A stretch of DNA of 64,000 nt. Origin: Phormidium tenue FACHB-1052. Its GTDB lineage: Bacteria; Cyanobacteriota; Cyanobacteriia; Phormidesmidales; Phormidesmidaceae. The position numbers were made by a program, and so were the translations under genes. How positions within the stretch are numbered: the first letter of the stretch is position 1; each line of letters opens with the position of its first letter. The DNA lies in assembly GCF_014696675.1 (NCBI RefSeq), contig NZ_JACJQN010000007.1, positions 124,001-188,000 on the forward strand, given 5' to 3'. Below, piece by piece: positions 1-64,000 of the stretch. Under the pieces are notes generated by a model. The model had not been told where the DNA came from. It ran no database searches and saw only the letters and a program-made list of their open reading frames with translations.

Positions 1-1073
1 AGCTGCCGCTCTTCGCGACTCACGCCCACCAGCCGCCCAGGACGGTAGTCGTTGCCGCAGCAAAAAGCGCGATCGGGCTCGCTAGAGGTGCCCCAGTTGA
101 GTACGGCAACATCGCCGGGGACGACCTTTTTCTCATTGGTTTGCGACCTGAGCAGCCTGCGATAGCGAAAGATGCCAAAGTCGCTAAAGAAGCCCCACTT
201 TTGCCACTGATCGGGCTTAGCTTTAGTCCAAAAGTTGCTGGTAAATTCTTTGAGGCCAATCCAGCCCTCGGTTTCAAACCCGTCGGGCTTGCCGATGGGC
301 ACCCCCTTACCCCGCGCCGTGTGCTCGACCACCACATCGAAGGTGATCGACTGCTGGCATTGAGGCCGGGCATCTTCGGGCAAAATGGCCTCGCCGGTCT
401 CATGGCGGGCCTCCTGACCCACGCGGGAGGGGATGTTGCCGACCTCCAGCAGATCCCCCAGGTCGGTGGCTTCGACGGTGACTTTGGCATTGACGGTGAA
501 GGTGTGGCCCGCCTGGGTGTCGCGGCAGACAACGGCCTGCACGCGCGATCGCCCGTTCACCGTCTGCATCACCACCTGCACTGGCTCCGCAAACGGAATC
601 AGGGTGAGGCGACCATCGCGCAGATAGGGCAGCAGCGCCTCGTTCATGGCTGTCGCGGCCACCACTGGAGTGGTTGCCAGCGGGCTCACCCAGCCGCCAC
701 CGGGGTTGGCTACCTTTTGACCACCCACCGGTTGCAGCTCACGCTGGCGATCGCGAAAGGCCCGCTGCGCTTTAGAAATCGCAAATTCTTCGCCATCGAC
801 CGTGTAGAGCGTCGCCTTGGCCTGGAGCAGGTCACCGTCGTCGGAGGCGGGCAGCGCCTGGGCGGTAAATTGTCCCCCCACCACTTTGTGGGGCTGCACC
901 AGGCACACATCTAGATTGAGCCTTAAAGCGGTCAGCGTCGTGGTGTAGGCCGCCGTCGATCCACCGACCACGAGAATCGAGCAGGTCAGCGCTGCCCCGC
1001 TGGCTGGGCGAGTAAAAGCCCCCTCCGAAAAAACGCCATTTCGCTGGGTGATCGGGTTAGAGGCATTGGCCAT
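1..1073 (-). CDS. FAD-dependent oxidoreductase (PF12831-like), C-terminus beyond the window
   Basis: Reading the minus strand from the ATG at 1073 gives an open frame of 357 codons that runs off the left edge, so only the N-terminal part is present. Residues about 33-50 form a Rossmann-type FAD motif (ILVVGGSTAAYTTTL), followed by a CLVQPHKVVGGQFTAQALPA stretch typical of the FAD-dependent oxidoreductase family PF12831. A further conserved patch reads VTVEATDLGDLLEVGNIPSR. The substrate is not known from sequence. No strong ribosome site precedes the ATG, so the start is moderately certain. It is divergent from the secreted-protein gene at 1358. Confidence 0.85.
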   Translation of the reverse strand, partial: MANASNPITQRNGVFSEGAFTRPASGAALTCSILVVGGSTAAYTTTLTALRLNLDVCLVQPHKVVGGQFTAQALPASDDGDLLQAKATLYTVDGEEFAISKAQRAFRDRQRELQPVGGQKVANPGGGWVSPLATTPVVAATAMNEALLPYLRDGRLTLIPFAEPVQVVMQTVNGRSRVQAVVCRDTQAGHTFTVNAKVTVEATDLGDLLEVGNIPSRVGQEARHETGEAILPEDARPQCQQSITFDVVVEHTARGKGVPIGKPDGFETEGWIGLKEFTSNFWTKAKPDQWQKWGFFSDFGIFRYRRLLRSQTNEKKVVPGDVAVLNWGTSSEPDRAFCCGNDYRPGRLVGVSREERQ

Positions 1074-1357
1074 AGTGAGGGTAAGACTTTAGATTGCAAC
1101 GATTTTAGGCTAGGCGACCCGTGGTGCGCTAGAGCTGCCCACGGGCGACACGAAGATTTATGGCACGAATATTTTGTTGATAGAGCGTCAGTCAAAAGTA
1201 AGAGACAGGGTAGCTTCAATCTGTAACTAAATTGCTAAATCAGATCTACCCGCTGAGCGAGGTCTTGCTGCCCCTGCTGGCCCTATAACAAGACAAGCAC
1301 CAACACTTTACTCTTTACTAATTACTGGTGAGTGTGACTTTTCTCAGGAGACTTTTC
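1074..1357. other. Divergent intergenic region
   Basis: This 284-base gap separates the divergently transcribed flavoprotein gene and the small secreted-protein gene, so it should hold promoters for both. I see no clear consensus promoter, RNA or repeat in it. The only clear signal is the ribosome site AGGAG at 1346-1350 just before the ATG at 1358. Confidence 0.4.
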
Positions 1358-1759
1358 ATGACTGTTAATGCGATCGCGTCAAAACTTCAGCGCCTTCTGT
1401 GCGTTGGCCTCGCTACGCTGGTAATTGGCTCTGGCCTGTTGTTTGGCTTTAGTACCCCCGCCACCGCCCTGGGTAACGAAGCTGGAGATATTGTGCAAGG
1501 GCGGGCTGAGCGTGAACTTGACCGCATTACTAAGGACGGCGACACCGTCAATCAGGTCAAGCTCCGACTTCAAGAGGGTCTGGGTGGTGTGCCCGCTGAT
1601 GTAGACAAAGGCACCGATCGCGGCCTCAGCGATCGTGAGATCAACCGGGCCAAGCAGGGTCTTGATCGCAGCCAAAACGCTGTTGAAGATGCTGGCAACG
1701 CCGCTAAAGACTCCGCTGAGGGCGTTGTCGATTCTGTCAAAGGTTTCTTTAACCGGTAG
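1358..1759 (+). CDS. Small secreted protein, possibly low-temperature-induced-like
   Basis: The product is 133 residues. The N-terminus has a signal peptide: basic residues, a hydrophobic core (LLCVGLATLVIGSGLLFGF) and a likely cleavage after ATA-LG near residue 38. The mature part is hydrophilic, helical and rich in Asp, Arg and Lys, with no catalytic motif. Cyanobacteria have several small exported stress proteins of this kind (low-temperature-induced family). The resemblance here is one of general layout, so the name is tentative. The ATG at 1358 is chosen over an in-frame GTG at 1328 because AGGAG lies 7 bases before it. Its terminator has probably been pushed away by the insertion at 1795-2008. 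Confidence 0.7.
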   Translation: MTVNAIASKLQRLLCVGLATLVIGSGLLFGFSTPATALGNEAGDIVQGRAERELDRITKDGDTVNQVKLRLQEGLGGVPADVDKGTDRGLSDREINRAKQGLDRSQNAVEDAGNAAKDSAEGVVDSVKGFFNR

Positions 1760-1794
1760 GGCAGTTGCCTCGGCAAAATTGCTTTTAATTTTTC

Positions 1795-2008
1795 GTAATT
1801 GCTCAACTACCCCCTCCTCCCTGGAATCCCTTATTTGGTGTGCTTTTTAGATGATTGTCAATAAGCCATCTTATAGAGAATTTGAACGTAAAAATGCCTG
1901 AAACCCTCATTCTTTCGTTGAATCGCCTCTAACTAGGTGGATTTGCCCAGTCCCTGAATCCCTTGCCATTAATAGGTTTCAGATTTGTCTACCTAGTTGA
2001 GCAATTAC
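1795..2008. mobile_element. MITE-like element with IS66-like ends and 8-bp target duplication
   Basis: This 214-bp non-coding segment begins with GTAATTGCTCAACTA (1795-1809) and ends with the exact reverse complement TAGTTGAGCAATTAC (1994-2008). It is flanked on both sides by the 8-bp direct repeat AATTTTTC (1787-1794 and 2009-2016). Perfect terminal inverted repeats plus a perfect direct repeat are the signature of transposition. IS66-family elements characteristically start with GTAA and duplicate 8 bp, so mobilisation by an IS66-type transposase is a reasonable inference. No transposase is encoded. Internal pairings (AACTAGGT 1931-1938 with ACCTAGTT 1991-1998; CTGAAACC 1898-1905 with GGTTTCAG 1975-1982) suggest a structured interior. 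Confidence 0.75.
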
Positions 2009-2036
2009 AATTTTTCATTTTCGCTGATTTGCTTGT

Positions 2037-2066
2037 AGCAGCTTCAACTTTGAGGCTGCTTTTTTG
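2037..2066 (+). terminator. Intrinsic terminator, probably of the secreted-protein gene
   Basis: AGCAGC (2037-2042) pairs with GCTGCT (2055-2060) around a 12-base loop and is followed by a run of Ts. It lies 277 bases after the stop at 1759. Removing the 214-bp element and one copy of its 8-bp duplication would put it about 55 bases after the stop, the usual distance. Confidence 0.65.
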
Positions 2067-2135
2067 TCGTTTTTTATCACTACCCTCAACTCAACAGTGC
2101 TGTGTAACTACTGCCGATTCGAGAGCTAGTAATTA

Positions 2136-2280
2136 GGCGTTGCTGAATTGAGGAATGAATCTGCAAAAGCAACATACTTTTGTAGCCCCCTAAATCCCCC
2201 AATTCTGGGGGACTTTGAGATTCCGGCTCCCCCCAAAATTGGGGGGCGGGGGGGCAAATCATACCTGCGTTAAGCAACGC
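2136..2280 (+). mobile_element. MITE family GGCGTTGCT, copy 1
   Basis: This is a 145-bp element with imperfect terminal inverted repeats: GGCGTTGCTGAATTGAGG at the left, and at the right the reverse complement of GCGTTGCTTAACGCAGG. The interior holds two C-run/G-run hairpins of the form CCCCCAATT...GGGGG. The flanks AGTAATTA (2128-2135) and AGTAATTG (2282-2289) match at 7 of 8 positions, consistent with a decayed target duplication. It is very similar to the copies at 5921 and 38949 and has no coding capacity. Confidence 0.75.
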
Positions 2281-2433
2281 AAGTAATTGCCAGGTTAGTT
2301 CGAACAGACTGGATTGCTGCGATCGGCGATCGTCTATGCGCTGGCGGCCCCAGGTTTGCCAGCGCCAGCCCCGTAGTTCAAGTGATTTAGTTTTAGACTG
2401 GAAACAGTATTCTCTGGCCTTTTGCGGCATTTT

Positions 2434-3981
2434 ATGAGCCTGACTGAACAAATGCTCTCTGGCCTACCAGGCCATCCTTTAGCAGGGCTTCAGCGGGCTG
2501 ACGACCTGTGGCTGCGCTATCGCACCGGCAACCTACCCGAGCAGCAAGTAATTCACCCAACTGAAACACTGCTGGAATCGGTTGAGTGGGATGTCGTGAT
2601 TTGCGGCGGCACTCTGGGGGTGCTGGTGGGGGCGGGGCTGGCCCAGCGGGGTTGGCGAGTGGCGCTGCTCGAGCGCGGCCCGTTGCAGGGACGCGAGCAA
2701 GAGTGGAACATCTCTCGCCGCGAGTTGGCGGCCCTGACCGAATTGGGATTGCTGACCTTAGACGAACTAGATGCCGTCATCGCGTCGGAATACAACCCGG
2801 CCCGCATTCAGTTTGGCGATGGTGAACTGCTGTGGGTCGAGGACGTACTCAACGTCGGGGTTGATCCCAAAGGCTTGCTAGAGCGGCTCAAGGCCAAGTT
2901 TTTGGCCGCTGGGGGCAAGCTGTTTGAGCACACTGCCTTCGACTCTGCCCAGGTACACCCCAATGGCGTAGCGGTGACAGCCGGACAGCTATTCACCACT
3001 CGCCTGCTGATTGACGCGATGGGCCACTTTTCGCCCCTGGTGCAGCAGGCGCGGGGCAACGCCAAGCCCGATGCGGTGTGTCTGGTGGTGGGCACCTGCG
3101 CCCAGGGCTATGCCCAAAACGACACGGGGGATCTGATCGCGTCGTTTACGCCGCTGCGGCACCAGTGCCAATACTTTTGGGAGGCGTTCCCGGCTCGGGA
3201 TGGCCGCACGACCTATATGTTTACCTACACGGATGCCGACCCGCGGCGGCTGAGCCTGACAGATTTTTTTGAAGAGTACTGGACGCTGCTGCCGGACTAT
3301 CAGGGGGTGAGTCTGGCAGATCTACGGGTGCAGCGGGCGTTGTTTGGCTTCTTTCCCTGCTACCGCGATAGTCCGCTGCGATATCCGTGGGGGCGTACCC
3401 TGGCGGTGGGCGATAGCAGCGGCAGTCAGTCGCCCCTGAGCTTTGGCGGCTTTGGGGCGATGATTCGCCACTTGGAGCGGTTGGTGGCGGGCATTGATGA
3501 GGCCTTGGGGTGCGATCGCCTCGACTCCACCGCCCTAGGCGCGCTCCAGCCCTACCAGCCCAACCTGTCGGTCACCTGGCTCTTTCAAAAATCAATGAGC
3601 GTCGGGATGGATCAAACCCTCGCCGAGCAGCACATCAACCGCATGCTGACGGCGATCTTTGCCGCCATGGCTGGGCTGGGCGAGCCTACCCTCAAGCCCT
3701 TTTTGCAGGATGTAGTGCAGTTTCCGGCCTTGGCCAAGACTTTGGCAGTTACATCTCTCAAATATCCGGCGCTGGTGGCCAAGATTATTCCCCAGGTAGG
3801 TTTGGGGGCTTTGGTTAGCTGGCTGGGGCACTATAGCAATCTGGCTGGATACAGCGCGTTGGAACCCCTGGCCCGCGTCCTGAGTCCAGTAATTGAGTCA
3901 CTGCCACCGGTGCCGCGATACTATAGCCATCGGTGGCGCGATCGCCTGCTCTATGGCAGCGGAAAGGATTACGACGTTTAA
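2434..3981 (+). CDS. cruP: Lycopene cyclase paralogue CruP
   Basis: This 515-residue flavoprotein matches the CruA/CruP group of lycopene cyclase-like proteins. Motifs are the N-terminal FAD-binding segment WDVVICGGTLGVLVGAGLA (about residues 50-68), the acidic LLERGPLQGREQEWNISRREL segment that follows, DAMGHFSPLVQQAR, and the family signature VGDSSGSQSPLSFGGFGAMIRHL near residue 330. CruP is a CruA paralogue retained in oxygenic phototrophs and linked to carotenoid/epoxide homeostasis rather than being the main cyclase. The ATG at 2434 is chosen over the in-frame TTG at 2422 by codon preference. The stop TAA is immediately followed by the ATG of the next gene, so the two are probably co-transcribed. 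Confidence 0.9.
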   Translation: MSLTEQMLSGLPGHPLAGLQRADDLWLRYRTGNLPEQQVIHPTETLLESVEWDVVICGGTLGVLVGAGLAQRGWRVALLERGPLQGREQEWNISRRELAALTELGLLTLDELDAVIASEYNPARIQFGDGELLWVEDVLNVGVDPKGLLERLKAKFLAAGGKLFEHTAFDSAQVHPNGVAVTAGQLFTTRLLIDAMGHFSPLVQQARGNAKPDAVCLVVGTCAQGYAQNDTGDLIASFTPLRHQCQYFWEAFPARDGRTTYMFTYTDADPRRLSLTDFFEEYWTLLPDYQGVSLADLRVQRALFGFFPCYRDSPLRYPWGRTLAVGDSSGSQSPLSFGGFGAMIRHLERLVAGIDEALGCDRLDSTALGALQPYQPNLSVTWLFQKSMSVGMDQTLAEQHINRMLTAIFAAMAGLGEPTLKPFLQDVVQFPALAKTLAVTSLKYPALVAKIIPQVGLGALVSWLGHYSNLAGYSALEPLARVLSPVIESLPPVPRYYSHRWRDRLLYGSGKDYDV

Positions 3982-4818
3982 ATGACCTATTCTGCATTGC
4001 CCCGCGAGCGCCTCTATCAAGAACTGCAACGGCCCACAGCTCAGGTGAGCCTGGCCCGAGCGGCGCTATACATTGCCCAAGAAGAGTATCCCCGTCTGGT
4101 GGTGAACGACTACCTGGCGATGCTCGATCGCATGGCTGAAACTCTGCAACAGCGATTGCCGGAGGATCGCTACCCCCTCAAAGTGATTCAGGCGATCAAC
4201 GACTATCTGTTTGGCGATCTCAACTTCAGCGGCAACAGCGTTGACTACTACGACCCACGCAACAGCTTTTTCAATGACGTGCTTGAGCGCCGGGTAGGCA
4301 TCCCGATCACGCTGTCGCTGGTGTATTTGGAACTCGCCGATCGCATTGGTTTCCCCATGGCGGGGGTCAGCATGCCGGGGCATTTCTTGATTCGCCCCAC
4401 AGTCCAAGAAATGGACATTTTTGTGGACCCGTTCAATCGGGGCGAAATTATGTTTGAGCAAGACTGCCGCGAGCGGCTCAAGCAGATGTTTGGCGACCCC
4501 GCCCAGCTAGAGCCCCAGCAACTGCTCCCGATTACCCCGGCCACCTTTTTGGTGCGCATGCTGACTAACCTGAAACTGATCTATCTGCAAAATAGAGATG
4601 TGCCCAAGGTGCTAGATGCCATCAACCGGATTTTGCTAATTGCCCCTGAGGCCGTGGGTGAATGGCGCGATCGCGGCCTGATCCACTATCAGCAGGGGAT
4701 GCTCGATCAGGCTCGGCTCGACCTAGAGCGCTACCTCCACCAGCACCCCAACGCTGGCGATGCCTTTGAGATTCGCCGGGTGATTGAGCAAATCGAGCGC
4801 GTGCAAGACGAACCATGA
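3982..4818 (+). CDS. SirB1-family transglutaminase-like/TPR protein
   Basis: The product is 278 residues. The N-terminal two thirds match the SirB1 N-terminal transglutaminase-like domain (PF13369), with the conserved blocks YYDPRNSFFNDVLERRVGIP, GVSMPGHFLIRP and IFVDPFNRGE. The C-terminal part (about 185-270) is a tetratricopeptide region. The catalytic Cys of true transglutaminases is not obvious, as is usual in this family, and its biochemical role is unknown. It starts right after the cruP stop and overlaps the sdhC start by ATGA, so cruP, this gene and sdhC form one translationally coupled unit. Confidence 0.88.
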   Translation: MTYSALPRERLYQELQRPTAQVSLARAALYIAQEEYPRLVVNDYLAMLDRMAETLQQRLPEDRYPLKVIQAINDYLFGDLNFSGNSVDYYDPRNSFFNDVLERRVGIPITLSLVYLELADRIGFPMAGVSMPGHFLIRPTVQEMDIFVDPFNRGEIMFEQDCRERLKQMFGDPAQLEPQQLLPITPATFLVRMLTNLKLIYLQNRDVPKVLDAINRILLIAPEAVGEWRDRGLIHYQQGMLDQARLDLERYLHQHPNAGDAFEIRRVIEQIERVQDEP

Positions 4819-5549
4819 CCAACACCCTCAAAGCCCCCCAACAAAAGCCTGAACGGCCTGCCACTGGGGCCTCGCCCCTGCTGAGGTTCTATCGCTCGTC
4901 AATCGGCAAAAAGCTGATCACTGGGTTCACCGGGCTGGCGCTAGTCACCTTTGTGCTGGTGCACATGGCCGGCAATCTGCTGCTGTTTGTCGGTCGCGAT
5001 GCCTACAATGCCTACGCCCTGCTGGTGAGCAACTTTCATGTTGTCTACTACGCGTTTGAGCTGGCGCTGACGGCGATCGTGGTGCTCCACGCTTGGGTTG
5101 GCATCGAGATTTTTTGGCGGCGGCGGCAGGCGCGGCCCGAGGGCTACAGCACCTACCAGTCGGCGGGCGGCAATAGCTATCAAACGCTCAGCTCGCGCAC
5201 CATGATTGTCACCGGCTCGGTGCTGGCGGTGTTTTGGGTCACCCACCTGATGACGTTTCGCTTTGGCACCCACTACACCACCGAGCTAGGCGGCGACACC
5301 GTGCGCGACCTGGCTCGGCTGGTGATTGAGAAGTTTCAGACGTTGCCCTATGTTTTGGGCTACACGGTCATTTTGGTGCTGCTGGCCTCGCACCTGCGCC
5401 ACGGGTTTTGGAGCGCGCTGCAATCGATGGGGCTATTAGATCGAGGGATTCGGCCTTTGGCCTATGGAACGAGTGCGGTGGTTGGCGTTGGCATTGCAGC
5501 AGGGTTTTTGCTGCTGCCCTGGGCGATCTATTTGGGTTGGGTGAGCTAA
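4815..5549 (+). CDS. sdhC: Succinate dehydrogenase cytochrome b subunit (SdhC, b558 type)
   Basis: This 244-residue membrane protein has five hydrophobic segments and matches the cytochrome b558 subunit of the three-subunit SdhABC/FrdABC enzymes found in Bacteroidetes and others. Candidate haem-ligand histidines within membrane helices are His50 (LVHMAGN), His92 (LHAWVG), His144 (VTHLMTF) and His193/His196 (SHLRHGFW). It anchors the flavoprotein/iron-sulphur part and passes electrons to quinone. The matching flavoprotein gene sdhA is 3 kb downstream on the same strand; no iron-sulphur subunit gene (sdhB) is in the window. The start overlaps the previous stop as ATGA. Confidence 0.9.
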   Translation: MTNTLKAPQQKPERPATGASPLLRFYRSSIGKKLITGFTGLALVTFVLVHMAGNLLLFVGRDAYNAYALLVSNFHVVYYAFELALTAIVVLHAWVGIEIFWRRRQARPEGYSTYQSAGGNSYQTLSSRTMIVTGSVLAVFWVTHLMTFRFGTHYTTELGGDTVRDLARLVIEKFQTLPYVLGYTVILVLLASHLRHGFWSALQSMGLLDRGIRPLAYGTSAVVGVGIAAGFLLLPWAIYLGWVS

Positions 5550-5566
5550 GCCTGAACTATAGACTC

Positions 5567-5603
5567 GCTTCGCCAATGCGCAGCCTCTCCAGCAGAGAAT
5601 CGC
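5567..5603. repeat. Dispersed small palindrome (GCGATTCTC...GAGAGGCT family)
   Basis: Read on the minus strand it begins GCGATTCTC, a 5-base spacer, then GAGAGGCTGCGC. The same arrangement recurs at 51669-51702 and, more degenerate, at 8231-8258. Such short mobile palindromes are common in filamentous cyanobacteria. It lies just after the sdhC stop. Confidence 0.55.
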
Positions 5604-5608
5604 TCGTA

Positions 5609-5797
5609 CTTGCTTCGCGCTAGCCTGTGCTTGCTTCGCGTTGACCCGTACTTGCTTCGCGTTGACCCGTACTTGCTTCGCACTGGACTGCACTTGCTTC
5701 GCACTAGCCTGTACTTGCTTTGCGCTGGTCTGTACTTGCTTCGCGTTGGCCCGTACTTGCTTCGCGCTGACCTGTACTTGCTTATCACCAAGCTGTG
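5609..5797. repeat. 21-bp tandem repeat array, eight full units plus a degenerate one
   Basis: Units begin CTTGCTTCGCG and recur exactly every 21 bp at 5609, 5630, 5651, 5672, 5693, 5714, 5735 and 5756, with a degenerate unit from 5777 (CTTGCTTATCACC). Units 2 and 3 are identical; the others differ mainly at four to six positions. Because 21 is divisible by three, several frames remain open as heptapeptide repeats. None has a convincing start or a known homologue, so I treat the array as non-coding. It follows the sdhC stop by 60 bases. Confidence 0.8.
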
Positions 5798-5873
5798 ATT
5801 ACTTGTTACCAAGCTGTGATTCCTGGTGCCCAGACTCTGCCTGAGCATCAATCTAGTGGGGTACGACCAGTAG

Positions 5874-5890
5874 GGTGGGCACCGCCCACC
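5874..5890. repeat. GGTGGGC-ACC-GCCCACC palindrome
   Basis: This is a 17-bp hairpin with a 7-bp perfect stem. A close relative, GGTGGGCATTGCCCACC, lies at 6113-6129. Both belong to a short dispersed palindrome type seen repeatedly in cyanobacterial spacers. Confidence 0.55.
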
Positions 5891-5920
5891 TTCCAACGCC
5901 CTCTCTCACCAGGGATTTTG

Positions 5921-6068
5921 GGCGTTGCTGAATCGAGGAATGAACCGGCAAAACCTTTAGACGCTGCATGCCCCCCTAAATCCCCCAATTTTGGGGGACT
6001 TTGAGACTCTGGCTCCCCCCAGAATTGGGGGGCTGGGGTGGCAAATCATACTTGCGTTAAGCAACGCC
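5921..6068 (+). mobile_element. MITE family GGCGTTGCT, copy 2
   Basis: This 148-bp element has ends GGCGTTGCT and AGCAACGCC and the same interior as the copy at 2136, with C-run/G-run hairpins. The flanking 8-mers GGATTTTG (5913-5920) and GGATCTTG (6069-6076) match at 7 of 8 positions. It is not coding. Confidence 0.75.
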
Positions 6069-6112
6069 GGATCTTGATAGCAAGGGTTTGATAGTGAGTG
6101 AATGTGTTGGGT

Positions 6113-6129
6113 GGTGGGCATTGCCCACC
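6113..6129. repeat. GGTGGGCATTGCCCACC palindrome
   Basis: This perfect 8-bp stem with a 1-base centre is the second copy of the palindrome type at 5874. Confidence 0.5.
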
Positions 6130-6226
6130 CTAACCCACTGTGCCAGTTTGCGATTAGCAACCGGGTGTCTGCCGCTTGTAGCCAGACTGGGCAAAAACAG
6201 CAGACACCCGAGTTCGCCGACAGAAA

Positions 6227-6475
6227 CTACTCAATCAGCAAAATCTTGGTCAGTATCACCATCCACTGGTTGGGTTGGTCGGTGGGCAGCGGGTCGCTCC
6301 AGTCGTTGGGGTCAGCGTAGCCGTAGGCGTGGAGGATTTTGATGGTGCGGTCTATGGCGGCCCGGCTGCCGTAGAGCATATGGCGCACCTTCTCAGGACG
6401 GGGATGTGATTTAGCAGGCTGGGCAGGCGGAAGATTTGACGCACCAGAGGCGTCAGGGTCGAGATATTCAAACAT
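6227..6475 (-). CDS. Small conserved cyanobacterial protein of unknown function
   Basis: The product has 82 residues starting MFEYLDPDASG. The C-terminal half (VRHMLYGSRAAIDRTIKILHAYGYADPNDWSDPLPT, here split for reading at residues about 29-64) is typical of a small conserved cyanobacterial protein family without assigned function. The start at 6475 is preferred over an upstream in-frame codon at 6529 because GGAGA lies 8 bases before it on the minus strand. It is convergent with sdhC and isolated. No catalytic motif is visible. Confidence 0.65.
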   Translation of the reverse strand: MFEYLDPDASGASNLPPAQPAKSHPRPEKVRHMLYGSRAAIDRTIKILHAYGYADPNDWSDPLPTDQPNQWMVILTKILLIE

Positions 6476-7044
6476 CGGTTCTGTCTCCAGTTTTGGTGTA
6501 GGAAGACAAAACGCGAAAACCCCAGCCACCCGCAGTTGAAGTGCAAACTGAGGGGGCTAGGGTACGATGAGCCTAGCCTCGCAATCTGCTGTCTAGATTT
6601 GCGGGGTTAGCTGTCTGTTGGTGGTTCCAGCACCAACCGGCAGCGCCAAGATTTTCGAGTTCTGTGTGGTCACCGTTCTGCGCAAACGGCTTAATGGATG
6701 AGTGTACTAGTGCGATCGCTCCCCGTCAACCGTATAGAAGCAGGGGAATATTGAAGACTCTTTCAAGGTATCTGCAACACCATAATTTGTGAGATAGCCC
6801 GAGGAAAATCTGCACAACATCCCAACTTAACTAGATAGACTAATACGTCTTCTGCATAGTTCCTCAATAGGAAGCGACAGTTGACTCGAGATCTGGCTAA
6901 TCACTCTGACAAGAGGTGTTATGCAGCGTACAGAAAGAGAGCAGGCTAAACAATATTAATTTGATATAGTTAATTTAGCAGCAAAATTCCCTAAGCGCTA
7001 AACTAGTATGGTTCAAGGCTTAACCTAGCGGATTTACTAAAGGC
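6476..7044. other. Gap with small hairpins, no gene recognised
   Basis: This 569-base region gets progressively AT-richer towards 7000. It contains two small inverted repeats, GGCTAGG (6555-6561) with CCTAGCC (6572-6578), and TTGGTG/CACCAA near 6620-6640. I recognise no RNA gene or reading frame. The change in base composition marks the entry into the accessory cassette at 7045-8092. Confidence 0.4.
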
Positions 7045-7533
7045 ATGGGTGGTGGTTTTCTCTATACAGCGAGAGATATTTCAGCAGTTGCGAAATCTGT
7101 GGCAAGTGTTTCAGACACTTTGCAGGCACTGGAGCCTGAACGTCGAGAAAGAGTTGCTGCATACCTTAGTGAGATAGGCACAACACTTACACAAGTTTCT
7201 AGTGCTTTGCGTAGAGGTGACACTCTCAATGAATTGCAAGGTGCAATGCAAATACACGTATTGATGTTCGCAGAGATTGTTGCTGGCATTGTTGAGCCAA
7301 GTTTAATTGAAAAGCTTCAATCAATACTTGGAGAAAGTTGGACATACGAAAGCTTAGAATTACAAATCTATGACAAAGACTATCCTTACCTTACAGGCAG
7401 TGAGCAAGATGATTTTCCAGAACATGACCATCTTATGCCTAAGGATGGACTAACTGAATATCGTTTAGGGAAGCTGGATGAAGCTGCTGGAATGTTCAAA
7501 GCCCTTGCAGCAGCGCTTCGAGCGCGAGGTTGA
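7045..7533 (+). CDS. Unknown protein of an AT-rich cassette, first gene
   Basis: The product has 162 residues and is soluble. The N-terminal half is an amphipathic, probably helical region (SAVAKSVASVSDTLQALEPE...). The C-terminal half is acidic and ends with LDEAAGMFKALAAALRARG. I do not recognise the family. Base composition and codon use are clearly AT-richer than the sdh genes on either side, which suggests acquisition. It lies 25 bases before a membrane-protein gene on the same strand, so the two are probably one operon. The ATG has only a weak AAAGG immediately before it, so the start is uncertain. Confidence 0.6.
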   Translation: MGGGFLYTARDISAVAKSVASVSDTLQALEPERRERVAAYLSEIGTTLTQVSSALRRGDTLNELQGAMQIHVLMFAEIVAGIVEPSLIEKLQSILGESWTYESLELQIYDKDYPYLTGSEQDDFPEHDHLMPKDGLTEYRLGKLDEAAGMFKALAAALRARG

Positions 7534-7558
7534 CTTGAGATAACTGAAGAGAGAATAC

Positions 7559-8092
7559 ATGAATTCAAACTCTGCACTCAAAGACTATATTCCACTTTTT
7601 CAAACGCTTATCGGCGGTCTACTCACATTCATTGGTGGGTTACTTGGCAGTGTCCTTATTCAACAAAGACAAAGACATCTTGAAAGAAAAAGTTTAGCTT
7701 CTGCCTTCCACGGAGAAATACAGGCACTAATAGGAATAGTCCAGAAGCGGCAGTATATCCAGGGAATTAAGAATGCAATTAACGACCTGAAGTCAGGCAA
7801 AAGAATTACGTATCAAATGCGAGTAACACGAAAGTATTTCAATGTCTATGACGAGAACTTAGATAAGATTGGCATACTACCTTGCCCCTTGCCTGAAATG
7901 ATTGTTGAGCTTTACACAATCATGACAGCAGTTCTAGAAGATTTAGACGTAATTAATGAATCAGAATTCTACGATGCAGACCCAGAAGTAGTTATCTCAC
8001 ATTTGTCAGAACTGAAGTCTTTATTTGAGTATGCTATCGAATCTGGGATGAAAATTAGTCAAAAAATAAAAAGCATGAAATTATTAGCATGA
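7559..8092 (+). CDS. Unknown membrane-anchored protein, second gene of the AT-rich cassette
   Basis: The product has 177 residues: one N-terminal transmembrane segment (about 12-32, LFQTLIGGLLTFIGGLLGSVL), then a basic, charged helical region (QQRQRHLERK) and a soluble domain. This layout is common to small membrane proteins of unknown function. I recognise no enzyme motif. A GAAGAGAGA ribosome site precedes the ATG. Together with the preceding gene it forms a two-gene, AT-rich cassette lying between sdhC and sdhA. Its function, possibly in defence or stress, cannot be assigned from sequence. Confidence 0.6.
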   Translation: MNSNSALKDYIPLFQTLIGGLLTFIGGLLGSVLIQQRQRHLERKSLASAFHGEIQALIGIVQKRQYIQGIKNAINDLKSGKRITYQMRVTRKYFNVYDENLDKIGILPCPLPEMIVELYTIMTAVLEDLDVINESEFYDADPEVVISHLSELKSLFEYAIESGMKISQKIKSMKLLA

Positions 8093-8170
8093 AAGAACTA
8101 AGAAAATTTCAATGTTTTAGTCAGCTAATAAAGTTTGTATCCTTCGTGAAAATTCGAGCTGACAACTATG

Positions 8171-8353
8171 TTAAGAGTAATCAATCCGCCGCCGCAGTGC
8201 GATCGCATTCTCTGCTGTAGGTGGGTTGAGAGCGCGTAGGCTTTGCCTTCTCGCAGAGTAACCCAACACATACTCACTCCGCACCAGCCTTTCCCGATCA
8301 ACAAACCTCGCCATAAACCCACCAACTTCTTTTTCTTGAAGAGATGGTGGCAC
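8171..8353 (-). pseudogene. Possible gene fragment interrupted by a repeat
   Basis: The minus strand encodes a short run MARFVDRERLVRSEYVLGY, then residues that correspond to the palindromic repeat at 8217-8270, then AENAIALRRRIDYS and a stop. The two flanking parts look like genuine protein sequence, while the middle is translated repeat. This suggests a decayed gene invaded by a dispersed repeat. I do not recognise the parent family. Confidence 0.25.
8217..8270. repeat. Dispersed GTAGGTGGGTTGAG...AACCCAAC repeat with nested palindrome
   Basis: The outer arms GGGTT and AACCC pair. Between them lies a second, smaller palindrome (8231-8258, read on the minus strand CTCTGCGAGAAGGC...GCCTACGCGCT). 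The outer sequence is of the same type as the repeat at 8421-8456. Confidence 0.5.
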
Positions 8354-8420
8354 GGCAATATTGCATCAGCATGATCTATCAGTCCAGCCTGGGATAGGCA
8401 TGTGGGAAACTGACTTAACG

Positions 8421-8456
8421 GTAGGTGTTGAGTTTCGCCAGCTCAACCCAACCTAC
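8421..8456. repeat. Dispersed GTAGGT...CTCAACCCAACCTAC repeat
   Basis: GTAGGT pairs with ACCTAC and TTGAG with CTCAA around a short centre. This class of palindrome (a TAGGTTGGGTTGAG core) is widespread in cyanobacterial intergenic DNA. It lies inside the 5' extension of the sdhA frame, an argument against starting sdhA upstream of it. Confidence 0.55.
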
Positions 8457-8532
8457 AGGTTGTAAGCACTGCGTAGATGCAGACAAGTCTAAAATGAGGG
8501 CATACGCCGCGCCTCATCTTCCCCACATCCCC

Positions 8533-10443
8533 ATGCTCGACCCTCACATTCCCGCTGGCCCGCTGAACCAAAAATGGAGCGACTTTAAAGATCACTGCCG
8601 ACTGGTCAGCCCCAAAAATAAGGCCAAGCACACCATTTTGGTCGTCGGCACCGGGTTAGCGGGGGCTTCGGCAGCGGCCACCCTGGCCGAGCTGGGCTAC
8701 AACGTCAAAAGCTTTTGCATTCAAGACTCGCCCCGGCGCGCCCACAGCATTGCCGCCCAGGGGGGCATCAACGCCACCAAAAACTATCCCAACGACGGCG
8801 ACAGCGTGTGGCGGCTGTTTTACGACACCATCAAGGGCGGCGACTACCGCTCTCGCGAAGCCAATGTGCATCGCCTAGCCGAGATCAGCAGCGGCATTAT
8901 CGATCAGTGCGTGGCCCAGGGTGTGCCCTTTGCGCGGGAATACGGAGGCCTGCTCGACAATCGATCGTTTGGCGGTGCCCAGGTGTCGCGCACCTTCTAC
9001 GCTAAAGGGCAGACGGGGCAGCAATTACTCCTGGGGGCCTACAGCGCCATGATGCGCATGGTGCAGGCGGGGAAGATTGAGGTCTACGCCCGCCGCGAAA
9101 TGCTGGAGCTGGTGGTCGCCGACGGTAAGGCGCGGGGCATTGTCGTGCGCAACCTGGTGACGGGGGAGTTGGAGCGCTACGCCGGGGATGCGGTGCTGCT
9201 GTGTACGGGGGGCTACGGCAATGTCTATTATCTCTCGACTAATGCCAAGAATTCCAACGTGACGGCGGCCTGGCGCTGCCATCGACGGGGGGCCTACTTT
9301 GCTAACCCCTGCTATACGCAGATTCACCCCACCTGCATTCCGGTGTCGGGCGATTATCAGTCGAAGCTGACGCTGATGAGCGAGGGGTTGCGCAACGACG
9401 GGCGGGTGTGGGTGCCGCTAAAGGCTGGGGATGCACGCCATCCCGAAGACATCCCCGACGCGGAGCGCGACTATTACTTAGAAACTCGCTACCCGGCCTT
9501 TGGCAACCTGGTGCCCCGCGATGTGGCCTCGCGCAATTCCAAAGCCATGACCGACGAGGGGCGCGGCGTGGGCGAGACGGGGCTGGCGGTGTATTTAGAT
9601 TTTCGCGATGCGATCGCCTCCCAAGGCCGCGACACCATCGCCGCCCGCTACGGCAACCTGTTCGACATGTACCAGCGGATCTCGGGCGAGAACCCCTACG
9701 AGACACCGATGCGCATTTACCCCGCCGTGCACTACACCATGGGCGGTCTGTGGGTTGACTACCACCTGATGAGCACGATCCCTGGTTTGTTTGTGCTGGG
9801 CGAGGCGAATTTCTCAGACCACGGTGCGAATCGACTGGGGGCCAGTGCGCTGATGCAGGGGTTGGCGGATGGCTATTTTGTGATTCCCTACACGCTGGGT
9901 GACTACATTGCGGGGCAGTCATTGCCTACTGTGACCACCGACGACGATGCTTTTGGGGAAGCGGAAGCTAGCGCCAAGGCCCGCATTACCAAGCTGCTGA
10001 GCATTCAGGGCGAGAAAACGGTGATGGAGTTTCACCGCGAGCTGGGCCGCATTGTATGGGATAACGTGGGCATGGCGCGGAATCGTGAGGGGCTGGAGAG
10101 TGCGATCGCCCAGATTCAAGACCTGCGGGCCGAGTATTGGAAAAATCTCAAACTCCCCGGCGAGGCCAACACCCTCAACAAAAACCTGGAGTTTGCCGGA
10201 CGCGTCGCCGACTTTATCGACCTAGCGGAGCTAATGGCCCGCGACGCTCTGCAACGGGAAGAATCGTGCGGCGGGCACTTTCGCGAGGAGTATCAAACCC
10301 CCGATGGGGAAGCGAAACGCGACGACGAGCATTTTGACTTCGTGGCGGCGTGGGAGTATGCGGGGGAGGGGCGATCGCCCCAGCTGCACCGCGAAACCCT
10401 CGACTTTGAAAATGTGCAACTCACCCAGCGCAGTTATAAGTGA
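8533..10443 (+). CDS. sdhA: Succinate dehydrogenase/fumarate reductase flavoprotein subunit (SdhA)
   Basis: The product has 636 residues, the length of the SdhA/FrdA type that works with a cytochrome b558 anchor. The FAD motif [19 protein letters not shown] is at about 35-53. The segment [14 protein letters not shown] carries the probable covalent flavin His71. Substrate-site blocks include [22 protein letters not shown] and [20 protein letters not shown]. It oxidises succinate to fumarate at the membrane. The frame is open back to 8425, but the upstream part translates a dispersed palindrome, and family members begin near the [15 protein letters not shown] sequence, so 8533 is chosen. Its partner sdhC ends 3 kb upstream; sdhB is not seen. 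Confidence 0.92.
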
Positions 10444-10571
10444 GCCACACAAAAGATCTTGAAAGCAATACTTTTAGGGCCTTTGCATCATCAAGCGACA
10501 GGTGCATAGCAGCGGGTATAGATGGGTAGATGTTGAGACAATTAGAGATAGAATTCATATTTTAATTTCAC

Positions 10572-11375
10572 TTATAGCCCCTCGCTATTTTCCCATTCAA
10601 CAAAATTCAATATCTCCTTACTCTCCATTTTCAAGCATCGAATAACTTGCAAAAATATTAGACAGGAGAAGGAAGCAAAAAATACTGGAGAACAACTCAA
10701 AACACTATTCTGAATAGTCCCTAAGTTAAGATAGCCTGAGATCAGAGTAACGATGAGGAGAGTAATCAAAGCAAGGATTTTTATAACTATATCAACATAA
10801 ATTTGAGAAGTTATTTGATTTATGCATATCAATCCAATTTCGGATACAGTTTCTTCAAGGAAGCCAAGATATCCTAATATTTTATTGTCAAGGTTTAAAT
10901 CTTCCTCATAGTCCTCAGCCTCTGTCAAATAAGTTGTTAAATCCTTGATTGTGTCACCCCAATCAAATAAGGGAAATTCGCTGAGCTTTATAAATTTAAG
11001 TTGCCATGATAAAGCTTGAGCTTCACTCACTTTTCTCTCTGTAGCAGGATAGTCTTTCAGGAAACTGTCAAATTCAAAAAGCATGGATTTGAATCTATAA
11101 AATAAATCATGCTTTCGGTTATTAGCTTGGCTAATAGAGAAAACCATAAAAGAAAAAGAGATTGACGTTGCTAAAGCTAAAATCGAGCCGATTACTCCCA
11201 GAGTAAAGTTTGTAGACTTTATGTCAATACTGATGTCTGCTTGCTGGCTCCCGAAAAACTCATAGGCAAGTGCGGCTAAAAATAAGCTCAGAGAAATAAA
11301 TAATTGCCATACCGTTCGCGATAAATAATTAAGACAAAAATTGATGCCCCTAGAAAACCAGTTGCTTTTATTCAT
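10572..11375 (-). CDS. Unknown membrane protein, AT-rich patch
   Basis: The product has 267 residues with four predicted membrane segments: about 20-42, 58-82, 196-216 and 226-246. A cytoplasmic central region (about 90-190) is acidic, with the run TEAEDYEEDLNLDNK. I do not recognise the family. The coding sequence is AT-rich compared with sdhA and the antiporter, and it stands in a patch of similarly AT-rich, unrecognised genes (to about 12350), consistent with horizontal acquisition. It has its own transcription direction, opposite to sdhA. Confidence 0.65.
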   Translation of the reverse strand: MNKSNWFSRGINFCLNYLSRTVWQLFISLSLFLAALAYEFFGSQQADISIDIKSTNFTLGVIGSILALATSISFSFMVFSISQANNRKHDLFYRFKSMLFEFDSFLKDYPATERKVSEAQALSWQLKFIKLSEFPLFDWGDTIKDLTTYLTEAEDYEEDLNLDNKILGYLGFLEETVSEIGLICINQITSQIYVDIVIKILALITLLIVTLISGYLNLGTIQNSVLSCSPVFFASFSCLIFLQVIRCLKMESKEILNFVEWENSEGL

Positions 11376-11497
11376 TTGGAAGTTAATTTAGAGCATGTCA
11401 GCGTGTGGATTAGCTATTAAACAGCAAACGTCGAAAGTGTATGCAGATAAATTTGAATTCGGATTTCCATATCCAATTCCTTCCTCTAACGAGGAAA

Positions 11498-11965
11498 TCA
11501 AATGCTTTCTTGGATAAAGCCAATGGGTCGCTTGGGTTGATCTGGCTCAAGTTTAGGCAAAGCAATAAGGAGAAAACTGATTTGAGAAACGTGTTGCATC
11601 AATTCAACTTGATTACCATCTTCAGTTAATCCAACAAATAAAATTAGGCTAGGGTTAAAATATCCAACATTAGAAACATGAAATGTAACTGACTGACCAA
11701 ATGAAACAAGCTTTACACCAACCTCATGCTCACCATCTAAGCCAGAATCAAATCTGTTGATTCTTGACAGTAATTTCTCCGCGAACTCGCTCGCAAGATT
11801 AGAACGCTGAAACTCTGCCAAAAAATTCGTTGATTCAATAGCTTGATTTTCACGTTCTGTTTTTTCTGACATCTGGCGACTTACTGCATTAACTGCACTC
11901 ATGTCAATATTAAATTGTGGCCTAGCAGGGACAAAGTTATTTTGGCTCAAATCGGGCTGGCTCAT
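11498..11965 (-). CDS. Unknown protein, possibly DUF6173-like
   Basis: The product has 155 residues. The C-terminal half is the conserved-looking part: EVGVKLVSFGQSVTFHVSNV, GYFNPSLILFVG, VELMQHVSQISFLLIALP and a final KRPIGF. This pattern resembles a bacterial domain of unknown function (I recall it as DUF6173, not verified). The N-terminal half is polar and low in structure. Its ATG overlaps the stop of a short upstream open frame as ATGA, suggesting coupling to a gene whose 5' part is missing. Confidence 0.55.
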   Translation of the reverse strand: MSQPDLSQNNFVPARPQFNIDMSAVNAVSRQMSEKTERENQAIESTNFLAEFQRSNLASEFAEKLLSRINRFDSGLDGEHEVGVKLVSFGQSVTFHVSNVGYFNPSLILFVGLTEDGNQVELMQHVSQISFLLIALPKLEPDQPKRPIGFIQESI

Positions 11966-12118
11966 ATTAATCTCGCATTAAGTTTCAGATATATCTTAGC
12001 TGCACCTTGAAGGTCGCAAACCTCACTCAACTTGATTTCACCAACGTTCTCTGCAAAAGTAAGTCTGTCGGCTGGCAATAGCCTCTGCCTTAAATCATCA
12101 CAATCGACCCAACATCCT
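11962..12118 (-). pseudogene. Short open frame without a start, possible gene remnant
   Basis: Downstream of the UPF0175 stop on the minus strand there is an open frame of about 50 codons, containing VDCDDLRQRLLPADRLTFAE and later LSEVCDLQGAAKIYLKLNAR. It has no ATG or GTG start and ends by overlapping the next gene as ATGA. The composition looks coding. It could be the tail of a deleted gene, perhaps the lost partner of the UPF0175 protein. Confidence 0.25.
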
Positions 12119-12346
12119 TAAATTTTTCAGATCTAGGTCAAAATCTTCAATATCATAGATATAAAGTGGGATGTTGCGTTGTTTGAGCAATTGCCGAAAT
12201 TCGTTAAGTGGCACCTCGGCAAACTGGCTGGCATAACCTATTGTCAATCGCCCAGTTTGAAACAGGTGCAGAGCAATTTCTTGACGAAATTCGCTTGGAG
12301 TTAGTTGAAAAGCTTCTACCAACTCATCTGAAATAACAACGCTCAT
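12098..12346 (-). CDS. UPF0175-family (VapB-like antitoxin) protein
   Basis: The product has 82 residues and matches the UPF0175 family: VVISDELVEAFQLTPSEFRQ at the N-terminus, then LALHLFQTGRLTIG-type residues (here IALHLFQTGRLTIGYASQFA) and a C-terminal RQLLKQRNIPLYIYDIEDF. UPF0175 proteins usually act as antitoxins next to a PIN/DUF3368 toxin gene directly downstream. No PIN gene follows here; only a short frame remnant is present, so the module appears orphaned. The gene belongs to the AT-rich patch. Confidence 0.75.
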   Translation of the reverse strand: MSVVISDELVEAFQLTPSEFRQEIALHLFQTGRLTIGYASQFAEVPLNEFRQLLKQRNIPLYIYDIEDFDLDLKNLRMLGRL

Positions 12347-12380
12347 AGCAGAATGACCTTTCTAACGCATATTACAGGAA

Positions 12381-12962
12381 TCAAAGAATCAAGTAGCGTA
12401 GGTTTACTACAACGTCTGGCAAGAGCAGTGGTGCAATCTGGTCGTTTTCAGTGAAGGTTTGCTCGGACTGATATAAACCGTTCTGGGAGTCTTGCAATAC
12501 AACGACCTGGCGTTTCTTGATATCGACGATCCAATATTCACCAATACCAGCTTTTGCATAGATTTGGGCTTTGTGGGTGCGATCGCGCTTCAGCGTCGAG
12601 TCAGCCACCTCGATTAACAGCAGCACATCCTGGGGCTGGGGATGGCGATCGCGGTAGCGATTTTCGTCGATGCGAACAATGGCAAAATCAGGTTCTGGTT
12701 CAGACCCTGGGGCCAGGGTAATAGGCAGTTGCACCCGCACCTTCGCTCGGTTAGCAAAAAGCGCTTTGAGATAGTCGCCCCCGTCATCAATACGAGAGGC
12801 GTGAGGCGGGTCTTGTGGTGCCATTTCAACAATTTGACCATCCAGAAGCTCCACCCGATCCTCTGGGGTCAAAATCCCAGCAGAAATCATGCGGTGGTAA
12901 TCATCAACCGTCCATCGCTTCAGAAATAGATCAGCGCTAGTTAGAGAAGACGCCTGCGCCAT
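12381..12962 (-). CDS. Uma2-family (DUF820) endonuclease-like protein
   Basis: The product has 193 residues and matches the Uma2 family, a restriction-endonuclease-like fold strongly expanded in cyanobacteria. Core motifs are the WTVDDYHRMISAGILTPEDR N-terminus, ELLDGQIVEMAP, the catalytic-type EPEPDFAIVR, DVLLLIEVADSTLKRDR and IGEYWIVDIKKRQV. The Asp-(Glu-x-Ala) arrangement suggests intact PD-(D/E)xK residues. The biological role is not established. A second family member is at 41152. Confidence 0.88.
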   Translation of the reverse strand: MAQASSLTSADLFLKRWTVDDYHRMISAGILTPEDRVELLDGQIVEMAPQDPPHASRIDDGGDYLKALFANRAKVRVQLPITLAPGSEPEPDFAIVRIDENRYRDRHPQPQDVLLLIEVADSTLKRDRTHKAQIYAKAGIGEYWIVDIKKRQVVVLQDSQNGLYQSEQTFTENDQIAPLLLPDVVVNLRYLIL

Positions 12963-13061
12963 GCTGACTTAATTGCCCTCAGGGATGGCTAGATACATTT
13001 TAGACCACCACACCACAGCGCTTCTGAAGCCGCTTTAACTGGCTTTCAATCTACTGCCCCC

Positions 13062-14813
13062 TTACCCATCGCCCACCTGCACCGCTGGGCGAATGCTACG
13101 GTAGCGATCCTGACGAATCCAATCCAGCACTGACTGAATTTCGACCGACTTTTCGCCCAGGGTGTTGAGCAGGTGCGAGCCCAGCTCTAGGGCTGCCTCA
13201 AACTCGGGCTGCACCACTTCCCTGGCCCCGAGCTGGGTGAGCACATCGATCTCTTCGTTGTTGTGCGATCGCGCAATAATATCTAGCTCAGGGGCTCTCA
13301 GCAGCGCCCGTTGCAGCACCAGGCGGGTGGTCGTGGGGTCGGGCAGGGTAATGGCCAGAGCCTTGGCGGTTTCTAGCGAGGTTTTCTCTAGCACCAGTTC
13401 GCTGTCGGCATCGCCGTAGACAAACGGAATTTGCACTAGGGGCGCGTGGCGGTTGCGCAGGCGCTGAATCGCGGTTTCGCTGTTTTCGACCACCAGCACC
13501 GAGTAGCCTCGGCTGAGCAGCACATTGACCAGCACCTCGCCCACCCGGCCATAGCCCGCCACAATTACATGGTCGTGAATATCGCCAGGTACCGACAACA
13601 GTTTGGGTTCTTCAGCCTGGTTGAGAAAGTCTTTCACCACCGGCAGGTTGTGCAACCAGTCAGATACCTTGGGGGCCAGGTTAATCCACAGCGGGGTGAG
13701 CATGAGCGAAATAGCGATCGTGCCCAGCAGCAGGGAGTAGCGCTCCTCGTTGATCAGCCCCAGCTCTAGCCCCATCAGCGCCAGCACAAAGGAAAATTCG
13801 CCGATTTGGTTGAGGCCAAAGCTCGCCCTCACCGCCGTTTTGAGCGAATAGCCAAACCCCAGCACAATCGGCAAAATAATCAGCGCCTTGCCCACCATAA
13901 TCAGCGCCACCAGCTCCAAAATTCGTCCCAGATCGTTGAAGATTAAGTGGGGGTCGATCAGCATGCCGATGGAGGCAAAAAACAGGCAGGCAAAGGTGTC
14001 GCGCAGAGGCAAAATCTTGCCCAGGGCCTGGTCGGCGTAGTCAATTTCAGAAATCATCAGGCCCGCGACAAAGGCTCCCATGGCGATCGACAGGCCCAGG
14101 AAAGAGGTGATCCAGGCAATGCTCAGGCAGAGGGCAACCACGGTGAGCAAAAACAACTCGCTGCTCTCAGTGGCGGCAATGTGCTGAATGAGCTGGGGCA
14201 CGACCCAGCGGCCCAGGGCGATCGCCCCGGCTAAAAACAGCCCGAACTTGAGCGCAGCGATCGCCAGCGCTGGCCCCAAAGCATCGGGCTGGTTGAGCAC
14301 CGGCAGCACCGCCAGCATCAGCCCCAGAGCGATGTCTTGGGAAATCAGCAGACCCAGCATCACCTGGCCGTGGACAGTGGCGGTTTCGCCGCGATCGGTG
14401 AGGGTTTTGAGCACCACCGCCGTAGACGACAGCGACAGCACCAGCCCCAAAAAAATGCCCTGGAGCAGAGAATTGGCTGTGCCCGACAGCAGCGACACTG
14501 AGCACACTAGCAGTGTGGTCAGTCCTATCTGCAAAAAGCTGCCCTTGAGGGCGATATCTTTGACTCGCTTGAGTTCTGTCAGCGAAAACTCGACCCCCAG
14601 GGCAAACAGCAAAAAGGCAATGCCTACCTCCGCCAAGGCCTGAATTTGCTCTACATCGGTCTGTAGCCCAAGACCAAAGGGGCCAATGATCAGCCCCGTA
14701 ACCAGGTAGCCCAGCAGCGCCGGCTGCTTGAGACGATGGGCAATGTAGCCGCCGATGGCAGAGCACCCCAGAGCCAGGGTGAGATCAAGAACAAAGTTGG
14801 GTTCAGCGGTCAT
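13062..14813 (-). CDS. Kef-type cation:proton antiporter with RCK/TrkA-N domain (CPA2)
   Basis: The product has 583 residues. The N-terminal ~390 residues form a Na+/H+ exchanger-type membrane domain with about twelve hydrophobic segments (motifs GYLVTGLIIGPFGLGL, FLLFALGVEFSLTELK, SSTAVVLKTL, GAFVAGLMISE). A cytoplasmic TrkA-N nucleotide-binding domain follows (HVIVAGYGRVGEVLVNVLL, then YGDADSELVLE). It probably exchanges K+ or Na+ for protons under control of bound nucleotide. The ATG at 14813 is preferred because the upstream extension is Cys-rich and unlike the family. A perfect hairpin (14854-14883) lies in its 5' leader. Confidence 0.9.
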   Translation of the reverse strand: MTAEPNFVLDLTLALGCSAIGGYIAHRLKQPALLGYLVTGLIIGPFGLGLQTDVEQIQALAEVGIAFLLFALGVEFSLTELKRVKDIALKGSFLQIGLTTLLVCSVSLLSGTANSLLQGIFLGLVLSLSSTAVVLKTLTDRGETATVHGQVMLGLLISQDIALGLMLAVLPVLNQPDALGPALAIAALKFGLFLAGAIALGRWVVPQLIQHIAATESSELFLLTVVALCLSIAWITSFLGLSIAMGAFVAGLMISEIDYADQALGKILPLRDTFACLFFASIGMLIDPHLIFNDLGRILELVALIMVGKALIILPIVLGFGYSLKTAVRASFGLNQIGEFSFVLALMGLELGLINEERYSLLLGTIAISLMLTPLWINLAPKVSDWLHNLPVVKDFLNQAEEPKLLSVPGDIHDHVIVAGYGRVGEVLVNVLLSRGYSVLVVENSETAIQRLRNRHAPLVQIPFVYGDADSELVLEKTSLETAKALAITLPDPTTTRLVLQRALLRAPELDIIARSHNNEEIDVLTQLGAREVVQPEFEAALELGSHLLNTLGEKSVEIQSVLDWIRQDRYRSIRPAVQVGDG

Positions 14814-15556
14814 ACACGAGCACAGTAGGGCAATGAGAGGACAGGGTCTACAAAGCCCCCTGCACCAGTAGACGCAGGGGGCTAACAGCAAAAACAGCAG
14901 CCTGGGTTAACGAGAGCCGGATGTTGCCCTGAATAACCATCAGCCAATCGAAAGGAGCGAGATCCCCGCCTTCTATTGTCACTAATAAGTGGTGCGCGCG
15001 CTATGAACTGGTTTGAGTTAACTTACCTCCGGTTAGCGCCTCCAGGGTTGCGATCGCGCCATTAAACCACCGTGCCTAGGTTCAACCCCGCCGATTAGAG
15101 CCTCAGTCTGCTCTCGCCCAGGCGATGCTCCAGCTCTTGACGCTGCTGTGCCGCACGGTTAGTATGCGGGTGTTGTGCAATGTTGCGCCGTAGCTCGTCG
15201 ATGTCTTCTTTGCAGCTATCCCTCGCCCCTCTCTTCAGCCTGCTCCTAGGGCTGGGGTTGCTGCTGCGCCTTGGGCGCAACTAATTTTTAAAACAAAGGC
15301 GAATGCCCTGAATAGCTCGACTCCCCAGGTCACAGGTTTTCCCTAGACCTAGCTACTGCTAGGGAATTTAGCTGCTTGCTGCACGAGCAATTTACCATTC
15401 CGGTGGCAACTGGGTACAGGATATGGGGTTTACGGTCTGCATCTGACCCTATACCTTGCACCTTCAAACCTCCCTTGCACCTAAACCCCTTCTCAACCTT
15501 GTCATAGTCAATGACTGGGCAACTTTTTTACTGCTGAAATTTTAGAGACAAAACCC
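14814..15556. other. Long gap between divergent antiporter and leuA genes
   Basis: This 743-base region holds the 5' leader of the antiporter and the promoter region of leuA. The clearest structure is AGCCCCCTGC (14854-14863) pairing perfectly with GCAGGGGGCT (14874-14883). It lacks a T-run, so it is more likely a leader hairpin than a terminator. A 61-codon frame at 15095-15280 (minus, TTG start) has a plausible helical C-terminus but no homologue that I know. I see no tRNA or riboswitch. Confidence 0.4.
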
Positions 15557-17257
15557 ATGTTGACCAATCCTGCCGAAAAGTATCGCCCCTTTGCACCGAT
15601 CGCATTGCCCAATCGCACTTGGCCTAGCCAGGTGATCGCCAAACCTCCAATCTGGCTGAGCACCGACCTGCGCGATGGCAACCAGGCGCTGATCGAGCCC
15701 ATGTCTGTCGAGCAAAAGCTGCGCATGTTTGAGCTGCTGGTGGCGATCGGCTTTAAGGAAATCGAGGTGGCGTTTCCCTCCGCCTCAGAAACCGACTTTA
15801 ACTTTGTGCGCCGCCTGATCGAAGAAAACCGCGTGCCTGACGATGTGGAAATTCAGGTGCTCACCCAGGCGAGGGAAGACTTGATTCGCCGCACTTTTGA
15901 TGCCCTTGAGGGAGCCAAGCGGGCGATCGTCCATGTCTACAACGCTACGGCTCCGGTATTTCGGCGGGTGGTGTTTCGCAATGACTCAACCGCAACGATC
16001 GCATTGGCGGTAAACGCCGCTACGCTGATCCGTGACTTGGCGGCAGAGCGACCGGCAACTCAGTGGCGCTTTGAATATTCGCCGGAGGTATTTTCGCAAA
16101 CCGAGCTGGAGTTTGCGCGGGATATCTGCAATGCGGTGTTGGAAGTCTGGCAGCCGACCCCCGATCGCAAAGCCATCATCAACCTGCCCGCCACGGTCGA
16201 AAGCGCTACCCCTAACGTCTTCGCTGACCAGGTGGAATGGATGCACCGCCATCTAACCTACCGCGACAGTGTGGATCTCAGCGTGCACAACCACAACGAT
16301 CGTGGCTGTGCGATCGCCGCCGCCGAGCTGGGCCAAATGGCCGGGGCCGACCGGGTCGAGGGCTGTCTGTTTGGCAACGGCGAGCGCACCGGCAATGTCG
16401 ATATTGTCACCCTGGCGCTCAATCTCTACACCCAGGGCATTCACCCCGGTCTAGATTTTTCGCGCATCAACGAGGTGGCTCGCATTGTCGAAGCCTGCAC
16501 CCAGTTGCCCATTCATCCCCGTCATCCCTACGTGGGTGACCTGGTATTTACCGCCTTTTCAGGCTCCCACCAAGATGCGATTCGCAAAGGCTTTGCCGCC
16601 CGCAACCCAGAAGATCTTTGGGATATGCCCTACCTGCCCCTCGACCCTGCGGATCTGGGCCGATCCTACGAATCGGTGGTGCGGGTGAATAGCCAGTCGG
16701 GCAAGGGAGGCATTGCCTTTTTGCTAGAGCGTGACTACAACCTCAGTCTGCCCCGCCGCTTGCAGATTGAGTTTAGCCAGATCGTGCAGCGGGCCATGGA
16801 TGCCACCGGCAAAGAGATGACCGCACCGATGCTGTGGGATCTCTTTGAACAGGAGTATCTGCGGGCCAACCTGCCGTTTAAGTATGTCAGTCACCACTGG
16901 CAGGACGATGAAATCCCGTCGGCCATTTCCACAACTCTGGAATGCAACGACGTCAGGCTCACCCGCGCTGGCCAGGGGAACGGCCCCATTGATGCCTTTG
17001 TCGATGCGCTGAATCTAGGCATTCGGATCCATAGCTACGAGGAAAAGGCGATTGGCCATGGCAGTGACGCCGATGCGATCGCCCTGATCGAGGTCGCCGC
17101 CAACTGGTTAGAGGGCACCATCCACGGGGTGGGCATTCACAGCAGCATTGTCACAGCCTCGCTGCTGGCGGTGTTGAGTGCGGCTAACCGAGGGCTGGCG
17201 ACCCTAACCCCTAGTCAACGACAGGCGGTTTTGTCCTTGCCGCAGACCGTTTTCTAG
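15557..17257 (+). CDS. leuA: 2-isopropylmalate synthase, long actinobacterial/fungal-type LeuA
   Basis: The product has 566 residues. The N-terminal HMGL-type TIM barrel shows [20 protein letters not shown] (metal-binding Arg-Asp) and the metal-ligand HxH in [31 protein letters not shown] is also conserved. The C-terminal ~150 residues correspond to the LeuA allosteric dimer domain. It condenses acetyl-CoA with 2-ketoisovalerate in leucine synthesis. The order and length fit the longer LeuA class seen in actinobacteria and fungi, while the commoner cyanobacterial enzyme is the shorter class, so this may be a second copy. It is not next to other leu genes. Confidence 0.92.
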
Positions 17258-17267
17258 ACAGCGCTTT

Positions 17268-17313
17268 TACGGGTGAATGCTGGCTGCCAACGGTCGAGCT
17301 GTATTCACCCGTA
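17268..17313. terminator. Inverted repeat between convergent genes, probable bidirectional terminator
   Basis: TACGGGTGAAT (17268-17278) pairs perfectly with ATTCACCCGTA (17303-17313) across a 24-base loop. It is placed between the leuA stop (17257) and the stop of the convergent GAF gene (17322). T-rich tails are short, so termination is inferred mainly from position. Confidence 0.55.
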
Positions 17314-17321
17314 GATTTCTG

Positions 17322-17912
17322 CTACCTATTTGCTGCCAACTCTGGCTCAGACCTCACATAGTTGATGGCAAAGGGCGTGAGCTGGGTGACGACCTGCTCA
17401 ATGAGTTGGCGATCGCTATGGCTCCACACACGGGGTTCTTCAAAGACACAGGCCTGCAAAATGCCCCACAGGGTTTGCTCCGAGCACAGATGAGCATGAA
17501 TCAAGGCGCGATGCCCAAAGGTTTGGTGCTCAAACTCGCGGTTTAACACCTCTGGCCCAGCAGTTTCCACATCCTCTACAAAAACACTGGGCTGAGCCTT
17601 AAGAGCCGCCGCAAACATGGGGTCATCCTTCGCCAAAGCGGGATCTTCCGGTTTCCACGCCGGGTCATAGATGGTTGGTACCGATGGCCGCTCTATCCAG
17701 CAAAAGGGCACTCGCCCAACCTGAGTATCGGGAGAACGCAGGTATAAAAAGACGCGATCGCACTGCAACTGCTCTCCTAACCTAGCCAAAATACTGTCCA
17801 CTAACTGGGTTGAATGCTGGCTATGGAGCGGTGCTTCAAACAATTGATGGATAAGTCTTTCGACCCTATCGTTGTGGGTCACATCAGGAATGAAGTTGTT
17901 TAGCTTGGGCAT
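17322..17912 (-). CDS. GAF-domain protein
   Basis: The product has 196 residues, essentially a single GAF domain: helix at about 15-50 (RVERLIHQLFEAPLHSQHST), QLVDSILARLGEQLQCDRVFLY, and a final ALIHAHLCSEQTLWGILQACVFEEPR with a QLIEQVVTQLTPFAI helix. GAF domains bind small ligands or bilins. No clear chromophore-attaching Cys-His pair is placed as in cyanobacteriochromes, although a Cys-rich VFLYLRS/HLCSE region exists. No output domain is attached, so it may work as a stand-alone sensor. It is convergent with leuA. Confidence 0.8.
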   Translation of the reverse strand: MPKLNNFIPDVTHNDRVERLIHQLFEAPLHSQHSTQLVDSILARLGEQLQCDRVFLYLRSPDTQVGRVPFCWIERPSVPTIYDPAWKPEDPALAKDDPMFAAALKAQPSVFVEDVETAGPEVLNREFEHQTFGHRALIHAHLCSEQTLWGILQACVFEEPRVWSHSDRQLIEQVVTQLTPFAINYVRSEPELAANR

Positions 17913-18180
17913 AGCTCTCTCTAAGGATTACATCAGTACCTTAGAACCGACTCCTGCTGCTTTTCCCCTGTCATGATGAGGTTTTAGTCTCGTTCTTTCG
18001 AGAGAGATACTTTAGTTGAGGCATATGAGCATCTAGAACATTCAGCGATTTTTTACACCTGTGAAGATATACCTTTTGAGCGATAAGCTTCTTAAGCGAG
18101 TTACCTAACGTGTCACTAGAGGTTCAGCAAGCAGTTCGCTTACTGGCATGTCGTATTGAATGGATATTAGGTAACTTGTG

Positions 18181-18540
18181 ATGAAAAATATTTTTGGTGC
18201 TTTAAAGGAAATGCTGAGCCGCGTTTACTGGAAGCAGTTTGCGGTAGTTTGCTCTGCTGTGGTTATTCTGCTAACTGCTAATGGCGTCAAAGCTGAGCAA
18301 AATACTGGCAATCGCGCTTATTCTAATGAACTACCACCTACGCAAGAGGTTGGTCGCCCCCGCACTATGGGTCAGTGGGAAGCTGAAAACGAAGCTTTGG
18401 AAGGTCAACCTGGCAAGAAGCTGAAGCGCATTGCTGAAGAGTCAGCAGATGCGGTCAAGAACATGGCCGGAATCTATCCCCAAAACGCTCGGACTCTGAC
18501 ACCTGGAGTAGACAATGGCGAACTGCCTAACGACGACTAA
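18181..18540 (+). CDS. Small exported protein of unknown function
   Basis: The product has 119 residues. Residues about 19-38 form a signal/anchor (FAVVCSAVVILLTANGVKA), with likely cleavage after VKA. The mature part is polar with the conserved-looking piece TMGQWEAENEALEGQPGKKL and an acidic tail. Its layout (signal, short charged helical domain) resembles cyanobacterial low-temperature- or stress-induced small proteins, as does the gene at 1358, but I would not assign it firmly. The ATG at 18181 directly follows an in-frame GTG at 18178. A strong terminator follows at 18579. Confidence 0.65.
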   Translation: MKNIFGALKEMLSRVYWKQFAVVCSAVVILLTANGVKAEQNTGNRAYSNELPPTQEVGRPRTMGQWEAENEALEGQPGKKLKRIAEESADAVKNMAGIYPQNARTLTPGVDNGELPNDD

Positions 18541-18578
18541 TCATTAGCCGTATTAGTCACTTAGGCTTTAGATAAATC

Positions 18579-18621
18579 ATCGTGCTCCGTTGAGGTTTCT
18601 TAGCGGAGCACGATGAATTTT
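18579..18621 (+). terminator. Intrinsic terminator of the small exported-protein gene
   Basis: ATCGTGCTCCG (18579-18589) pairs perfectly with CGGAGCACGAT (18604-18614) with a 14-base loop, followed by a short AT-rich tail ending in five Ts. Confidence 0.75.
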
Positions 18622-19070
18622 TAAGGGAAGACCTGATACACTTCAAGGCTCCAAAACTGAAGCAGTTTTTGTTCTTCAGATTCATTTAACATCGTGGGTC
18701 AAGAATTTGGGAAGCTTGAGAACTCCTTATTTTGCGATTGTGTAAGAGAGTCTGTAAGTTTGCTGCTAGGTGCGATCGCCAACTTTTCAAAACTATCGTA
18801 ATTCTTCTACAACACTGGCATTTTCTTGGTAGCAGCGACAGAAAAGATTATTGAAAAATGCTGTAGACAGGGAATTAACTCCCACCAGAAAATTCACTCT
18901 ACCCAATGACCTATCGACAACTATTTCTCTTTAGAGAGGCTCAAACCCACCAAAATTCCTAAAGTTTAGTTAATTGTTGCGGGTTCACTCCTAGCTAGGT
19001 GGTGACAGGCTTTGCCAAACTGCTGCAAGCTTACCCAAAACCGCTATCTGACGTTTACCTTAGAGTTACC
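18622..19070. other. Gap with one small hairpin
   Basis: This AT-rich spacer contains AAAACTG-aag-CAGTTTT (18653-18669) followed by Ts, a minimal terminator-like hairpin that could end a short RNA or act as a second terminator. Otherwise I see nothing. It presumably contains the promoter of the DUF4383 gene. Confidence 0.35.
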
Positions 19071-19544
19071 ATGAAAGCTGCACAAAGATTTGCATTGATT
19101 ATCGGCATAGTTTACCTCGCCATAGGTATTTTGGGCTTCATCCCTGCCCTAGTTTCTCAGGCTGGCGGCATGCCCCCTTCGATTGAGAAGCTGGGCGTTG
19201 TTTCTGGATTTGGCTATTTGATGGGCCTATTTCCAGTTAATACACCTCACAATATTATTCACCTCGTTACAGGTTTGTTGGGAATCGTTGCTTCTATCGC
19301 GTTAGACAGCTCTCGTTTATTCTCTGGACAGTTAGGTATTTACTACACGACCCTGGCTGTCCTAGGTTTAGTGCCGGTTGCCAACACTTTCTTCGGGCTT
19401 TTTCCGCTCTATGGAGCCGATGTTTTTCTGCACGGTCTGACGGGTGCACTGGGTATTTATTTCGGCTTCTTTGCTACCCCTTCCTTGCTGAGTCTGTTTA
19501 AGAAAGAGCTGAAGGAAGACGCCACTTCTGGCGAAATTCTATAG
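19071..19544 (+). CDS. DUF4383 membrane protein
   Basis: The product has 157 residues with four membrane segments: about 8-28, 52-80, 90-110 and 118-140. It matches the DUF4383 family, with the conserved FALIIGIVYLAIGILGFIPA at the start and PHNIIHLVTGLLGI with the His pair before helix 2/3. The function is unknown; members often appear among stress-responsive small membrane proteins. The ATG at 19071 is preferred over a GTG at 18999 because homologues begin just before the first helix. It is followed by a small TUDOR-type gene on the same strand. Confidence 0.85.
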   Translation: MKAAQRFALIIGIVYLAIGILGFIPALVSQAGGMPPSIEKLGVVSGFGYLMGLFPVNTPHNIIHLVTGLLGIVASIALDSSRLFSGQLGIYYTTLAVLGLVPVANTFFGLFPLYGADVFLHGLTGALGIYFGFFATPSLLSLFKKELKEDATSGEIL

Positions 19545-19752
19545 CCAATGCTTGATTAGTAGATGAACCAGCCTGCCTTAGACCTAGGTCGTTGGAAGAT
19601 GATTCGACCTCCACCGCGTTTAGCTTAAGCAGACTAAGCTCCATCTAGTACTTTCTAGTACTTTAAAACCAATTCAGCTCAGGCTGGTCTACTGTCATCA
19701 CACTGGCAGTATTCACTAATCGTTGAATAATAGATGAGTTCAGGTGATCGTC

Positions 19753-19965
19753 ATGGAACAAGGTTTCAAAAAAGGGGACAAAGTTTCTTGGAGTACAGCC
19801 CAGGGAAAAACCGTGGGTACGATAGTCGAAAAGCTAACGTCTCGTACTGAAATCAAAGGTCACACCGTTGCTGCATCTAAGGAAAGTCCTCAGTACCTAG
19901 TGGAAAGTGAAAAAACTGGTAGCCATGCGGCTCATAAGCCAGAGGCTTTGACAAAAGAAGACTAA
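19753..19965 (+). CDS. Hypervirulence-associated TUDOR-domain (DUF2945) protein
   Basis: The product has 70 residues and is almost entirely the DUF2945/HVA_TUDOR domain: GDKVSWSTAQGKTVGTIVEKL, then SPQYLVESEKTGSHAAHKPEAL. The domain is a small beta-barrel of uncertain role found in bacteria and fungi. The ATG at 19753 is used although GTG codons at 19744 extend the frame by three residues. A very strong terminator lies directly downstream. Confidence 0.85.
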   Translation: MEQGFKKGDKVSWSTAQGKTVGTIVEKLTSRTEIKGHTVAASKESPQYLVESEKTGSHAAHKPEALTKED

Positions 19966-19988
19966 TTGTCTTTGCCAGAGCTACAAAG

Positions 19989-20043
19989 CACAAAACTAAG
20001 CCCGCTAGAGAAAGTAAATTTCTCTAGCGGGCTTAGTTTTGTG
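19989..20043. terminator. Exceptionally long perfect terminator hairpin
   Basis: A 25-bp perfect stem (19989-20013 with 20019-20043) closes a 5-base loop. The stem contains the GC-rich block AGCCCGCTAGAG and ends in AAAAC/GTTTT, so both strands have U-rich arms. It sits between the convergent TUDOR gene and ccmK4 and can terminate transcription from both sides. Confidence 0.8.
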
Positions 20044-20102
20044 AGTAATTTTTGGGTGATTTGATGATCTACGACATCATCTACAGCCAGCCAAAAGTAG
20101 CT

Positions 20103-20450
20103 CTAGCGACCGGTAGAGCCTGGCAGAATGGGTTGCTCGACAGCCTGGCGGAAGATTTCGGTCTCTTCGTTGAATTCGATTGGCAACACGGCCACCACGT
20201 TTTCGTGGGGACGGGGGATGATTACCCAGGTTTCGAGGATGCCACCGGGGGTTTTTTCGGCGGCTTCTACCCCAGCGGCCATGGCGGCTTTGACTTCGGA
20301 GACGTCGCCACGAATGTTGATAGCGAAGCGAGCACTACCGGCGCGAATGTAGCCGATTAGCGTAACGCGCCCGGCTTTTACCATCGCATCGGCGGCGGCA
20401 AGCACCGGGGGAAACCCTCTGGTTTCGAGCGACCCGACAGCCTGTGGCAT
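20103..20450 (-). CDS. ccmK4: Carboxysome shell protein CcmK4
   Basis: The product has 115 residues, a single BMC (Pfam00936) domain. Diagnostic blocks are GFPPVLAAADAMVKAGRVTLIGYIRAGSARFAINIRGDV and TWVIIPRPHENVVAVLPIEF (each read in parts shorter than 20 residues). The pore-lining motif is RAGS, where major CcmK1/K2 shell proteins have KIGS; this matches CcmK4. It assembles into hexagonal facet tiles of the carboxysome and is thought to form mixed hexamers with CcmK3. The ATG at 20450 has an AGGAG 8 bases upstream. It is the second gene of the ccmK3-ccmK4 satellite pair, away from the main ccm operon. Confidence 0.93.
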   Translation of the reverse strand: MPQAVGSLETRGFPPVLAAADAMVKAGRVTLIGYIRAGSARFAINIRGDVSEVKAAMAAGVEAAEKTPGGILETWVIIPRPHENVVAVLPIEFNEETEIFRQAVEQPILPGSTGR

Positions 20451-20570
20451 GGTTGTACTCCTGAGAAAGTTTTTGTGGGTAAAAAATTCAACCTTCATTG
20501 TACGGGGCGGTGGTAGCGATCGCGCCGTGTCGATTTATTAAAGACTGTGGGGGGGTTGTAATAGTAGCGC

Positions 20571-20882
20571 TTATACCCGGAAGGGTTCTGAGGCTGAAGT
20601 AAAGCCAATGGGCAGAATTGCGTCGATGTTGTCGGTGGGGTTAGGAATGATCACATGGGAGGTGACTTCGGCCAAGTTGGGGCAGGCCTTGGCTGCGACC
20701 AGCCCGGCTTCCATGGCGCGCTTGACCTCGGCCACCAGGCCACGGATGACCACAAACTGCCGCCCACTCTCGGAGCGATCTTGCACGGAGACAGTGACGT
20801 TGGCCGCTTTGACCATGGCATCGGCGGCGGCCAGCACTGCGGGAAAGGTTTGGGTTTCGATGACGCCGACGGCAATGGCCAT
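20571..20882 (-). CDS. ccmK3: Carboxysome shell protein CcmK3
   Basis: The product has 103 residues, a BMC domain (VGVIETQTFPAVLAAADAMVK, FVVIRGLVAEVKRAM, HVIIPNPTDNIDAILPIGF). In place of the KIGS/RAGS pore loop it has RSESG, the kind of altered pore described for CcmK3, which cannot form homohexamers well and joins CcmK4 in heterohexamers. The order ccmK3 then ccmK4 on one strand is the usual satellite arrangement in beta-cyanobacteria. A good ribosome site (AGGAG) precedes the ATG. Confidence 0.92.
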   Translation of the reverse strand: MAIAVGVIETQTFPAVLAAADAMVKAANVTVSVQDRSESGRQFVVIRGLVAEVKRAMEAGLVAAKACPNLAEVTSHVIIPNPTDNIDAILPIGFTSASEPFRV

Positions 20883-20923
20883 GGGGGTGCTCCTAGGGAA
20901 AAGCTGCGTTATTCAACTCCCAA

Positions 20924-21511
20924 TCATACCTTGATGCCGCTGGGTTCTCCGGCGGTGGCAATGATGCGATCGCACCCTGATTCCGGCTTGGCCCAGTCGC
21001 AGTGGCAGTCCTTGGGGTCGCCCCAGCACAGGCTGAGGTACAGCTCATCTCGCGTGGCGGATAGCTCGGCCCATTCGCTGGCGGCAATACGTTTTTCTAC
21101 GGCGGCTAGGGTGGTGGGTTGGGGGTCGTGGCCCGCGATCCACAGGCGCAAGCCAGCGATGGATTTTCGCCAAAACTCGACGATGGCAGGCTTGGCCCCC
21201 ACCAGGGCCAGTTTGTCGGCGGGGATAGCGATTAGCTGGGGATGCAGCTCGGGTACGCGCAGGCTGCGGCCCTGAAACCGGCAGGTGTGCCACATCAAAC
21301 CCGACACCCCGTGCTCGTGCTGGTAGTCATGAATTTGGGCGCGAAAGTCTTGAATGGCGAACACTTTGCTGAGCTTGTCGGCCCCGATCGCCTTCGAGAG
21401 CACCGGATTATCGATGCGATCGGCGGAGGACAGCACCACCCGCTCGCCCTTCCAGGTGGCGCGAAGTTCCTGATCGAGAAAGTCCAGGAGTTGCTCGGTG
21501 GTGTAAGCCAT
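20924..21511 (-). CDS. Conserved cyanobacterial protein of unknown function
   Basis: The product has 195 residues and is soluble. Notable features are LMWHTCRFQGRSLRVPELHPQ (about 73-93, read in parts) and a cluster near the C-terminus, LCWGDPKDCHCDWAKPES, with three Cys and one His that could hold a metal. I do not recognise the family or a catalytic motif. It lies 41 bases upstream of ccmK3 on the same strand, so it may be co-transcribed with the carboxysome genes, but this proximity alone does not show a shared function. Confidence 0.7.
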   Translation of the reverse strand: MAYTTEQLLDFLDQELRATWKGERVVLSSADRIDNPVLSKAIGADKLSKVFAIQDFRAQIHDYQHEHGVSGLMWHTCRFQGRSLRVPELHPQLIAIPADKLALVGAKPAIVEFWRKSIAGLRLWIAGHDPQPTTLAAVEKRIAASEWAELSATRDELYLSLCWGDPKDCHCDWAKPESGCDRIIATAGEPSGIKV

Positions 21512-21554
21512 AGGGCTATCTTATCAAGCGTGCTGGGGGAAGTTTTGTGCCCAA

Positions 21555-22490
21555 CTATAGTTTCCCAAGCCGTTCTATCAAAAGTGCATAGATACCGTCG
21601 GCATCGGCGGTTTCAATGACGGTAGCGTTGGCGGGGTCGGTGGGAGTTGGGTGGTCGTTGGCCACGGTGCGCCCCAGGCAGAGGGTGCCCTCGGTTTCAA
21701 TTGCCAGGTACATGGGCCGACCGGCAAACAGGTCGGGGCGCAGCAGATAGGCGATCACACAGGGGTCGTGGAGGGGTGGTGCGGTGAGGCCGTGGCGCTC
21801 CACATCAAGCTGGCCGTAGTAGCACAGCATGCCCGCAGCGGCTTTGCCCACGGGGGTACCCAAAGCCTCAAGCGCTGCCAGGCGATCGGGAGTGGTGACA
21901 ACCTGGTGGGTGACATCCAGGCCAATCATGGTCAGAGGCAAGCCCGCATCGACGACCACCTTGGCAGCATGGGGATCCACATAAATATTGAACTCGGCGG
22001 CAGGGGTGATATTGCCAGCCCCTAGGGAACCGCCCATCATCACCACCTGGCCAATGCCCTGGGCGATCGCGGGGCACTGAATCAGGGCTACAGCCAAATT
22101 GGTCAGCGGGCCGAGGGTAGCTAGGGTAATCGGAACCGAGGTCGTGGTGAGCTGTTCAATCAAAAACGCGACGGCATGCTGTGATTGCAGTGGCAGGGTG
22201 GGTTCGGGCAGATCAGTCCCCTGCAAGCCGGTTGCGCCGTGGATATCTTCGGCGGTGGTCAGCGATCGCAGCAGCGGCCTAGGGCACCCCGCATATACCG
22301 GCACATCGGTGCGCTGGGCCAAGTGGCAGATGCGGCGAGCATTGGCCTGGGTGAGCGCCAGCGGCACGTTGCCCGCCACGGTGGTGATACCCAGCAGGTC
22401 GAACTCGGCGGGGGAGGCGAAAGCGAGGAGGAGAGCGATCGCATCGTCAACCCCAGGGTCACAGTCAATAATCAGCGGTCGGGGCAGCAT
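21555..22490 (-). CDS. Inosine/uridine-preferring nucleoside hydrolase
   Basis: The product has 311 residues. The N-terminal DCDPGVDDA (residues 9-17) is the calcium-binding signature of the nucleoside hydrolase superfamily. Further blocks are LGITTVAGNV, LATLGPLTNLAVAL, QVVMMGGSLGAGNITPAAEF, NIYVDPHAA and a C-terminal LHDPCVIAYLL with the ligand Asp. It cleaves nucleosides to ribose and base in salvage. The ATG at 22490 begins at the conserved start of the domain; an upstream in-frame start at 22547 would add 19 residues without family similarity. Confidence 0.92.
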   Translation of the reverse strand: MLPRPLIIDCDPGVDDAIALLLAFASPAEFDLLGITTVAGNVPLALTQANARRICHLAQRTDVPVYAGCPRPLLRSLTTAEDIHGATGLQGTDLPEPTLPLQSQHAVAFLIEQLTTTSVPITLATLGPLTNLAVALIQCPAIAQGIGQVVMMGGSLGAGNITPAAEFNIYVDPHAAKVVVDAGLPLTMIGLDVTHQVVTTPDRLAALEALGTPVGKAAAGMLCYYGQLDVERHGLTAPPLHDPCVIAYLLRPDLFAGRPMYLAIETEGTLCLGRTVANDHPTPTDPANATVIETADADGIYALLIERLGKL

Positions 22491-22613
22491 AGACAGGTTC
22501 CCAACGGGGTTCTCAGGGGGTGGCACAGCGTAGCCAGCAGAGGCCACGGGCGCTGTCTTAAAATACGCTGTGTAGGTACTGCATCGATTTTTCCCCGCTA
22601 AGGAGGTTGCCCC

Positions 22614-23591
22614 TTGTCTGCTGCACTGCGTCTCACGGTCATGGTATCTGGGCTGAGTCTGCTGCTGGTCGCCGGTTGTGCGGGCAGTTCCCTAGAGCAG
22701 TCCCTAGAGGCCGATCCGCAACTGCAAGATCGGCCTATATTCACTGGTGAAGAGCCTGAAACCCCGGCGGCAGAGGCCGAACCCGCCCCGGCTGACCCAG
22801 CCGCCGAGATCCCTGACGCCGCCGAGGCCGAACCCCCAGAGCCAGAATCCTCACCCGAGGACAGCGCCACAACCCTGGCCGAAGTGCCCGAAGACCTGCG
22901 CCCCTATGTACAAAACTGGCTAGCCCTTGGGATTGTCGAGTCAGCGCGTCCAACAGCCGCTGGCACCGCAGTAGAGCCCGAGTTCGCCCCTAACCAAGCC
23001 ATTACGCGGGGTGAGTTTGCCCACTGGCTGCTCACTGCCAACAACCGGTTCTATCAAGACGTACCGGCCAAGCGCCTACGCCCCGCCGCCGCTGGCACCA
23101 CCCCTGCTTTTCAGGATGTGCCCGCTTCGCACCCCTACTTTGCCGCCATTCAGGGGTTAGCCGAAGCGGGAATTATTCCCAGTGCCAAGACTGGCAATGC
23201 CACCGCCGTCACCTTTCGGCCCGATGCACCCCTCACCCGCGAAACCCTAGTACTGTGGAAGGTGCCCCTCGATTCACGCGCGCCGCTGCCGACTGCTGCT
23301 GCCGACGCGGTAGCCACCACCTGGGGCTTTCAAGATGCCGCTAAGATTGAGCCGTTGGCGATGCGGGCGGTGCTAGCCGATCACCAAAACGGCGATTTTG
23401 CCAATATTCGCCGTGCCTTTGGCTATACCACCCTGTTTCAGCCCCAGAAAGGCGTTACCCAGGCTGAGGCCGCCGCCGCTCTGTGGCGATTTGGCAACCA
23501 AACCGAAGGGGTTTCTGCTGAGGACTTGCTGAGACGACCGACCGACCCGTCAGGTTCCCAAAATTCGCCTAACTCTACAAACTCTCTTTAA
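22614..23591 (+). CDS. S-layer-homology-domain lipoprotein
   Basis: The product has 325 residues. The N-terminus is a lipoprotein signal with lipobox LVAGC (Cys near residue 21). A Pro/Ala/Glu-rich linker (about 30-85) follows, then SLH-type modules: VPEDLRPYVQNWLALGIV, PNQAITRGEFAHWLLTANN, FQDVPASHPYFAAIQGLAEAG and ITRETL-like variants. It is probably anchored to the outer or cytoplasmic membrane and interacts with the cell wall. The TTG at 22614 is taken as start because GGAGGT lies 7 bases before it; an ATG at 22641 would leave a shorter signal peptide. Confidence 0.85.
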   Translation: MSAALRLTVMVSGLSLLLVAGCAGSSLEQSLEADPQLQDRPIFTGEEPETPAAEAEPAPADPAAEIPDAAEAEPPEPESSPEDSATTLAEVPEDLRPYVQNWLALGIVESARPTAAGTAVEPEFAPNQAITRGEFAHWLLTANNRFYQDVPAKRLRPAAAGTTPAFQDVPASHPYFAAIQGLAEAGIIPSAKTGNATAVTFRPDAPLTRETLVLWKVPLDSRAPLPTAAADAVATTWGFQDAAKIEPLAMRAVLADHQNGDFANIRRAFGYTTLFQPQKGVTQAEAAAALWRFGNQTEGVSAEDLLRRPTDPSGSQNSPNSTNSL

Positions 23592-23657
23592 ATTCCGCGA
23601 AATTACTGACAGGTTGGGTAACAGATATCCAGGACACAAGCCCGGCCCTCCGATCGC

Positions 23658-23978
23658 CTAGATAACGCCAAACAGCGATAGCCCCATACCCACGAATGCC
23701 AGCACCCCCGCCACAATCATGATGGCGGCGGGCATGGCTTTGCGGGTCTGCATCCAGCGGCGAACGAAAATAAACACTAGGGACGCTGTAACGCCCATCG
23801 CCATGCCCGCTCCGCCAGCCGAGCCAGCCTGCCACAGCCAGGAGCCAGTCAGCAGTAGGACAGCGCTCACCAACCCAGTGAATAATGACGCCTGGCTGCG
23901 GGCTTGGGCATACCCCATCAGGCCGCCGATCGCAGAGAGGGCAGCATAGGCGATCGCACAGAGGACTCCAGTGGGCAT
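23658..23978 (-). CDS. TMEM14/FAX-family small membrane protein
   Basis: The product has 106 residues and four hydrophobic segments, matching the TMEM14 family. In plastids this family includes fatty-acid exporters (FAX). Family traits visible are AYAALSAIGGLMGYAQARSQ, a Gly-rich second helix and ATSLVFIFVRRWMQTRKAMPA. It may move lipids or fatty acids across a membrane, though this is untested in cyanobacteria. The ATG at 23978 is preferred over a GTG at 23990. Confidence 0.82.
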   Translation of the reverse strand: MPTGVLCAIAYAALSAIGGLMGYAQARSQASLFTGLVSAVLLLTGSWLWQAGSAGGAGMAMGVTASLVFIFVRRWMQTRKAMPAAIMIVAGVLAFVGMGLSLFGVI

Positions 23979-24502
23979 AGCGGTCTGCACAGTCAGAACA
24001 GTCTCAGGCTAACGAGGTTTTTGCCATCGCACAACCCTAGCGAGCAGACTAATTTGAGTGCGATCGCAACAGTTACAGCCAGATCTCACAAAACCAATCA
24101 TGTATTAAGGAACACGTATTTTTTGTATTTCTTAATACTTCAAGCTTCACTCAGGAACAATCTTAGTGCATTTTAGTCTCAGTCTTGACACCCATCTGAA
24201 GATAGAGATTTAGATAATCTCCTGCAAAAAAATAATTATAAAGGAAGTGTAAAGATGAGAATTTTTTCATGATTCTTGTAAAATGACCGTGATAACTTTT
24301 CTGTCAAGAGCGCTTTGAACCATCTCCAAGCCTTAAAAAAAGCCAGACATAATAAGCTTTTCTGAAGTTGTTTAATAAATCAATAAAGGCACTAGATCTT
24401 GCTAATGAATGCTCCCTATTTCGAGAATAGTTAGCGAATTAGTCCCCTGCATAATCACATTTTTTGTAGGGTGAAGCACTTGCTCTTAGGAATAATTGGT
24501 TC
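23979..24502. other. AT-rich upstream region of the polysaccharide locus
   Basis: This 524-base spacer is AT-rich and contains the inverted repeat GTATTAAG...CTTAATAC near 24101-24137. I see no gene or known RNA. Its position directly before a ten-gene one-way locus makes it the likely promoter region of that locus. Confidence 0.4.
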
Positions 24503-25522
24503 ATGAATTTCAGCCCAGGCCATGCATCAAGATTCAACATTTCTGTCATTATTCCTGTGCATAACGGCGGCGAAAACTTCCGCTGCTGCCTTGAGAGCCT
24601 GAAACAATCCAGCCGACAGCCTGATGAGGTGATCGTGGTTGCCGATGGCGACACCGACGGTTCATGGGAAGTGGCAAAAGAGTTTGGCGCTAAGGTGTTT
24701 CGCTACGACTCTGCGGGTGGGCCAGCCCGCGCCCGCAACCGAGGGGCGTCTATGGTCCAGGGAGACATTCTGTTCTTTGTTGATGCCGATGTCACCATTG
24801 CTCAAGACACTATCCTCGATATCGAAACGGCCTTTCAAAAAGATGTCAATCTAGCAGCGCTGATTGGCTCCTACGACGACGAACCGGGTGCCGCTAATTT
24901 TCTCTCGCAGTACAAAAATCTGTTTCACCACTACACCCACCAGGTGGCATCCGAAAAGGCTTCGACCTTTTGGGGAGCCTGCGGGGCCATTCGCACTGAG
25001 GCGTTTAATGCCGTGGGCGGCTTTGACGAGCGCTATCTCAAGCCCTGCGTCGAAGACATTGAGCTGGGCTACCGGCTGCGGCGGGCAGGCTACACCATTC
25101 GCCTGTGCAAGCACATTCAAGTCAAGCACCTGAAATGCTGGGAGCCGGTCTCGCTGCTGCGGGCCGAGATTTTTTATCGCGCCCTGCCCTGGGCAGAACT
25201 CATTCTCAGCCAGGGGCAACCAATGAACGACCTCAACCTCGATCGCACCAACCGCCTCAGCGTAGTGCTCACCTTTGCGGCCCTGGGCTGCCTAGTGGGG
25301 GGCTGGGTTGAACCCTTTTTGTGGATTGTTGCCGTTGCCATTATGGTCGGGCTGCTGATCATCAACCAGCGGGTTTATCGCTTCTTTTGGTACAAGCGCG
25401 GGCCGCTGTTTGCCCTACGGGTGATTCCCTGGCACTGGCTTTATTTTCTCTATGGCGGTGCCGCCTTTGCCTACGGTTTTGTGACCTATCGGTTTCGGCA
25501 ATTTTCGACCCTTGCCGACTGA
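24503..25522 (+). CDS. Family-2 glycosyltransferase with C-terminal membrane segments
   Basis: The product has 339 residues. The GT-A catalytic domain starts with ISVIIPVHNGGENFRCCLES, has VVADGDTDGSW, the nucleotide-sugar/metal motif FFVDADVTI (DxD), and later GACGAIRTEAFNAVGGFDE followed by EDIELGYRLRRAG. The C-terminal ~90 residues hold two or three membrane segments (about 250-320). It probably transfers a sugar to a lipid-linked acceptor at the inner membrane. It is the first gene of the polysaccharide locus and ends 60 bases before the start of the next gene. Confidence 0.88.
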   Translation: MNFSPGHASRFNISVIIPVHNGGENFRCCLESLKQSSRQPDEVIVVADGDTDGSWEVAKEFGAKVFRYDSAGGPARARNRGASMVQGDILFFVDADVTIAQDTILDIETAFQKDVNLAALIGSYDDEPGAANFLSQYKNLFHHYTHQVASEKASTFWGACGAIRTEAFNAVGGFDERYLKPCVEDIELGYRLRRAGYTIRLCKHIQVKHLKCWEPVSLLRAEIFYRALPWAELILSQGQPMNDLNLDRTNRLSVVLTFAALGCLVGGWVEPFLWIVAVAIMVGLLIINQRVYRFFWYKRGPLFALRVIPWHWLYFLYGGAAFAYGFVTYRFRQFSTLAD

Positions 25523-25582
25523 TTGGCCAGCTTTTTTCAATTTTTAGTCAGTGCAGTTACCCCATTTTTTGGAGTTAAACCA

Positions 25583-27067
25583 ATGCAGTCTTTACCTGTA
25601 GTGATCATTGGTGGCGGGCCAGCGGGTCTGACCGCAGGCTACGAACTCATGAAGCACGGACAAAAGTCGGTGGTGCTGGAAAAAGCCGACAAGGTGGGGG
25701 GCATTTCTCGCACTGAAACCTATAAAGGCTACCGCTTTGACATCGGCGGCCACCGCTTTTTCACCAAAGTTACCGAAGTACAGGCGGTGTGGAAAGAGAT
25801 TTTGGGCGACGACTTTATCCAGACGCCGCGACTGTCGCGGATTTATTATGACAACAAGTTTTACGACTATCCGCTGTCGCTGATGAAGACGCTCAAAAAT
25901 CTCGGCCCCGTCACCAGTGCCTTGATTCTCTTTAGCTATCTCAAGGCCAAAGGGCAAAAATATATGAACCCAGACTTTGAGGCCGAAACCTTTGAAGAAT
26001 GGGTAATCGACTGCTTTGGCGAACGGCTCTATCGGATTTTCTTTAAGACCTATACCGAAAAGGTTTGGGGCATTCCGTGCAGCCAGATTCGCGCCGACTG
26101 GGCGGCCCAGCGCATTCAAAACATGTCGCTCAAGCAGGCAGTGATTAACGCCATTTTTGGCAGCCAAAATGCCAAGAGCCTGATCAAAAAGTTTGACTAT
26201 CCCCGGCTTGGCCCCGGCATGATGTGGGAGCGCTGTCAGGATCTGCTCGATATGCACGGTTCGCCCGTCCACCTCAACACAGAGGTAGTGCGGGTCGAGC
26301 GGCAGGGCAAGCGCATTACCAAAGTGGTGGCGAAACAGGGCGATCAAACCTTTGACCTGGTGGGCGAATATTTCATCAACTCCATGCCCATTTCTCTGCT
26401 GCTGAATCGCCTCGATCCGCTGCCCCCCGAAGAGGTGCTGGCGGCGGCGCGGGGGCTCAAATATCGCGACTTTTTAATTGTGTCGCTGATTATCGACAAC
26501 CCCGATCTCTTCCCCGACAACTGGCTCTACATTCACAGCCCTGAGTTTAAGGTGGGGCGCATTCAAAACTTTAAGAATTGGAGCCCCGAAATGGTGCCCG
26601 ACCCCAGCAAAACCTGCCTGGGCATGGAGTATTTTTGCAGCGAAGGCGATGACCTGTGGGAAATGCCCGACCAGCAGTTGATTGAGCTGGCGTCGGCAGA
26701 AATTGCTCGCCTGGGGCTGGGGGTCAAGCGCGAGGATGTGGAAGACGGCTGCGTGATTCGCCAATTTAAGGCCTACCCAGTGTACGACGGTGAGTACCGG
26801 CAGCATCTTCAGGTGCTAGAAGACTACATTCGCGGCTTTGAGAATCTACAAACCGTGGGCCGCAACGGCATGCACCGCTATAACAATCAGGATCACTCAA
26901 TGCTGTCGGCGCTGCTGGCCGCCAAAAACATCGTGGGCGAAAACCACGACATCTGGAACATCAATGTCGAGCGATCGTACCACGAGAACTTTACCGACCA
27001 GGAGTGGTCAAAGCTGCGTGGGGGCAAACTGGTGCCCGATGGTCAATCAGTGCCCCAGGCCGTCTAG
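25583..27067 (+). CDS. UDP-galactopyranose-mutase-like/protoporphyrinogen-oxidase-like flavoprotein
   Basis: The product has 494 residues. The N-terminus VVIIGGGPAGLTAGYELMK binds FAD and is followed by VGGISRTETYKGYRFDIGGHRFF, a hallmark shared by UDP-galactopyranose mutases and related polysaccharide-cluster flavoproteins. Later motifs include YTEKVWGIPCSQIRADWAAQR and AYPVYDGEY. It may isomerise or otherwise modify a nucleotide sugar. Exact substrate is not determined. The ATG at 25583 has GGAG 9 bases upstream; the in-frame upstream start at 25523 would add a short hydrophobic tail and overlap is unlikely. Confidence 0.85.
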   Translation: MQSLPVVIIGGGPAGLTAGYELMKHGQKSVVLEKADKVGGISRTETYKGYRFDIGGHRFFTKVTEVQAVWKEILGDDFIQTPRLSRIYYDNKFYDYPLSLMKTLKNLGPVTSALILFSYLKAKGQKYMNPDFEAETFEEWVIDCFGERLYRIFFKTYTEKVWGIPCSQIRADWAAQRIQNMSLKQAVINAIFGSQNAKSLIKKFDYPRLGPGMMWERCQDLLDMHGSPVHLNTEVVRVERQGKRITKVVAKQGDQTFDLVGEYFINSMPISLLLNRLDPLPPEEVLAAARGLKYRDFLIVSLIIDNPDLFPDNWLYIHSPEFKVGRIQNFKNWSPEMVPDPSKTCLGMEYFCSEGDDLWEMPDQQLIELASAEIARLGLGVKREDVEDGCVIRQFKAYPVYDGEYRQHLQVLEDYIRGFENLQTVGRNGMHRYNNQDHSMLSALLAAKNIVGENHDIWNINVERSYHENFTDQEWSKLRGGKLVPDGQSVPQAV

Positions 27068-27185
27068 CTGACGAACCGCAGGGACAAACGGCGGCTTTTC
27101 CTGTAAAAGAAGCGGCGTTATCGATACCTTTCGGTCTCTATAACTCTCCCCCAAAAGACTCTCAATGCGGAAGGATGGTTGATCT

Positions 27186-28280
27186 ATGACAGTGCCAAAC
27201 GTAACCCTGGTGGTCTCGCCCCGGGAGCGCTTTAGCTATACGCAAACCTCTTTAGAGAGCATCTATAAGCACACTCAGATGCCCTTTAAGCTGGTGTACG
27301 TAGATGGCAACTCGCCCAAACCTGTGGCCGAGTATCTGGCAGCCCAGGCCATCGAAAAAGGATTTGAGCGGGTGCGGGTGAATCACTTTCTTACCCCCAA
27401 CCAGGCCAGAAATATTGGCTTGGCCCGAGTTGATACGCCCTACGTTGTCTTTGTAGACAATGATGTAGTGGTATCACCGGGCTGGCTTGAGGCGCTAGTG
27501 CAGTGCGCCGATGAAACGGGGGCTGCCATTGTGGGGCCGCTCACCTGCCAGGATGAGCCGGTGCATGAGACCATTCACTTTGCCAACGGTGAGGCCCGCA
27601 TCATTGTCGATGTGAAGGGGCGGCGGCGACTGCGGGAAAAAATGTGTCGCCAGGGGCAGCGGGTCGCCCAGGTGGCCCACAAACTAGAGCGCACTCCGGC
27701 GGAACTGGTGGAGTTTCACTGCATGCTGGTGCGCACTAGCGTGTTTGAGCAGCTGGGGCCGCTCGATGAAGGCTTTCTCAACACCAAGGAGCATGTGGAT
27801 CTGTGCCTGGGGGTGGCCCAGGCGGGGGGGACAATTTATTTTGAACCCACGTCGGTGATTACCTACGTGCCGGGCATTGCCTGGAGCTGGGCCGATCTGC
27901 ACCTCTACATGCTGCGCTGGAGCGACGCTTGGGAGCAGGAGAGTTTGGTGCACCTGCGTCAGAAGTGGAATTTGCCTGAGGATGTCTACTTTAGCCAGAA
28001 GCTCAAAGCCCTGGGCTGGCGGCGGCGCAGAATGATTCTTTCGCCGCTGCTGCACCGGATGACCTTTGGGCTGGTGAAAAATCGGCTGGTAGAAAAGGTG
28101 CTGATGTACGGGGCGCTGGCACCGGTCGATCGGGTGCTCAACCGCTATTTGACGAGTCGCCACGCTCGTCTGTGGCTACAGCCGCAGCGAGCCAGTGCCG
28201 TGGAGCCACCTCGCCTGGTGGCTGAACTACCGGCGCGATCGCCCCAGGAGACGGTGCATGAAAATTCTTCTGCTGCATGA
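27186..28280 (+). CDS. Family-2-type glycosyltransferase
   Basis: The product has 364 residues. The catalytic fold is shown by TLVVSPRERFSYTQTSLES, VYVDGNSP, NQARNIGLARVDTPYVVFVDND (read in parts; DND is the metal motif) and KEHVDLCLGVAQAGG. The C-terminal tail is basic. There are no membrane segments. It transfers a sugar in polysaccharide assembly. The last 23 bases overlap the start of the next gene, so translation of the two is probably coupled. Confidence 0.85.
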   Translation: MTVPNVTLVVSPRERFSYTQTSLESIYKHTQMPFKLVYVDGNSPKPVAEYLAAQAIEKGFERVRVNHFLTPNQARNIGLARVDTPYVVFVDNDVVVSPGWLEALVQCADETGAAIVGPLTCQDEPVHETIHFANGEARIIVDVKGRRRLREKMCRQGQRVAQVAHKLERTPAELVEFHCMLVRTSVFEQLGPLDEGFLNTKEHVDLCLGVAQAGGTIYFEPTSVITYVPGIAWSWADLHLYMLRWSDAWEQESLVHLRQKWNLPEDVYFSQKLKALGWRRRRMILSPLLHRMTFGLVKNRLVEKVLMYGALAPVDRVLNRYLTSRHARLWLQPQRASAVEPPRLVAELPARSPQETVHENSSAA

Positions 28281-29487
28281 TTACGGCACCGCCAGCGGCG
28301 GGGCTGAGCTGCAAATGCTGTCGCTGCGCCAGGGGTTGAGCGATCGCGGCCACCAGGTGCGGCTGTTTGCTAGCAGTGCCATGCCCGTAGCAGGACACGA
28401 TCAGCTGGCGGATGACACCTGCTTTGGCACCACCTCGCGGTTGCAAGTGCTGACTCAAACCGCCAACCCCTCGGCCTACTGGCGGCTACGACGGGTGCTG
28501 CGGGAGTTTCAGCCCGACGTGGTGCACATTCGCATGTTTATGTGGCAGCTATCGCCGCTGATTTTGCCGCTGCTGCGGCAGGTGCCCTGCATCTACCAGA
28601 CGGCGGTGTACAAGGCCATTTGTCCGGCGGGCACCAAAGTGCTGCCCGATGGCAGTCCGTGCCAGGTGAACCCTGGGCGGGTGTGCCTAACCACCGGCTG
28701 TCTTACCCCCCAAACCTGGACGGCGCTGATGGTGCAGCACCAGCTCTGGCAGCGCTGGCGCGGAGCCATTGACCGAGTCGTGGCCCTCAGCCAGGGGATG
28801 AAAGCCCAGCTAGAGCAGGCGGGGCTGAGCCCGGTGGAGGTGATTTACAACGGCGTGCCGGTGCGCGACCCGCGCCCCGCTCTCAGCGACCCGCCCACGG
28901 TCGTTTTTGCCGGGCGGTTGGTACCCGAGAAGGGGGTGGATGTACTGCTGAAGGCGTTTGCTGTGGCGCGTTCCCACATCCCTACCGCCCAATTGCTGAT
29001 CGCGGGTCAGGGGCCAGAGGCAGAATCTCTCAAGGCCTTGGCCCAGCAGCTTGGCCTGGGAGGGAGCGTTACCTGGCTGGGGCATGTGTCGCGACCTGAG
29101 CTCGAAGCCCACTTTGACCACGCCTGGGTGCAGGCGGTGCCCTCCCAGTGGGAGGAGCCCTTTGGCAATGTCACCACCGAGGCGATGATGCGGGGGACGA
29201 CGGTGGTGGCCAGCGCCGTGGGAGCCCAGCCCGAGATCATCCACGCCGATCGCACCGGATTTTTGGTGCATCCCAGCGATGCCGAGGGCTGGGGCGATCG
29301 CCTCACCCGGCTGCTGCAAGACCGAGAGCTGGCGGAGGCGATGGGCAGGGCAGGGCGCGATCGCGCCCTAGCGCAGTTTAGCGAAGCCAGCCGCACCGAC
29401 CAGTTTTTAGCTCTTTATCGGCAAATTCAGGCCCAATATGCCAAAAATCTGGTTCCCGTTGTCCATCCAAATCTCAGCTCGCTATGA
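28258..29487 (+). CDS. Family-4 glycosyltransferase
   Basis: The product has 409 residues with the two-domain GT-B layout. The N-terminal MKILLLHDYGTASGGAELQM is the acceptor-side glycine loop. The C-terminal domain has VVFAGRLVPEKGVDVLLKAF, LLIAGQGPEAESLKAL, WEEPFGNVTTEAMMRGTTVVAS and GAQPEIIHADRTGFLV, including the E-x7-E motif. A Cys-rich insert (CPAGTKVLPDGSPCQ...CLTTGC) in the N-terminal domain is seen in some of these enzymes. The ATG at 28258 has CAGGAG 8 bases upstream. The stop overlaps the next ATG as ATGA. Confidence 0.92.
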   Translation: MKILLLHDYGTASGGAELQMLSLRQGLSDRGHQVRLFASSAMPVAGHDQLADDTCFGTTSRLQVLTQTANPSAYWRLRRVLREFQPDVVHIRMFMWQLSPLILPLLRQVPCIYQTAVYKAICPAGTKVLPDGSPCQVNPGRVCLTTGCLTPQTWTALMVQHQLWQRWRGAIDRVVALSQGMKAQLEQAGLSPVEVIYNGVPVRDPRPALSDPPTVVFAGRLVPEKGVDVLLKAFAVARSHIPTAQLLIAGQGPEAESLKALAQQLGLGGSVTWLGHVSRPELEAHFDHAWVQAVPSQWEEPFGNVTTEAMMRGTTVVASAVGAQPEIIHADRTGFLVHPSDAEGWGDRLTRLLQDRELAEAMGRAGRDRALAQFSEASRTDQFLALYRQIQAQYAKNLVPVVHPNLSSL

Positions 29488-30416
29488 CTAGCCCACAGCT
29501 CAGTATCATCATTCCCACCCACAACCGGCCTGAGCTGCTGCGCCGCGCCGTGGCCAGCGCCCTGGGTCAAACTGTGACCGACCTGGAGGTGATCGTAGTC
29601 GATGACGGCTCTACTCCGGCAGTGAGCCTTCCCCCCCAGGAGCGGCTGCGGGTGATTCGCCTAGAGCCGAATCAGGGCGGGGCCATGGCCCGCAACCAGG
29701 GTGCCCTGGCCGCCAGCGCCCGGTGGATCACCTACCTCGACGACGACGATGTCTTGCAGCCCGATATGGCCGAAAAAGCCCTGGGAGCAATTCAGCGTAT
29801 TCCCTCAGACCTCCCCACTCCGGTGGGGCTGCTGTTTGGCCTCAGCATTGTCAACAGCCGAGGACGAATTCTCGAAACCCATCTGCCCCCCACCTTGCCG
29901 AAAGGATCGCACTTCTGCTTGGAGAAAATTCCCCCCGGTACGTCCTTTTTTACTAAGCAAAGTTTGGTGGTGGAGCGCGAGGTGCTGCTGGGCATGGGCG
30001 GCTTTGACCCCAGCTTTAGCTCACGGGTGCACACCGAACTCTTTTTGCGGCTCAACCCGGTGTGCTCGCTGTGGGGCATTCCCGAGGTGACCTACCACCT
30101 GTCGACCCACGAGGGCAATCGGGTGTCGTCAAACCCCCAGCGGCGGCAGCAGAGTTTTGAACAGCTTTTGGCCAAGCACTGCGAGGTGTTTGCTCACCAG
30201 CCCCGCCAGACCGTGGCCGATTTTGTCTTTAACCACGCCGTCATGCTTCAGCGCAGCGGCCAGGGGTGGGCAGCCACTCAAGCCTGGGGCCAGGCGTTTG
30301 CCATTCACCCGGTGCAGGCGATCGCCCGGCTGGGCTCTCCTTACAAGCGGCGGGTGCTCAAAACCCTGGCTACCCTCAGGGCCAGCCTTCCCCAGCTCGC
30401 ATCGAACGCGCGTTGA
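29484..30416 (+). CDS. Family-2 glycosyltransferase
   Basis: The product has 310 residues. Its GT-A motifs are LSIIIPTHNRPELLRRAVAS, VIVVDDGSTPAV, GGAMARNQGALAASARWITYLDDDDVLQ (in parts; DDDD region binds metal) and FSSRVHTELFLRLN. No membrane segments are visible. It is coupled to the preceding gene by an ATGA overlap, so the two probably act on consecutive steps of one glycan. Confidence 0.9.
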   Translation: MTSPQLSIIIPTHNRPELLRRAVASALGQTVTDLEVIVVDDGSTPAVSLPPQERLRVIRLEPNQGGAMARNQGALAASARWITYLDDDDVLQPDMAEKALGAIQRIPSDLPTPVGLLFGLSIVNSRGRILETHLPPTLPKGSHFCLEKIPPGTSFFTKQSLVVEREVLLGMGGFDPSFSSRVHTELFLRLNPVCSLWGIPEVTYHLSTHEGNRVSSNPQRRQQSFEQLLAKHCEVFAHQPRQTVADFVFNHAVMLQRSGQGWAATQAWGQAFAIHPVQAIARLGSPYKRRVLKTLATLRASLPQLASNAR

Positions 30417-30459
30417 GCAGGACGTTGACATTGCCGTTTTCACCATCAGCGGAGGTTAC

Positions 30460-30627
30460 ATGATTACCGACATGTTGGCCATGGGGGAGCAGACCCAGCG
30501 GCAAGCGCAGGTGGTGGTGATCGCCTCCATCGCTGGAGTGGAGGTGAACGTGGCGTTTGCCCTTTTGGCCCAGCGGCTGGGCGAGCAGCGGCCAGCCGTT
30601 GCTACCTCCCTCGATCGTGGCGTTTAG
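30460..30627 (+). CDS. Possible 55-residue protein inside the polysaccharide locus
   Basis: The frame starts with an ATG preceded by GGAGG at 30451-30455, one of the best ribosome sites in the locus. It encodes MITDMLAMGEQTQRQAQVVV followed by a hydrophobic-to-amphipathic stretch IASIAGVEVNVAFALLAQRL. It is 33 bases before the flippase gene. I do not know a homologue. It may be a real small protein or a leader for the flippase gene. Confidence 0.4.
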   Translation: MITDMLAMGEQTQRQAQVVVIASIAGVEVNVAFALLAQRLGEQRPAVATSLDRGV

Positions 30628-30659
30628 TCAGGCAAAATCCACCCAGGACACCTAACGCT

Positions 30660-32174
30660 ATGACTAAATCTGAACACCACTTTGAAACCACGGCACTCCA
30701 GGCCAACTTGACTAGGCGATCGGTGCAGTCGGGCATGGTCGCCATAGCGGCCCAGCCGATTAAGCTGGTAATTGGCATTGTAGGCACGGCAGTGCTGGCC
30801 CGTCTGCTGGTGCCTGCCGATTTTGGCCTGCTGGCCATGGCGCAACCCCTGCTCACCATGGTCGATAGCCTCAGTAATCTAGGCCTAGAAACGGCCACCG
30901 TGCAGCGACAAGACCTCAACCAGGAGCAGGCCAGCGCCATGTTCTGGCTGTCGCTGAAGATCAACGCCCTGGTAATTGGCGGCATGGTGCTGTGCGGCCC
31001 GCTGCTGTCGCGGTTCTATGGCCAGCCAGAGCTGACGGCCATGGTGCTCTGTCTAGCGATTGGAGCCAGCAGTCTGTGCCTGTCGTTTCAGCACCTGTCG
31101 CTGCTGAAGCGGCAGATGAAATTTGAGCTGCTGACTACCGTGGAAGTGGTGGCGATGGGGCTGAGTACGGTGGTGGCGATCGCCGCTGCCTGGTACGGCT
31201 TAGGCTACTGGGCCTTGGTGTTGCAGCTCACCGTGCTTCAGGTGGTGAAAGGTGTTGCCTACTGGCTGGTCTGCGACTGGCGGCCCCAGCGCCTGACGGG
31301 GGAGTCTTCGTTTAAAACCGATCTGCGATCGACCCTCTCCTACGGGGCTCATCTAACCGGCTTTCGGGTGATCAGTCGCCTGGGTATGAAAATGGATCAG
31401 GTGTTGCTGGGCTACTCGGGTGGAGCCAGCGCCCTGGGGATTTATTCAATGGCCTATCAGTGGGCCTATTTTCCCTTTTGGCAGATCTACTACCCACTGT
31501 TTGACGTGGCGGTGTCGAGCCTGAGCCGCAGCCTGGCTGAGCCTGAGCGCTACCGCCTCTACTGTCGGCGGGGGCTGATGCTAATTTTTGCAGTGTGTAT
31601 GCCAGCGCTGGCCTACCTATTTGTCACGGCGGATGCGGTGACGCGGCTGATGCTGGGCGACCAATGGCTGGAGATGATCCCCATGTTTCGGGTGTTGCTG
31701 GTGGCCGTGTTTGTAGGGGCCATGTACCGCGTCACCAAATGGATCTATGTCTCCAGTGGCGAAACCAAGCGGCAGTTTCACTGGAGCCTGATTCACACCC
31801 CGGTGATGATTGTCGCCACGGTGATTGGCCTGCGCTGGGGGGCCTTTGGGGTAGCGGTGGGCTACACCGTCAGCATGGGCCTGCTGAGCTACCCGGCGGT
31901 GGTGCACTGCGTGCATAAGTCGCCCATTACCCTAGGGGATTTTTTGGGATCGCTGGTTCGACCGGCGATCGCATCCCTGGCGTCAGCGGTGCTGCTGTAC
32001 CTGGCGACCTGGGCGCTGCCCCCAAGTTCGGTCTTGGTGGTGGGTCTGCTGATTCAAGGATTGATCTATAGCTTTGCCTACATCAGTATTTGGCTGCTTT
32101 TGCCGGGCGGCTACCGCGAAGCCAAGGGCATGATTCAGCTTTTGCTCAAGGCCAAATCAAAGCCCGCTCGATAA
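30660..32174 (+). CDS. Polysaccharide flippase (Wzx-like, MOP superfamily)
   Basis: The product has 504 residues and about twelve to fourteen membrane segments. The N-terminal SVQSGMVAIAAQPIKLVIGI and VLARLLVPADFGLLAMAQPL are typical of the polysaccharide-synthesis/lipopolysaccharide flippase branch. It would move a lipid-linked oligosaccharide across the inner membrane, fitting its place among glycosyltransferases. No polymerase of the Wzy type or chain-length regulator is seen in the window. Confidence 0.9.
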   Translation: MTKSEHHFETTALQANLTRRSVQSGMVAIAAQPIKLVIGIVGTAVLARLLVPADFGLLAMAQPLLTMVDSLSNLGLETATVQRQDLNQEQASAMFWLSLKINALVIGGMVLCGPLLSRFYGQPELTAMVLCLAIGASSLCLSFQHLSLLKRQMKFELLTTVEVVAMGLSTVVAIAAAWYGLGYWALVLQLTVLQVVKGVAYWLVCDWRPQRLTGESSFKTDLRSTLSYGAHLTGFRVISRLGMKMDQVLLGYSGGASALGIYSMAYQWAYFPFWQIYYPLFDVAVSSLSRSLAEPERYRLYCRRGLMLIFAVCMPALAYLFVTADAVTRLMLGDQWLEMIPMFRVLLVAVFVGAMYRVTKWIYVSSGETKRQFHWSLIHTPVMIVATVIGLRWGAFGVAVGYTVSMGLLSYPAVVHCVHKSPITLGDFLGSLVRPAIASLASAVLLYLATWALPPSSVLVVGLLIQGLIYSFAYISIWLLLPGGYREAKGMIQLLLKAKSKPAR

Positions 32175-32255
32175 CGTTTTGGGGTTTCTCAGCCCAGGGC
32201 TAACAGCCCACCCGTTCTGCCTGTCTGTTCCTCGTAGATTTATTGAAATTCAGCA

Positions 32256-33167
32256 ATGACACCCTACATCTTTTCCATTGTGATTCCGACCTACAATCGG
32301 CCTGAGCGGCTGACTAGCTGCTTGCAAAGCCTCACCCGGCTTGACTACCCGCGCGATCGCTTTGAGGTGATTGTGGTCGATGACGGCAACGCCCAGCCCC
32401 TGGCCCCCACGGTCAAACCCTTTGAGGCGCACCTCAACCTGACGCTGCTGCGGCAGGTCAACAGCGGCCCGGCCCAGGCCCGCAACGCCGGGGCCGCCCG
32501 CGCCCAGGGCCAGTACCTGGTGTTTACCGACGACGACTGCCAGCCCCACCCTGGCTGGCTCAATGCCATGGCCGCCCAGCTAAAGCATCAGCCTCGGGCC
32601 TTGGTGGGCGGCCACACCATCAATGCCTTACCCGACAACCTCTTCTCTACGGCTAGCCAGCTGCTGATCGACTACCTCTACGACTATTACAACAGCCGAC
32701 AGGCACCCAGTTTCTTTGCCTCTAACAACTTTGCCATGGCCACCGAGCAGTTTCGGCAGGTGGGGGGGTTTGACACGTCCTTTCCGCTGGCGGCGGGGGA
32801 AGACCGGGAGTTTTGCGATCGCTGGCTCCAGCAGGGGCTACCGATGGCCTACGCCCCCGAGGCACGGGTTGACCATAGCCACTACCTATCGCTGCGGCGG
32901 TTTTGGCGGCAGCACTTTAACTACGGGCGGGGGGCCTACTGCTTTCACCAGGTGCGGGCTCGTCGGGCCGCTGCCCAGGTCAAGGTTGAGCCCCTGGAGT
33001 TTTACTGGCGGCTGCTGACCTATCCCCTCGCAGGGCAGCCCCAGATTCAGGGCATGCTGCTGTCGGGGCTGCTGTTTTTATCCCAGGTGGCCAACGTGGT
33101 GGGCTTTTTTTGGGAGCGCACCCAGCAAAAACTGCCCCCCGCATCGGCCCCCGCTGCCTCTTGCTGA
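32256..33167 (+). CDS. Family-2 glycosyltransferase
   Basis: The product has 303 residues. Motifs are FSIVIPTYNRPERLTSCLQS, VIVVDDGNAQPL, GPAQARNAGAARAQGQYLVF followed by TDDDCQPHPGWL, and GGFDTSFPLAAGEDREFCDR. The C-terminus has one hydrophobic segment (about 258-280) that may touch the membrane. It belongs to the polysaccharide locus. Confidence 0.9.
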   Translation: MTPYIFSIVIPTYNRPERLTSCLQSLTRLDYPRDRFEVIVVDDGNAQPLAPTVKPFEAHLNLTLLRQVNSGPAQARNAGAARAQGQYLVFTDDDCQPHPGWLNAMAAQLKHQPRALVGGHTINALPDNLFSTASQLLIDYLYDYYNSRQAPSFFASNNFAMATEQFRQVGGFDTSFPLAAGEDREFCDRWLQQGLPMAYAPEARVDHSHYLSLRRFWRQHFNYGRGAYCFHQVRARRAAAQVKVEPLEFYWRLLTYPLAGQPQIQGMLLSGLLFLSQVANVVGFFWERTQQKLPPASAPAASC

Positions 33168-33218
33168 GTTTTTCTGATCCGCCTGCATCGCCAGCCTGCT
33201 TTACCTAGGGGTTCTCCC

Positions 33219-34442
33219 ATGAAACTGCAATCCTTTAGCCATTCCCAACAAAAAGTCTTCTTTCTCTGCGCCATTACAGCCATTTATCTAGCGATCGTGG
33301 CCTGGCTCGATTTTTTGCAGGGCCCTGCCTGGTGGGATGAAGCCGATTTTTGGAAGTCGAGCCTGACCTTTAGCGATAGCTTGCTGCCATCGCTCGCTGA
33401 CCTGCGGGAGTACTACAGCCTCAACACCCCGCTGCCCTTCATGGTGTTTGGGTTTTTAGAATACCTGTTTAAACAGGGTATGGTGGCCGGTCGCCTGCTA
33501 AATTTAGTGCTGTCTTTGGGGATTGTGGCCACCATCGGCTGGCCCAGCAAAGACCGGGGCGGGCGAGCGCTGCTGTGCCTGCTGGGCCTGTTTTTGTGCC
33601 CCTACTTTCTCTTTCTCAGCGGGCGGCTCTATACCGAGATGATTGCCTGCACCTGGGTGCTGCTGGGGTTGGTCGCCTACGTCCGCGATCGCCACTGGGT
33701 GAGCTGCCTGGCCTTTGTGCTGGCGATCGCCTCGCGGCAGTACATGCTGGCCTTTCCAGCGGCGATCGCCACCTACGAATTTTTGGCGATTGCCAACCAG
33801 TACCGCAAGGGGCAGCCCGTCAGCCTGCGCCAGCACCAGTGCTGGCTGGCCCCGGCGGTCGCCAGCCTGTCGTTTTTGGGCTGGGTGGCCCTGTTTGGCG
33901 GGCTGGCCCCCGCTGATGCGATCGCCGACAAATCGCCCGATGTGCAAAAGAGCACCCTGGCCCTCACCCCCGGCGGGGCGATCAACTTTCTGGCCTTTGT
34001 CGGAGCCTACATTGTAATTCCAGAATTTTTGCTGTTTCGCCCCGCCGCCCCCCGGCAAGCCCTGCGCCACCACTGGAAAAAATGGCTGCTGATTGCGGCG
34101 GGCCTGCTCGTGGCTTGCCTGGTGTTTCCGCCCCTAGACACCCCCTACGGCAACATGGGCAAGGTGGCCGACCTGCTGCCGTTTTACGGGCTGGTGATGG
34201 CGATGTACTACGGTCTGGCCCTGATCACCTGCCTGCGCTTTGCCAAGCCAGATCTGCTGTTCTGGATCCTGGCCTTCAATGCCCTGATCATGATGAAAGC
34301 CATCCCCTGGGATCGCTACGTGCTGCCCCTAGTCGTGGCCTTTTGGTATCTCAAATCCATCCGCTATCCTGGCACCGACGCCCAGCCCACAGGTGACAAC
34401 GGCCCCCAGCCCGCGCTAGAGCAGACGCTAGCAGAGCCATAG
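33219..34442 (+). CDS. Polytopic membrane protein, GT-C glycosyltransferase-like
   Basis: The product has 407 residues and about ten membrane segments. The first periplasmic loop carries WWDEADFW (about 37-44), an acidic motif in the place where GT-C enzymes (ArnT/PMT-like) bind the lipid-phosphate sugar donor. Other similarity is weak, so the call rests on topology and this loop. It would add a sugar on the outer face of the inner membrane. It is the last gene of the locus; the psaK terminator lies after it. Confidence 0.6.
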   Translation: MKLQSFSHSQQKVFFLCAITAIYLAIVAWLDFLQGPAWWDEADFWKSSLTFSDSLLPSLADLREYYSLNTPLPFMVFGFLEYLFKQGMVAGRLLNLVLSLGIVATIGWPSKDRGGRALLCLLGLFLCPYFLFLSGRLYTEMIACTWVLLGLVAYVRDRHWVSCLAFVLAIASRQYMLAFPAAIATYEFLAIANQYRKGQPVSLRQHQCWLAPAVASLSFLGWVALFGGLAPADAIADKSPDVQKSTLALTPGGAINFLAFVGAYIVIPEFLLFRPAAPRQALRHHWKKWLLIAAGLLVACLVFPPLDTPYGNMGKVADLLPFYGLVMAMYYGLALITCLRFAKPDLLFWILAFNALIMMKAIPWDRYVLPLVVAFWYLKSIRYPGTDAQPTGDNGPQPALEQTLAEP

Positions 34443-34502
34443 AGGCAGCGATCGCTCAATTAACCTCTAATCAGCGCAGCGCTTGGCCTAGCACCAAAAC
34501 AA

Positions 34503-34535
34503 ATCCCCAGGAGGTTGTTCACCTTTCCTGGGGAT
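34503..34535 (-). terminator. Intrinsic terminator of psaK
   Basis: ATCCCCAGGA (34503-34512) pairs perfectly with TCCTGGGGAT (34526-34535). On the minus strand it follows the psaK stop by 22 bases and runs into TTTGTTTT. Confidence 0.75.
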
Positions 34536-34557
34536 GAAAAAGCTAGCTCAAGCCAGA

Positions 34558-34833
34558 TTAGAGAACACCCAGATTCGCCAGGCCCAAAATTACCCCAGTC
34601 CCAATTAGGTGGCCAAAGCTAGTGGTAGCCAGCACGGCGGGTAGGCCAAAGTTCCCAAAGAGGGATGGCGAGGGCATTGCGGGCGGTGCACTCGGGTACT
34701 TGATGGTGAACTTGCCGATGGCGATGGCCAAGATATTGCAGAGAATCATCACGACGGCCACTTTAGGGCTCCATTCGAGCGTATTTGGAACCGCAGCTAA
34801 AATCGGTAGGAATGCCAATGTACCAGCCTCCAT
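34558..34833 (-). CDS. psaK: Photosystem I subunit PsaK
   Basis: The product has 91 residues with two membrane helices. It carries the family blocks EWSPKVAVVMILCNILAIAI, PSLFGNFGLPAVLATTSFGH and LIGTGVILGLANLGVL. PsaK sits at the periphery of photosystem I, binds chlorophyll and takes part in energy transfer from antennae. No strong ribosome site precedes the ATG at 34833; an upstream in-frame start at 34857 would add eight residues. Confidence 0.92.
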   Translation of the reverse strand: MEAGTLAFLPILAAVPNTLEWSPKVAVVMILCNILAIAIGKFTIKYPSAPPAMPSPSLFGNFGLPAVLATTSFGHLIGTGVILGLANLGVL

Positions 34834-35080
34834 AAATGCAGTGGAACGGCAAATCAATTGCCTAGGCCCACTTTTTCATGGAGCCAGGAAATTCTGTCGG
34901 CAGCTGTTGCAAGACTTTACAATTTATAGGACAGATGCTCACGGCTGAGCCAGGAGAATTGAGCGAATAGACGCCTAGGATCGCTGCTCTAACTCCTGAA
35001 TTATTGGGCGATCGCGACCAACCAAGGCCGCCCCTAAACCTGTTCAGCCGACGGCTCACCCGCGAGGTAAACACAATTTT

Positions 35081-35509
35081 ATGGAACGAGGACTTCTGTG
35101 GCTGCCCCTGCTGGCGGTGTTTATTGGCTTGGCCTGGGCTGGGTGGCACGAGTTTCAAAAGGTGCAGGCCTACGAAGCGTGGGCCACCGAGTTCGATCGC
35201 AGCAAGTATGACATTCGCTCAATGCTAGGGCAGCGGGGTGATGAACTCACCTGGGGCCGTCCCACTCGCCAGGGGCCTATCGACCTCACTACGCTGTCGC
35301 TACAGCAGGTGACCACTCTCCAGCTCGAAATTGACGGCAAGGCCGTGCCCGCCGACCAGACTAACCCCACGGGCAAATCGGTCGAGCTAGCTTTGGCCAC
35401 CACTGGCGGCGAAACCTACCGGATTCCCTTTACCGACGGCGATTTAGCCCGCCGTTGGGAAAAAGCGTTGCATCAATCTCTTCAGGCGCTAAAATCGGCA
35501 TCAGCTTAA
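35081..35509 (+). CDS. Conserved cyanobacterial membrane-anchored protein upstream of ftsQ
   Basis: The product has 142 residues with one N-terminal membrane helix (LLWLPLLAVFIGLAWAGW) and a soluble domain of beta-rich appearance (LTWGRPTRQGPIDLTTLSLQ, VELALATTGGETYRIPFTDG). I do not know its function. It lies about 100 bases before ftsQ on the same strand, so it may be expressed with the cell-division genes. Confidence 0.75.
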   Translation: MERGLLWLPLLAVFIGLAWAGWHEFQKVQAYEAWATEFDRSKYDIRSMLGQRGDELTWGRPTRQGPIDLTTLSLQQVTTLQLEIDGKAVPADQTNPTGKSVELALATTGGETYRIPFTDGDLARRWEKALHQSLQALKSASA

Positions 35510-35610
35510 CGGCAGCTTGGTATTAGCAAGAGTTTTCAGCCCTTTCTAACCCTTGAGTCGTTAGCGGCAGATCCGATCGCCGGGCTCCTTAGCCCCTCAA
35601 CCCCAATGCC

Positions 35611-36471
35611 ATGACCCGTGTTTCTTCCCTGTCTCGCGATCAACTCAAGACCCGGCGAAAAAGCCTCCGCCGCCAGCGACGCGTTTCGATTAGCCAGGCG
35701 CTCTGGCGATTTTGGGCGCTTTCGGGGCTGACAGCCGCCATTTTTTGGGGGGCCACCCGGCCAGCATGGCTGATTAACAGTTCCGCGCAAATCAACGTAA
35801 CGGGCAACGAACTGCTTAGCGACGAAATGGTGCAAAGCCTGGTACCGCTGACCTACCCTCAGCCTTTGATGAAGGTGGAGCCGGAGGTGCTGGCCCAACA
35901 GCTGCGCGATCGCGCCCCCATTACCGCCGCAGAAGTCACCCGGCAACTGCTGCCGCCGCGCCTCAACGTCAAGGTGCAGGAGCGGGTGCCCGTAGCGGTG
36001 GTGCAACCCGTAGGCAAGACCGACGGCAGCGACACTCAATATCTCCAGGCCGGGTTTCTCGACGCCCACGGAGCCTGGATGCCCCTAGCCAGCTTTGGTT
36101 TGGGCAGCGCCTCACCGCAGCTACCCACGCTCCAGCTGCGAGGCATTCAGCCCCACTACCAACGCTATTGGCCGCAGATCTATGAAACCATCGTCGGCAG
36201 CCCGGTGGCCATTACCGAAATTGACTGGCACGACCCCAACAACCTGGTGTTTGAGACGGCCCTAGGCACGGTCTACCTGGGTCCCTACAGCCCAGAACTA
36301 GAGCAGCAGCTAGCCACCCTCGACAAGATGCGCAACCTGCCCAGTCAGCTCACCGAGTCTGAGGTAGCCCGCATTGACCTCAGCAATCCCGACGCGCCCT
36401 CGATCGCCGTAGTCGACACCGTCGACCCGACGGCAAGCCCTGCGCAGACCGATGCCAACGCTAGCCCATAA
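35611..36471 (+). CDS. ftsQ: Cell division protein FtsQ
   Basis: The product has 286 residues. It has a basic cytoplasmic N-terminus, one membrane helix (about 33-50), a POTRA domain (INVTGNELLSDEMVQSLVPL) and the beta domain with LNVKVQERVPVAVVQP, AGFLDAHGAWMPLASFG and LVFETALGTVYLG. The last ~20 residues are Ala/Ser/Asp-rich. FtsQ links early and late divisome parts. It is upstream of ftsZ, the usual cyanobacterial order. Confidence 0.9.
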   Translation: MTRVSSLSRDQLKTRRKSLRRQRRVSISQALWRFWALSGLTAAIFWGATRPAWLINSSAQINVTGNELLSDEMVQSLVPLTYPQPLMKVEPEVLAQQLRDRAPITAAEVTRQLLPPRLNVKVQERVPVAVVQPVGKTDGSDTQYLQAGFLDAHGAWMPLASFGLGSASPQLPTLQLRGIQPHYQRYWPQIYETIVGSPVAITEIDWHDPNNLVFETALGTVYLGPYSPELEQQLATLDKMRNLPSQLTESEVARIDLSNPDAPSIAVVDTVDPTASPAQTDANASP

Positions 36472-36785
36472 ACCGCTGAGCACACCCTGGTTTCCTAGAG
36501 CGCTCCTGCATTTGATATAGATAGGCATGCTGCATCTAAATAGATATGCGTCCTACACCTAAATAGAGATATATAAAGGATGACGCTATCAACGCAAAGG
36601 GGCTCGTTTTTCTTATTTCAATGGTTAAATCAAGTAGTTTAAGACTTGCCAAGGCAGTTTGGTTTTTTCCAATGAAGTACTCTATAGTTGTCTAGCATCA
36701 GCCAGGGTTTAGACTTTTAGGGCTTAGGTGTTATCTTCGGTTATCTAGTACGGGTAATTACTATATTTCTAGGGCCTTCAACTCT
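36472..36785. other. ftsZ upstream region
   Basis: This 314-base spacer is AT-rich. It includes a short imperfect direct repeat (a CTAAATAGATAT-type sequence) between about 36534 and 36572. It presumably carries an ftsZ promoter. I recognise no RNA gene. Confidence 0.35.
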
Positions 36786-38114
36786 ATGACCCCCGACAAC
36801 CCCCACGGCAATGGTGCTGGCCACAGCAACGCTGACTACGAGTCTTACTCGACTCATCAGGCCGAGACTGCAACCTCTGACCTGATTCCAGCGGCTGATG
36901 CTGTGACCGCCTTCGCTGGCCCGTCTAACCCGTTTAGCCACGGCGAGCTTAACTCCAGTCAACCCCACAATGCCAGAGCTATGCCCGGAGAAACGTACAC
37001 CAAAAACACGGCTTTGCCCAGCAGCGTCGCCCGCATTAAGGTAATTGGGGTCGGCGGCGGTGGCTGTAATGCCGTCAACCGCATGATTAGCAGTGGCCTG
37101 TCGGGGATTGAGTTTTGGTCGATCAACACCGATGCCCAAGCCCTCGACAACACTACCCAGACCAACAGCCTGCACATCGGTCAAAAGCTGACCCGCGGGC
37201 TGGGCGCTGGGGGCAACCCCGCCATTGGCCAAAAGGCAGCCGAAGAGTCGCGCGAAGAAATTGCCGCCGCCTTAGAAGAGTCTGACCTGGTGTTTATCAC
37301 CGCTGGCATGGGGGGCGGCACAGGCACGGGGGCAGCGCCCATTGTGGCCGAGGTAGCGAAAGAAGCCGGAGCGCTGACCGTTGGCGTAGTCACTCGCCCT
37401 TTCACCTTTGAGGGCCGCCGCCGCATGAACCAGGCCGACGAGGGCATTGCTGCCCTTCAGGGTCGGGTCGATACGCTGATTATTATTCCTAACGACAAGT
37501 TGCTATCGGTGATCTCTGAGCAGACCCCAGTGCAGGAGGCCTTTCGCACGGCTGACGACATTCTGCGCCAGGGGGTGCAGGGCATTTCCGACATTATTAC
37601 GATCCCCGGTCTAGTCAACGTTGACTTTGCCGATGTGCGAGCGATTATGGCCGACGCAGGCACGGCCCTGATGGGCATTGGCATGGGGTCAGGCAAGTCA
37701 CGGGCGAGAGAAGCCGCGATCGCCGCCATTTCCTCCCCATTACTCGAGTCTTCCATCGATGGTGCCTCCGGAGCCGTATTTAACATCACCGGCGGGTCAG
37801 ATCTCACCCTCCACGAAGTCAACGCCGCCGCCGAGATTATCTATGAGGGGGTCGATCCCAACGCCAACATCATCTTTGGTGCAGTGATTGACGAGCGCAT
37901 GCAGGGCGAAGTCTGCATCACGGTGATTGCTACCGGGTTTAACACCCGCGCCGGGGCTCAGCCCGAGATTGAGGTAGCCCGTGTTACACCCTTTAAGCGC
38001 ACCCTGGCTACGCCGCCGCCCGCCAACCCTCCCGCCAGCAGTGGAGGCGGTTTGGGGGCCGGTCTAGATATCCCCGAGTTTCTGCAGCGGCGGCGGCCTA
38101 ACGGCAACCGCTAG
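36786..38114 (+). CDS. ftsZ: Cell division GTPase FtsZ
   Basis: The product has 442 residues. A variable N-terminal extension of about 75 residues, typical of cyanobacteria, precedes the GTPase core: [20 protein letters not shown], the tubulin signature [10 protein letters not shown] and [20 protein letters not shown]. The C-terminal conserved peptide [10 protein letters not shown] is intact. FtsZ polymerises into the division ring. It is followed after two bases by thiD. Confidence 0.95.
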
Positions 38115-38116
38115 CC

Positions 38117-38932
38117 ATGACGATGACGCCTACCTGGCCTGCGGCTATGACCATTGCTGGTTCTGACAGTGGTGGTGGGGCCGGCATTCAGGCCGACCTG
38201 CGCACCTTTGCCTTTCACCTGATCCACGGCACCAGTGCTCTGACCTGCGTAACTGCCCAAAACACCGTGGGGGTAATGCGGGTTGACGCCTTGCCGCCCG
38301 ACGCTGTGGTAGCTCAAATTGAAGCGGTGACCAGCGACATTGCTGTGCAGGCAGTCAAAACCGGCATGCTGCTCAACCAGGAAATTATTCAGGCAGTTGC
38401 GCTGGCGTTGAAAGGGTTGCCCGACACGACTCCGGTAGTTGTGGATCCGGTGATGGTGTCACGCACGGGTGCGCAGCTCATTGACGACGATGCGATCGCC
38501 ACTCTGACCCGCCACCTCATCCCCCAAGCCCGCATTCTCACCCCCAACCGCTATGAGGCCCAGCTGCTCAGCGGTTTAAAGATCGCTACCCTAGCCGATA
38601 TGGAAGCGGCGGCCCGCCAGATCCACCAGCTTGGCCCCCAGGCTGTTCTAGTGAAAGGGGGCGGTATGGCGGATGCTCTGCGCAGTACCGATGTCTGGTT
38701 TGACGGCAGCGAGATGACGGTTTTAGAGGCTGAGGTCGTAGAAACAAAACATACCCACGGCACCGGCTGCACGCTATCGGCGGCGATCGCCGCCAACCTG
38801 GCCCTGGGCAAAGCCCCCCTAACCGCTGTTAAAGACGCCAAAAACTACGTCACCAACGCCCTCAAGCACGCCCTCGCGATCGGCAAAGGGCAAGGGCCTG
38901 TCGGTCACTTCTTCCCTCTGATAGCTCAATAG
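38117..38932 (+). CDS. thiD: Hydroxymethylpyrimidine/phosphomethylpyrimidine kinase ThiD
   Basis: The product has 271 residues of the ribokinase-like family. Motifs are TIAGSDSGGGAGIQADLRTF, VDPVMVSRTGAQLI, LTPNRYEAQLLSG, VLVKGGGM and THGTGCTLSAAIAANLA (anion hole/catalytic Asp region). It makes HMP-pyrophosphate in thiamine synthesis. Only two bases separate it from the ftsZ stop, so they may share a transcript. Confidence 0.93.
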   Translation: MTMTPTWPAAMTIAGSDSGGGAGIQADLRTFAFHLIHGTSALTCVTAQNTVGVMRVDALPPDAVVAQIEAVTSDIAVQAVKTGMLLNQEIIQAVALALKGLPDTTPVVVDPVMVSRTGAQLIDDDAIATLTRHLIPQARILTPNRYEAQLLSGLKIATLADMEAAARQIHQLGPQAVLVKGGGMADALRSTDVWFDGSEMTVLEAEVVETKHTHGTGCTLSAAIAANLALGKAPLTAVKDAKNYVTNALKHALAIGKGQGPVGHFFPLIAQ

Positions 38933-38948
38933 ACTACTAGGCCTTGTC

Positions 38949-39098
38949 GGCGTTGCTGATCAACGGTATGATTTGCCCCCCTAGCCCCCCAATTCTGGGG
39001 GGAACCAGACGACTTAAAAGCCCCCCAAATTTGGGGGGGGTGGGGGGCGATGCAGCAACTGTTGCTTTTGCAGATTCATTCCTCAATTCAGCAACGCC
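38949..39098 (-). mobile_element. MITE family GGCGTTGCT, copy 3, with perfect 9-bp duplication
   Basis: This 150-bp element with ends GGCGTTGCT and AGCAACGCC is inverted relative to copies at 2136 and 5921. The 9-mer GGCCTTGTC flanks it exactly on both sides (38940-38948 and 39099-39107). The part after the left end as read on the minus strand, GAATTGAGGAATGAATC, is identical to copy 1. The interior again has C-run/G-run hairpins. The exact duplication suggests a recent insertion. Confidence 0.82.
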
Positions 39099-39139
39099 GG
39101 CCTTGTCTACGGAGCCAAAGGCGGTAGATTGACGAGATT

Positions 39140-39181
39140 TAAGGTTCATGGTCTTCGGTTGAAGGCAGATCATGAACCTTA
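39140..39181. terminator. Hairpin between thiD and the Cys-rich gene
   Basis: TAAGGTTCATG (39140-39150) pairs perfectly with CATGAACCTTA (39171-39181). There is no long T-run; position between convergent genes suggests a terminator. Confidence 0.45.
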
Positions 39182-39231
39182 CCTAGAGCCTATTCACACC
39201 TAACTTAGTCGGATCCTAGCCTGAACCCCGC

Positions 39232-39762
39232 TTACTGATCTTTCGGTTCCGGCCAAACGGATTCCCAGTCGGGGCATTGACGTTCTTCTTCAGGGCCATA
39301 GGGGTGCATAGCGCACACCAGCGTATTACCACCGTAGGACTGGCCGCAGAAATTACGACAGCCCACACAGGCCGGATAGTTTTGCAGCAGAGGTTCTACA
39401 GTGCTGTTGAAGGGGCCTGAGACCTCTTCAAACCACTGGTCAATGCCCGATAGGCCTGCCAACAGCGGCCCTAGGATTTCGCTGAGCTCGTCAGCCACAT
39501 AATCAATTTCAGCATTGACCGTAACCCGAAGCGGCTCGACTACATGGTTGAACTCGACTGCAATGCGATCGATTTCGGGGTCAATGGCTTCTTGCACCTG
39601 CTCAGCCCACTGATCCGTCGTCTGCACCAAAGCGTCAGAAGCACTAGCTATCTGTTCAACCAGGTTATCGAGCCAACGCTCTGCATCCTCAGAAACCTGC
39701 TGAGTAAAATCCTGCACGGCGTTGCCAAAGGCATCAAACAATTGCTTAGACCAGTCATCCAT
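39232..39762 (-). CDS. Cyanobacterial Cys-rich C-terminal protein of unknown function
   Basis: The product has 176 residues. The N-terminal ~125 residues are acidic amphipathic helices without a signal peptide. The C-terminal ~50 residues hold five Cys in YPACVGCRNFCGQSYGGNTL followed by VCAMHPYGPEEERQCPDW, an arrangement (CxxCxxxC...C...C) that could bind a metal or an iron-sulphur cluster. I do not know a defined function. It follows the phasin-like gene by 4 bases on the same strand, so the pair is one operon. Confidence 0.75.
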   Translation of the reverse strand: MDDWSKQLFDAFGNAVQDFTQQVSEDAERWLDNLVEQIASASDALVQTTDQWAEQVQEAIDPEIDRIAVEFNHVVEPLRVTVNAEIDYVADELSEILGPLLAGLSGIDQWFEEVSGPFNSTVEPLLQNYPACVGCRNFCGQSYGGNTLVCAMHPYGPEEERQCPDWESVWPEPKDQ

Positions 39763-39766
39763 AGGG

Positions 39767-40138
39767 CTAGTTGCTCGACTTTTGTTTCAGGGTTTCTAGT
39801 TCTTCGCGCAGGGCAGCCACCTGCTCACGCAGGGAAGCCGTTTGGGCCTCAGTGGGGTTGGCCACAGGGGCATCGTCATCCAAAATTTCGATGGGTCGGG
39901 GCTGCGGTAGATTTTCAGTGGGGGGAGTCGCCGCATCCTGGGCGCGGTTGACCATCTCATTCACCAATCGCTGAGCTTCCTCAGCCGTGATCTCGCCCCG
40001 CGCCACCAGTTCATTGACGATGCCCTGGGTCTGCTCACGCAAATCTTTGAGGGTGTCGCCCGCTTTCTCACCCGCGTAGGAAGCAACCCCGACCCCTAGA
40101 TAAAACGCTTTTTTAACCAAATCTCCAAAACCGGCCAT
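39767..40138 (-). CDS. Phasin-like coiled-coil protein
   Basis: The product has 123 residues. The N-terminal part (FGDLVKKAFYLGVGVASYAG, then TLKDLREQTQGIVNELVARG) resembles the polyhydroxyalkanoate granule-associated phasin-type family. The C-terminal ~30 residues (SLREQVAALREELETLKQKS) are a clear coiled coil. It may coat granules or scaffold membranes; PHA synthase genes are not in the window. The ATG at 40138 is preferred over one at 40156. It is the first gene of the pair with the Cys-rich protein. Confidence 0.7.
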   Translation of the reverse strand: MAGFGDLVKKAFYLGVGVASYAGEKAGDTLKDLREQTQGIVNELVARGEITAEEAQRLVNEMVNRAQDAATPPTENLPQPRPIEILDDDAPVANPTEAQTASLREQVAALREELETLKQKSSN

Positions 40139-40353
40139 GGCTGGCAGCCTCCCCATTGCTCTGTGTACCCTGCCAGCTTAGAAAAGATGCTGGCCCAATG
40201 ACCAGGGGCAATGGCACGCCGTCTCAGGCGGAAAACCCCACCCCCCTAGCCCCAGGCTAAGCAAAACTAGCAACAATGAGGATAGTCAGAAATCTTACGT
40301 TACTCTAGCGGCTTGAGCGGTGTAGCGAATTGCCCGTTAAGCGCACAAACTAA

Positions 40354-40451
40354 AAGACCCGGAGTCCACGCCTGCCACAAGCATCCCGTAATGCTGCTAC
40401 CTTCCGGTCCTGACATGATTTGGGCGTTGCGACCGCATGGGTCCGAGTCTT
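40354..40451 (-). ncRNA. ffs: Signal recognition particle RNA (small bacterial type)
   Basis: The minus strand carries the universally conserved domain-IV sequence TCAGGACCGGAAGGTAGCAG. The ends pair: GACTCGGACCC at the 5' end with GACTCCGGGTC at the 3' end. The transcript of about 97 bases is followed by TTTT. The RNA joins Ffh to target nascent membrane proteins. A consensus promoter TATAAT sits in the right place (40456-40461). Confidence 0.93.
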
Positions 40452-40455
40452 CTCC

Positions 40456-40487
40456 ATTATAACACTTGCCTCTATGACCAACCAACG
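40456..40487 (-). promoter_or_regulatory. Promoter of the SRP RNA gene
   Basis: A perfect TATAAT lies on the minus strand at 40461-40456, 7 bases before the predicted RNA 5' end at 40449. A weak -35 candidate, TTGGTT, is 18 bases upstream. The promoter lies over the start codon region of the divergent HD-domain gene (ATG 40474). Confidence 0.7.
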
Positions 40488-41061
40488 ACTCCAGCAACAA
40501 ATCGCCTTCGTGGTCGAAATCGACCGGCTCAAGCAGGTTTTGCGCCAAACCCAGCTAATGGATGCCTCCCGCCGCGAGAACAGCGCCGAGCATTCCTGGC
40601 ACCTGGCGATGATGGCCCTAGTGCTGGCAGAATACGCCCCCGCCGAGGTGGATATCCAGCGGGCGATTCACCAGGTGCTCATTCACGACCTGGTAGAAAT
40701 CGATGCGGGCGACACCTTCTGCTATGACGCGGCAGGGCATGACGGCAAGGCCGATCGCGAGCAGAAAGCGGCTGAGCGCATCTTTGGTCTGCTCCCAGGG
40801 GCGATCGCCCAAGACCTCCGCCAGTTGTGGGACGAGTTTGAGGCCCAAGCTACCCCCACCGCTCGCTTCGCCGCCTCGCTGGATCGCATTCAACCGCTGC
40901 TGCACAACTGGCAAACCCAGGGCGGCACCTGGAAGCAGCATGGCATCAGCCGCACCCAGGTGATGCAGCGCATGGCTCCGGTAGAAAAAGGTGCTCCAGA
41001 GCTGTGGCCCTTTGTGCTGGAAGTCATCGAAGAATGTGCAGCAGCGGGCTACTTATCGTAG
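40474..41061 (+). CDS. HD-domain phosphohydrolase (YfbR/5'-nucleotidase-like)
   Basis: The product has 195 residues. HD-superfamily metal residues are visible: MDASRRENSAEHSWHLAMMA (His), then HQVLIHDLVEIDAGDTF (His-Asp) and FAASLDRIQPLL (Asp). This arrangement matches the YfbR/HDDC2 group that removes phosphate from deoxynucleoside monophosphates. The frame extends upstream to 40420, but that part overlaps the SRP RNA; the ATG at 40474 is therefore chosen. Confidence 0.88.
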   Translation: MTNQRLQQQIAFVVEIDRLKQVLRQTQLMDASRRENSAEHSWHLAMMALVLAEYAPAEVDIQRAIHQVLIHDLVEIDAGDTFCYDAAGHDGKADREQKAAERIFGLLPGAIAQDLRQLWDEFEAQATPTARFAASLDRIQPLLHNWQTQGGTWKQHGISRTQVMQRMAPVEKGAPELWPFVLEVIEECAAAGYLS

Positions 41062-41151
41062 ATCTAGTCAAACCAAGGGTAAGGCCAAACGAACCGCAGC
41101 TCCCCATCTATCGACGACTAGAATATAAGCCTAGGTCTAAGAGGCATTGCC

Positions 41152-41802
41152 ATGGTTCAGCAGCTACAGCCCGACGCCTTAGCCAAAACTGATTACCCCG
41201 ACAGCGATGGGCAGCCTATGGCCGATAACACCAAGCAGTTCCGCTGGATCGTGGTGATTAAAGAAAACCTGGAGCTGCTGTTTGTAGATGATCCCCAGGT
41301 GTTTATCGCAGGCGATCTGCTGTGGTATCCGGTCGAGGGCGACAACACGATTCGCCAGGCCCCCGATGCCATGGTGGTAGTAGGGCGGCCTAAGGGAGAC
41401 AGAAGCTCTTATCGCCAGTGGGAAGAAGACGGCATCGCTCCCCAGGTCGTGTTTGAAATTTTGTCACCGGGCAACCGCTTTGGCGAAATGCTGCGCAAGT
41501 TGGGCTTTTATGACCGCCACGGGGTCGAAGAATACTATATCTACGACCCCGACAAGCTAGAGCTAACCGGCCTTCAGCGTGGTGAAGCGGGGCTAGAAGT
41601 GATTGAGACTATGGATGGCTGGGTGAGCCCCAGGCTGCAAATCCGCTTTCAGATGGCAGACGCAGGGCTGGAGATCTATCGACCCGACGGCCAGCGGTTC
41701 CTCACCTACACCGAGTTGGGGCAGTTGCTAGCGAGCGAACGGGAACGGGCCGATCGCCTCGCGGCCCAGCTCCGAGCAGCAGGGTTAGAACCCGAAGCGT
41801 AG
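41152..41802 (+). CDS. Uma2-family (DUF820) endonuclease-like protein with coiled-coil tail
   Basis: The product has 216 residues. The Uma2 core includes FIAGDLLWYPVEGDN, RQAPDAMVVVGRPKGDR, PQVVFEILSPGNRF and GVEEYYIYDPDKLELTGLQR. A helical Ala/Arg/Glu-rich tail (LASERERADRLAAQLRAAGL) follows, as in the many Uma2 paralogues of cyanobacteria. The physiological role is unknown. Confidence 0.88.
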   Translation: MVQQLQPDALAKTDYPDSDGQPMADNTKQFRWIVVIKENLELLFVDDPQVFIAGDLLWYPVEGDNTIRQAPDAMVVVGRPKGDRSSYRQWEEDGIAPQVVFEILSPGNRFGEMLRKLGFYDRHGVEEYYIYDPDKLELTGLQRGEAGLEVIETMDGWVSPRLQIRFQMADAGLEIYRPDGQRFLTYTELGQLLASERERADRLAAQLRAAGLEPEA

Positions 41803-41813
41803 CACGGTGGGCT

Positions 41814-43340
41814 TCACTGCATGCGATCGATGGTGCGGTACTGGATGGCTTCAGCGATATGGTGGGTTTGCAGATCTTCAGCGCCATCCAGGTCAGCGAT
41901 GGTGCGACCGACTTTGAGAATGCGATCCATGGCGCGGGCTGACAGCCCCAGCTTGCGCACGGCCCCCTCCAGCAAAGTCTTGCTGGTGTCATCCAGCGGG
42001 CACCAATGTTTGAGGTGGCGGCTCTGCATGTCGGCATTGCATTGCAAGCCGGGTTCGGTTTTGAAGCGATCATGGGCTCGTTGGCGGGCAGCTTGGACGC
42101 GATCGCGCACCGGCTCCGACGCTTCCCCAGTCTGGTGCTGGGTCATCTCTTCGGGCTTAATGCGGCTGACCACCACCTGCAAATCGATCCGATCCATCAG
42201 GGGGCCGGAGAGGCGTGACCAGTAGTTTTCGCGGCTGCGGGGGCTACAGGTGCAGGGCTGCACCGAGTCACCGTAAAAGCCGCAGGGGCAGGGGTTGGTG
42301 CTGGCGATCAGCGTGAACTGGGCAGGGAAAACCACGGACTGGCGGGTGCGGGTGATCGTGACGTAGCCGTCTTCGAGGGGCTGGCGCAGATATTCCAACA
42401 CGTCGCGTTTAAATTCCGTCAGCTCATCAAGGAACAGAATTCCTCGGTGGGCCAGAGAGATTTCCCCTGGCTTGGGGTAGCTGCCGCCGCCAACCAAGGA
42501 GGGGCCAGAAGCCGAGTGATGGGGACTGCGAAAAGGGCGCATATTGACCAAAGTGCCTTTCTCCTTGAGCAGACCCGCCACAGAGTGAATCTGCGTTACA
42601 TCCAGGGCTTCTTCAAATTGCAGCGGCGGCAGAATGGAGGGTAGACGACGGGCCAGCATGGTTTTACCGCTGCCTGGTGGGCCAACAAAAATCAAATTAT
42701 GTCCCCCCGCAGCGGCAATCTCCAGGGCGCGGCGGGCCTGGGCCTGACCCTTCACATCCCGCAAATCCAGAGTGTTTGCAACGGAATTCATTGCTAGTTT
42801 GGTGTCAACCACCACGGGGTTGTGCCCTGAAGGGTTGTTGAGAAAATCCGCGACTTCCGATAAGTGGTTAAAGCTGTAGACCGTCAGCCCAGGCACCACA
42901 GCGGCCTCGCGACCGTTGTCGGTGGGCACCACTAGACCGCGAATGCCGAGTTTTTGCGCGGCGGCTGCGATCGGCAGCACCCCAGCCACCGCCCGCAGGC
43001 TGCCGTCGAGGGAGACTTCTCCCAAAAACAGTAGGTCGTTGAGGGCGTCAGTGTTCACCTGTTCTGAGGCGGCGAGAATGCCAACGCTGATGGGCAGGTC
43101 AAAAATTGGGCCTTCTTTGCGCAGGTCGGCGGGGGTGAGGTTGATCACCACCTTGCGCATGGGGAAGGGGAAGCCAGCATTTTTGAGCGCGGCTTTGACC
43201 CGCTCACGCGACTCTTGCACGGCGGTGTCAGGCAGGCCCACGACAACCACGCCGGGTAGGCCACCAGAAATATCGACTTCGACCCCAACTTTGAGGGCAT
43301 CGATGCCCACGAGTGCCGCGCTCCAAACCCTTGCCAGCAT
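41814..43340 (-). CDS. YifB/ComM-family Mg-chelatase-like AAA ATPase
   Basis: The product has 508 residues. The N-terminal ChlI-like domain begins MLARVWSAALVGIDALKVGV. The ATPase has Walker A FVGPPGSGKTMLARRLPSIL and Walker B GILFLDELTEF, and a Cys-containing insert PCPCGFYGDSVQPCTCSPRS. The C-terminal domain is YifB-type. ComM/YifB is a helicase that promotes branch migration during uptake of DNA in natural transformation. The ATG at 43340 is used because the upstream extension lacks family similarity. Confidence 0.92.
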   Translation of the reverse strand: MLARVWSAALVGIDALKVGVEVDISGGLPGVVVVGLPDTAVQESRERVKAALKNAGFPFPMRKVVINLTPADLRKEGPIFDLPISVGILAASEQVNTDALNDLLFLGEVSLDGSLRAVAGVLPIAAAAQKLGIRGLVVPTDNGREAAVVPGLTVYSFNHLSEVADFLNNPSGHNPVVVDTKLAMNSVANTLDLRDVKGQAQARRALEIAAAGGHNLIFVGPPGSGKTMLARRLPSILPPLQFEEALDVTQIHSVAGLLKEKGTLVNMRPFRSPHHSASGPSLVGGGSYPKPGEISLAHRGILFLDELTEFKRDVLEYLRQPLEDGYVTITRTRQSVVFPAQFTLIASTNPCPCGFYGDSVQPCTCSPRSRENYWSRLSGPLMDRIDLQVVVSRIKPEEMTQHQTGEASEPVRDRVQAARQRAHDRFKTEPGLQCNADMQSRHLKHWCPLDDTSKTLLEGAVRKLGLSARAMDRILKVGRTIADLDGAEDLQTHHIAEAIQYRTIDRMQ

Positions 43341-43514
43341 GTTGTGTTTCCCCTGATTCTGAGGTTTAGGGTGCCCAAGGGTAGGGGTGCGATTGGTAAT
43401 CAAAAGCTGTCATCTGCGATTTGGCTGATTGCGCTACCGTGCGGATGTTGTAGCCCAAGATCTTGCAGATTTGATACTTAATACATAGCTATGCCCCTTC
43501 CCTGAGTTCAGTGC

Positions 43515-43994
43515 ATGAATGAGATGCCAAAGTACACGCTCCTCGAAATCGAGCGTCGCTGGCTCGTTGATCTATCTGCTTTAGATCTCGCGCCGCTGCC
43601 TTACCGTGAGATTGAGGATCTCTATATTTCCGACTCGCGGCTGCGATTGCGGCGAATTGCCGGGCCACGGGAGGTCGTTTTCAAGCTCGGCAAGAAATAC
43701 GGCAAATGCACGCCGCTTGGCGAACCGATAACCAATATCTACCTGACAGAGAGCGAGTACTCACAATTCGCTGACCTTGCGGGTCACCGTGCCCGCAAGC
43801 GTAGATATACGTTGTGTGGCGGTTCTTTGGACATTTACCTAGAACCACAGAATGAGCTGGCAATATTTGAAGCAGAGTTCTCAGACGAACGAGCAGCGAG
43901 GGGCTTCGTGCCGCCTTTCTTCGCTACACGCGAGATCACAAACGACGCGGCTTTTAGTGGTGCTACGATTGCGGCACGTATCGCAAGGGCATGA
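43515..43994 (+). CDS. CYTH-domain (triphosphate tunnel) protein
   Basis: The product has 159 residues. Motifs of the CYTH/TTM fold are EIERRWLVDLSALDL (the ExExK-like start), SRLRLRRIAGPREVVFKLGK with alternating basic residues, RARKRRYTL, LDIYLEPQNELAIFEAEFSD. CYTH proteins act on triphosphates such as tripolyphosphate or in cyclase reactions. The first motif reads EIERRW rather than ExExK, but the other tunnel residues look complete. Isolated gene; a second ATG at 43524 is also possible. Confidence 0.8.
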   Translation: MNEMPKYTLLEIERRWLVDLSALDLAPLPYREIEDLYISDSRLRLRRIAGPREVVFKLGKKYGKCTPLGEPITNIYLTESEYSQFADLAGHRARKRRYTLCGGSLDIYLEPQNELAIFEAEFSDERAARGFVPPFFATREITNDAAFSGATIAARIARA

Positions 43995-44160
43995 CATCCC
44001 GTTGCAGAGGACGGCTATGGATAAACTGCCACAGCACATGCGGTATCATGCCGCCTCTGAACCAGAGCTTTAACTGACGGCATCAAAAAATCTCAAGGTT
44101 TGGGAACTTGTTCTGTGGGCAATCTAGCGTTGAGATACTATCCGCGCGATCGCATTCCCC

Positions 44161-45660
44161 ATGGCCCCTACCGCAGACATCATTATCATTGGCGCTGGCA
44201 TCTCTGGGCTAGCCGCCGGGTGCTACGCCCAAATGAATGGCTACCGCAGCGTCATTTTTGAGGCCCACGACCAGCCGGGGGGACTCTGTACGGCATGGAC
44301 GCGCCAGGGCTATACCTTTGATGCTGGCATTCACTACATCTTTGGCACAGGGGAGGGGCAACCCTTCTACGAGCTGTGGCGCGAGTTGGGAGCCTTTGAG
44401 GGCGTCGAGTTTACCAACCAGACCGAGTTCATGCAGATCCACGGTGGCCAGGGGGAGGTGCTGCGAGTACACAGCCAGCCCGATAAGCTAGAGGCGCATC
44501 TGCGAGAGCTGGCTCCAGAGGATGCCAAGCTGATTGCAGGCTTCTGCAACGGCGTGCGCAAGTTCAAAGAGTTTGACCTGTCGATGCTGCAACAAAAGCC
44601 CAAGTCGCTGATGACGGCGGCAGACTGGGCGCGGATGGGCAAGCAGGTGCTGCCATTTATGGGGGTGCTGGGCAAGTGGAGCCAGCTCTCGCTAAGCGAC
44701 CTGGCAGGGCAGGCAAAGAACCCCTTTCTGCGGAGGGCGATGCCCCACATGTTCGCCTGGCCCGATGTGCCGGTGATGGTGGGCATGTCGCTACTGGCTT
44801 ATTTGGATAACGGCAATGCGGGCTCGCCGGTAGGGGGGGCGATCGCCTTTGCCCGCGCCATTGAGCAGCGCTATCTGGAGCTGGGCGGCGAAATCCACTA
44901 TGCAGCGCCTGTGGATCGGGTGCTGGTGGAGAATGGGCAGGCTGTGGGGGTGCGCCTGGTCAACAGCGACGAGCACCGGGCAGATCGGGTGATCTCTGCC
45001 TGCGATGGTCGCCGCACCATCTTTGACTTGCTCAAGGGTGAGTATATCAACCGCAGAATTGAGAAGCTCTACGACGGGCACCTGCCCATGCACTCGCAGT
45101 TTCAGGTGTCGCTGGGGGTAAATATGGATTTTTCCCATCGGCCCCACTGGGTGACGCATTTGTTGGAGGAGTCGATCGCGATCGCCAACCAGCCCCACGC
45201 CGAAATTGGCGTCAAACACTATGGCTTTGATCCATCCTTGGCTCCTGCCGGCAAGTCAGTCGTGAGCTTTATGGTGACCACCCACTACAGCGATTGGCAA
45301 GGGAGCCATGCGGCCCATCCAAACCAAGCGGCGGAAATGCTAATTGGGCGCATGGAAGAGTTTTACACAGGTTTGGGGGCAGCTGTGGAAAACATGGAGG
45401 TAACCACCCCTCTCAGCTACGAAAAACTCACCGGCAACTGGCAGGGTGCTAGCTGCGGCTGGCTGCTGACCAAAGATACCCTGCCGCTGATGATCAAAGG
45501 CGTGCCCAAGCGCCTCCCCGGCCTAGACAGCTTCTACATGGTCAGCCAGTGGACTGAGCCCGGTGGCAGCCTGCCCATCGTGGCGCTGTCGGGCCGCAAC
45601 ATGATCTTTGAAATCTGCCGCGAAGATGGACGTGCCTTTGAAACCACCATGCCCAGCTAA
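44161..45660 (+). CDS. CrtO/CRTISO-like FAD-dependent oxidoreductase
   Basis: The product has 499 residues. The N-terminus IIIIGAGISGLAAGCYAQMN binds FAD, followed by the family run EAHDQPGGLCTAWTRQGYTF and DAGIHYIFGTG. The C-terminal FAD-binding part reads FYMVSQWTEPGGSLPIVALS. It belongs to the phytoene-desaturase-like superfamily that includes carotenoid isomerases, ketolases and all-trans-retinol saturases; the precise substrate cannot be read from the sequence. Confidence 0.85.
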   Translation: MAPTADIIIIGAGISGLAAGCYAQMNGYRSVIFEAHDQPGGLCTAWTRQGYTFDAGIHYIFGTGEGQPFYELWRELGAFEGVEFTNQTEFMQIHGGQGEVLRVHSQPDKLEAHLRELAPEDAKLIAGFCNGVRKFKEFDLSMLQQKPKSLMTAADWARMGKQVLPFMGVLGKWSQLSLSDLAGQAKNPFLRRAMPHMFAWPDVPVMVGMSLLAYLDNGNAGSPVGGAIAFARAIEQRYLELGGEIHYAAPVDRVLVENGQAVGVRLVNSDEHRADRVISACDGRRTIFDLLKGEYINRRIEKLYDGHLPMHSQFQVSLGVNMDFSHRPHWVTHLLEESIAIANQPHAEIGVKHYGFDPSLAPAGKSVVSFMVTTHYSDWQGSHAAHPNQAAEMLIGRMEEFYTGLGAAVENMEVTTPLSYEKLTGNWQGASCGWLLTKDTLPLMIKGVPKRLPGLDSFYMVSQWTEPGGSLPIVALSGRNMIFEICREDGRAFETTMPS

Positions 45661-45900
45661 GCCTGCGTGAGTGTTGAGATCCGAGTCATCAATAGCCCAT
45701 TACACTCCCCCATCCTCTTCATCTCCCAACGCCCCGACGCTCGCCAGACTTCTCTCTGGCAGAAGGTAATGAAATGCGATCGCACATCAAGCTTCATTTC
45801 AGTCCTTCGCCCATCCTAAAACCCCGCAGGACAATGGAATTAAGGGAACCGGTTGCCAAGAACCATCCCTAAAGGTGCCACGCATCGGGGGGATCGGCCC

Positions 45901-46026
45901 ATGCTATTCCTAGCTCTGAACTACCACGACACGTTATATCTCGCAACCGAACTCGGTGCCCTGGTGCTAGTGCTCTTTTTCTGCTGGCTAACACCCCACC
46001 TAGAGCACCATCGACCGCCGCCCTAG
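45901..46026 (+). CDS. Possible 41-residue single-span membrane protein
   Basis: The frame encodes MLFLALNYHDTLYLATELGA, a hydrophobic stretch LVLVLFFCW and a His/Pro-rich tail. A GGGGGA-rich ribosome site precedes the ATG. It lies 49 bases upstream of the universal stress protein gene on the same strand. I do not know a homologue. The hydrophobic span and good spacing are the only support. Confidence 0.35.
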   Translation: MLFLALNYHDTLYLATELGALVLVLFFCWLTPHLEHHRPPP

Positions 46027-46075
46027 GTCACCTTGACCCACACCTAATCTGCTTCAGCGATCGGGAGGACACCCC

Positions 46076-46600
46076 ATGTACAGCAAAATTTTAGTTGCCC
46101 TAGACAACAGCCCTACCAGCAACGCCTTATTTGACCAAGCCCTTGAGCTAGCCCAGGCCACTGATGGCGCACTCCTGCTGGTGCACAGCCTGTCAAATCA
46201 AGACGAAAGCAGCCCCCTGCCCATGTCGGCCCAGCTCGACAATATCTACTGGGCTCCTGGCACCGAGCTTGACCTAGAGGCCTGGCGACTAGCCTGGACA
46301 CGCTACGAAAATGAGAGCCTCGATCGCCTGCGTCACTATGCCGCCACCGCCAATACGGCGGGAGTCCCCACCGAGTTTCGGCAGTTGATTGGCAACCCTG
46401 CCACTGTGATCTGCAAAGCCGCCCAAGAATGGGGAGCAGACTTGATTCTAATCGGCAACCGAGGCCGCACTGGCCTATCAGAACTGGTGCTCGGCAGCGT
46501 CAGCAACCACGTCATGCACCGCGCCACCTGCTCTGTACTGGTGATGAAAGCCAAAACCCCCAGCCCCACCAATACACCTATCACCGCAGGCGTCGCCTAA
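46076..46600 (+). CDS. Universal stress protein (UspA family)
   Basis: The product has 174 residues, one Usp domain. KILVALDNSPTSNALFDQAL starts the fold. The ATP-binding loop GNRGRTGLSELVLGSVSNHV fits the G-2X-G-9X-G-S/T rule, so ATP binding is likely. A His-containing N-terminal loop LLVHSLSNQDESSPL is of ordinary length. Role is general stress survival. It is the last gene before the oriC-associated repeat array. Confidence 0.9.
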   Translation: MYSKILVALDNSPTSNALFDQALELAQATDGALLLVHSLSNQDESSPLPMSAQLDNIYWAPGTELDLEAWRLAWTRYENESLDRLRHYAATANTAGVPTEFRQLIGNPATVICKAAQEWGADLILIGNRGRTGLSELVLGSVSNHVMHRATCSVLVMKAKTPSPTNTPITAGVA

Positions 46601-46616
46601 CTCAAATTCCCTCGTA

Positions 46617-46633
46617 GTAGGAAGGTATCCTAC
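46617..46633 (+). terminator. Small hairpin after the universal stress protein gene
   Basis: GTAGGA (46617-46622) pairs with TCCTAC (46628-46633). It has no strong T-run; it is a weak terminator candidate placed 17 bases after the stop. Confidence 0.35.
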
Positions 46634-46736
46634 ACAGACATCGTGAGTTCCATGGACATACATCCGGGTGCCTCTACCAGGAAAGACTCCTACCTCCATG
46701 CAAGGTGCTTACGAAAAACTGTTCTGGCAGGTGTTT

Positions 46737-47108
46737 GGGATCCCATTTAGCTAAGAAATCTCTTCCCATCTCTAGCGAAAAGTGTAGGATTGCCTTACGG
46801 CAGCTATTTGGGATCCCATTTAGTCAATAGGAACTTCCATTCCTCAATAAAAGGTGTAGGATTATCTTAAAGAAGACGTTTGGGATCCCAATTGGCCCAA
46901 AAACCTCTTTCCATATTTAGACAAAAGGTGTAGGATTGCCTTACAGCAACCAAATGGGATCCCATTAGCCCATAAAAGTGTCCCATCCCCCAATAAAAGG
47001 TGTAGGATTATCTTAAAGCAGACGTTTGGGATCCCATTTGGCTAAGAAATCTCTTCCCATCTCTAGCCAAAAGGTGTAAGCTAGCCTCAAGCAGATATTT
47101 GGGATCCC
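46737..47108. repeat. Origin-proximal array of GGGATCCC palindromes spaced 72-74 bp
   Basis: The core GGGATCCC occurs at 46737, 46810, 46882, 46956, 47028 and 47101; intervals are 73, 72, 74, 72 and 73 bp. A second motif, GTGTAGGAT, recurs at 46782, 46854, 46928 and 47000, with a variant GTGTAAGCT at 47074. Units 1 and 5 are almost identical (CTAAGAAATCTCTTCCCAT), unit 3 resembles them, and units 2 and 4 share ATTATCTTAAAG, so the array alternates A-B-A-B-A. 73 bp is close to seven helical turns, which would put all palindromes on one face of the DNA. No frame or RNA explains it. Confidence 0.88.
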
Positions 47109-47187
47109 AAGAGAGGCACAGTCTGAAGAAAATGTAACAATTTGTGATCATTTTCTTCAATATCCTTGGGGAAAACAGTGCAGAAAC

Positions 47188-47196
47188 TGTGGAAAA
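47188..47196 (-). promoter_or_regulatory. DnaA box TTTTCCACA
   Basis: The plus strand reads TGTGGAAAA, the reverse complement of TTTTCCACA, one base from the TTATCCACA consensus. Confidence 0.7.
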
Positions 47197-47259
47197 CCCT
47201 GTCTTTAAAGGGGATAACCTCTCGCTCTTGGTGGATATTGATGCAGTGGCTTCCAAGGG

Positions 47260-47268
47260 TGTGGAAAC
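47260..47268 (-). promoter_or_regulatory. DnaA-box-like GTTTCCACA
   Basis: The plus strand reads TGTGGAAAC, giving GTTTCCACA on the minus strand, two changes from consensus. Confidence 0.5.
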
Positions 47269-47341
47269 CTTAGATCTTTTTCCAGGCTTTTTCCCCAGCG
47301 AAGTTAGCAATGCAACCCATAGTTGCCAGACTTTTCAAAGG

Positions 47342-47350
47342 TTATCCACA
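47342..47350 (+). promoter_or_regulatory. Perfect DnaA box TTATCCACA
   Basis: An exact match to the DnaA-box consensus, 13 bases before the CTA triplets. Confidence 0.85.
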
Positions 47351-47363
47351 GTTTTCACAGGCT

Positions 47364-47381
47364 CTACTACTACTACTACTA
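47364..47381 (+). promoter_or_regulatory. DnaA-trio element, six CTA units
   Basis: Six consecutive CTA triplets on the plus strand give 3'-GAT-5' repeats on the other strand, the DnaA-trio consensus that loads DnaA on single-stranded DNA in Bacillus. The spacing after the DnaA box fits that model. Confidence 0.75.
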
Positions 47382-47671
47382 TCTTTTAAATTTTCTTCTT
47401 CCGGAAGGCAGACCTTACTTAACAGGGGCCACACTGAGGGGAACAAAAAAGGGTGGTAGGATGAACGCCCAATCAAAAAGTATCTGCTTTCAAAAACGCT
47501 ATAAAGCTTTTAGGCAAAGGGATCCAGCCCTTCAAAATTTTGTAAAAAGAACGGTTTAACCGGGAATCTATTGCAAAGGTGAGATACTGCTAGTACGGAA
47601 TCAGTCCACCCTCGCAGATGAATCTTCTCGGGTGGCATTCCGCTCCAGTTGCGTTTCTTTTTTCCGTTGCC

Positions 47672-48802
47672 ATGAAGTTTATCTGCCCCCAGAACGAGCT
47701 GAGTGCCCAGCTGTCGTCGGTGAGCCGTGCGGTGTCATCTCGCCCTAGTCGCCCTGTGCTAGCCAATATTTTGGTCAAGGCCGATATTGAGAGTCAGTCG
47801 GTTACCCTGGTGGGCTTTGACGAGGTGCTGGGCATTGAAAGCCGCTTTAGCGCCCAAGTCGAAGAACCCGGCACACTCACTCTGCCCTCTAAACTCTGGG
47901 GCGATATTGTTTCTCGCCTGGCCAATGAAGACATCACTCTAGAATCTGAGGGCGATAGCACTACCGTGACGCTTACCTCATCCTCGGGCCGTTATGAGGT
48001 GCGAGGCCTGAGTGCTGAAGACTACCCCTCGCTGCCCACGGTGGAAGAGGGCGAAGCGATTTCGCTTTCGGCTGATGCGCTGCTCAGTGGCCTACGCGGC
48101 TCGCTTTTTGCCACTAGCGGCGACGAAACCAAACAGGTGCTCACCGGCGTGCACCTGCTCTCTGAAACCGATGCCCTAGAGTTTGCCGCCACCGATGGCC
48201 ACCGTCTGGCCGTGGTGCAAACCACCGACGAATCGGCTACCGATACGCCAGTGATGGATGTCACTGTGCCTGCTAAGGCGCTGCGCGAGCTAGAGCGCAT
48301 GATTCAGGGCTATACCTCTAATGAGCCGGTGGCCCTACGGCTCGATGAAACTCAGGTGTTGTTTGACCTGGGGGCACAGCGTCTCACTACCCGTCTGCTC
48401 GAAGGGCAGTACCCCAACTACCGCCAGCTGCTGCCGAAGCAGTTTGCCCGTCAGGTGACAGTCGATCGCAAAGGGTTGATGTCGAGTCTGGAGCGTATTG
48501 CCGTGCTGGCCAGCCAGAAAAATGACATCATTAAAATCACCCTCAACCCTGGTGATCAGAGCATTGCTCTCTCGGTCGAAGCGCAGGAAGTCGGCAGCGG
48601 GCGCGAAGAATTGCCCGCCCAGGTGAGCGGTGACGAGCTGGATATCGCCTTTAATGTGCGCTATCTGCTGGATGGTTTGAAGGCGTTTGACACTACTGAG
48701 GTGCAAATGCAGTGCAATGCGGCGACTAGCCCGGCGGTGTTTGTGCCCCTGGGGGAAACTAAGATTACCTACCTGGTCATGCCCGTGCAAATTCGGGGGT
48801 AG
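47672..48802 (+). CDS. dnaN: DNA polymerase III sliding clamp (beta subunit)
   Basis: The product has 376 residues and three repeated clamp domains: MKFICPQNELSAQLSSVSRA begins domain 1; FAATDGHRLAVVQTT and LLEGQYPNYRQLLPKQF mark domain 2; domain 3 ends with ITYLVMPVQIRG. The clamp encircles DNA and tethers the replicative polymerase. The ATG at 47672 is chosen; the upstream frame to 47618 lacks similarity. The 5' leader from the origin is about 270 bases and contains no other convincing gene. Confidence 0.95.
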   Translation: MKFICPQNELSAQLSSVSRAVSSRPSRPVLANILVKADIESQSVTLVGFDEVLGIESRFSAQVEEPGTLTLPSKLWGDIVSRLANEDITLESEGDSTTVTLTSSSGRYEVRGLSAEDYPSLPTVEEGEAISLSADALLSGLRGSLFATSGDETKQVLTGVHLLSETDALEFAATDGHRLAVVQTTDESATDTPVMDVTVPAKALRELERMIQGYTSNEPVALRLDETQVLFDLGAQRLTTRLLEGQYPNYRQLLPKQFARQVTVDRKGLMSSLERIAVLASQKNDIIKITLNPGDQSIALSVEAQEVGSGREELPAQVSGDELDIAFNVRYLLDGLKAFDTTEVQMQCNAATSPAVFVPLGETKITYLVMPVQIRG

Positions 48803-48883
48803 TGGTTCATCCCTGAACCCCTTAGTGCAATGGTGGTAATGAGTGCCAGAATGGAACTATTTCGGTTGCATTCCAACTTTTCT

Positions 48884-49129
48884 ATGCCTACCAACCTGAC
48901 TTTAAAGAACATTCCTGATGGAGTGTATGAACGCTTAAAGGCCTCTGCTGAACGGCATCGCCGCAGCTTAAACAGTGAGGCCATTGTTTGCCTAGAGTCT
49001 GTGCTGTTGCCGAGCAAAATTTCGACCAGTGAACGGTTAGCCCGTGCCCGTGCGCTACGTAACGCATTACCGCAAAGTGAGTTTCGTGCCGAAGATATTG
49101 ATGCAGCCAAGCGGCTTGACCGACCATGA
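48884..49129 (+). CDS. FitA-like ribbon-helix-helix antitoxin
   Basis: The product has 81 residues. The N-terminal RHH fold shows LTLKNIPDGVYERLKASAER and RHRRSLNSEAIVCLESVL. The C-terminal tail (RAEDIDAAKRL) would wrap the toxin. It binds its own promoter and neutralises the PIN toxin encoded next. Start at 48884 is preferred over an upstream one at 48830. The stop overlaps the toxin start as ATGA. Confidence 0.88.
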   Translation: MPTNLTLKNIPDGVYERLKASAERHRRSLNSEAIVCLESVLLPSKISTSERLARARALRNALPQSEFRAEDIDAAKRLDRP

Positions 49130-49521
49130 TCGTTGTTGATTCAAATGTGCTTGCTTACTTGTACTTGCCCTGCGAATATACGGCAGCAGCCGAGCAACTG
49201 CTGGAACGTGACTCTGAGTGGGCAGCGCCCATCCTTTGGCGCAGCGAGTTCCGCAATATCTTGGCTGGTTACTTGAGGCGAAAGATTATTACCTTTGAGC
49301 AGGCGAATGACTTGCAGGCTGAGGCTGAGTCACTGATGCAGGGTGCCGAATTTGAAGTAGATTCGCGATCGGTGCTGGAGCTCGTGCGTGATAGTGATTG
49401 CTCTGCCTACGACTGTGAGTTTATTGCGCTAGCCATACAGCTTGATACCAAGGTAGTGTCGATGGACAAGAAGCTAGTGAGAGCGTTTCCGAGCCGTGCA
49501 GTGGCTTTGTCTGGGGCATAA
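49126..49521 (+). CDS. PIN-domain toxin (VapC/FitB-like)
   Basis: The product has 131 residues. Acidic active-site residues of the PIN fold are visible: IVVDSNVLAYLYLP (Asp), ILWRSEFRNILAGYLR (Glu), CSAYDCEFIALAIQLDTKVV (Asp) and SMDKKLVRAFP (Asp). It would cleave RNA when freed from the antitoxin. The pair lies 80 bases after dnaN. Confidence 0.9.
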   Translation: MIVVDSNVLAYLYLPCEYTAAAEQLLERDSEWAAPILWRSEFRNILAGYLRRKIITFEQANDLQAEAESLMQGAEFEVDSRSVLELVRDSDCSAYDCEFIALAIQLDTKVVSMDKKLVRAFPSRAVALSGA

Positions 49522-49550
49522 CGTGCGGGCTATGCCTCAGGTGTTTACTC

Positions 49551-50396
49551 TCATTCGCTGCTGTGCTTAGCAATTAGGTGGTTGAGGTCGTGCTGCATTT
49601 TGTGGTGAACCTGCCAGTAACAGGTATCGACGTAGGTGCGATCGCGCGCCGCCTCTGCCCCATAACGCTCAAAATAGATCGGTGCGCCGACATAGGTGTC
49701 AATGGGGCGGGGCCAGGGAATATTGGGCAGCGGCCCAAAGGCAATGCCCCAAGGCAGCCCTAGGTAGATGGGGAACACCTCCGGATCGATGCCCAGTAGC
49801 CAGGGCATGCCCAACTCGTGGAGGCGTTCGACGAGGGGATAGATGTCGGCTAGCACCAGCAGCGTTTCGTGGGCACCCCAGGAGACCACCGGCACGATGG
49901 GAATCTGGCGCTGAATGGCGATTTTGACAAACCCCTTGCGATCGCCCAACTGAACTTGATCGCGCTGATAAAACGGACGAAACACATCCTGCGCCCCGCC
50001 GGGATATACCAAAATGCTGGCACCGCGATCGAGGGCGGCTAGGGCAGTTTTGGGGTGGGCGGCGATCGCCCCCGCCCGTTCTGCCAGCCAGGCCGCAGGG
50101 GGAGACGCCTGCCACACCTTAGGGTGCATCAGACCGTAGACCAGGCGATCGGTGCCAAAGCGCCGCACCCAGTCGTAGACCATCATAAACATGTCAGGTG
50201 CCGACAACCCGCCATTGTGAGAGCCCACCAGCATCACCTGACCCTCAGGAATCTGCTCCCACCCCGCGGTCTGAACGTGAAAGTAATGCTCGTATAGCCA
50301 GGCCCAAAGCGGCTGAAAGGCTTCAATAAATCGAGGATCGCGACGATCGAGTGACCAGCCTGGTTTCTGCATCGTCTTAGGGCCGTAATTCCTCAT
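49551..50396 (-). CDS. PlsC-like lysophospholipid acyltransferase (DGAT2-like)
   Basis: The product has 281 residues. Acyltransferase-like motifs are VMLVGSHNGGLSAPDMFMMV (a variant of the H-x4-D motif, here SHNGGLSAPD), GAIAAHPKTALAALDRGASI, LVYPGGAQDVFRPF and GFVKIAIQRQIPIVPVVSWG. It probably acylates a lipid on the cytoplasmic face of the membrane. The catalytic His-Asp spacing is longer than in classical PlsC. The start codon is uncertain; MQKPGW at 50372 is an alternative. Confidence 0.82.
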   Translation of the reverse strand: MRNYGPKTMQKPGWSLDRRDPRFIEAFQPLWAWLYEHYFHVQTAGWEQIPEGQVMLVGSHNGGLSAPDMFMMVYDWVRRFGTDRLVYGLMHPKVWQASPPAAWLAERAGAIAAHPKTALAALDRGASILVYPGGAQDVFRPFYQRDQVQLGDRKGFVKIAIQRQIPIVPVVSWGAHETLLVLADIYPLVERLHELGMPWLLGIDPEVFPIYLGLPWGIAFGPLPNIPWPRPIDTYVGAPIYFERYGAEAARDRTYVDTCYWQVHHKMQHDLNHLIAKHSSE

Positions 50397-50459
50397 TTAA
50401 TCGGTGTTTCCTGACCGGATCTAGGCGAATGCATTGTATTACTAAACGCTAGTCCAGAA

Positions 50460-51302
50460 CTAGTACGGAGCCTCAATCGCTTCAAACATCATGTCATTGA
50501 AATCAAATAACATGGTTTCCTTTGTTAAGCCGTGTTTGCAGACTTGGGCCGCGTGAAGCTGGCCTGCGCTGGCCCAGACCAGCCGTTTATTGTCTAACTC
50601 GGCCCACTCCCAGTCTGGACAGGCTATGGCTATGGCTGAGCCAGGGCCAATCAGCTCATGCTCATCCCAATAGCAGCCTTTACCCACCGGAGCACCAACT
50701 TCGGCGTGGGCAATCTTGCGCAGTGTCCAGCCTTGACCAATGGGTTTCTCAAAGATATCTTTGTCTTGCCACTGTCTAACCTTGATGCGATCGACCCAAG
50801 TCCAACCGTCACGCAGTAGGCGAGGGTAATAGACGCTCAAGCATTCGCCGCCGCAGCCGCCCTTGGGCTGATACTGGGTGTCTCGCTGCAAAGACGATGG
50901 GTTAGATAATCCTGTATGGCCATAGCCGTCATTTAGCCAATATTTCGTCTTTCCCGTCCACAGGCCGCCACCGTGCCAGCAGTCGCCCTTCGGGAGAAAT
51001 GCGATCGCCTTCAGATACGGCACCTGCGAAATCGCCGTCCACGCTCCCCGCGACTCCGACTGCCATTGGCCGTTCATCGCGAAATAGATGACATGCTTGC
51101 CATCGGGCGAGATGTCACTGCGACGCTCATAGATGCGGCCTTTCATCCATTGGCCAAGGTGAAAGGTGTCGCGATCGCGATTCCAGAGCATCGTCGCAAC
51201 GCGCTTCGATGGCCCCCTGCGAATCACCAATCCAACGGGTGCCTGACTGGCCAACAGAACGTGAATACGAGGCGGGAACTGTGACACTGGGAACCACCGC
51301 AA
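50460..51302 (-). CDS. Conserved protein of unknown function, Trp-rich
   Basis: The product has 280 residues. It is rich in Trp and Gly, with conserved-looking blocks FPPRIHVLLASQAPVGLVIRR, GRIYERRSDISPDGKHVIYF, GDCWHGGGLWTGKTKYWLND and the Cys-containing GGCGGECLSVYYPRLLRDGW. The pattern of short beta-strand-like repeats (SPDGKHVIYFA) suggests a beta-propeller or sandwich. Similar unnamed proteins occur in several phyla; I do not know the function. No signal peptide is visible. Confidence 0.7.
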   Translation of the reverse strand: MRWFPVSQFPPRIHVLLASQAPVGLVIRRGPSKRVATMLWNRDRDTFHLGQWMKGRIYERRSDISPDGKHVIYFAMNGQWQSESRGAWTAISQVPYLKAIAFLPKGDCWHGGGLWTGKTKYWLNDGYGHTGLSNPSSLQRDTQYQPKGGCGGECLSVYYPRLLRDGWTWVDRIKVRQWQDKDIFEKPIGQGWTLRKIAHAEVGAPVGKGCYWDEHELIGPGSAIAIACPDWEWAELDNKRLVWASAGQLHAAQVCKHGLTKETMLFDFNDMMFEAIEAPY

Positions 51303-51363
51303 TTACTCTGGGTTGCTTCTTTTATGATGAGCTATAGATCGGCTTGCAAAATAGGCATACGCT

Positions 51364-51823
51364 ATGGCCAGCCTTTATGAAACAGATTTCTATGCCTGGA
51401 CTCAGCAGCAAACCCAACTGCTAGAGCAAAACCTGTGGGATAAGCTCGATTTGCCCCACCTTGTAGAGGAACTCGAAGACTTGGGACGGCGGGAACGGCA
51501 AGAATTGAGAAATCGGCTGAGTGTGCTGCTGGGGCATCTGCTGAAGTGGCACTATCAACCGGAGCGTCGGGGAAATAGCTGGCGGGCCCACCATTCGGGA
51601 ACAGCGTACCCAAGTGCAGCTAGGGTTGAGTGACAACCCTAGTCTGAAGCCGTATTTGGCGGAGGCGCTGGCGTTGGCGAAGCCTCTCCCTTGGAGAATC
51701 GCCTATCAACTCGGCCAAGATTTAGCCGTGCAAGACACCGGCCTTGACTACAGCACTTTTCCGACTGACTGCCCCTACACCCTGGCTCAAATTCTCGACC
51801 CAACTTTCTTTCTCAATTTCTAG
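51364..51823 (+). pseudogene. DUF29-family gene with a frameshift
   Basis: Frame 1 (51364-51633) encodes MASLYETDFYAWTQQQTQLL...LGHLLKWHYQPERRGNSWRA, the N-terminal half of a DUF29 protein; the C-terminal half (VQLGLSDNPSLKPYLAEALA...DCPYTLAQILDPTFF) is in another frame. Both halves are typical of the family. Removing one C from the run GGCGGGCCCACC near 51587-51592 restores WRATIREQRTQ. Within the C-terminal half, residues ALAKPLPWRIA derive from a dispersed palindrome (51669-51702) inserted in frame. The protein is probably not made at full length, unless programmed frameshifting occurs. Confidence 0.8.
51669..51702. repeat. Dispersed small palindrome inside the DUF29 frame
   Basis: Reads GGCGTTGGCGAAGCCTCTCC and then CTTGGAGAATCGC. 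Its reverse complement starts GCGATTCTC, a spacer and GAGAGGCTTCGCC, like the copy at 5567-5603. Confidence 0.55.
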
Positions 51824-51868
51824 TTGAACACATGAAGATACCATCTGCCATAAGCTACAGTTCTGCCG

Positions 51869-52702
51869 CTAGCTTTGCCTTAGGTGAACTAACTCAGACC
51901 CAGGGTCAAACCCATCAGCGAGTAACCCCGCCTCGATCAATCTTCGAAGAGTCTGGTTTTTTGACTCCCCAGACTTGCTTACTGTCTCGATTCGGCGAAC
52001 CGTATCAGCGTCAAATCGAAAGCAAAGGTGACTGCCCCGTGTCCCTGCCATTCCATAGGATTGACGGGCAGAGATTTTCGATAGATTGGGATAATTGAGG
52101 CCAAGCTCAATCAGTTGGTTAACGACTTTAAGATTGTAACGGTTGTTAGGGCCATCTTTAGGAAAGTACCACCGTTCGCCGTCACTACCGTTGGCAGTAG
52201 CCCACCGATCAATAGCAGTGTCTAGGGCGGCTGTAGTCTTGCACTGCCACTGCTTCCCGCTCGGGGGAGTGGCAATAGGATAGATACTCCAATGGCTAAC
52301 AAAGGTACCTCTCTTAGCTAGCAGCTCAGAGATTTCCGCCGCCTCCTTGCCCTGCTCACGCCAAGCTATAATTTCCTGACGAGTAGCAGAGTCAAGTCCC
52401 TCTCGGCCCCCAGTATTGACAGTTAGCAGCGCCTCAATACCATGTTCCTCATAGTCGTTCAGCCACTTACTGGCACTTGACCAGGAAATGTCTACCATCT
52501 TTTGAGCAGCACTGGCACTCTTGGCAGCCCCAGTCTTTAGCAGTAGCAGAAGATTAAGACGCTTTTCGATTAAACGATTGGGCACGTCATCGCCATGCTT
52601 GTTTATAAGCTCTCGCAACTCATCAGGGGTTTCTTTTATATCGTCAGCCTTCCAGCGCCGACCCGGCGTTTTTTTAATGCCACTTTCATTTGCTGAAGTC
52701 AT
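51869..52702 (-). CDS. HTH protein with C-terminal ribbon-helix-helix-like segment
   Basis: The product has 277 residues. The N-terminal ~120 residues resemble the helix-turn-helix start of IS630-type transposases (RLIEKRLNLLLLLKTGAAKS, then MVDISWSSASKWLNDYEEHG). No DDE catalytic domain follows. Instead there is a segment rich in Trp and charged residues (ATANGSDGERWYFPKDGPNN) and a C-terminal FRFDADTVRRIETVSKSGES...TLRRLIEAGLL, which resembles a ribbon-helix-helix motif. It looks like a DNA-binding protein built from a transposase head. The ATG at 52702 is preferred over an upstream one at 52783. Confidence 0.6.
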   Translation of the reverse strand: MTSANESGIKKTPGRRWKADDIKETPDELRELINKHGDDVPNRLIEKRLNLLLLLKTGAAKSASAAQKMVDISWSSASKWLNDYEEHGIEALLTVNTGGREGLDSATRQEIIAWREQGKEAAEISELLAKRGTFVSHWSIYPIATPPSGKQWQCKTTAALDTAIDRWATANGSDGERWYFPKDGPNNRYNLKVVNQLIELGLNYPNLSKISARQSYGMAGTRGSHLCFRFDADTVRRIETVSKSGESKNQTLRRLIEAGLLADGFDPGSELVHLRQS

Positions 52703-52790
52703 AAAGGAATGTGCTACAGAAAATATCATTCGACTCTGTAACCCAGAATTCCCACGCACCAGTTGACAAACACAGCAGTTCAATCTGCAA

Positions 52791-52820
52791 CAAAAAACGC
52801 CCCAAAATTCTGGGGCGTTT
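52791..52820 (-). terminator. Intrinsic terminator of psbA
   Basis: On the minus strand AACGCCCCA pairs with TGGGGCGTT around a 6-base loop and is followed by TTTTTTG. It lies 64 bases after the psbA stop. Confidence 0.88.
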
Positions 52821-52883
52821 CATACCTTCATTCGACCTGTTCACAGGATGGGCGAGGCGCTAACCCCGCCCCAGTTTCATAAC

Positions 52884-53969
52884 CTAGCCGTTGATTACAG
52901 GAGCCTGTAGTGCAACGGGGGTGGCCTCACCGGCAGAAGCTAGGTCGAGGGGGAAGTTGTGAGCATTGCGCTCGTGCATCACTTCCATACCCAGGTTCGC
53001 CCGGTTGATCACGTCAGCCCAGGTGCCAATCACACGACCCTGTGAGTCAAGGATGGACTGGTTGAAGTTGAACCCGTTCAGGTTGAACGCCATGGTGCTG
53101 ATGCCCAAGGAGGTGAACCAGATGCCAATCACTGGCCACGCACCCAGGAAGAAGTGCAGTGAGCGAGAGTTGTTGAAGCTGGCGTATTGGAAGATGAGAC
53201 GACCGAAGTAGCCGTGGGCCGCAACGATGTTGTAGGTCTCTTCTTCTTGACCAAACTTGTAGCCGTAGTTCTGCGACTCGGTCTCGGTGGTCTCACGCAC
53301 CAGTGACGAGGTCACCAGCGAACCGTGCATGGCGGAGAACAGGGAGCCACCGAACACACCCGCCACACCCAACATGTGGAAGGGGTGCATCAGAATGTTG
53401 TGCTCAGCCTGGAACACCAGCATGAAGTTGAAGGTACCGGAGATACCCAGAGGCATGCCGTCGGAGAAGGAGCCTTGACCCAGGGGGTAAATCAGGAACA
53501 CGGCGGTCGCAGCAGACACAGGAGCGCTGTAAGCGACGCAGATCCAGGGGCGCATGCCCAGGCGGTAGGAGAGTTCCCACTGACGACCCATGTAGCAGAA
53601 GACGCCGATGAGGAAGTGGAAAATCACCAACTGGTAAGGGCCACCGTTGTACAGCCACTCATCGAGGGAAGCGGCTTCCCAGATGGGGTAGAAGTGCAGG
53701 CCAATGGCGTTAGACGAGGGCACAACCGCACCAGAGATGATGTTGTTGCCGTACATCAAAGAGCCAGCTACAGGCTCACGGATGCCGTCAATATCGACCG
53801 CTGGGGCCGCGATAAAGGCAATGACGAAGCAGATGGTTGCAGTAAGCAGCGTGGGGATCATCAGTACGCCGAACCAGCCCACATACAGGCGGTTCTCGGT
53901 GCTGGTAATCCACTGACAAAACTGCTCCCAAGCTCCCGCACTATCGCGGGCGCGAAGAGAAGTAGTCAT
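52884..53969 (-). CDS. psbA: Photosystem II reaction centre protein D1
   Basis: The product has 361 residues, the expected length for the precursor. Key residues are in place: Tyr161, Asp170, Glu189, His190, His198, His215, Ser264, His272, His332, Glu333, Asp342 and Ala344. The C-terminal extension [17 protein letters not shown] is removed after Ala344. Residue 130 is Gln, the low-light, D1:1-type form, while high-light forms carry Glu. The minus-strand ATG follows GGACTC as a possible ribosome site. The gene is isolated; other psbA copies, if any, are outside the window. Confidence 0.97.
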
Positions 53970-54175
53970 AGTAAGAGTCCAATAAATAACAACGAAAAAT
54001 GGATGATGGATGCGCCGCTAGAGGCCAAGTCCAGAAGTAAAAGATATCTGCGGGAAACTAAAGTCCCGAACTGGACTTGGTTAGAGTGACTCACCCATAT
54101 GCAGTGTAAAGTTTCTCTTTTCTACAGAAAATGCTGAGAAAAGAAAGTTTATTTCGTTGCACAAAAGTAAATAAC

Positions 54176-54616
<441 letters not shown>

Positions 54617-56131
54617 TTAGTTACAGGCTTTCTGCGCTAGTGGTTTGACGGTGGGGCTATGGAGAATCTGGCCGTCGCAGCTAAAGCGGGAGCCGTGGCA
54701 GGGGCAATCCCAGCTTTTCTCAGCCTGGTTCCAGGCAACGATGCAGCCTAGGTGGGGGCACACAGCAGAAACGGTGTGCAGCTGACCGTTGTCGTCGCGG
54801 TAGGCGGCGACTTTGGCCCCTTTGTGGGTGACGAGTTTGCCTTCTCCAGAGGTGACGCTATCGGTGGAATCAAACAGGCCTTTGAAGCGATCGCCCACCC
54901 AGTGCGACCCGACATCCAGATTTTGCTGAACTGAGGTCTTGGTGACTAAGGGCGTTGGGCGGGTGGCGTCGTAGAGGTCTGCCCAGGGATGCTTCTGACC
55001 CAAAATGGCGTCAGAGAGTACCATGCCTGCAATGACTGACTTGGTCATGCCCCAGAGGCTAAAGCCAGTGGCGACGTAGGTGTGCTGGTGGGCTAGGGTG
55101 AGCTTGCCAATGTAGGGCAGCTGGTCGAAGGATTTATAGTCTTGGCTTGACCAGCGATAGGCGGGTTCGACCCCAAAGTGGTGGCGCAAAAAGTCTTCTA
55201 AACGCTGGTAGCGTTCGTCGGTGGCATTGTCTTGGCCAACTTTGTGGCCCTCACCGCCGACTAGCAGCAGCAGCCTGCCGTCGTCGGTAGGGGCAGTGCG
55301 AATGGAGCGGTAGCCCTCGCCTACGCCAATGTACATGCCCTGGGGTGCGCGGTTAGCGTCGATGTGCCCCCCAACTAGGTAAGACCGCTGGGGATAGCTC
55401 TTGGCAAAGAAAAGCCCAATATCCAGGATGGACGGGTTGGTGGCAACTACCACGTCTTGAGCGATCACCGTAGGCCCGTTTTGGGTGATTACACGGCAGG
55501 GGTCTTCGTCTTTAACGGTATTTACTCGGGTTTGCTCAAAGACATAGCTGCCGTTACCGGGTAGGGTGGCTGCGATCGCCAGCATGAACTTGTGCGGGTG
55601 AAACTGCGCCTGATCAGGCAGCATGACGGCCCCAGTCACCGACAGGGGCAGGTCTACGCTCTCAACAAAGGTAACGGGAAGACCTAAACTCTGGGCCGCT
55701 TCTAGTTCATCTTTGATCTGTTCGAGCCCCGCTTGATCGGTGGCGAAGGTGTAATTGGCTTTACGTTCAAAGTCGCAGTCGATGTTTTCAGCGGCGATTA
55801 ACTCGGCTAGGCGGGCGATCGCGGCCTGGTTTGATGCTCCATAGAGCCGTGCTTTCTCGGTGCCGTGCTGGGCAACCAGATCGGCATAGATTAGCTGTTG
55901 CAGGGCAGATACTTTGGCGGTGGTGTGGCCCGATGTGCCTTGGCCGATGCGATCGGCTTCAATCAGTGCCACAGTCTTTCCAGCCTGCTTGAGCAGCTTA
56001 GCGGTGATTACCCCCGCTAGTCCAGCGCCCACAATGGCTACATCCACCGTCACATCCTGGTTCAGAGCCGGGTAAGTAGAAGGCAATGTCGAATCAATCC
56101 AGTAAGAAACATGCCTTCCGGGGCGAGTCAT
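54617..56131 (-). CDS. FAD-dependent oxidoreductase with C-terminal Rieske domain
   Basis: The product has 504 residues. The N-terminal DAO-type domain starts VDVAIVGAGLAGVITAKLLK and has LIEADRIGQGTSGHTTAKVS. Near the C-terminus lies a Rieske [2Fe-2S] site, CPHLGC and CPCHGS (Cys-His ligand pairs) at about 460-485. The combination is known in bacteria, cyanobacteria included, but the substrate is not. It is preceded by a MarR gene region that is transcribed in the same direction. Confidence 0.9.
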   Translation of the reverse strand: MTRPGRHVSYWIDSTLPSTYPALNQDVTVDVAIVGAGLAGVITAKLLKQAGKTVALIEADRIGQGTSGHTTAKVSALQQLIYADLVAQHGTEKARLYGASNQAAIARLAELIAAENIDCDFERKANYTFATDQAGLEQIKDELEAAQSLGLPVTFVESVDLPLSVTGAVMLPDQAQFHPHKFMLAIAATLPGNGSYVFEQTRVNTVKDEDPCRVITQNGPTVIAQDVVVATNPSILDIGLFFAKSYPQRSYLVGGHIDANRAPQGMYIGVGEGYRSIRTAPTDDGRLLLLVGGEGHKVGQDNATDERYQRLEDFLRHHFGVEPAYRWSSQDYKSFDQLPYIGKLTLAHQHTYVATGFSLWGMTKSVIAGMVLSDAILGQKHPWADLYDATRPTPLVTKTSVQQNLDVGSHWVGDRFKGLFDSTDSVTSGEGKLVTHKGAKVAAYRDDNGQLHTVSAVCPHLGCIVAWNQAEKSWDCPCHGSRFSCDGQILHSPTVKPLAQKACN

Positions 56132-56286
56132 AACAGAAAACCAGGATTGGGGAGATCACTGATCTTCTTAGACTTCGGTGTTATGCCCCTCATTCCCAGG
56201 GGGTAGATCAGACTGCGCCTGTTAACAGATGACTCCATCCTTTGACCGAGGCGATTAGAAGCGTATGACGAATCAGCAACCCACCG

Positions 56287-56733
56287 CTAAAACGCCTGTC
56301 GCAACTGTCCTAGCAGCACCCGTAACTGCTCCAGATTGTCCGCATCTAAATGCTCAAAACGCGCTTTCAGGTGAGCAACATGGGCTGGAAACACATTTTC
56401 AAAGACCCGGTTTCCCTCAGGCGTTAGCTGCACAATGACGCTGCGCCGATTGTCTGCGGGGGTCGATCGCTGCACTAGCTGCTTCTGCACTAAGCGATCG
56501 ACCACCCCGGTCAGAGTACCCTTCGTGATCAGCGTTTTTTCGCCAATGTCGCCCATGGTCATGCCCTGGGTGTTACCCAGGGTAGCAATGACATCAAACT
56601 GGGCAGGAGTCAGGTCAAACTGCCGCACATGGGCGTTAGAGTAGGCCGAAAACGCCTGGTAGGACCGCGCCAGCTCCCGGATCACCGCAATAAAAGGCTC
56701 CTGAGCGGCTTGAGCAGGGGAAGCAGAGGCCAT
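56287..56733 (-). CDS. MarR-family transcriptional regulator
   Basis: The product has 148 residues. The winged-helix core reads FDLTPAQFDVIATLGNTQGM, GDIGEKTLITKGTLTGVVDR and then LVQKQLVQRSTPADNRRSVI with the wing. The regulator responds to small ligands, usually lipophilic compounds. It starts 36 bases after the stop of the apocarotenoid oxygenase on the same strand, with a palindromic operator candidate in between. Confidence 0.92.
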   Translation of the reverse strand: MASASPAQAAQEPFIAVIRELARSYQAFSAYSNAHVRQFDLTPAQFDVIATLGNTQGMTMGDIGEKTLITKGTLTGVVDRLVQKQLVQRSTPADNRRSVIVQLTPEGNRVFENVFPAHVAHLKARFEHLDADNLEQLRVLLGQLRQAF

Positions 56734-56759
56734 CGGCAGTAACCCATACAGTTCTAATT

Positions 56760-56775
56760 AGGTTAATTCTAACCT
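56760..56775. promoter_or_regulatory. Palindromic MarR operator candidate
   Basis: AGGTTAATTCTAACCT is a 6-4-6 palindrome (AGGTTA/TAACCT). It covers the stop codon of the oxygenase gene (56769-56771) and lies 27 bases before the MarR start, the right place for autoregulation. Confidence 0.6.
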
Positions 56776-58259
56776 TGAGCTTCCTCTGAACTGTGGTCTG
56801 GGCCAAAGTAGTGGGGCACAAAGTTGCCGTGCAGACCGTAGGGGACGTGGTGGGGCAGCTTGAGCCGGGCCATAGGGCCAGCGGCAATGTCGCGCCCCTC
56901 TAAAATCACCAGGTCAGAGCAGCCGCGCTCGGCGTTATACATCAGCACCAGCACCCAGCCGTCATCGTCCCCCCGGCCCTGGGGGCGGGGCACAAACAGC
57001 GGCTCACCCATAAACCCGCGCGGGGCAGCGCTCCATAGCTGGGTTTCACCTGTGTGGGTATCGAGCTTGAGCAGGGCTTGCAGCGGTGCGTTGCCCTTAG
57101 ACCCATGGGCTGTCCCTATAAATAGATGTCGGTAGGGCTGCCCCACAGCGTCGGGGTGCAGGGTGGGAAATTCCACACAGCGGGAAACCAGTGTGTCGAC
57201 CTGGGTAGTACCTGCCGCCACATCCACTGTAAAGCGCCAGAGCTGCCCAGCCGGCACATGGTCAAAGTCAACCTCAAGAAAGTCGCTGCCGTCTAGAGAG
57301 GGGAAATTTTCGTAGCAGACGGAGTCGATCACCACCTGACCGTTTTGTTCAAAGGCATTGGCATGGTGAAACACAAAGCAAGGATCGGTCTCTATCACCT
57401 GCATAGGGTCGCCATTGCGGGGCACCAGCAGAATTTTGGTGGGCTGCTTGGGGTTGAAGCTAATGCATTCTGCCGCCCCTTTGAACCCGAGCAAGAAGGG
57501 CACTGGCCCAAAGCTCACCGGGTTTTGGAAGAAGATGGCGTAGTTGGGGGTCAGAGCAAAGTCGTGGATGAACGCGAAGCCAGGAATGCTGTGGCTGTGC
57601 TGACTGAGGGCATTGCCCTGGGCGTCGAGTTCGTAGAGGGTAATGGTGCTAGAAAGGCCGGTTTTAACCGAGAAACCCACCAGCCTCTGGTCGCCGTGGT
57701 GGCCAGGGTCAAGTTTAGGGTGGGCCGTGAAGGAGCCACCGGGGGCAATCAGGCCGTTCAGGTAGTCCAGCCCCAGGGTGTCGAGGGTAGCGGGATCTAG
57801 CCGATGGGGTTCGGCGGCTTCCCACAGGGCCAGCAGCTTGTCGGCCCAGTAGACAATGTTAGTGTTGGCGATGTTCTTCAGCTTCAGGTCAAAGGCGTTG
57901 GCCAAGGGGCCACCGGGCTTTTGGGTGCCAAAAACGCCTCTGTAAAGCGGTTTTTGGGCCTGCTGCTCGGCTACGTAGCCCGCCGTGCGCACAAAGCGGT
58001 TGCGAAAGTAGGCCCGTCCATTCTGAATGGCGATGCTGCTGATCATGCCGTCGCCATCGAAGGGGTGCTTGACGGGGTGGCCGTGGACATCGAGCAGGCC
58101 AGGGCCATTGCGAAATAAAGTGCCCTCTAGATCGGCGGGAATGGTGCCCTCGATGTCGTCGATCCAGTAGCTGTACTCGTGGGGTTGGGAGCGGTAGCCG
58201 CTGCCCCAGTCTTCGACAGAAAAGGTGGCGGCGGTGGGACGGGGTTGGGTCGCGGTCAT
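56769..58259 (-). CDS. Carotenoid cleavage oxygenase, ACO/Diox1 type
   Basis: The product has 496 residues of the retinal-pigment-epithelium/CCD family. The four iron-binding His are visible in SFTAHPKLDPG, FAFIHDFALTPNYAIF, CFVFHHANAFEQNGQVVIDS and VPYGLHGNFVPHYFG. The N-terminal EGTLFRNGPGLLDVHGHPVK is typical of the cyanobacterial apocarotenoid-15,15'-oxygenase that makes retinal from apocarotenals. The next gene downstream is a MarR regulator, a possible sensor of an apocarotenoid. Confidence 0.93.
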   Translation of the reverse strand: MTATQPRPTAATFSVEDWGSGYRSQPHEYSYWIDDIEGTIPADLEGTLFRNGPGLLDVHGHPVKHPFDGDGMISSIAIQNGRAYFRNRFVRTAGYVAEQQAQKPLYRGVFGTQKPGGPLANAFDLKLKNIANTNIVYWADKLLALWEAAEPHRLDPATLDTLGLDYLNGLIAPGGSFTAHPKLDPGHHGDQRLVGFSVKTGLSSTITLYELDAQGNALSQHSHSIPGFAFIHDFALTPNYAIFFQNPVSFGPVPFLLGFKGAAECISFNPKQPTKILLVPRNGDPMQVIETDPCFVFHHANAFEQNGQVVIDSVCYENFPSLDGSDFLEVDFDHVPAGQLWRFTVDVAAGTTQVDTLVSRCVEFPTLHPDAVGQPYRHLFIGTAHGSKGNAPLQALLKLDTHTGETQLWSAAPRGFMGEPLFVPRPQGRGDDDGWVLVLMYNAERGCSDLVILEGRDIAAGPMARLKLPHHVPYGLHGNFVPHYFGPDHSSEEAQG

Positions 58260-58375
58260 GGTGGGGTAGTTAGGAAAGTAAAGGAGACGGAGAAAATAAG
58301 GCGGTAAAGGAGCTGGGGAAAAAACTGTGGAAAACTTTAGGGTTCATTCGCGCAGCGATGCAACATGTCTATCGA

Positions 58376-59827
58376 TCACTCTTGTTTCGCGTAACGTTCT
58401 GATCCAGAATCGCCCACGGTTACTGGGTGCTCGGTTACATGGGTTGAGAATAAACTGGTTGAACCCACGGGGGGTTCTGCCGGGGGAAGGGTTTCGGCGT
58501 GTTCTTCGTTGCGATCGCCCACTCCCTGGGATGAGGTATTGGGCAGCAAAAACAGCAGGGGCAAGGGCAGCAGCGTGGTGAGATTGGTGATCAGTACCAG
58601 TTCCCACAGGTTGTCGAAGTTGGTTTCGGTGACGCTAAGCCAGTGGGTCAGCACCGCTCCCAGTTCGTGGGAGAGCAGCCCGGCTAAATTCACCACCGAC
58701 ATCAGCAGCGCAAATAGGGTGGCCTCTACGCCGGGGGGGCAGAGCCGCGCCGAGAGCACCAGCACCGGCATGAAGGCAATTTCGCCCATCACGGTGAGCA
58801 CTAAACTGTCGCCGAGGCTAAACCACTCGTCGCCAATGCCCAGGTTGCGGTTGGCGTGGGTAACCAGCAGCAGCATGCTCATGCCGAGCACGCTGGAAAG
58901 CACCGTAGACCAAGCAAAAATGGTGCGAAAGGGCACTGTGCGCAAAAACCGCTGAAAGACCCAGATACCCAGGAGGGCGGCCAGACTAGTGACTAATCGC
59001 ACCCGCCCCAAAAACTCGGGCTGAAAGCCTAAATCGTTGGTCGTGAAGAAAAAGAAGGCGGCATCAGCGGTGGGAGTAGCCTGCCAGAGAAATAAGAATA
59101 GAGCAGGCATCCAGATCGCCCGCTGGCGAACGGCCTGCCAGAGCTGTTTGACCTGGTTACCCACCACCGCCCAGCTAGGAGAATCGACTGGGTCTTCGAT
59201 GATCAGCACCGCGACTAGCGACACAATCAGCGGAAAAGTGGCGGTGATGCCAAATACGGCGCGGGTGCTGATGTGCTGAAGCAGCGCGCCGCCTAAATAA
59301 GCGGTGAGAACTCCCCCTACCGCCGAGGTACCCCAGGCGAGGGATTGCAGCGTGCCAGCGTTGCCGAGGGATTCGCCCCTCGCCCGCTCTACCACAAGAG
59401 AATCCACAATTACGTCGCTAACGGCAACGGAGAGGGAACTGAGGGTGATGGCTGCGATCGCCGCCCATCCCGTCTGCACCACCGTAGCTAGCGCTAGCCA
59501 CGCTCCCGCACCCAACAGTCCAGAAAGGATCAGGTAGGGCCGCCGTCGATAGCCGAAGATCGGCAGTCCATCCGACAGCAGGCCAAACACGGGCTTAATC
59601 GTCCAGGGCAGAGTGGCGATACCGCTGAGGGCAGCTACCTCGGCAGGGGTTAGGCCTAGGTCATCTTTGAGAAAAAAGCTCACCGCTAGCCGCGCCAGGC
59701 CCAAGATGCCCTGTACGAAGTACACCAGCAAAATGGCAGCCAGTTCTGAGGTTAGAGGCTGGCCCAGCAGAAGGCGCTGCTCCACAAAACCCTTGATGCC
59801 GCTAGAAGTGGGGGAAGAAGCCGTCAT
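58376..59827 (-). CDS. Folate/biopterin transporter (FBT) family, BT1
   Basis: The product has 483 residues with about twelve membrane segments. GLARLAVSFFLKDDLGLTPA, ALSGIATLPWTIKPVFGLLS, GYRRRPYLILSGLLG and VSDVIVDSLVVERARGESLG are the family blocks. The cyanobacterial member slr0642 transports folates. The C-terminal 40 residues are polar and variable. The gene is on the same strand as the apocarotenoid oxygenase, with 116 bases between them. Confidence 0.9.
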   Translation of the reverse strand: MTASSPTSSGIKGFVEQRLLLGQPLTSELAAILLVYFVQGILGLARLAVSFFLKDDLGLTPAEVAALSGIATLPWTIKPVFGLLSDGLPIFGYRRRPYLILSGLLGAGAWLALATVVQTGWAAIAAITLSSLSVAVSDVIVDSLVVERARGESLGNAGTLQSLAWGTSAVGGVLTAYLGGALLQHISTRAVFGITATFPLIVSLVAVLIIEDPVDSPSWAVVGNQVKQLWQAVRQRAIWMPALFLFLWQATPTADAAFFFFTTNDLGFQPEFLGRVRLVTSLAALLGIWVFQRFLRTVPFRTIFAWSTVLSSVLGMSMLLLVTHANRNLGIGDEWFSLGDSLVLTVMGEIAFMPVLVLSARLCPPGVEATLFALLMSVVNLAGLLSHELGAVLTHWLSVTETNFDNLWELVLITNLTTLLPLPLLFLLPNTSSQGVGDRNEEHAETLPPAEPPVGSTSLFSTHVTEHPVTVGDSGSERYAKQE

Positions 59828-60415
59828 GAATAAATCAGTCTTGCTAAATAATCGTGCTGAAATTTGTTAAGAAATGTCAATGGTTTTCCCCATGATAACC
59901 CGCTGGTTGCGGGTGGGTAGGGTGGTAGGCGTTCCTAGCAGGTTGAGCAATGGGGCGAAAACCCGGTGCAGCAGCAACCTGAATGGAGCCACGATGTGCC
60001 TTGGCGCAGCCTTCGGCAGGAACCTTTTGGTTAGGAAATAAACGGCACAGATGAGACAACAGAGAAAACTTTGTCGAATGATTTTTAGGGAAATTGCCAG
60101 ACATAGGCTGTGAGGTCTGAGTTAGCCCATGCTGTCGGTTGGTTTGCAGCGTCTAGCGTCACACGGCTATTTCGAGCTGTTAAAGTAGCTGACTTTTCGC
60201 CATATTTGGGGATTTGGAGCCAATATTTGCCTTTAGCTGTCGCTGGCCCTCGACCATTGACTCCCCTGACGAATGCTGCAATAGTTGAGCGTAATTCTCG
60301 GGTACGCACCAAATCTGGGTCAATCAACGGGTTTTGCGAGACAGCATTCGCCTGTTGTGCCTATGGACTTGGTACATTTGCCTAGCCTCCCGTTCTTTGC
60401 CTCCCCCGCCAAGCG
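59828..60415. other. Gap with a gene remnant
   Basis: This 588-base spacer contains a C-terminal gene remnant (60085-60360, minus). Around 59895-59935 there are short G/T-rich stretches but no perfect hairpin. I see no RNA gene or repeat in the remainder. Confidence 0.4.
60085..60360 (-). pseudogene. Probable C-terminal gene remnant
   Basis: The minus-strand frame is open from 60360 to the stop at 60085 but has no ATG; a TTG at 60327 is the only start candidate. The translation looks natural: PLIDPDLVRTRELRSTIAAF, GKYWLQIPKYGEKSATLTAR and NSDLTAYVWQFP. It resembles the C-terminal end of a secreted or pilin-like protein, but I do not recognise the parent. It is most likely a decayed gene. Confidence 0.3.
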
Positions 60416-63301
60416 ATGCAGTATTCAGTCAAGCTTCTCGTTGCCGCACTGTTTGCCCTAAGCCCAGCCGTCCATCCAGAGCTGAGGAATTTTGCCCTCG
60501 CCCAGGTGGCCCAGAGCCCGGTCTTTTCGCTGCCTGAAACTGTGCCCTCAGGAACTACCCTCTCGATTCAGAGTTCCCCAAACTTGGGCTTTGCAGCCGA
60601 TGCCCTCAAGCAGGAGTTTGAAGCGGCCTACGACGGCACTGAAGTGGACGTGGAGGTGACCAACAGCGATGGGGCGATCGCGGCGCTAATCGACGGTGAC
60701 ACTGACCTGGCGGCGATCGGGCGTCCCCTGACGGAGGAAGAGCAGGCGCAGGACTTAACCACGGTTGCCCTAGACCGGGCCAAAATTGCCATTATTGTTG
60801 GCCCCGACAATCCCTTCAACGGCAGCCTGACCTTTGCGCAGTTTGCCGCTATGTTTCGCGGCGAAATCACCGACTGGGCTGAAGTCGGTGGAGAACCTGG
60901 CCCCATTCGCTTTGTCGATCGCCCCGAAGACAGCGACACTCGCCGTTCGCTGAGCCAGTACGAGGTTTTTCGCGGCGCTGCGTTTGAGGCTGGCCCTAGC
61001 ACCGACACGGTGGCTGAAGATGACACGGCAGCGGTGATTCAGGCGTTGAACGATGACGGCATTAGCTATGCGATCGCGCCCCATGTCACCGATCAGCCGG
61101 CGGTCAAAATTGTGCCCATGCACCAGACCCTGCCCGATGATCCCCGCTACCCCTACTCGCAGCCCCGCTATTTTGTCTATAAAGGTGAACCCAGCCCCGC
61201 AATAGCCGCCTTCTTGGGCTATGCCACCTCATCCACTGGGCAATCGGCCCTATCCGCAGCTCAGGTGGCCGAAGTGGGAGCGGTGGCAGCAGGGGTAACC
61301 GCCCCAGGCACTCCCGCTGCCGAAGACATTCCAGCGGCGGCTCCTGCCCCTGGTGAGACAGACCCCGCTGCCGAAGCCCCCGCCGAAGCCCCCGCCGAAG
61401 CGGCCCCGGTAGCCGACAGCAACGCTGGATTTCCCTGGTGGTGGCTGCTGCTGCCCTTAGCGGCTCTGGGTGGCTTAGCCTGGGCGCTCGGTCGCAGCAG
61501 ACGCGGTTTGGCCCCAGGCCCTGACACCTCTGTGGTTGCTCCTCCCTCCGCCGAGCCCCCTCTCCCAACGCCAGTTGCGCCTTCTGCAATGGAGCCTCCT
61601 GTTGCTCCTGCCCCGGTTGAGCCGATTGTGGTGCCGCCCGTAGTAGATGAGCCCGTAGCCGCTGCTGTGCCAGAAGCGTCCGCGCCGGTTGTCGATCTTC
61701 TCGAACCTGCTCCGGTCGTGCCGCCTGAAGCTGAGGTCACTGTGGATGAAGTGCCCGCTGCCCCCGAACCGACAGTAGCCCCCGCGGAGCCAGAACCATC
61801 CGTGCCCGCTGCTGTCCCCGTGACGCTCGGGATCGCAGGCTTGGCTGCTGGGGCCGCTGTGTCAGAAGCAACCGCGCCGGTTGACGATTTTCCTGAATCT
61901 GCTGCGATCGCGCCACCCGAACCTGAAATTGTCACTGTAGATGAAGTACCCCTGGCCCCCGAACCCGTAATAGTTCCTCAAGAGCCTGAACCGGTTGCTG
62001 TAGATGAAGTGCCCGCTGCCCCTGAGCCGACAGTAGCCCCCGCGGAGCCAGAACCATCCGTGCCCGCTGCTGTCCCCGTGACGCTCGGGATCGTAGGCTT
62101 GGCCGCTGGGGCCGCAGCATCTTTGGCCAGCACCGAAGATCAGTCTGCCGTTGAGGCCAGTAAATTTAACGTGATTGGTCGCCCCACCGAAGGCGAGCTA
62201 GATCTATCTACTATTGATGACGGGTTGCCGCCCCTGCCCGACGGCTATGGCGAAAGCCGCATTGTGCTGATGCCCCGCGACCCCCAGTGGGCCTACGCCT
62301 ACTGGGATACGCCCCACACCCACAAAGAAGAGTTGCGTCGCCAGGGCGGTGAACACTTAGCCCTGCGCCTCTACGATGTCACCGGCATTAACCTAGATGA
62401 CCAGGCCCCCCACAGCCTGCAACAGGTTAGCTGCGACGAGATGGCACGGGAATGGTATATGCAGATTCCGGTGAGCGATCGCGACTACCAGGTCGAGATT
62501 GGCTACCTGACAGGCGATGGTCGCTGGCTGGTGCTGGCCCGCTCCAACACCATTCGTATTCCCCCTGTCTATCCCTCCGACTGGACAGAAGAACATTTCC
62601 TCACCGTCACCTGGGACGAAAACCTGCGCGGCAAGACCATCATGACCCTGGTTGACCCTCGCGTTAGGGGAGCCGATGCCGGTGGCCAACTGCACGAGCA
62701 GCTCTATGCCTTGGCCCAAGGGGGCGAAGCCCTGCGCGTTGATGGTTCGCTATTTGGCTCAATGCAGCATGTAGCGGGGTCAATGGCACCGCCAATTAGC
62801 TCCTTTATCTTTCCCTCGGGGGCTGGGCTGGGTGCGGCAGCGATGGTGCCGGGTCTGCCGACCATGTCCGGCATTTCAGGGATGACGATGTCTGGCATCT
62901 CAGGCCTAACCCAGTCGGGAGCGGGCCTAGCGGGGCTGACAACTTCCGGAATTGGGGCGTTTACGATGTCAGGATTCTCTGGGCTGACCATGTCTGGGGT
63001 TGGTTTCGGTGCTCTAGCGCCTCGCAATTTTTGGCTAGTGGCCGATGCCGAGCTGATTGTGTATGGGGCCACCGAGCCCGATGCCACGGTGACCGTAGCT
63101 GGCGTCCCCATTGAGCTTTCTGAAGATGGCACTTTCCGGTTCCACCAGTCATTCCAGGATGGCGTCGTTGACTACCCGATCATGGCCGTAGCGGCAGACG
63201 GTGAGCAGAGCCGCAACGTGCATCTAACCTTTGAGCGGCGCACCCCCGATCGCAACACCAACACCAAAGACGAAGCCCAAGATGAATGGCCGAATTCTTA
63301 G
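60416..63301 (+). CDS. PstS-like periplasmic domain fused to DUF4912, with repeats
   Basis: The product has 961 residues. Order: signal peptide (1-29); PstS-like phosphate-binding-type domain (about 45-290; LSIQSSPNLGFAADALKQEF, DLAAIGRPLTEEEQAQDLTT); Ala/Pro/Glu linker; membrane span about 340-358 (WWWLLLPLAALGGLAWALG); a Pro/Val/Glu-rich region with two near-identical copies of a 37-residue unit; the DUF4912 domain (about 602-720; GESRIVLMPRDPQWAYAYWD); a stretch of MSG/TSG-type Gly-Ser-Met repeats (about 812-865); and a small Ig-like C-terminal domain. The function is unknown. DUF4912 fused to such substrate-binding domains recurs in cyanobacteria. Confidence 0.85.
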   Translation: MQYSVKLLVAALFALSPAVHPELRNFALAQVAQSPVFSLPETVPSGTTLSIQSSPNLGFAADALKQEFEAAYDGTEVDVEVTNSDGAIAALIDGDTDLAAIGRPLTEEEQAQDLTTVALDRAKIAIIVGPDNPFNGSLTFAQFAAMFRGEITDWAEVGGEPGPIRFVDRPEDSDTRRSLSQYEVFRGAAFEAGPSTDTVAEDDTAAVIQALNDDGISYAIAPHVTDQPAVKIVPMHQTLPDDPRYPYSQPRYFVYKGEPSPAIAAFLGYATSSTGQSALSAAQVAEVGAVAAGVTAPGTPAAEDIPAAAPAPGETDPAAEAPAEAPAEAAPVADSNAGFPWWWLLLPLAALGGLAWALGRSRRGLAPGPDTSVVAPPSAEPPLPTPVAPSAMEPPVAPAPVEPIVVPPVVDEPVAAAVPEASAPVVDLLEPAPVVPPEAEVTVDEVPAAPEPTVAPAEPEPSVPAAVPVTLGIAGLAAGAAVSEATAPVDDFPESAAIAPPEPEIVTVDEVPLAPEPVIVPQEPEPVAVDEVPAAPEPTVAPAEPEPSVPAAVPVTLGIVGLAAGAAASLASTEDQSAVEASKFNVIGRPTEGELDLSTIDDGLPPLPDGYGESRIVLMPRDPQWAYAYWDTPHTHKEELRRQGGEHLALRLYDVTGINLDDQAPHSLQQVSCDEMAREWYMQIPVSDRDYQVEIGYLTGDGRWLVLARSNTIRIPPVYPSDWTEEHFLTVTWDENLRGKTIMTLVDPRVRGADAGGQLHEQLYALAQGGEALRVDGSLFGSMQHVAGSMAPPISSFIFPSGAGLGAAAMVPGLPTMSGISGMTMSGISGLTQSGAGLAGLTTSGIGAFTMSGFSGLTMSGVGFGALAPRNFWLVADAELIVYGATEPDATVTVAGVPIELSEDGTFRFHQSFQDGVVDYPIMAVAADGEQSRNVHLTFERRTPDRNTNTKDEAQDEWPNS
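61745..62114 (+). repeat. Near-identical 112-bp direct repeat inside the DUF4912 gene
   Basis: Copies at 61745-61856 and 62003-62114 are 258 bp apart and differ at only a handful of positions. They encode VDEVPAAPEPTVAPAEPEPS and the following VPAAVPVTLGI(A/V)GLAAGAA unit. The low divergence implies a recent duplication or repair tract. Confidence 0.8.
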
Positions 63302-63390
63302 TTTTGGGTTGGATCTAGGCCTGGCTGATGGGCAAGGATGTAAGGCTTAGAGCCTAGGGTTTGTGTTTGCTCCCAAAACCTTGCACCCTA

Positions 63391-64000
63391 TTAAAGCACT
63401 CGCCCAGAGGCGCTGCGGGGAAGGTATTCACCCATGCCCGATCGCCCCAGCCACTCATCCCCATCGACAATACACTGGCCCCGCAAAAAGACCTTTTTGA
63501 CCTTGCCCGTCACCTCGCGCCCCTCAAACAGCGAGTAATCCACCAGAGAGTGGTGGGTGCTGGCGCTGAGGGTGTGGGTTTCATTGGGGTCAAACAGCAC
63601 CAGGTCGGCGTCGCTGCCGACGGCGATCGTGCCCTTGCGGGGAAACAGGCCAAACATTTTGGCCGGGGCGGTGGCGGTGAGCTGCACAAAGCGGTTGAGG
63701 TTGATGCGCCCCGCCCTCACGCCGCCGTCGTAGAGTAGGGTGAGCCGCAGTTCTACCCCAGGGGCACCGTTGGGGATGCGGTTAAAGTTATCCCGACCGA
63801 ATTGCTTTGACTTAAGAATCCCTAGCGGGTTTTCATTCATGCAGAAGGGGCAGTGGTCGGTGGCCACTAGCTGCAAGTCATCGAATTGCAGGCCTCGCCA
63901 CAGGGCGTGCTGGCAGTCATGGTTCCTCAAGGGCGGCGTCATCACGTACTTAGCGGCTTCAAAGCCGGGGGCGTCGTACTCCGACTCATCGAGAAATAGG
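63391..64000 (-). CDS. Dihydropyrimidinase/hydantoinase, C-terminal part
   Basis: About 200 C-terminal residues are encoded; the frame is open to the right edge. Motifs are VATDHCPFCMNENPLGILKS (metal-site Asp), FNRIPNGAPGVELRLTLLYD, TATAPAKMFGLFPRKGTIAV and SDADLVLFDPNETHTLSAST, the canonical C-terminal end of dihydropyrimidinases. The enzyme opens 5,6-dihydropyrimidine or hydantoin rings. The N-terminal metal-binding region lies outside the window. Confidence 0.92.
   Translation of the reverse strand, partial: LFLDESEYDAPGFEAAKYVMTPPLRNHDCQHALWRGLQFDDLQLVATDHCPFCMNENPLGILKSKQFGRDNFNRIPNGAPGVELRLTLLYDGGVRAGRINLNRFVQLTATAPAKMFGLFPRKGTIAVGSDADLVLFDPNETHTLSASTHHSLVDYSLFEGREVTGKVKKVFLRGQCIVDGDEWLGRSGMGEYLPRSASGRVL

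Follow-up and report, generated by a model that had tools for sequence, protein, structure and literature searches.

The known systems closest to the sites described here fall into a few kinds. In parS/ParB centromeres, palindromic sites are located near the origin. The oriC of E. coli carries clusters of GATC, and sequestration by SeqA times re-initiation there. Iteron arrays are tandem sites in variable number, located beside the origins of plasmids and secondary chromosomes.

For cyanobacteria, an oriC with DnaA boxes upstream of dnaN has been described, for example in Cyanothece ATCC 51142 (PMC4674748, in the part available). In polyploid cyanobacteria, no more than one or two chromosome copies are replicated at once, and factors besides DnaA have been suggested to restrict this, according to the accessible text of PMC6478999. 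The octamer GGGATCCC is given in the available part of PMC4390886 as a HIP1 derivative in the hot-spring Synechococcus strains JA-3-3Ab and JA-2-3B, where it is dispersed and over-represented genome-wide. A search of the open full-text PMC literature, with subscription papers outside its scope, gave no paper recognizable as dealing with GGATCC, or with arrays of palindromes, at the origin of a cyanobacterium.

The locus described here is in the window, i.e. the whole 64-kb stretch of DNA that was analyzed, from a genome that belongs to Nodosilinea. It contains an array of GGATCC-centered palindromes on one side of the DnaA-like boxes before dnaN and a single GGATCC on the other side.

Organization of the origin region

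The array is located between a universal stress protein gene (usp, 46076-46600) and the non-coding region with the DnaA-like boxes before dnaN (Table 1). The conserved start of dnaN (MKFICPQN) is at 47672, as compared to 47618 for the start of the longest open reading frame. The DnaA-like boxes upstream of the gene occur in both orientations. DnaA-box patterns match at -451, -430, -329, -276 and -2234 from dnaN, and none match in the array (-880 to -516). A DnaA-box titration cluster of the datA kind was rejected, as the array repeats contain no DnaA boxes.

The sampled GC skew of genome G011 is -0.042, -0.038 and -0.027 before dnaN and 0.062 and 0.029 after it. In genome G008, also sampled, there is a weak sign change, from -0.051 before dnaN to -0.013 and then 0.012, 0.009 and 0.009 after it. 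The profile of the window itself is noisy. The boxes and the GC skew suggest that the region upstream of dnaN is oriC-like and would act as an origin.

The conserved TAGGAT upstream of dnaN may serve as the -10 element of a promoter, and GAGATACTGCTAGTACGG is probably a promoter or leader element of this gene. The GATACTGCTA core of GAGATACTGCTAGTACGG is also visible in several outgroup species. A promoter scan gave one site in the origin region and none in the array. The element TGTAACAATTTGTGATC (47133-47149) adjoins the left GGATCC and is conserved in the genus. It resembles the RpaB (HLR1) binding pattern; if it is such a site, a light-stress regulator would be tied to the origin.

Table 1. 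Features of the array and the origin region, in coordinates of the window
Feature	Position	Strand	Basis
Tandem array, six GGATCC-centered palindromes, five 72-74 bp units	46734-47110		TRF; three further species of the clade have homologous units
GGGATCCC 1, outermost	46737-46744		word search
First in-phase GTGTAGGAT motif, including AAA lead	46779-46790	+	absent from units of the neighboring clade
GGGATCCC 2	46810-46817		word search
GGGATCCC 3	46882-46889		word search
GGGATCCC 4	46956-46963		word search
GGGATCCC 5	47028-47035		word search
GGGATCCC 6, conserved left origin-flanking site	47101-47108		GGATCC here in 17/19 aligned origins, and in G003
Conserved TGTAAC-N4-TGTGATC element, 33 bp inside the left site	47133-47149	+	alignment; GATC column in 14/19
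DnaA-like box TGGGGAAAA	47167-47175	+	offset 65-66 from left GGATCC in 16/16 aligned copies
DnaA-like box TGTGGAAAA	47188-47196	+	box alignment
DnaA-like box TGTGGAAAC	47260-47268	+	offset 158-159 in 16/16 copies
DnaA-like box (TTTTCCCCA on +)	47289-47297	-	offset 187-188 in 16/16 copies
DnaA box (TTATCCACA on +)	47342-47350	-	pattern search, alignment
Conserved TAGGAT, context GGGTG-TAGGATG-rCGCCC (possible -10 element)	47457-47462	+	17/19 origins
Conserved right origin-flanking GGATCC	47520-47525		18/19 aligned origins, and G003
GAGATACTGCTAGTACGG, most conserved non-coding block	47581-47598	+	its windows in 16-19 of 19
dnaN (DNA polymerase III beta clamp), conserved start	47672-48802	+	Pfam; start from homologues

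Structure of the array

An exact-word search of the 64-kb window finds GGGATCCC six times in the array and 0 times outside it. Consecutive copies are 73, 72, 74, 72 and 73 bp apart, and the intervals of 72-74 bp given in the preliminary description of this DNA are therefore exact. That description had also placed the end of the array just before the DnaA boxes, and the first DnaA-like box indeed begins 65 bp past the start of the last GGATCC. Of the five in-phase GTGTAGGAT-type motifs that it had counted, four are exact (46782, 46854, 46928 and 47000), and the fifth is a degenerate version, GTGTAAGCT, at about 47073.

TRF analysis of the segment 46734-47110 gives a period of 72 bp, with 5.2 copies and 68% matches, and a period of 146 bp matches better (81%). 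The identity is 86% between units 1 and 5 and 85% between units 2 and 4, in agreement with the A-B-A-B-A order of unit types noted earlier. Unit 3 shares 77% identity with unit 1, 74% with unit 5, 66% with unit 2 and 69% with unit 4. Duplication of a 146-bp block of two units would leave such a pattern.

A reverse-strand copy of GTGTAGGAT is found immediately upstream of the array (46627-46635). The reverse strand of a 23-bp tandem repeat at 36517-36567 reads TTAGGTGTAGGA(C/T)GC, which resembles the GTGTAGGAT of the array. Elsewhere in the window are a 21-bp tandem repeat at 5606-5783 (8.5 copies, 83% matches) and, on the minus strand at 40353-40449, a bacterial small SRP RNA.

Conservation of the GGATCC sites in Nodosilinea

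The dnaN loci were taken from a species-genome scan (best 80 of 503 relatives) and from a search across the genus, in which 25 of the 26 genomes had dnaN, one of these as a fragment only. The core-genus comparison covers 20 distinct origins, 19 of them aligned and the other from G003. Four of the genomes have two origins, and for these the copy next to dnaN was used in the count of 20. Duplicates between the collections were left out, as was L110, which has no anchor and whose twin L021 has only 656 bp upstream. The spacing analysis covers sites as far as -1750.

GGATCC is present to the left of the DnaA-like boxes in 18 of the 20 origins (L018 and L094 being the exceptions) and to the right in 19 (except in L016), corresponding to 17/19 and 18/19 of the aligned origins. 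The right site in the window, at 47520, is the seventh GGATCC of the same set, on the opposite side of the origin from the array. The background over 629 hexamer windows has a median of 5/19, and the windows neighboring both GGATCC sites are mostly at 2-6. The windows that are kept as well as the flanking GGATCC are those of the DnaA-like boxes, TAGGAT and GAGATACTGCTAGTACGG. The bases flanking the hexamer are poorly conserved, and the word itself is exact.

The left and right GGATCC of the 12 single-origin species are 415-418 bp apart, and those of G003 are 420 bp apart; pairs for the box-offset alignment were chosen by a distance of 395-425 bp, which bounds the distance range there. The three boxes with offsets in Table 1 keep them in all 16 copies, i.e. 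the 12 single origins and four distal copies (see below). Compensating indels between the left and right sites were not used, as the segment variances are inflated by misplaced anchors.

No GGATCC pair is present in the seven species that GTDB places in this genus but that fall outside the core; L108 has one GGATCC, at a different spacing. Across 66 further loci with at least 600 bp upstream, GGATCC occurs twice in total in the 700 bp upstream, and no locus has two.

As judged from the aligned sequences, GGATCC is a fixed component of the predicted chromosomal origin of Nodosilinea, with one site on each side of the DnaA-box region. The pair is not strictly required, since the left site is missing from two origins and the right site from one.

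Arrays in related species and their spacing

The array in the window is a tandem amplification of the left origin-flanking GGATCC, running outward from the origin. The same long array is found in FACHB-60 (L010), with seven GGGATCCC 71-73 bp apart and two adjacent units that are identical. Shorter series are present in L008, with four GGATCC (74, 65 and 74 bp apart), and in L009, with two (74 bp). With TRF on the 2 kb upstream of dnaN, in the loci of the best 80 of 503 relatives, a period of about 73 bp is found only in L010 besides the window. The position next to the origin and upstream of dnaN, as first described for the window, is therefore the position of the array in close relatives as well.

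A neighboring clade, formed by L011 (WJT8-NPBG4), L020 (FACHB-131, identical to G031), G010 and G007, has 11-13 GGATCC within 1.7 kb upstream of dnaN. Its units are mostly 86-89 bp long. They can be matched to the 73-bp units of the clade that includes the window through the shared segments GGATCC.ATTTAGC and CAAAAGG, which indicates that the arrays of both clades are homologous. GTGTAGGAT is absent from the units of the neighboring clade; an array of GTGTAGGAT promoters was rejected on account of this loss and of the promoter scan. In the dnaN tree, the two array clades are supported individually (96/91 and 100/99), and their sister pairing is not. GGATCC is identical in all four genomes of the neighboring clade at 32 of its 47 occurrences; for hexamers overall, the figure is 1180 of 6620. 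Among the hexamers seen at least 12 times, it is surpassed by DnaA-box words and GATCCA alone.

The regular spacing in the window had been taken as a sign of selection for binding on one face of the DNA. This is not borne out by the relatives. The spacings are 71-74 bp, with one of 65 bp, in the window's clade, and 22, 50, 56-58, 71, 86-89, 109 and 132 bp in the neighboring clade. The pooled distinct spacings of nine genomes have no common phase at pitches of 10.2-10.8 (R 0.10-0.17, p 0.6-0.8), and the neighboring clade alone gives R 0.39-0.48 (p 0.07-0.17), with a non-integral phase. The five spacings of the window have an R of 0.90 at all pitches tried, and any regular tandem repeat would give the same. 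Comparison of the 73-bp spacing with the unit sequence, as proposed in the preliminary description, finds the GGATCC core conserved and the spacing variable among relatives. The conserved entity is the hexamer GGATCC, not the 73-bp period.

Tandem duplication of the origin in the neighboring clade

In the four genomes of this clade (L011, L020/L168, L166 and L167), the entire origin region is present in two tandem copies upstream of dnaN, located in L011 at about -1494 to -1080 and -558 to -154 from the dnaN start. The copies are 75-77% identical over about 520 bp. In the tree, the distal copies cluster together and so do the proximal copies (support 0.958 and 0.952), which places the duplication before the divergence of the clade.

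Of the 165 columns that are invariant in the 12 single-origin species, the distal copies keep 157-160, with a left-right distance of 414-416 bp, and the proximal copies 129-138, with a distance of 399-404 bp. Both flanking GGATCC are retained in the proximal copy in all four genomes. GGATCC thus persists in this copy while the DnaA-box architecture decays. The distal origin keeps its own GGATCC pair although dnaN does not directly follow it. This clade is a natural experiment as to which features of the origin are dispensable and which are not.

Distribution outside the origin

A mobile or dispersed repeat of the REP or MITE kind, expected at many unrelated loci, was rejected: the only match of the array DNA in its own genome is itself, and plasmids and phages gave no match. 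AGGTGTAGGATNNC occurs once in the genome. A 15-mer from an array unit matched 13 viral contigs, once each. The pattern GGATCCN{52,82}GGATCC has nine forward matches in the genome, five of which are the expected array pairs, as compared to 14 for the control pattern.

HIP1 (GCGATCGC) occurs 68 times in the window. Derivation of the array from HIP1 was rejected, as GGGATCCC is neither over-represented nor dispersed genome-wide, with 33 copies (six of them in the array); the control, the same word reversed, has 213. A background of 363 kb contains 2 copies of GGGATCCC, with 8.8 expected, and its GGATCC count is 0.34 of that predicted from single-base frequencies. Avoidance of GGATCC was rejected as a special signal, since 14 or more further palindromic hexamers have lower values and the Markov estimate is 1.78. 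The array folds better than shuffled sequences (z -3.69), but its self-complementary repeats pair with each other, and the fold was rejected as evidence for a structured RNA. In L118 and L120, at about 1501-1510, two of the four other genomic TGGGATCCCA sites share TTTGGGATCCCA, followed by CAGGAG.

Possible functions of the GGATCC sites

The element itself is well supported, in its position, its constraint, its geometry relative to the boxes, its amplification and its retention in the decaying copy. As to function, we give a probability of roughly 0.45 to the reading that some symmetric GGATCC-binding factor takes part in the control of the origin, the binder and its role being surmised from the sequence pattern.

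A homodimeric DNA-binding protein would read GGATCC. A dimer is suggested by the symmetric word under constraint and by the bases next to it: the left and array sites tend toward a symmetry of 8 bp, 32 of their 64 distinct contexts having complementary bases at -1 and +1, with 17.7 expected and 0 of 5000 shuffles reaching this count, the contexts being from related sequences and thus non-independent. Two observations count against dimer symmetry. Bases -3 and +3 show the reverse, being complementary less often than in shuffles (11 of 64 contexts, 25.9 expected), and extended symmetry is found in only 1 of 20 right-flank sites. Counting against the binding-factor reading as a whole are the three origins with one site missing, the seven same-genus species without a pair, and the noisy GC skew of the window.

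Located at both edges of the origin, such a protein would join the initiation complex or hold initiation back. The array would raise its local occupancy and, through high avidity or titration, tune initiation in a polyploid cell. A short word that keeps its position on either side of the origin across a genus, and that has multiplied in certain species, would offer a concrete bait for an initiation-restricting factor. An extended form of the binding-factor reading, a lineage-specific system, seems to us rather unlikely. In it, a dedicated dimer would form a complex of fixed geometry with GGATCC at both edges of oriC and would bridge or handcuff origins, the length of the array would set how many chromosome copies fire in the polyploid cell, and the system would have accompanied the duplication of the origin, of which the inner copy would have lost much of its DnaA-box architecture and kept its GGATCC sites.

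A methylation mark is a doubtful explanation. GATC or the entire GGATCC would carry the methyl group, and re-initiation would be timed by a factor that recognizes hemimethylated DNA. This would resemble SeqA in E. coli, except that the factor would be another one and the word longer. The hexamer is exact and its flanks are poorly conserved, as with the recognition words of enzymes, and the genome encodes a D12-class (Dam-like) methyltransferase (PF02086, E 2.5e-63). This enzyme may be specific for GATC, given the near-universal GATC methyltransferases of cyanobacteria reported in the available part of PMC4390886. On the other hand, the density of GATC outside GGATCC shows no enrichment, with 3.9 per kb between the two flanking sites and about 5.4-6.9 per kb in the surrounding loci of the core genus. 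Apart from GGATCC, a single GATC column is widely conserved (14/19). SeqA (PF03925) has 0 matches in the window's genome, with the E. coli control matched. Sequestration had been suggested for the array, and its E. coli kind, through GATC, is not supported by these results. No GGATCC-specific enzyme is recognizable. The search for the BamHI endonuclease family (PF02923) carries no weight here, with 0 matches in 26 genomes and none in the control genomes either. An N6/N4 methyltransferase (322 aa) that recurs in the genus, with adenine methylases and others among its PDB relatives, was rejected as a partner: judging from score and length alone, it also occurs in outgroups that lack the sites, and it does not track the sites.

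Control of dnaN transcription is unlikely. The right site would be an operator or activator site before the dnaN promoter, and the left sites would be auxiliary operators acting through looping. The location of the right GGATCC between the conserved TAGGAT and GAGATACTGCTAGTACGG blocks of the dnaN leader is consistent with this, as is the fact that it is the steadier of the two positions (18/19). However, the array grows away from dnaN, past the DnaA-like boxes, the distal copy in the two-origin clade has its own pair without dnaN directly after it, and the promoter scan also argues against an operator role.

It is improbable that the array is without function, an ordinary tandem repeat with palindromes that seem conserved through recent duplication and concerted evolution. 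Duplication is evident from the alternating units and the 146-bp period, recent turnover from the identical adjacent units in L010, and the number of repeats differs among close species. Nevertheless, species without an array keep a single GGATCC at the same two places, and in the diverged two-origin clade GGATCC is conserved far above background while the unit sequence and spacing change.

A role in segregation or anchoring, with the array as a centromere-like tether of the origin region, is very improbable. The palindromes are clustered beside the origin, and none of the 26 genus genomes searched contains an exact canonical parS (TGTTNCACGTGNAACA), so that the usual centromere is missing. 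However, most core species have only one site per side, a number too small for the cluster on which ParB typically loads, and a tether would not need a fixed distance to the DnaA-like boxes.

Comparison with known systems

The locus shares with parS/ParB centromeres the palindromic sites near the origin, but the word of the array is unrelated, and the canonical parS is absent as an exact word from all 26 genomes. With the E. coli oriC and SeqA it has in common GATC palindromes at the origin and a D12-class methyltransferase. In comparison, SeqA was not found here, GATC is unenriched, and GGATCC is located at the flanks rather than throughout the origin.

Direct repeats beside the origin, in variable number and with titration or handcuffing as plausible functions, are shared with iterons. 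In contrast to iterons, the origin here is chromosomal and linked to dnaN, has DnaA-like boxes, and carries a symmetric core in long, diverged units. None of the six neighboring proteins scanned against Pfam is a Rep protein; they are Usp, DnaN, an amine oxidoreductase, a ChlI-type AAA protein, an acyltransferase, and one without a match.

As in Cyanothece ATCC 51142, the origin is located between another gene and dnaN and has DnaA boxes; the available part of that description (PMC4674748) does not mention flanking palindromes or arrays. The HIP1 derivative of Synechococcus, as given in the accessible text of PMC4390886, is the same octamer, a cyanobacterial palindrome centered on GATC. There it is dispersed and abundant genome-wide, whereas here its distribution is the opposite.
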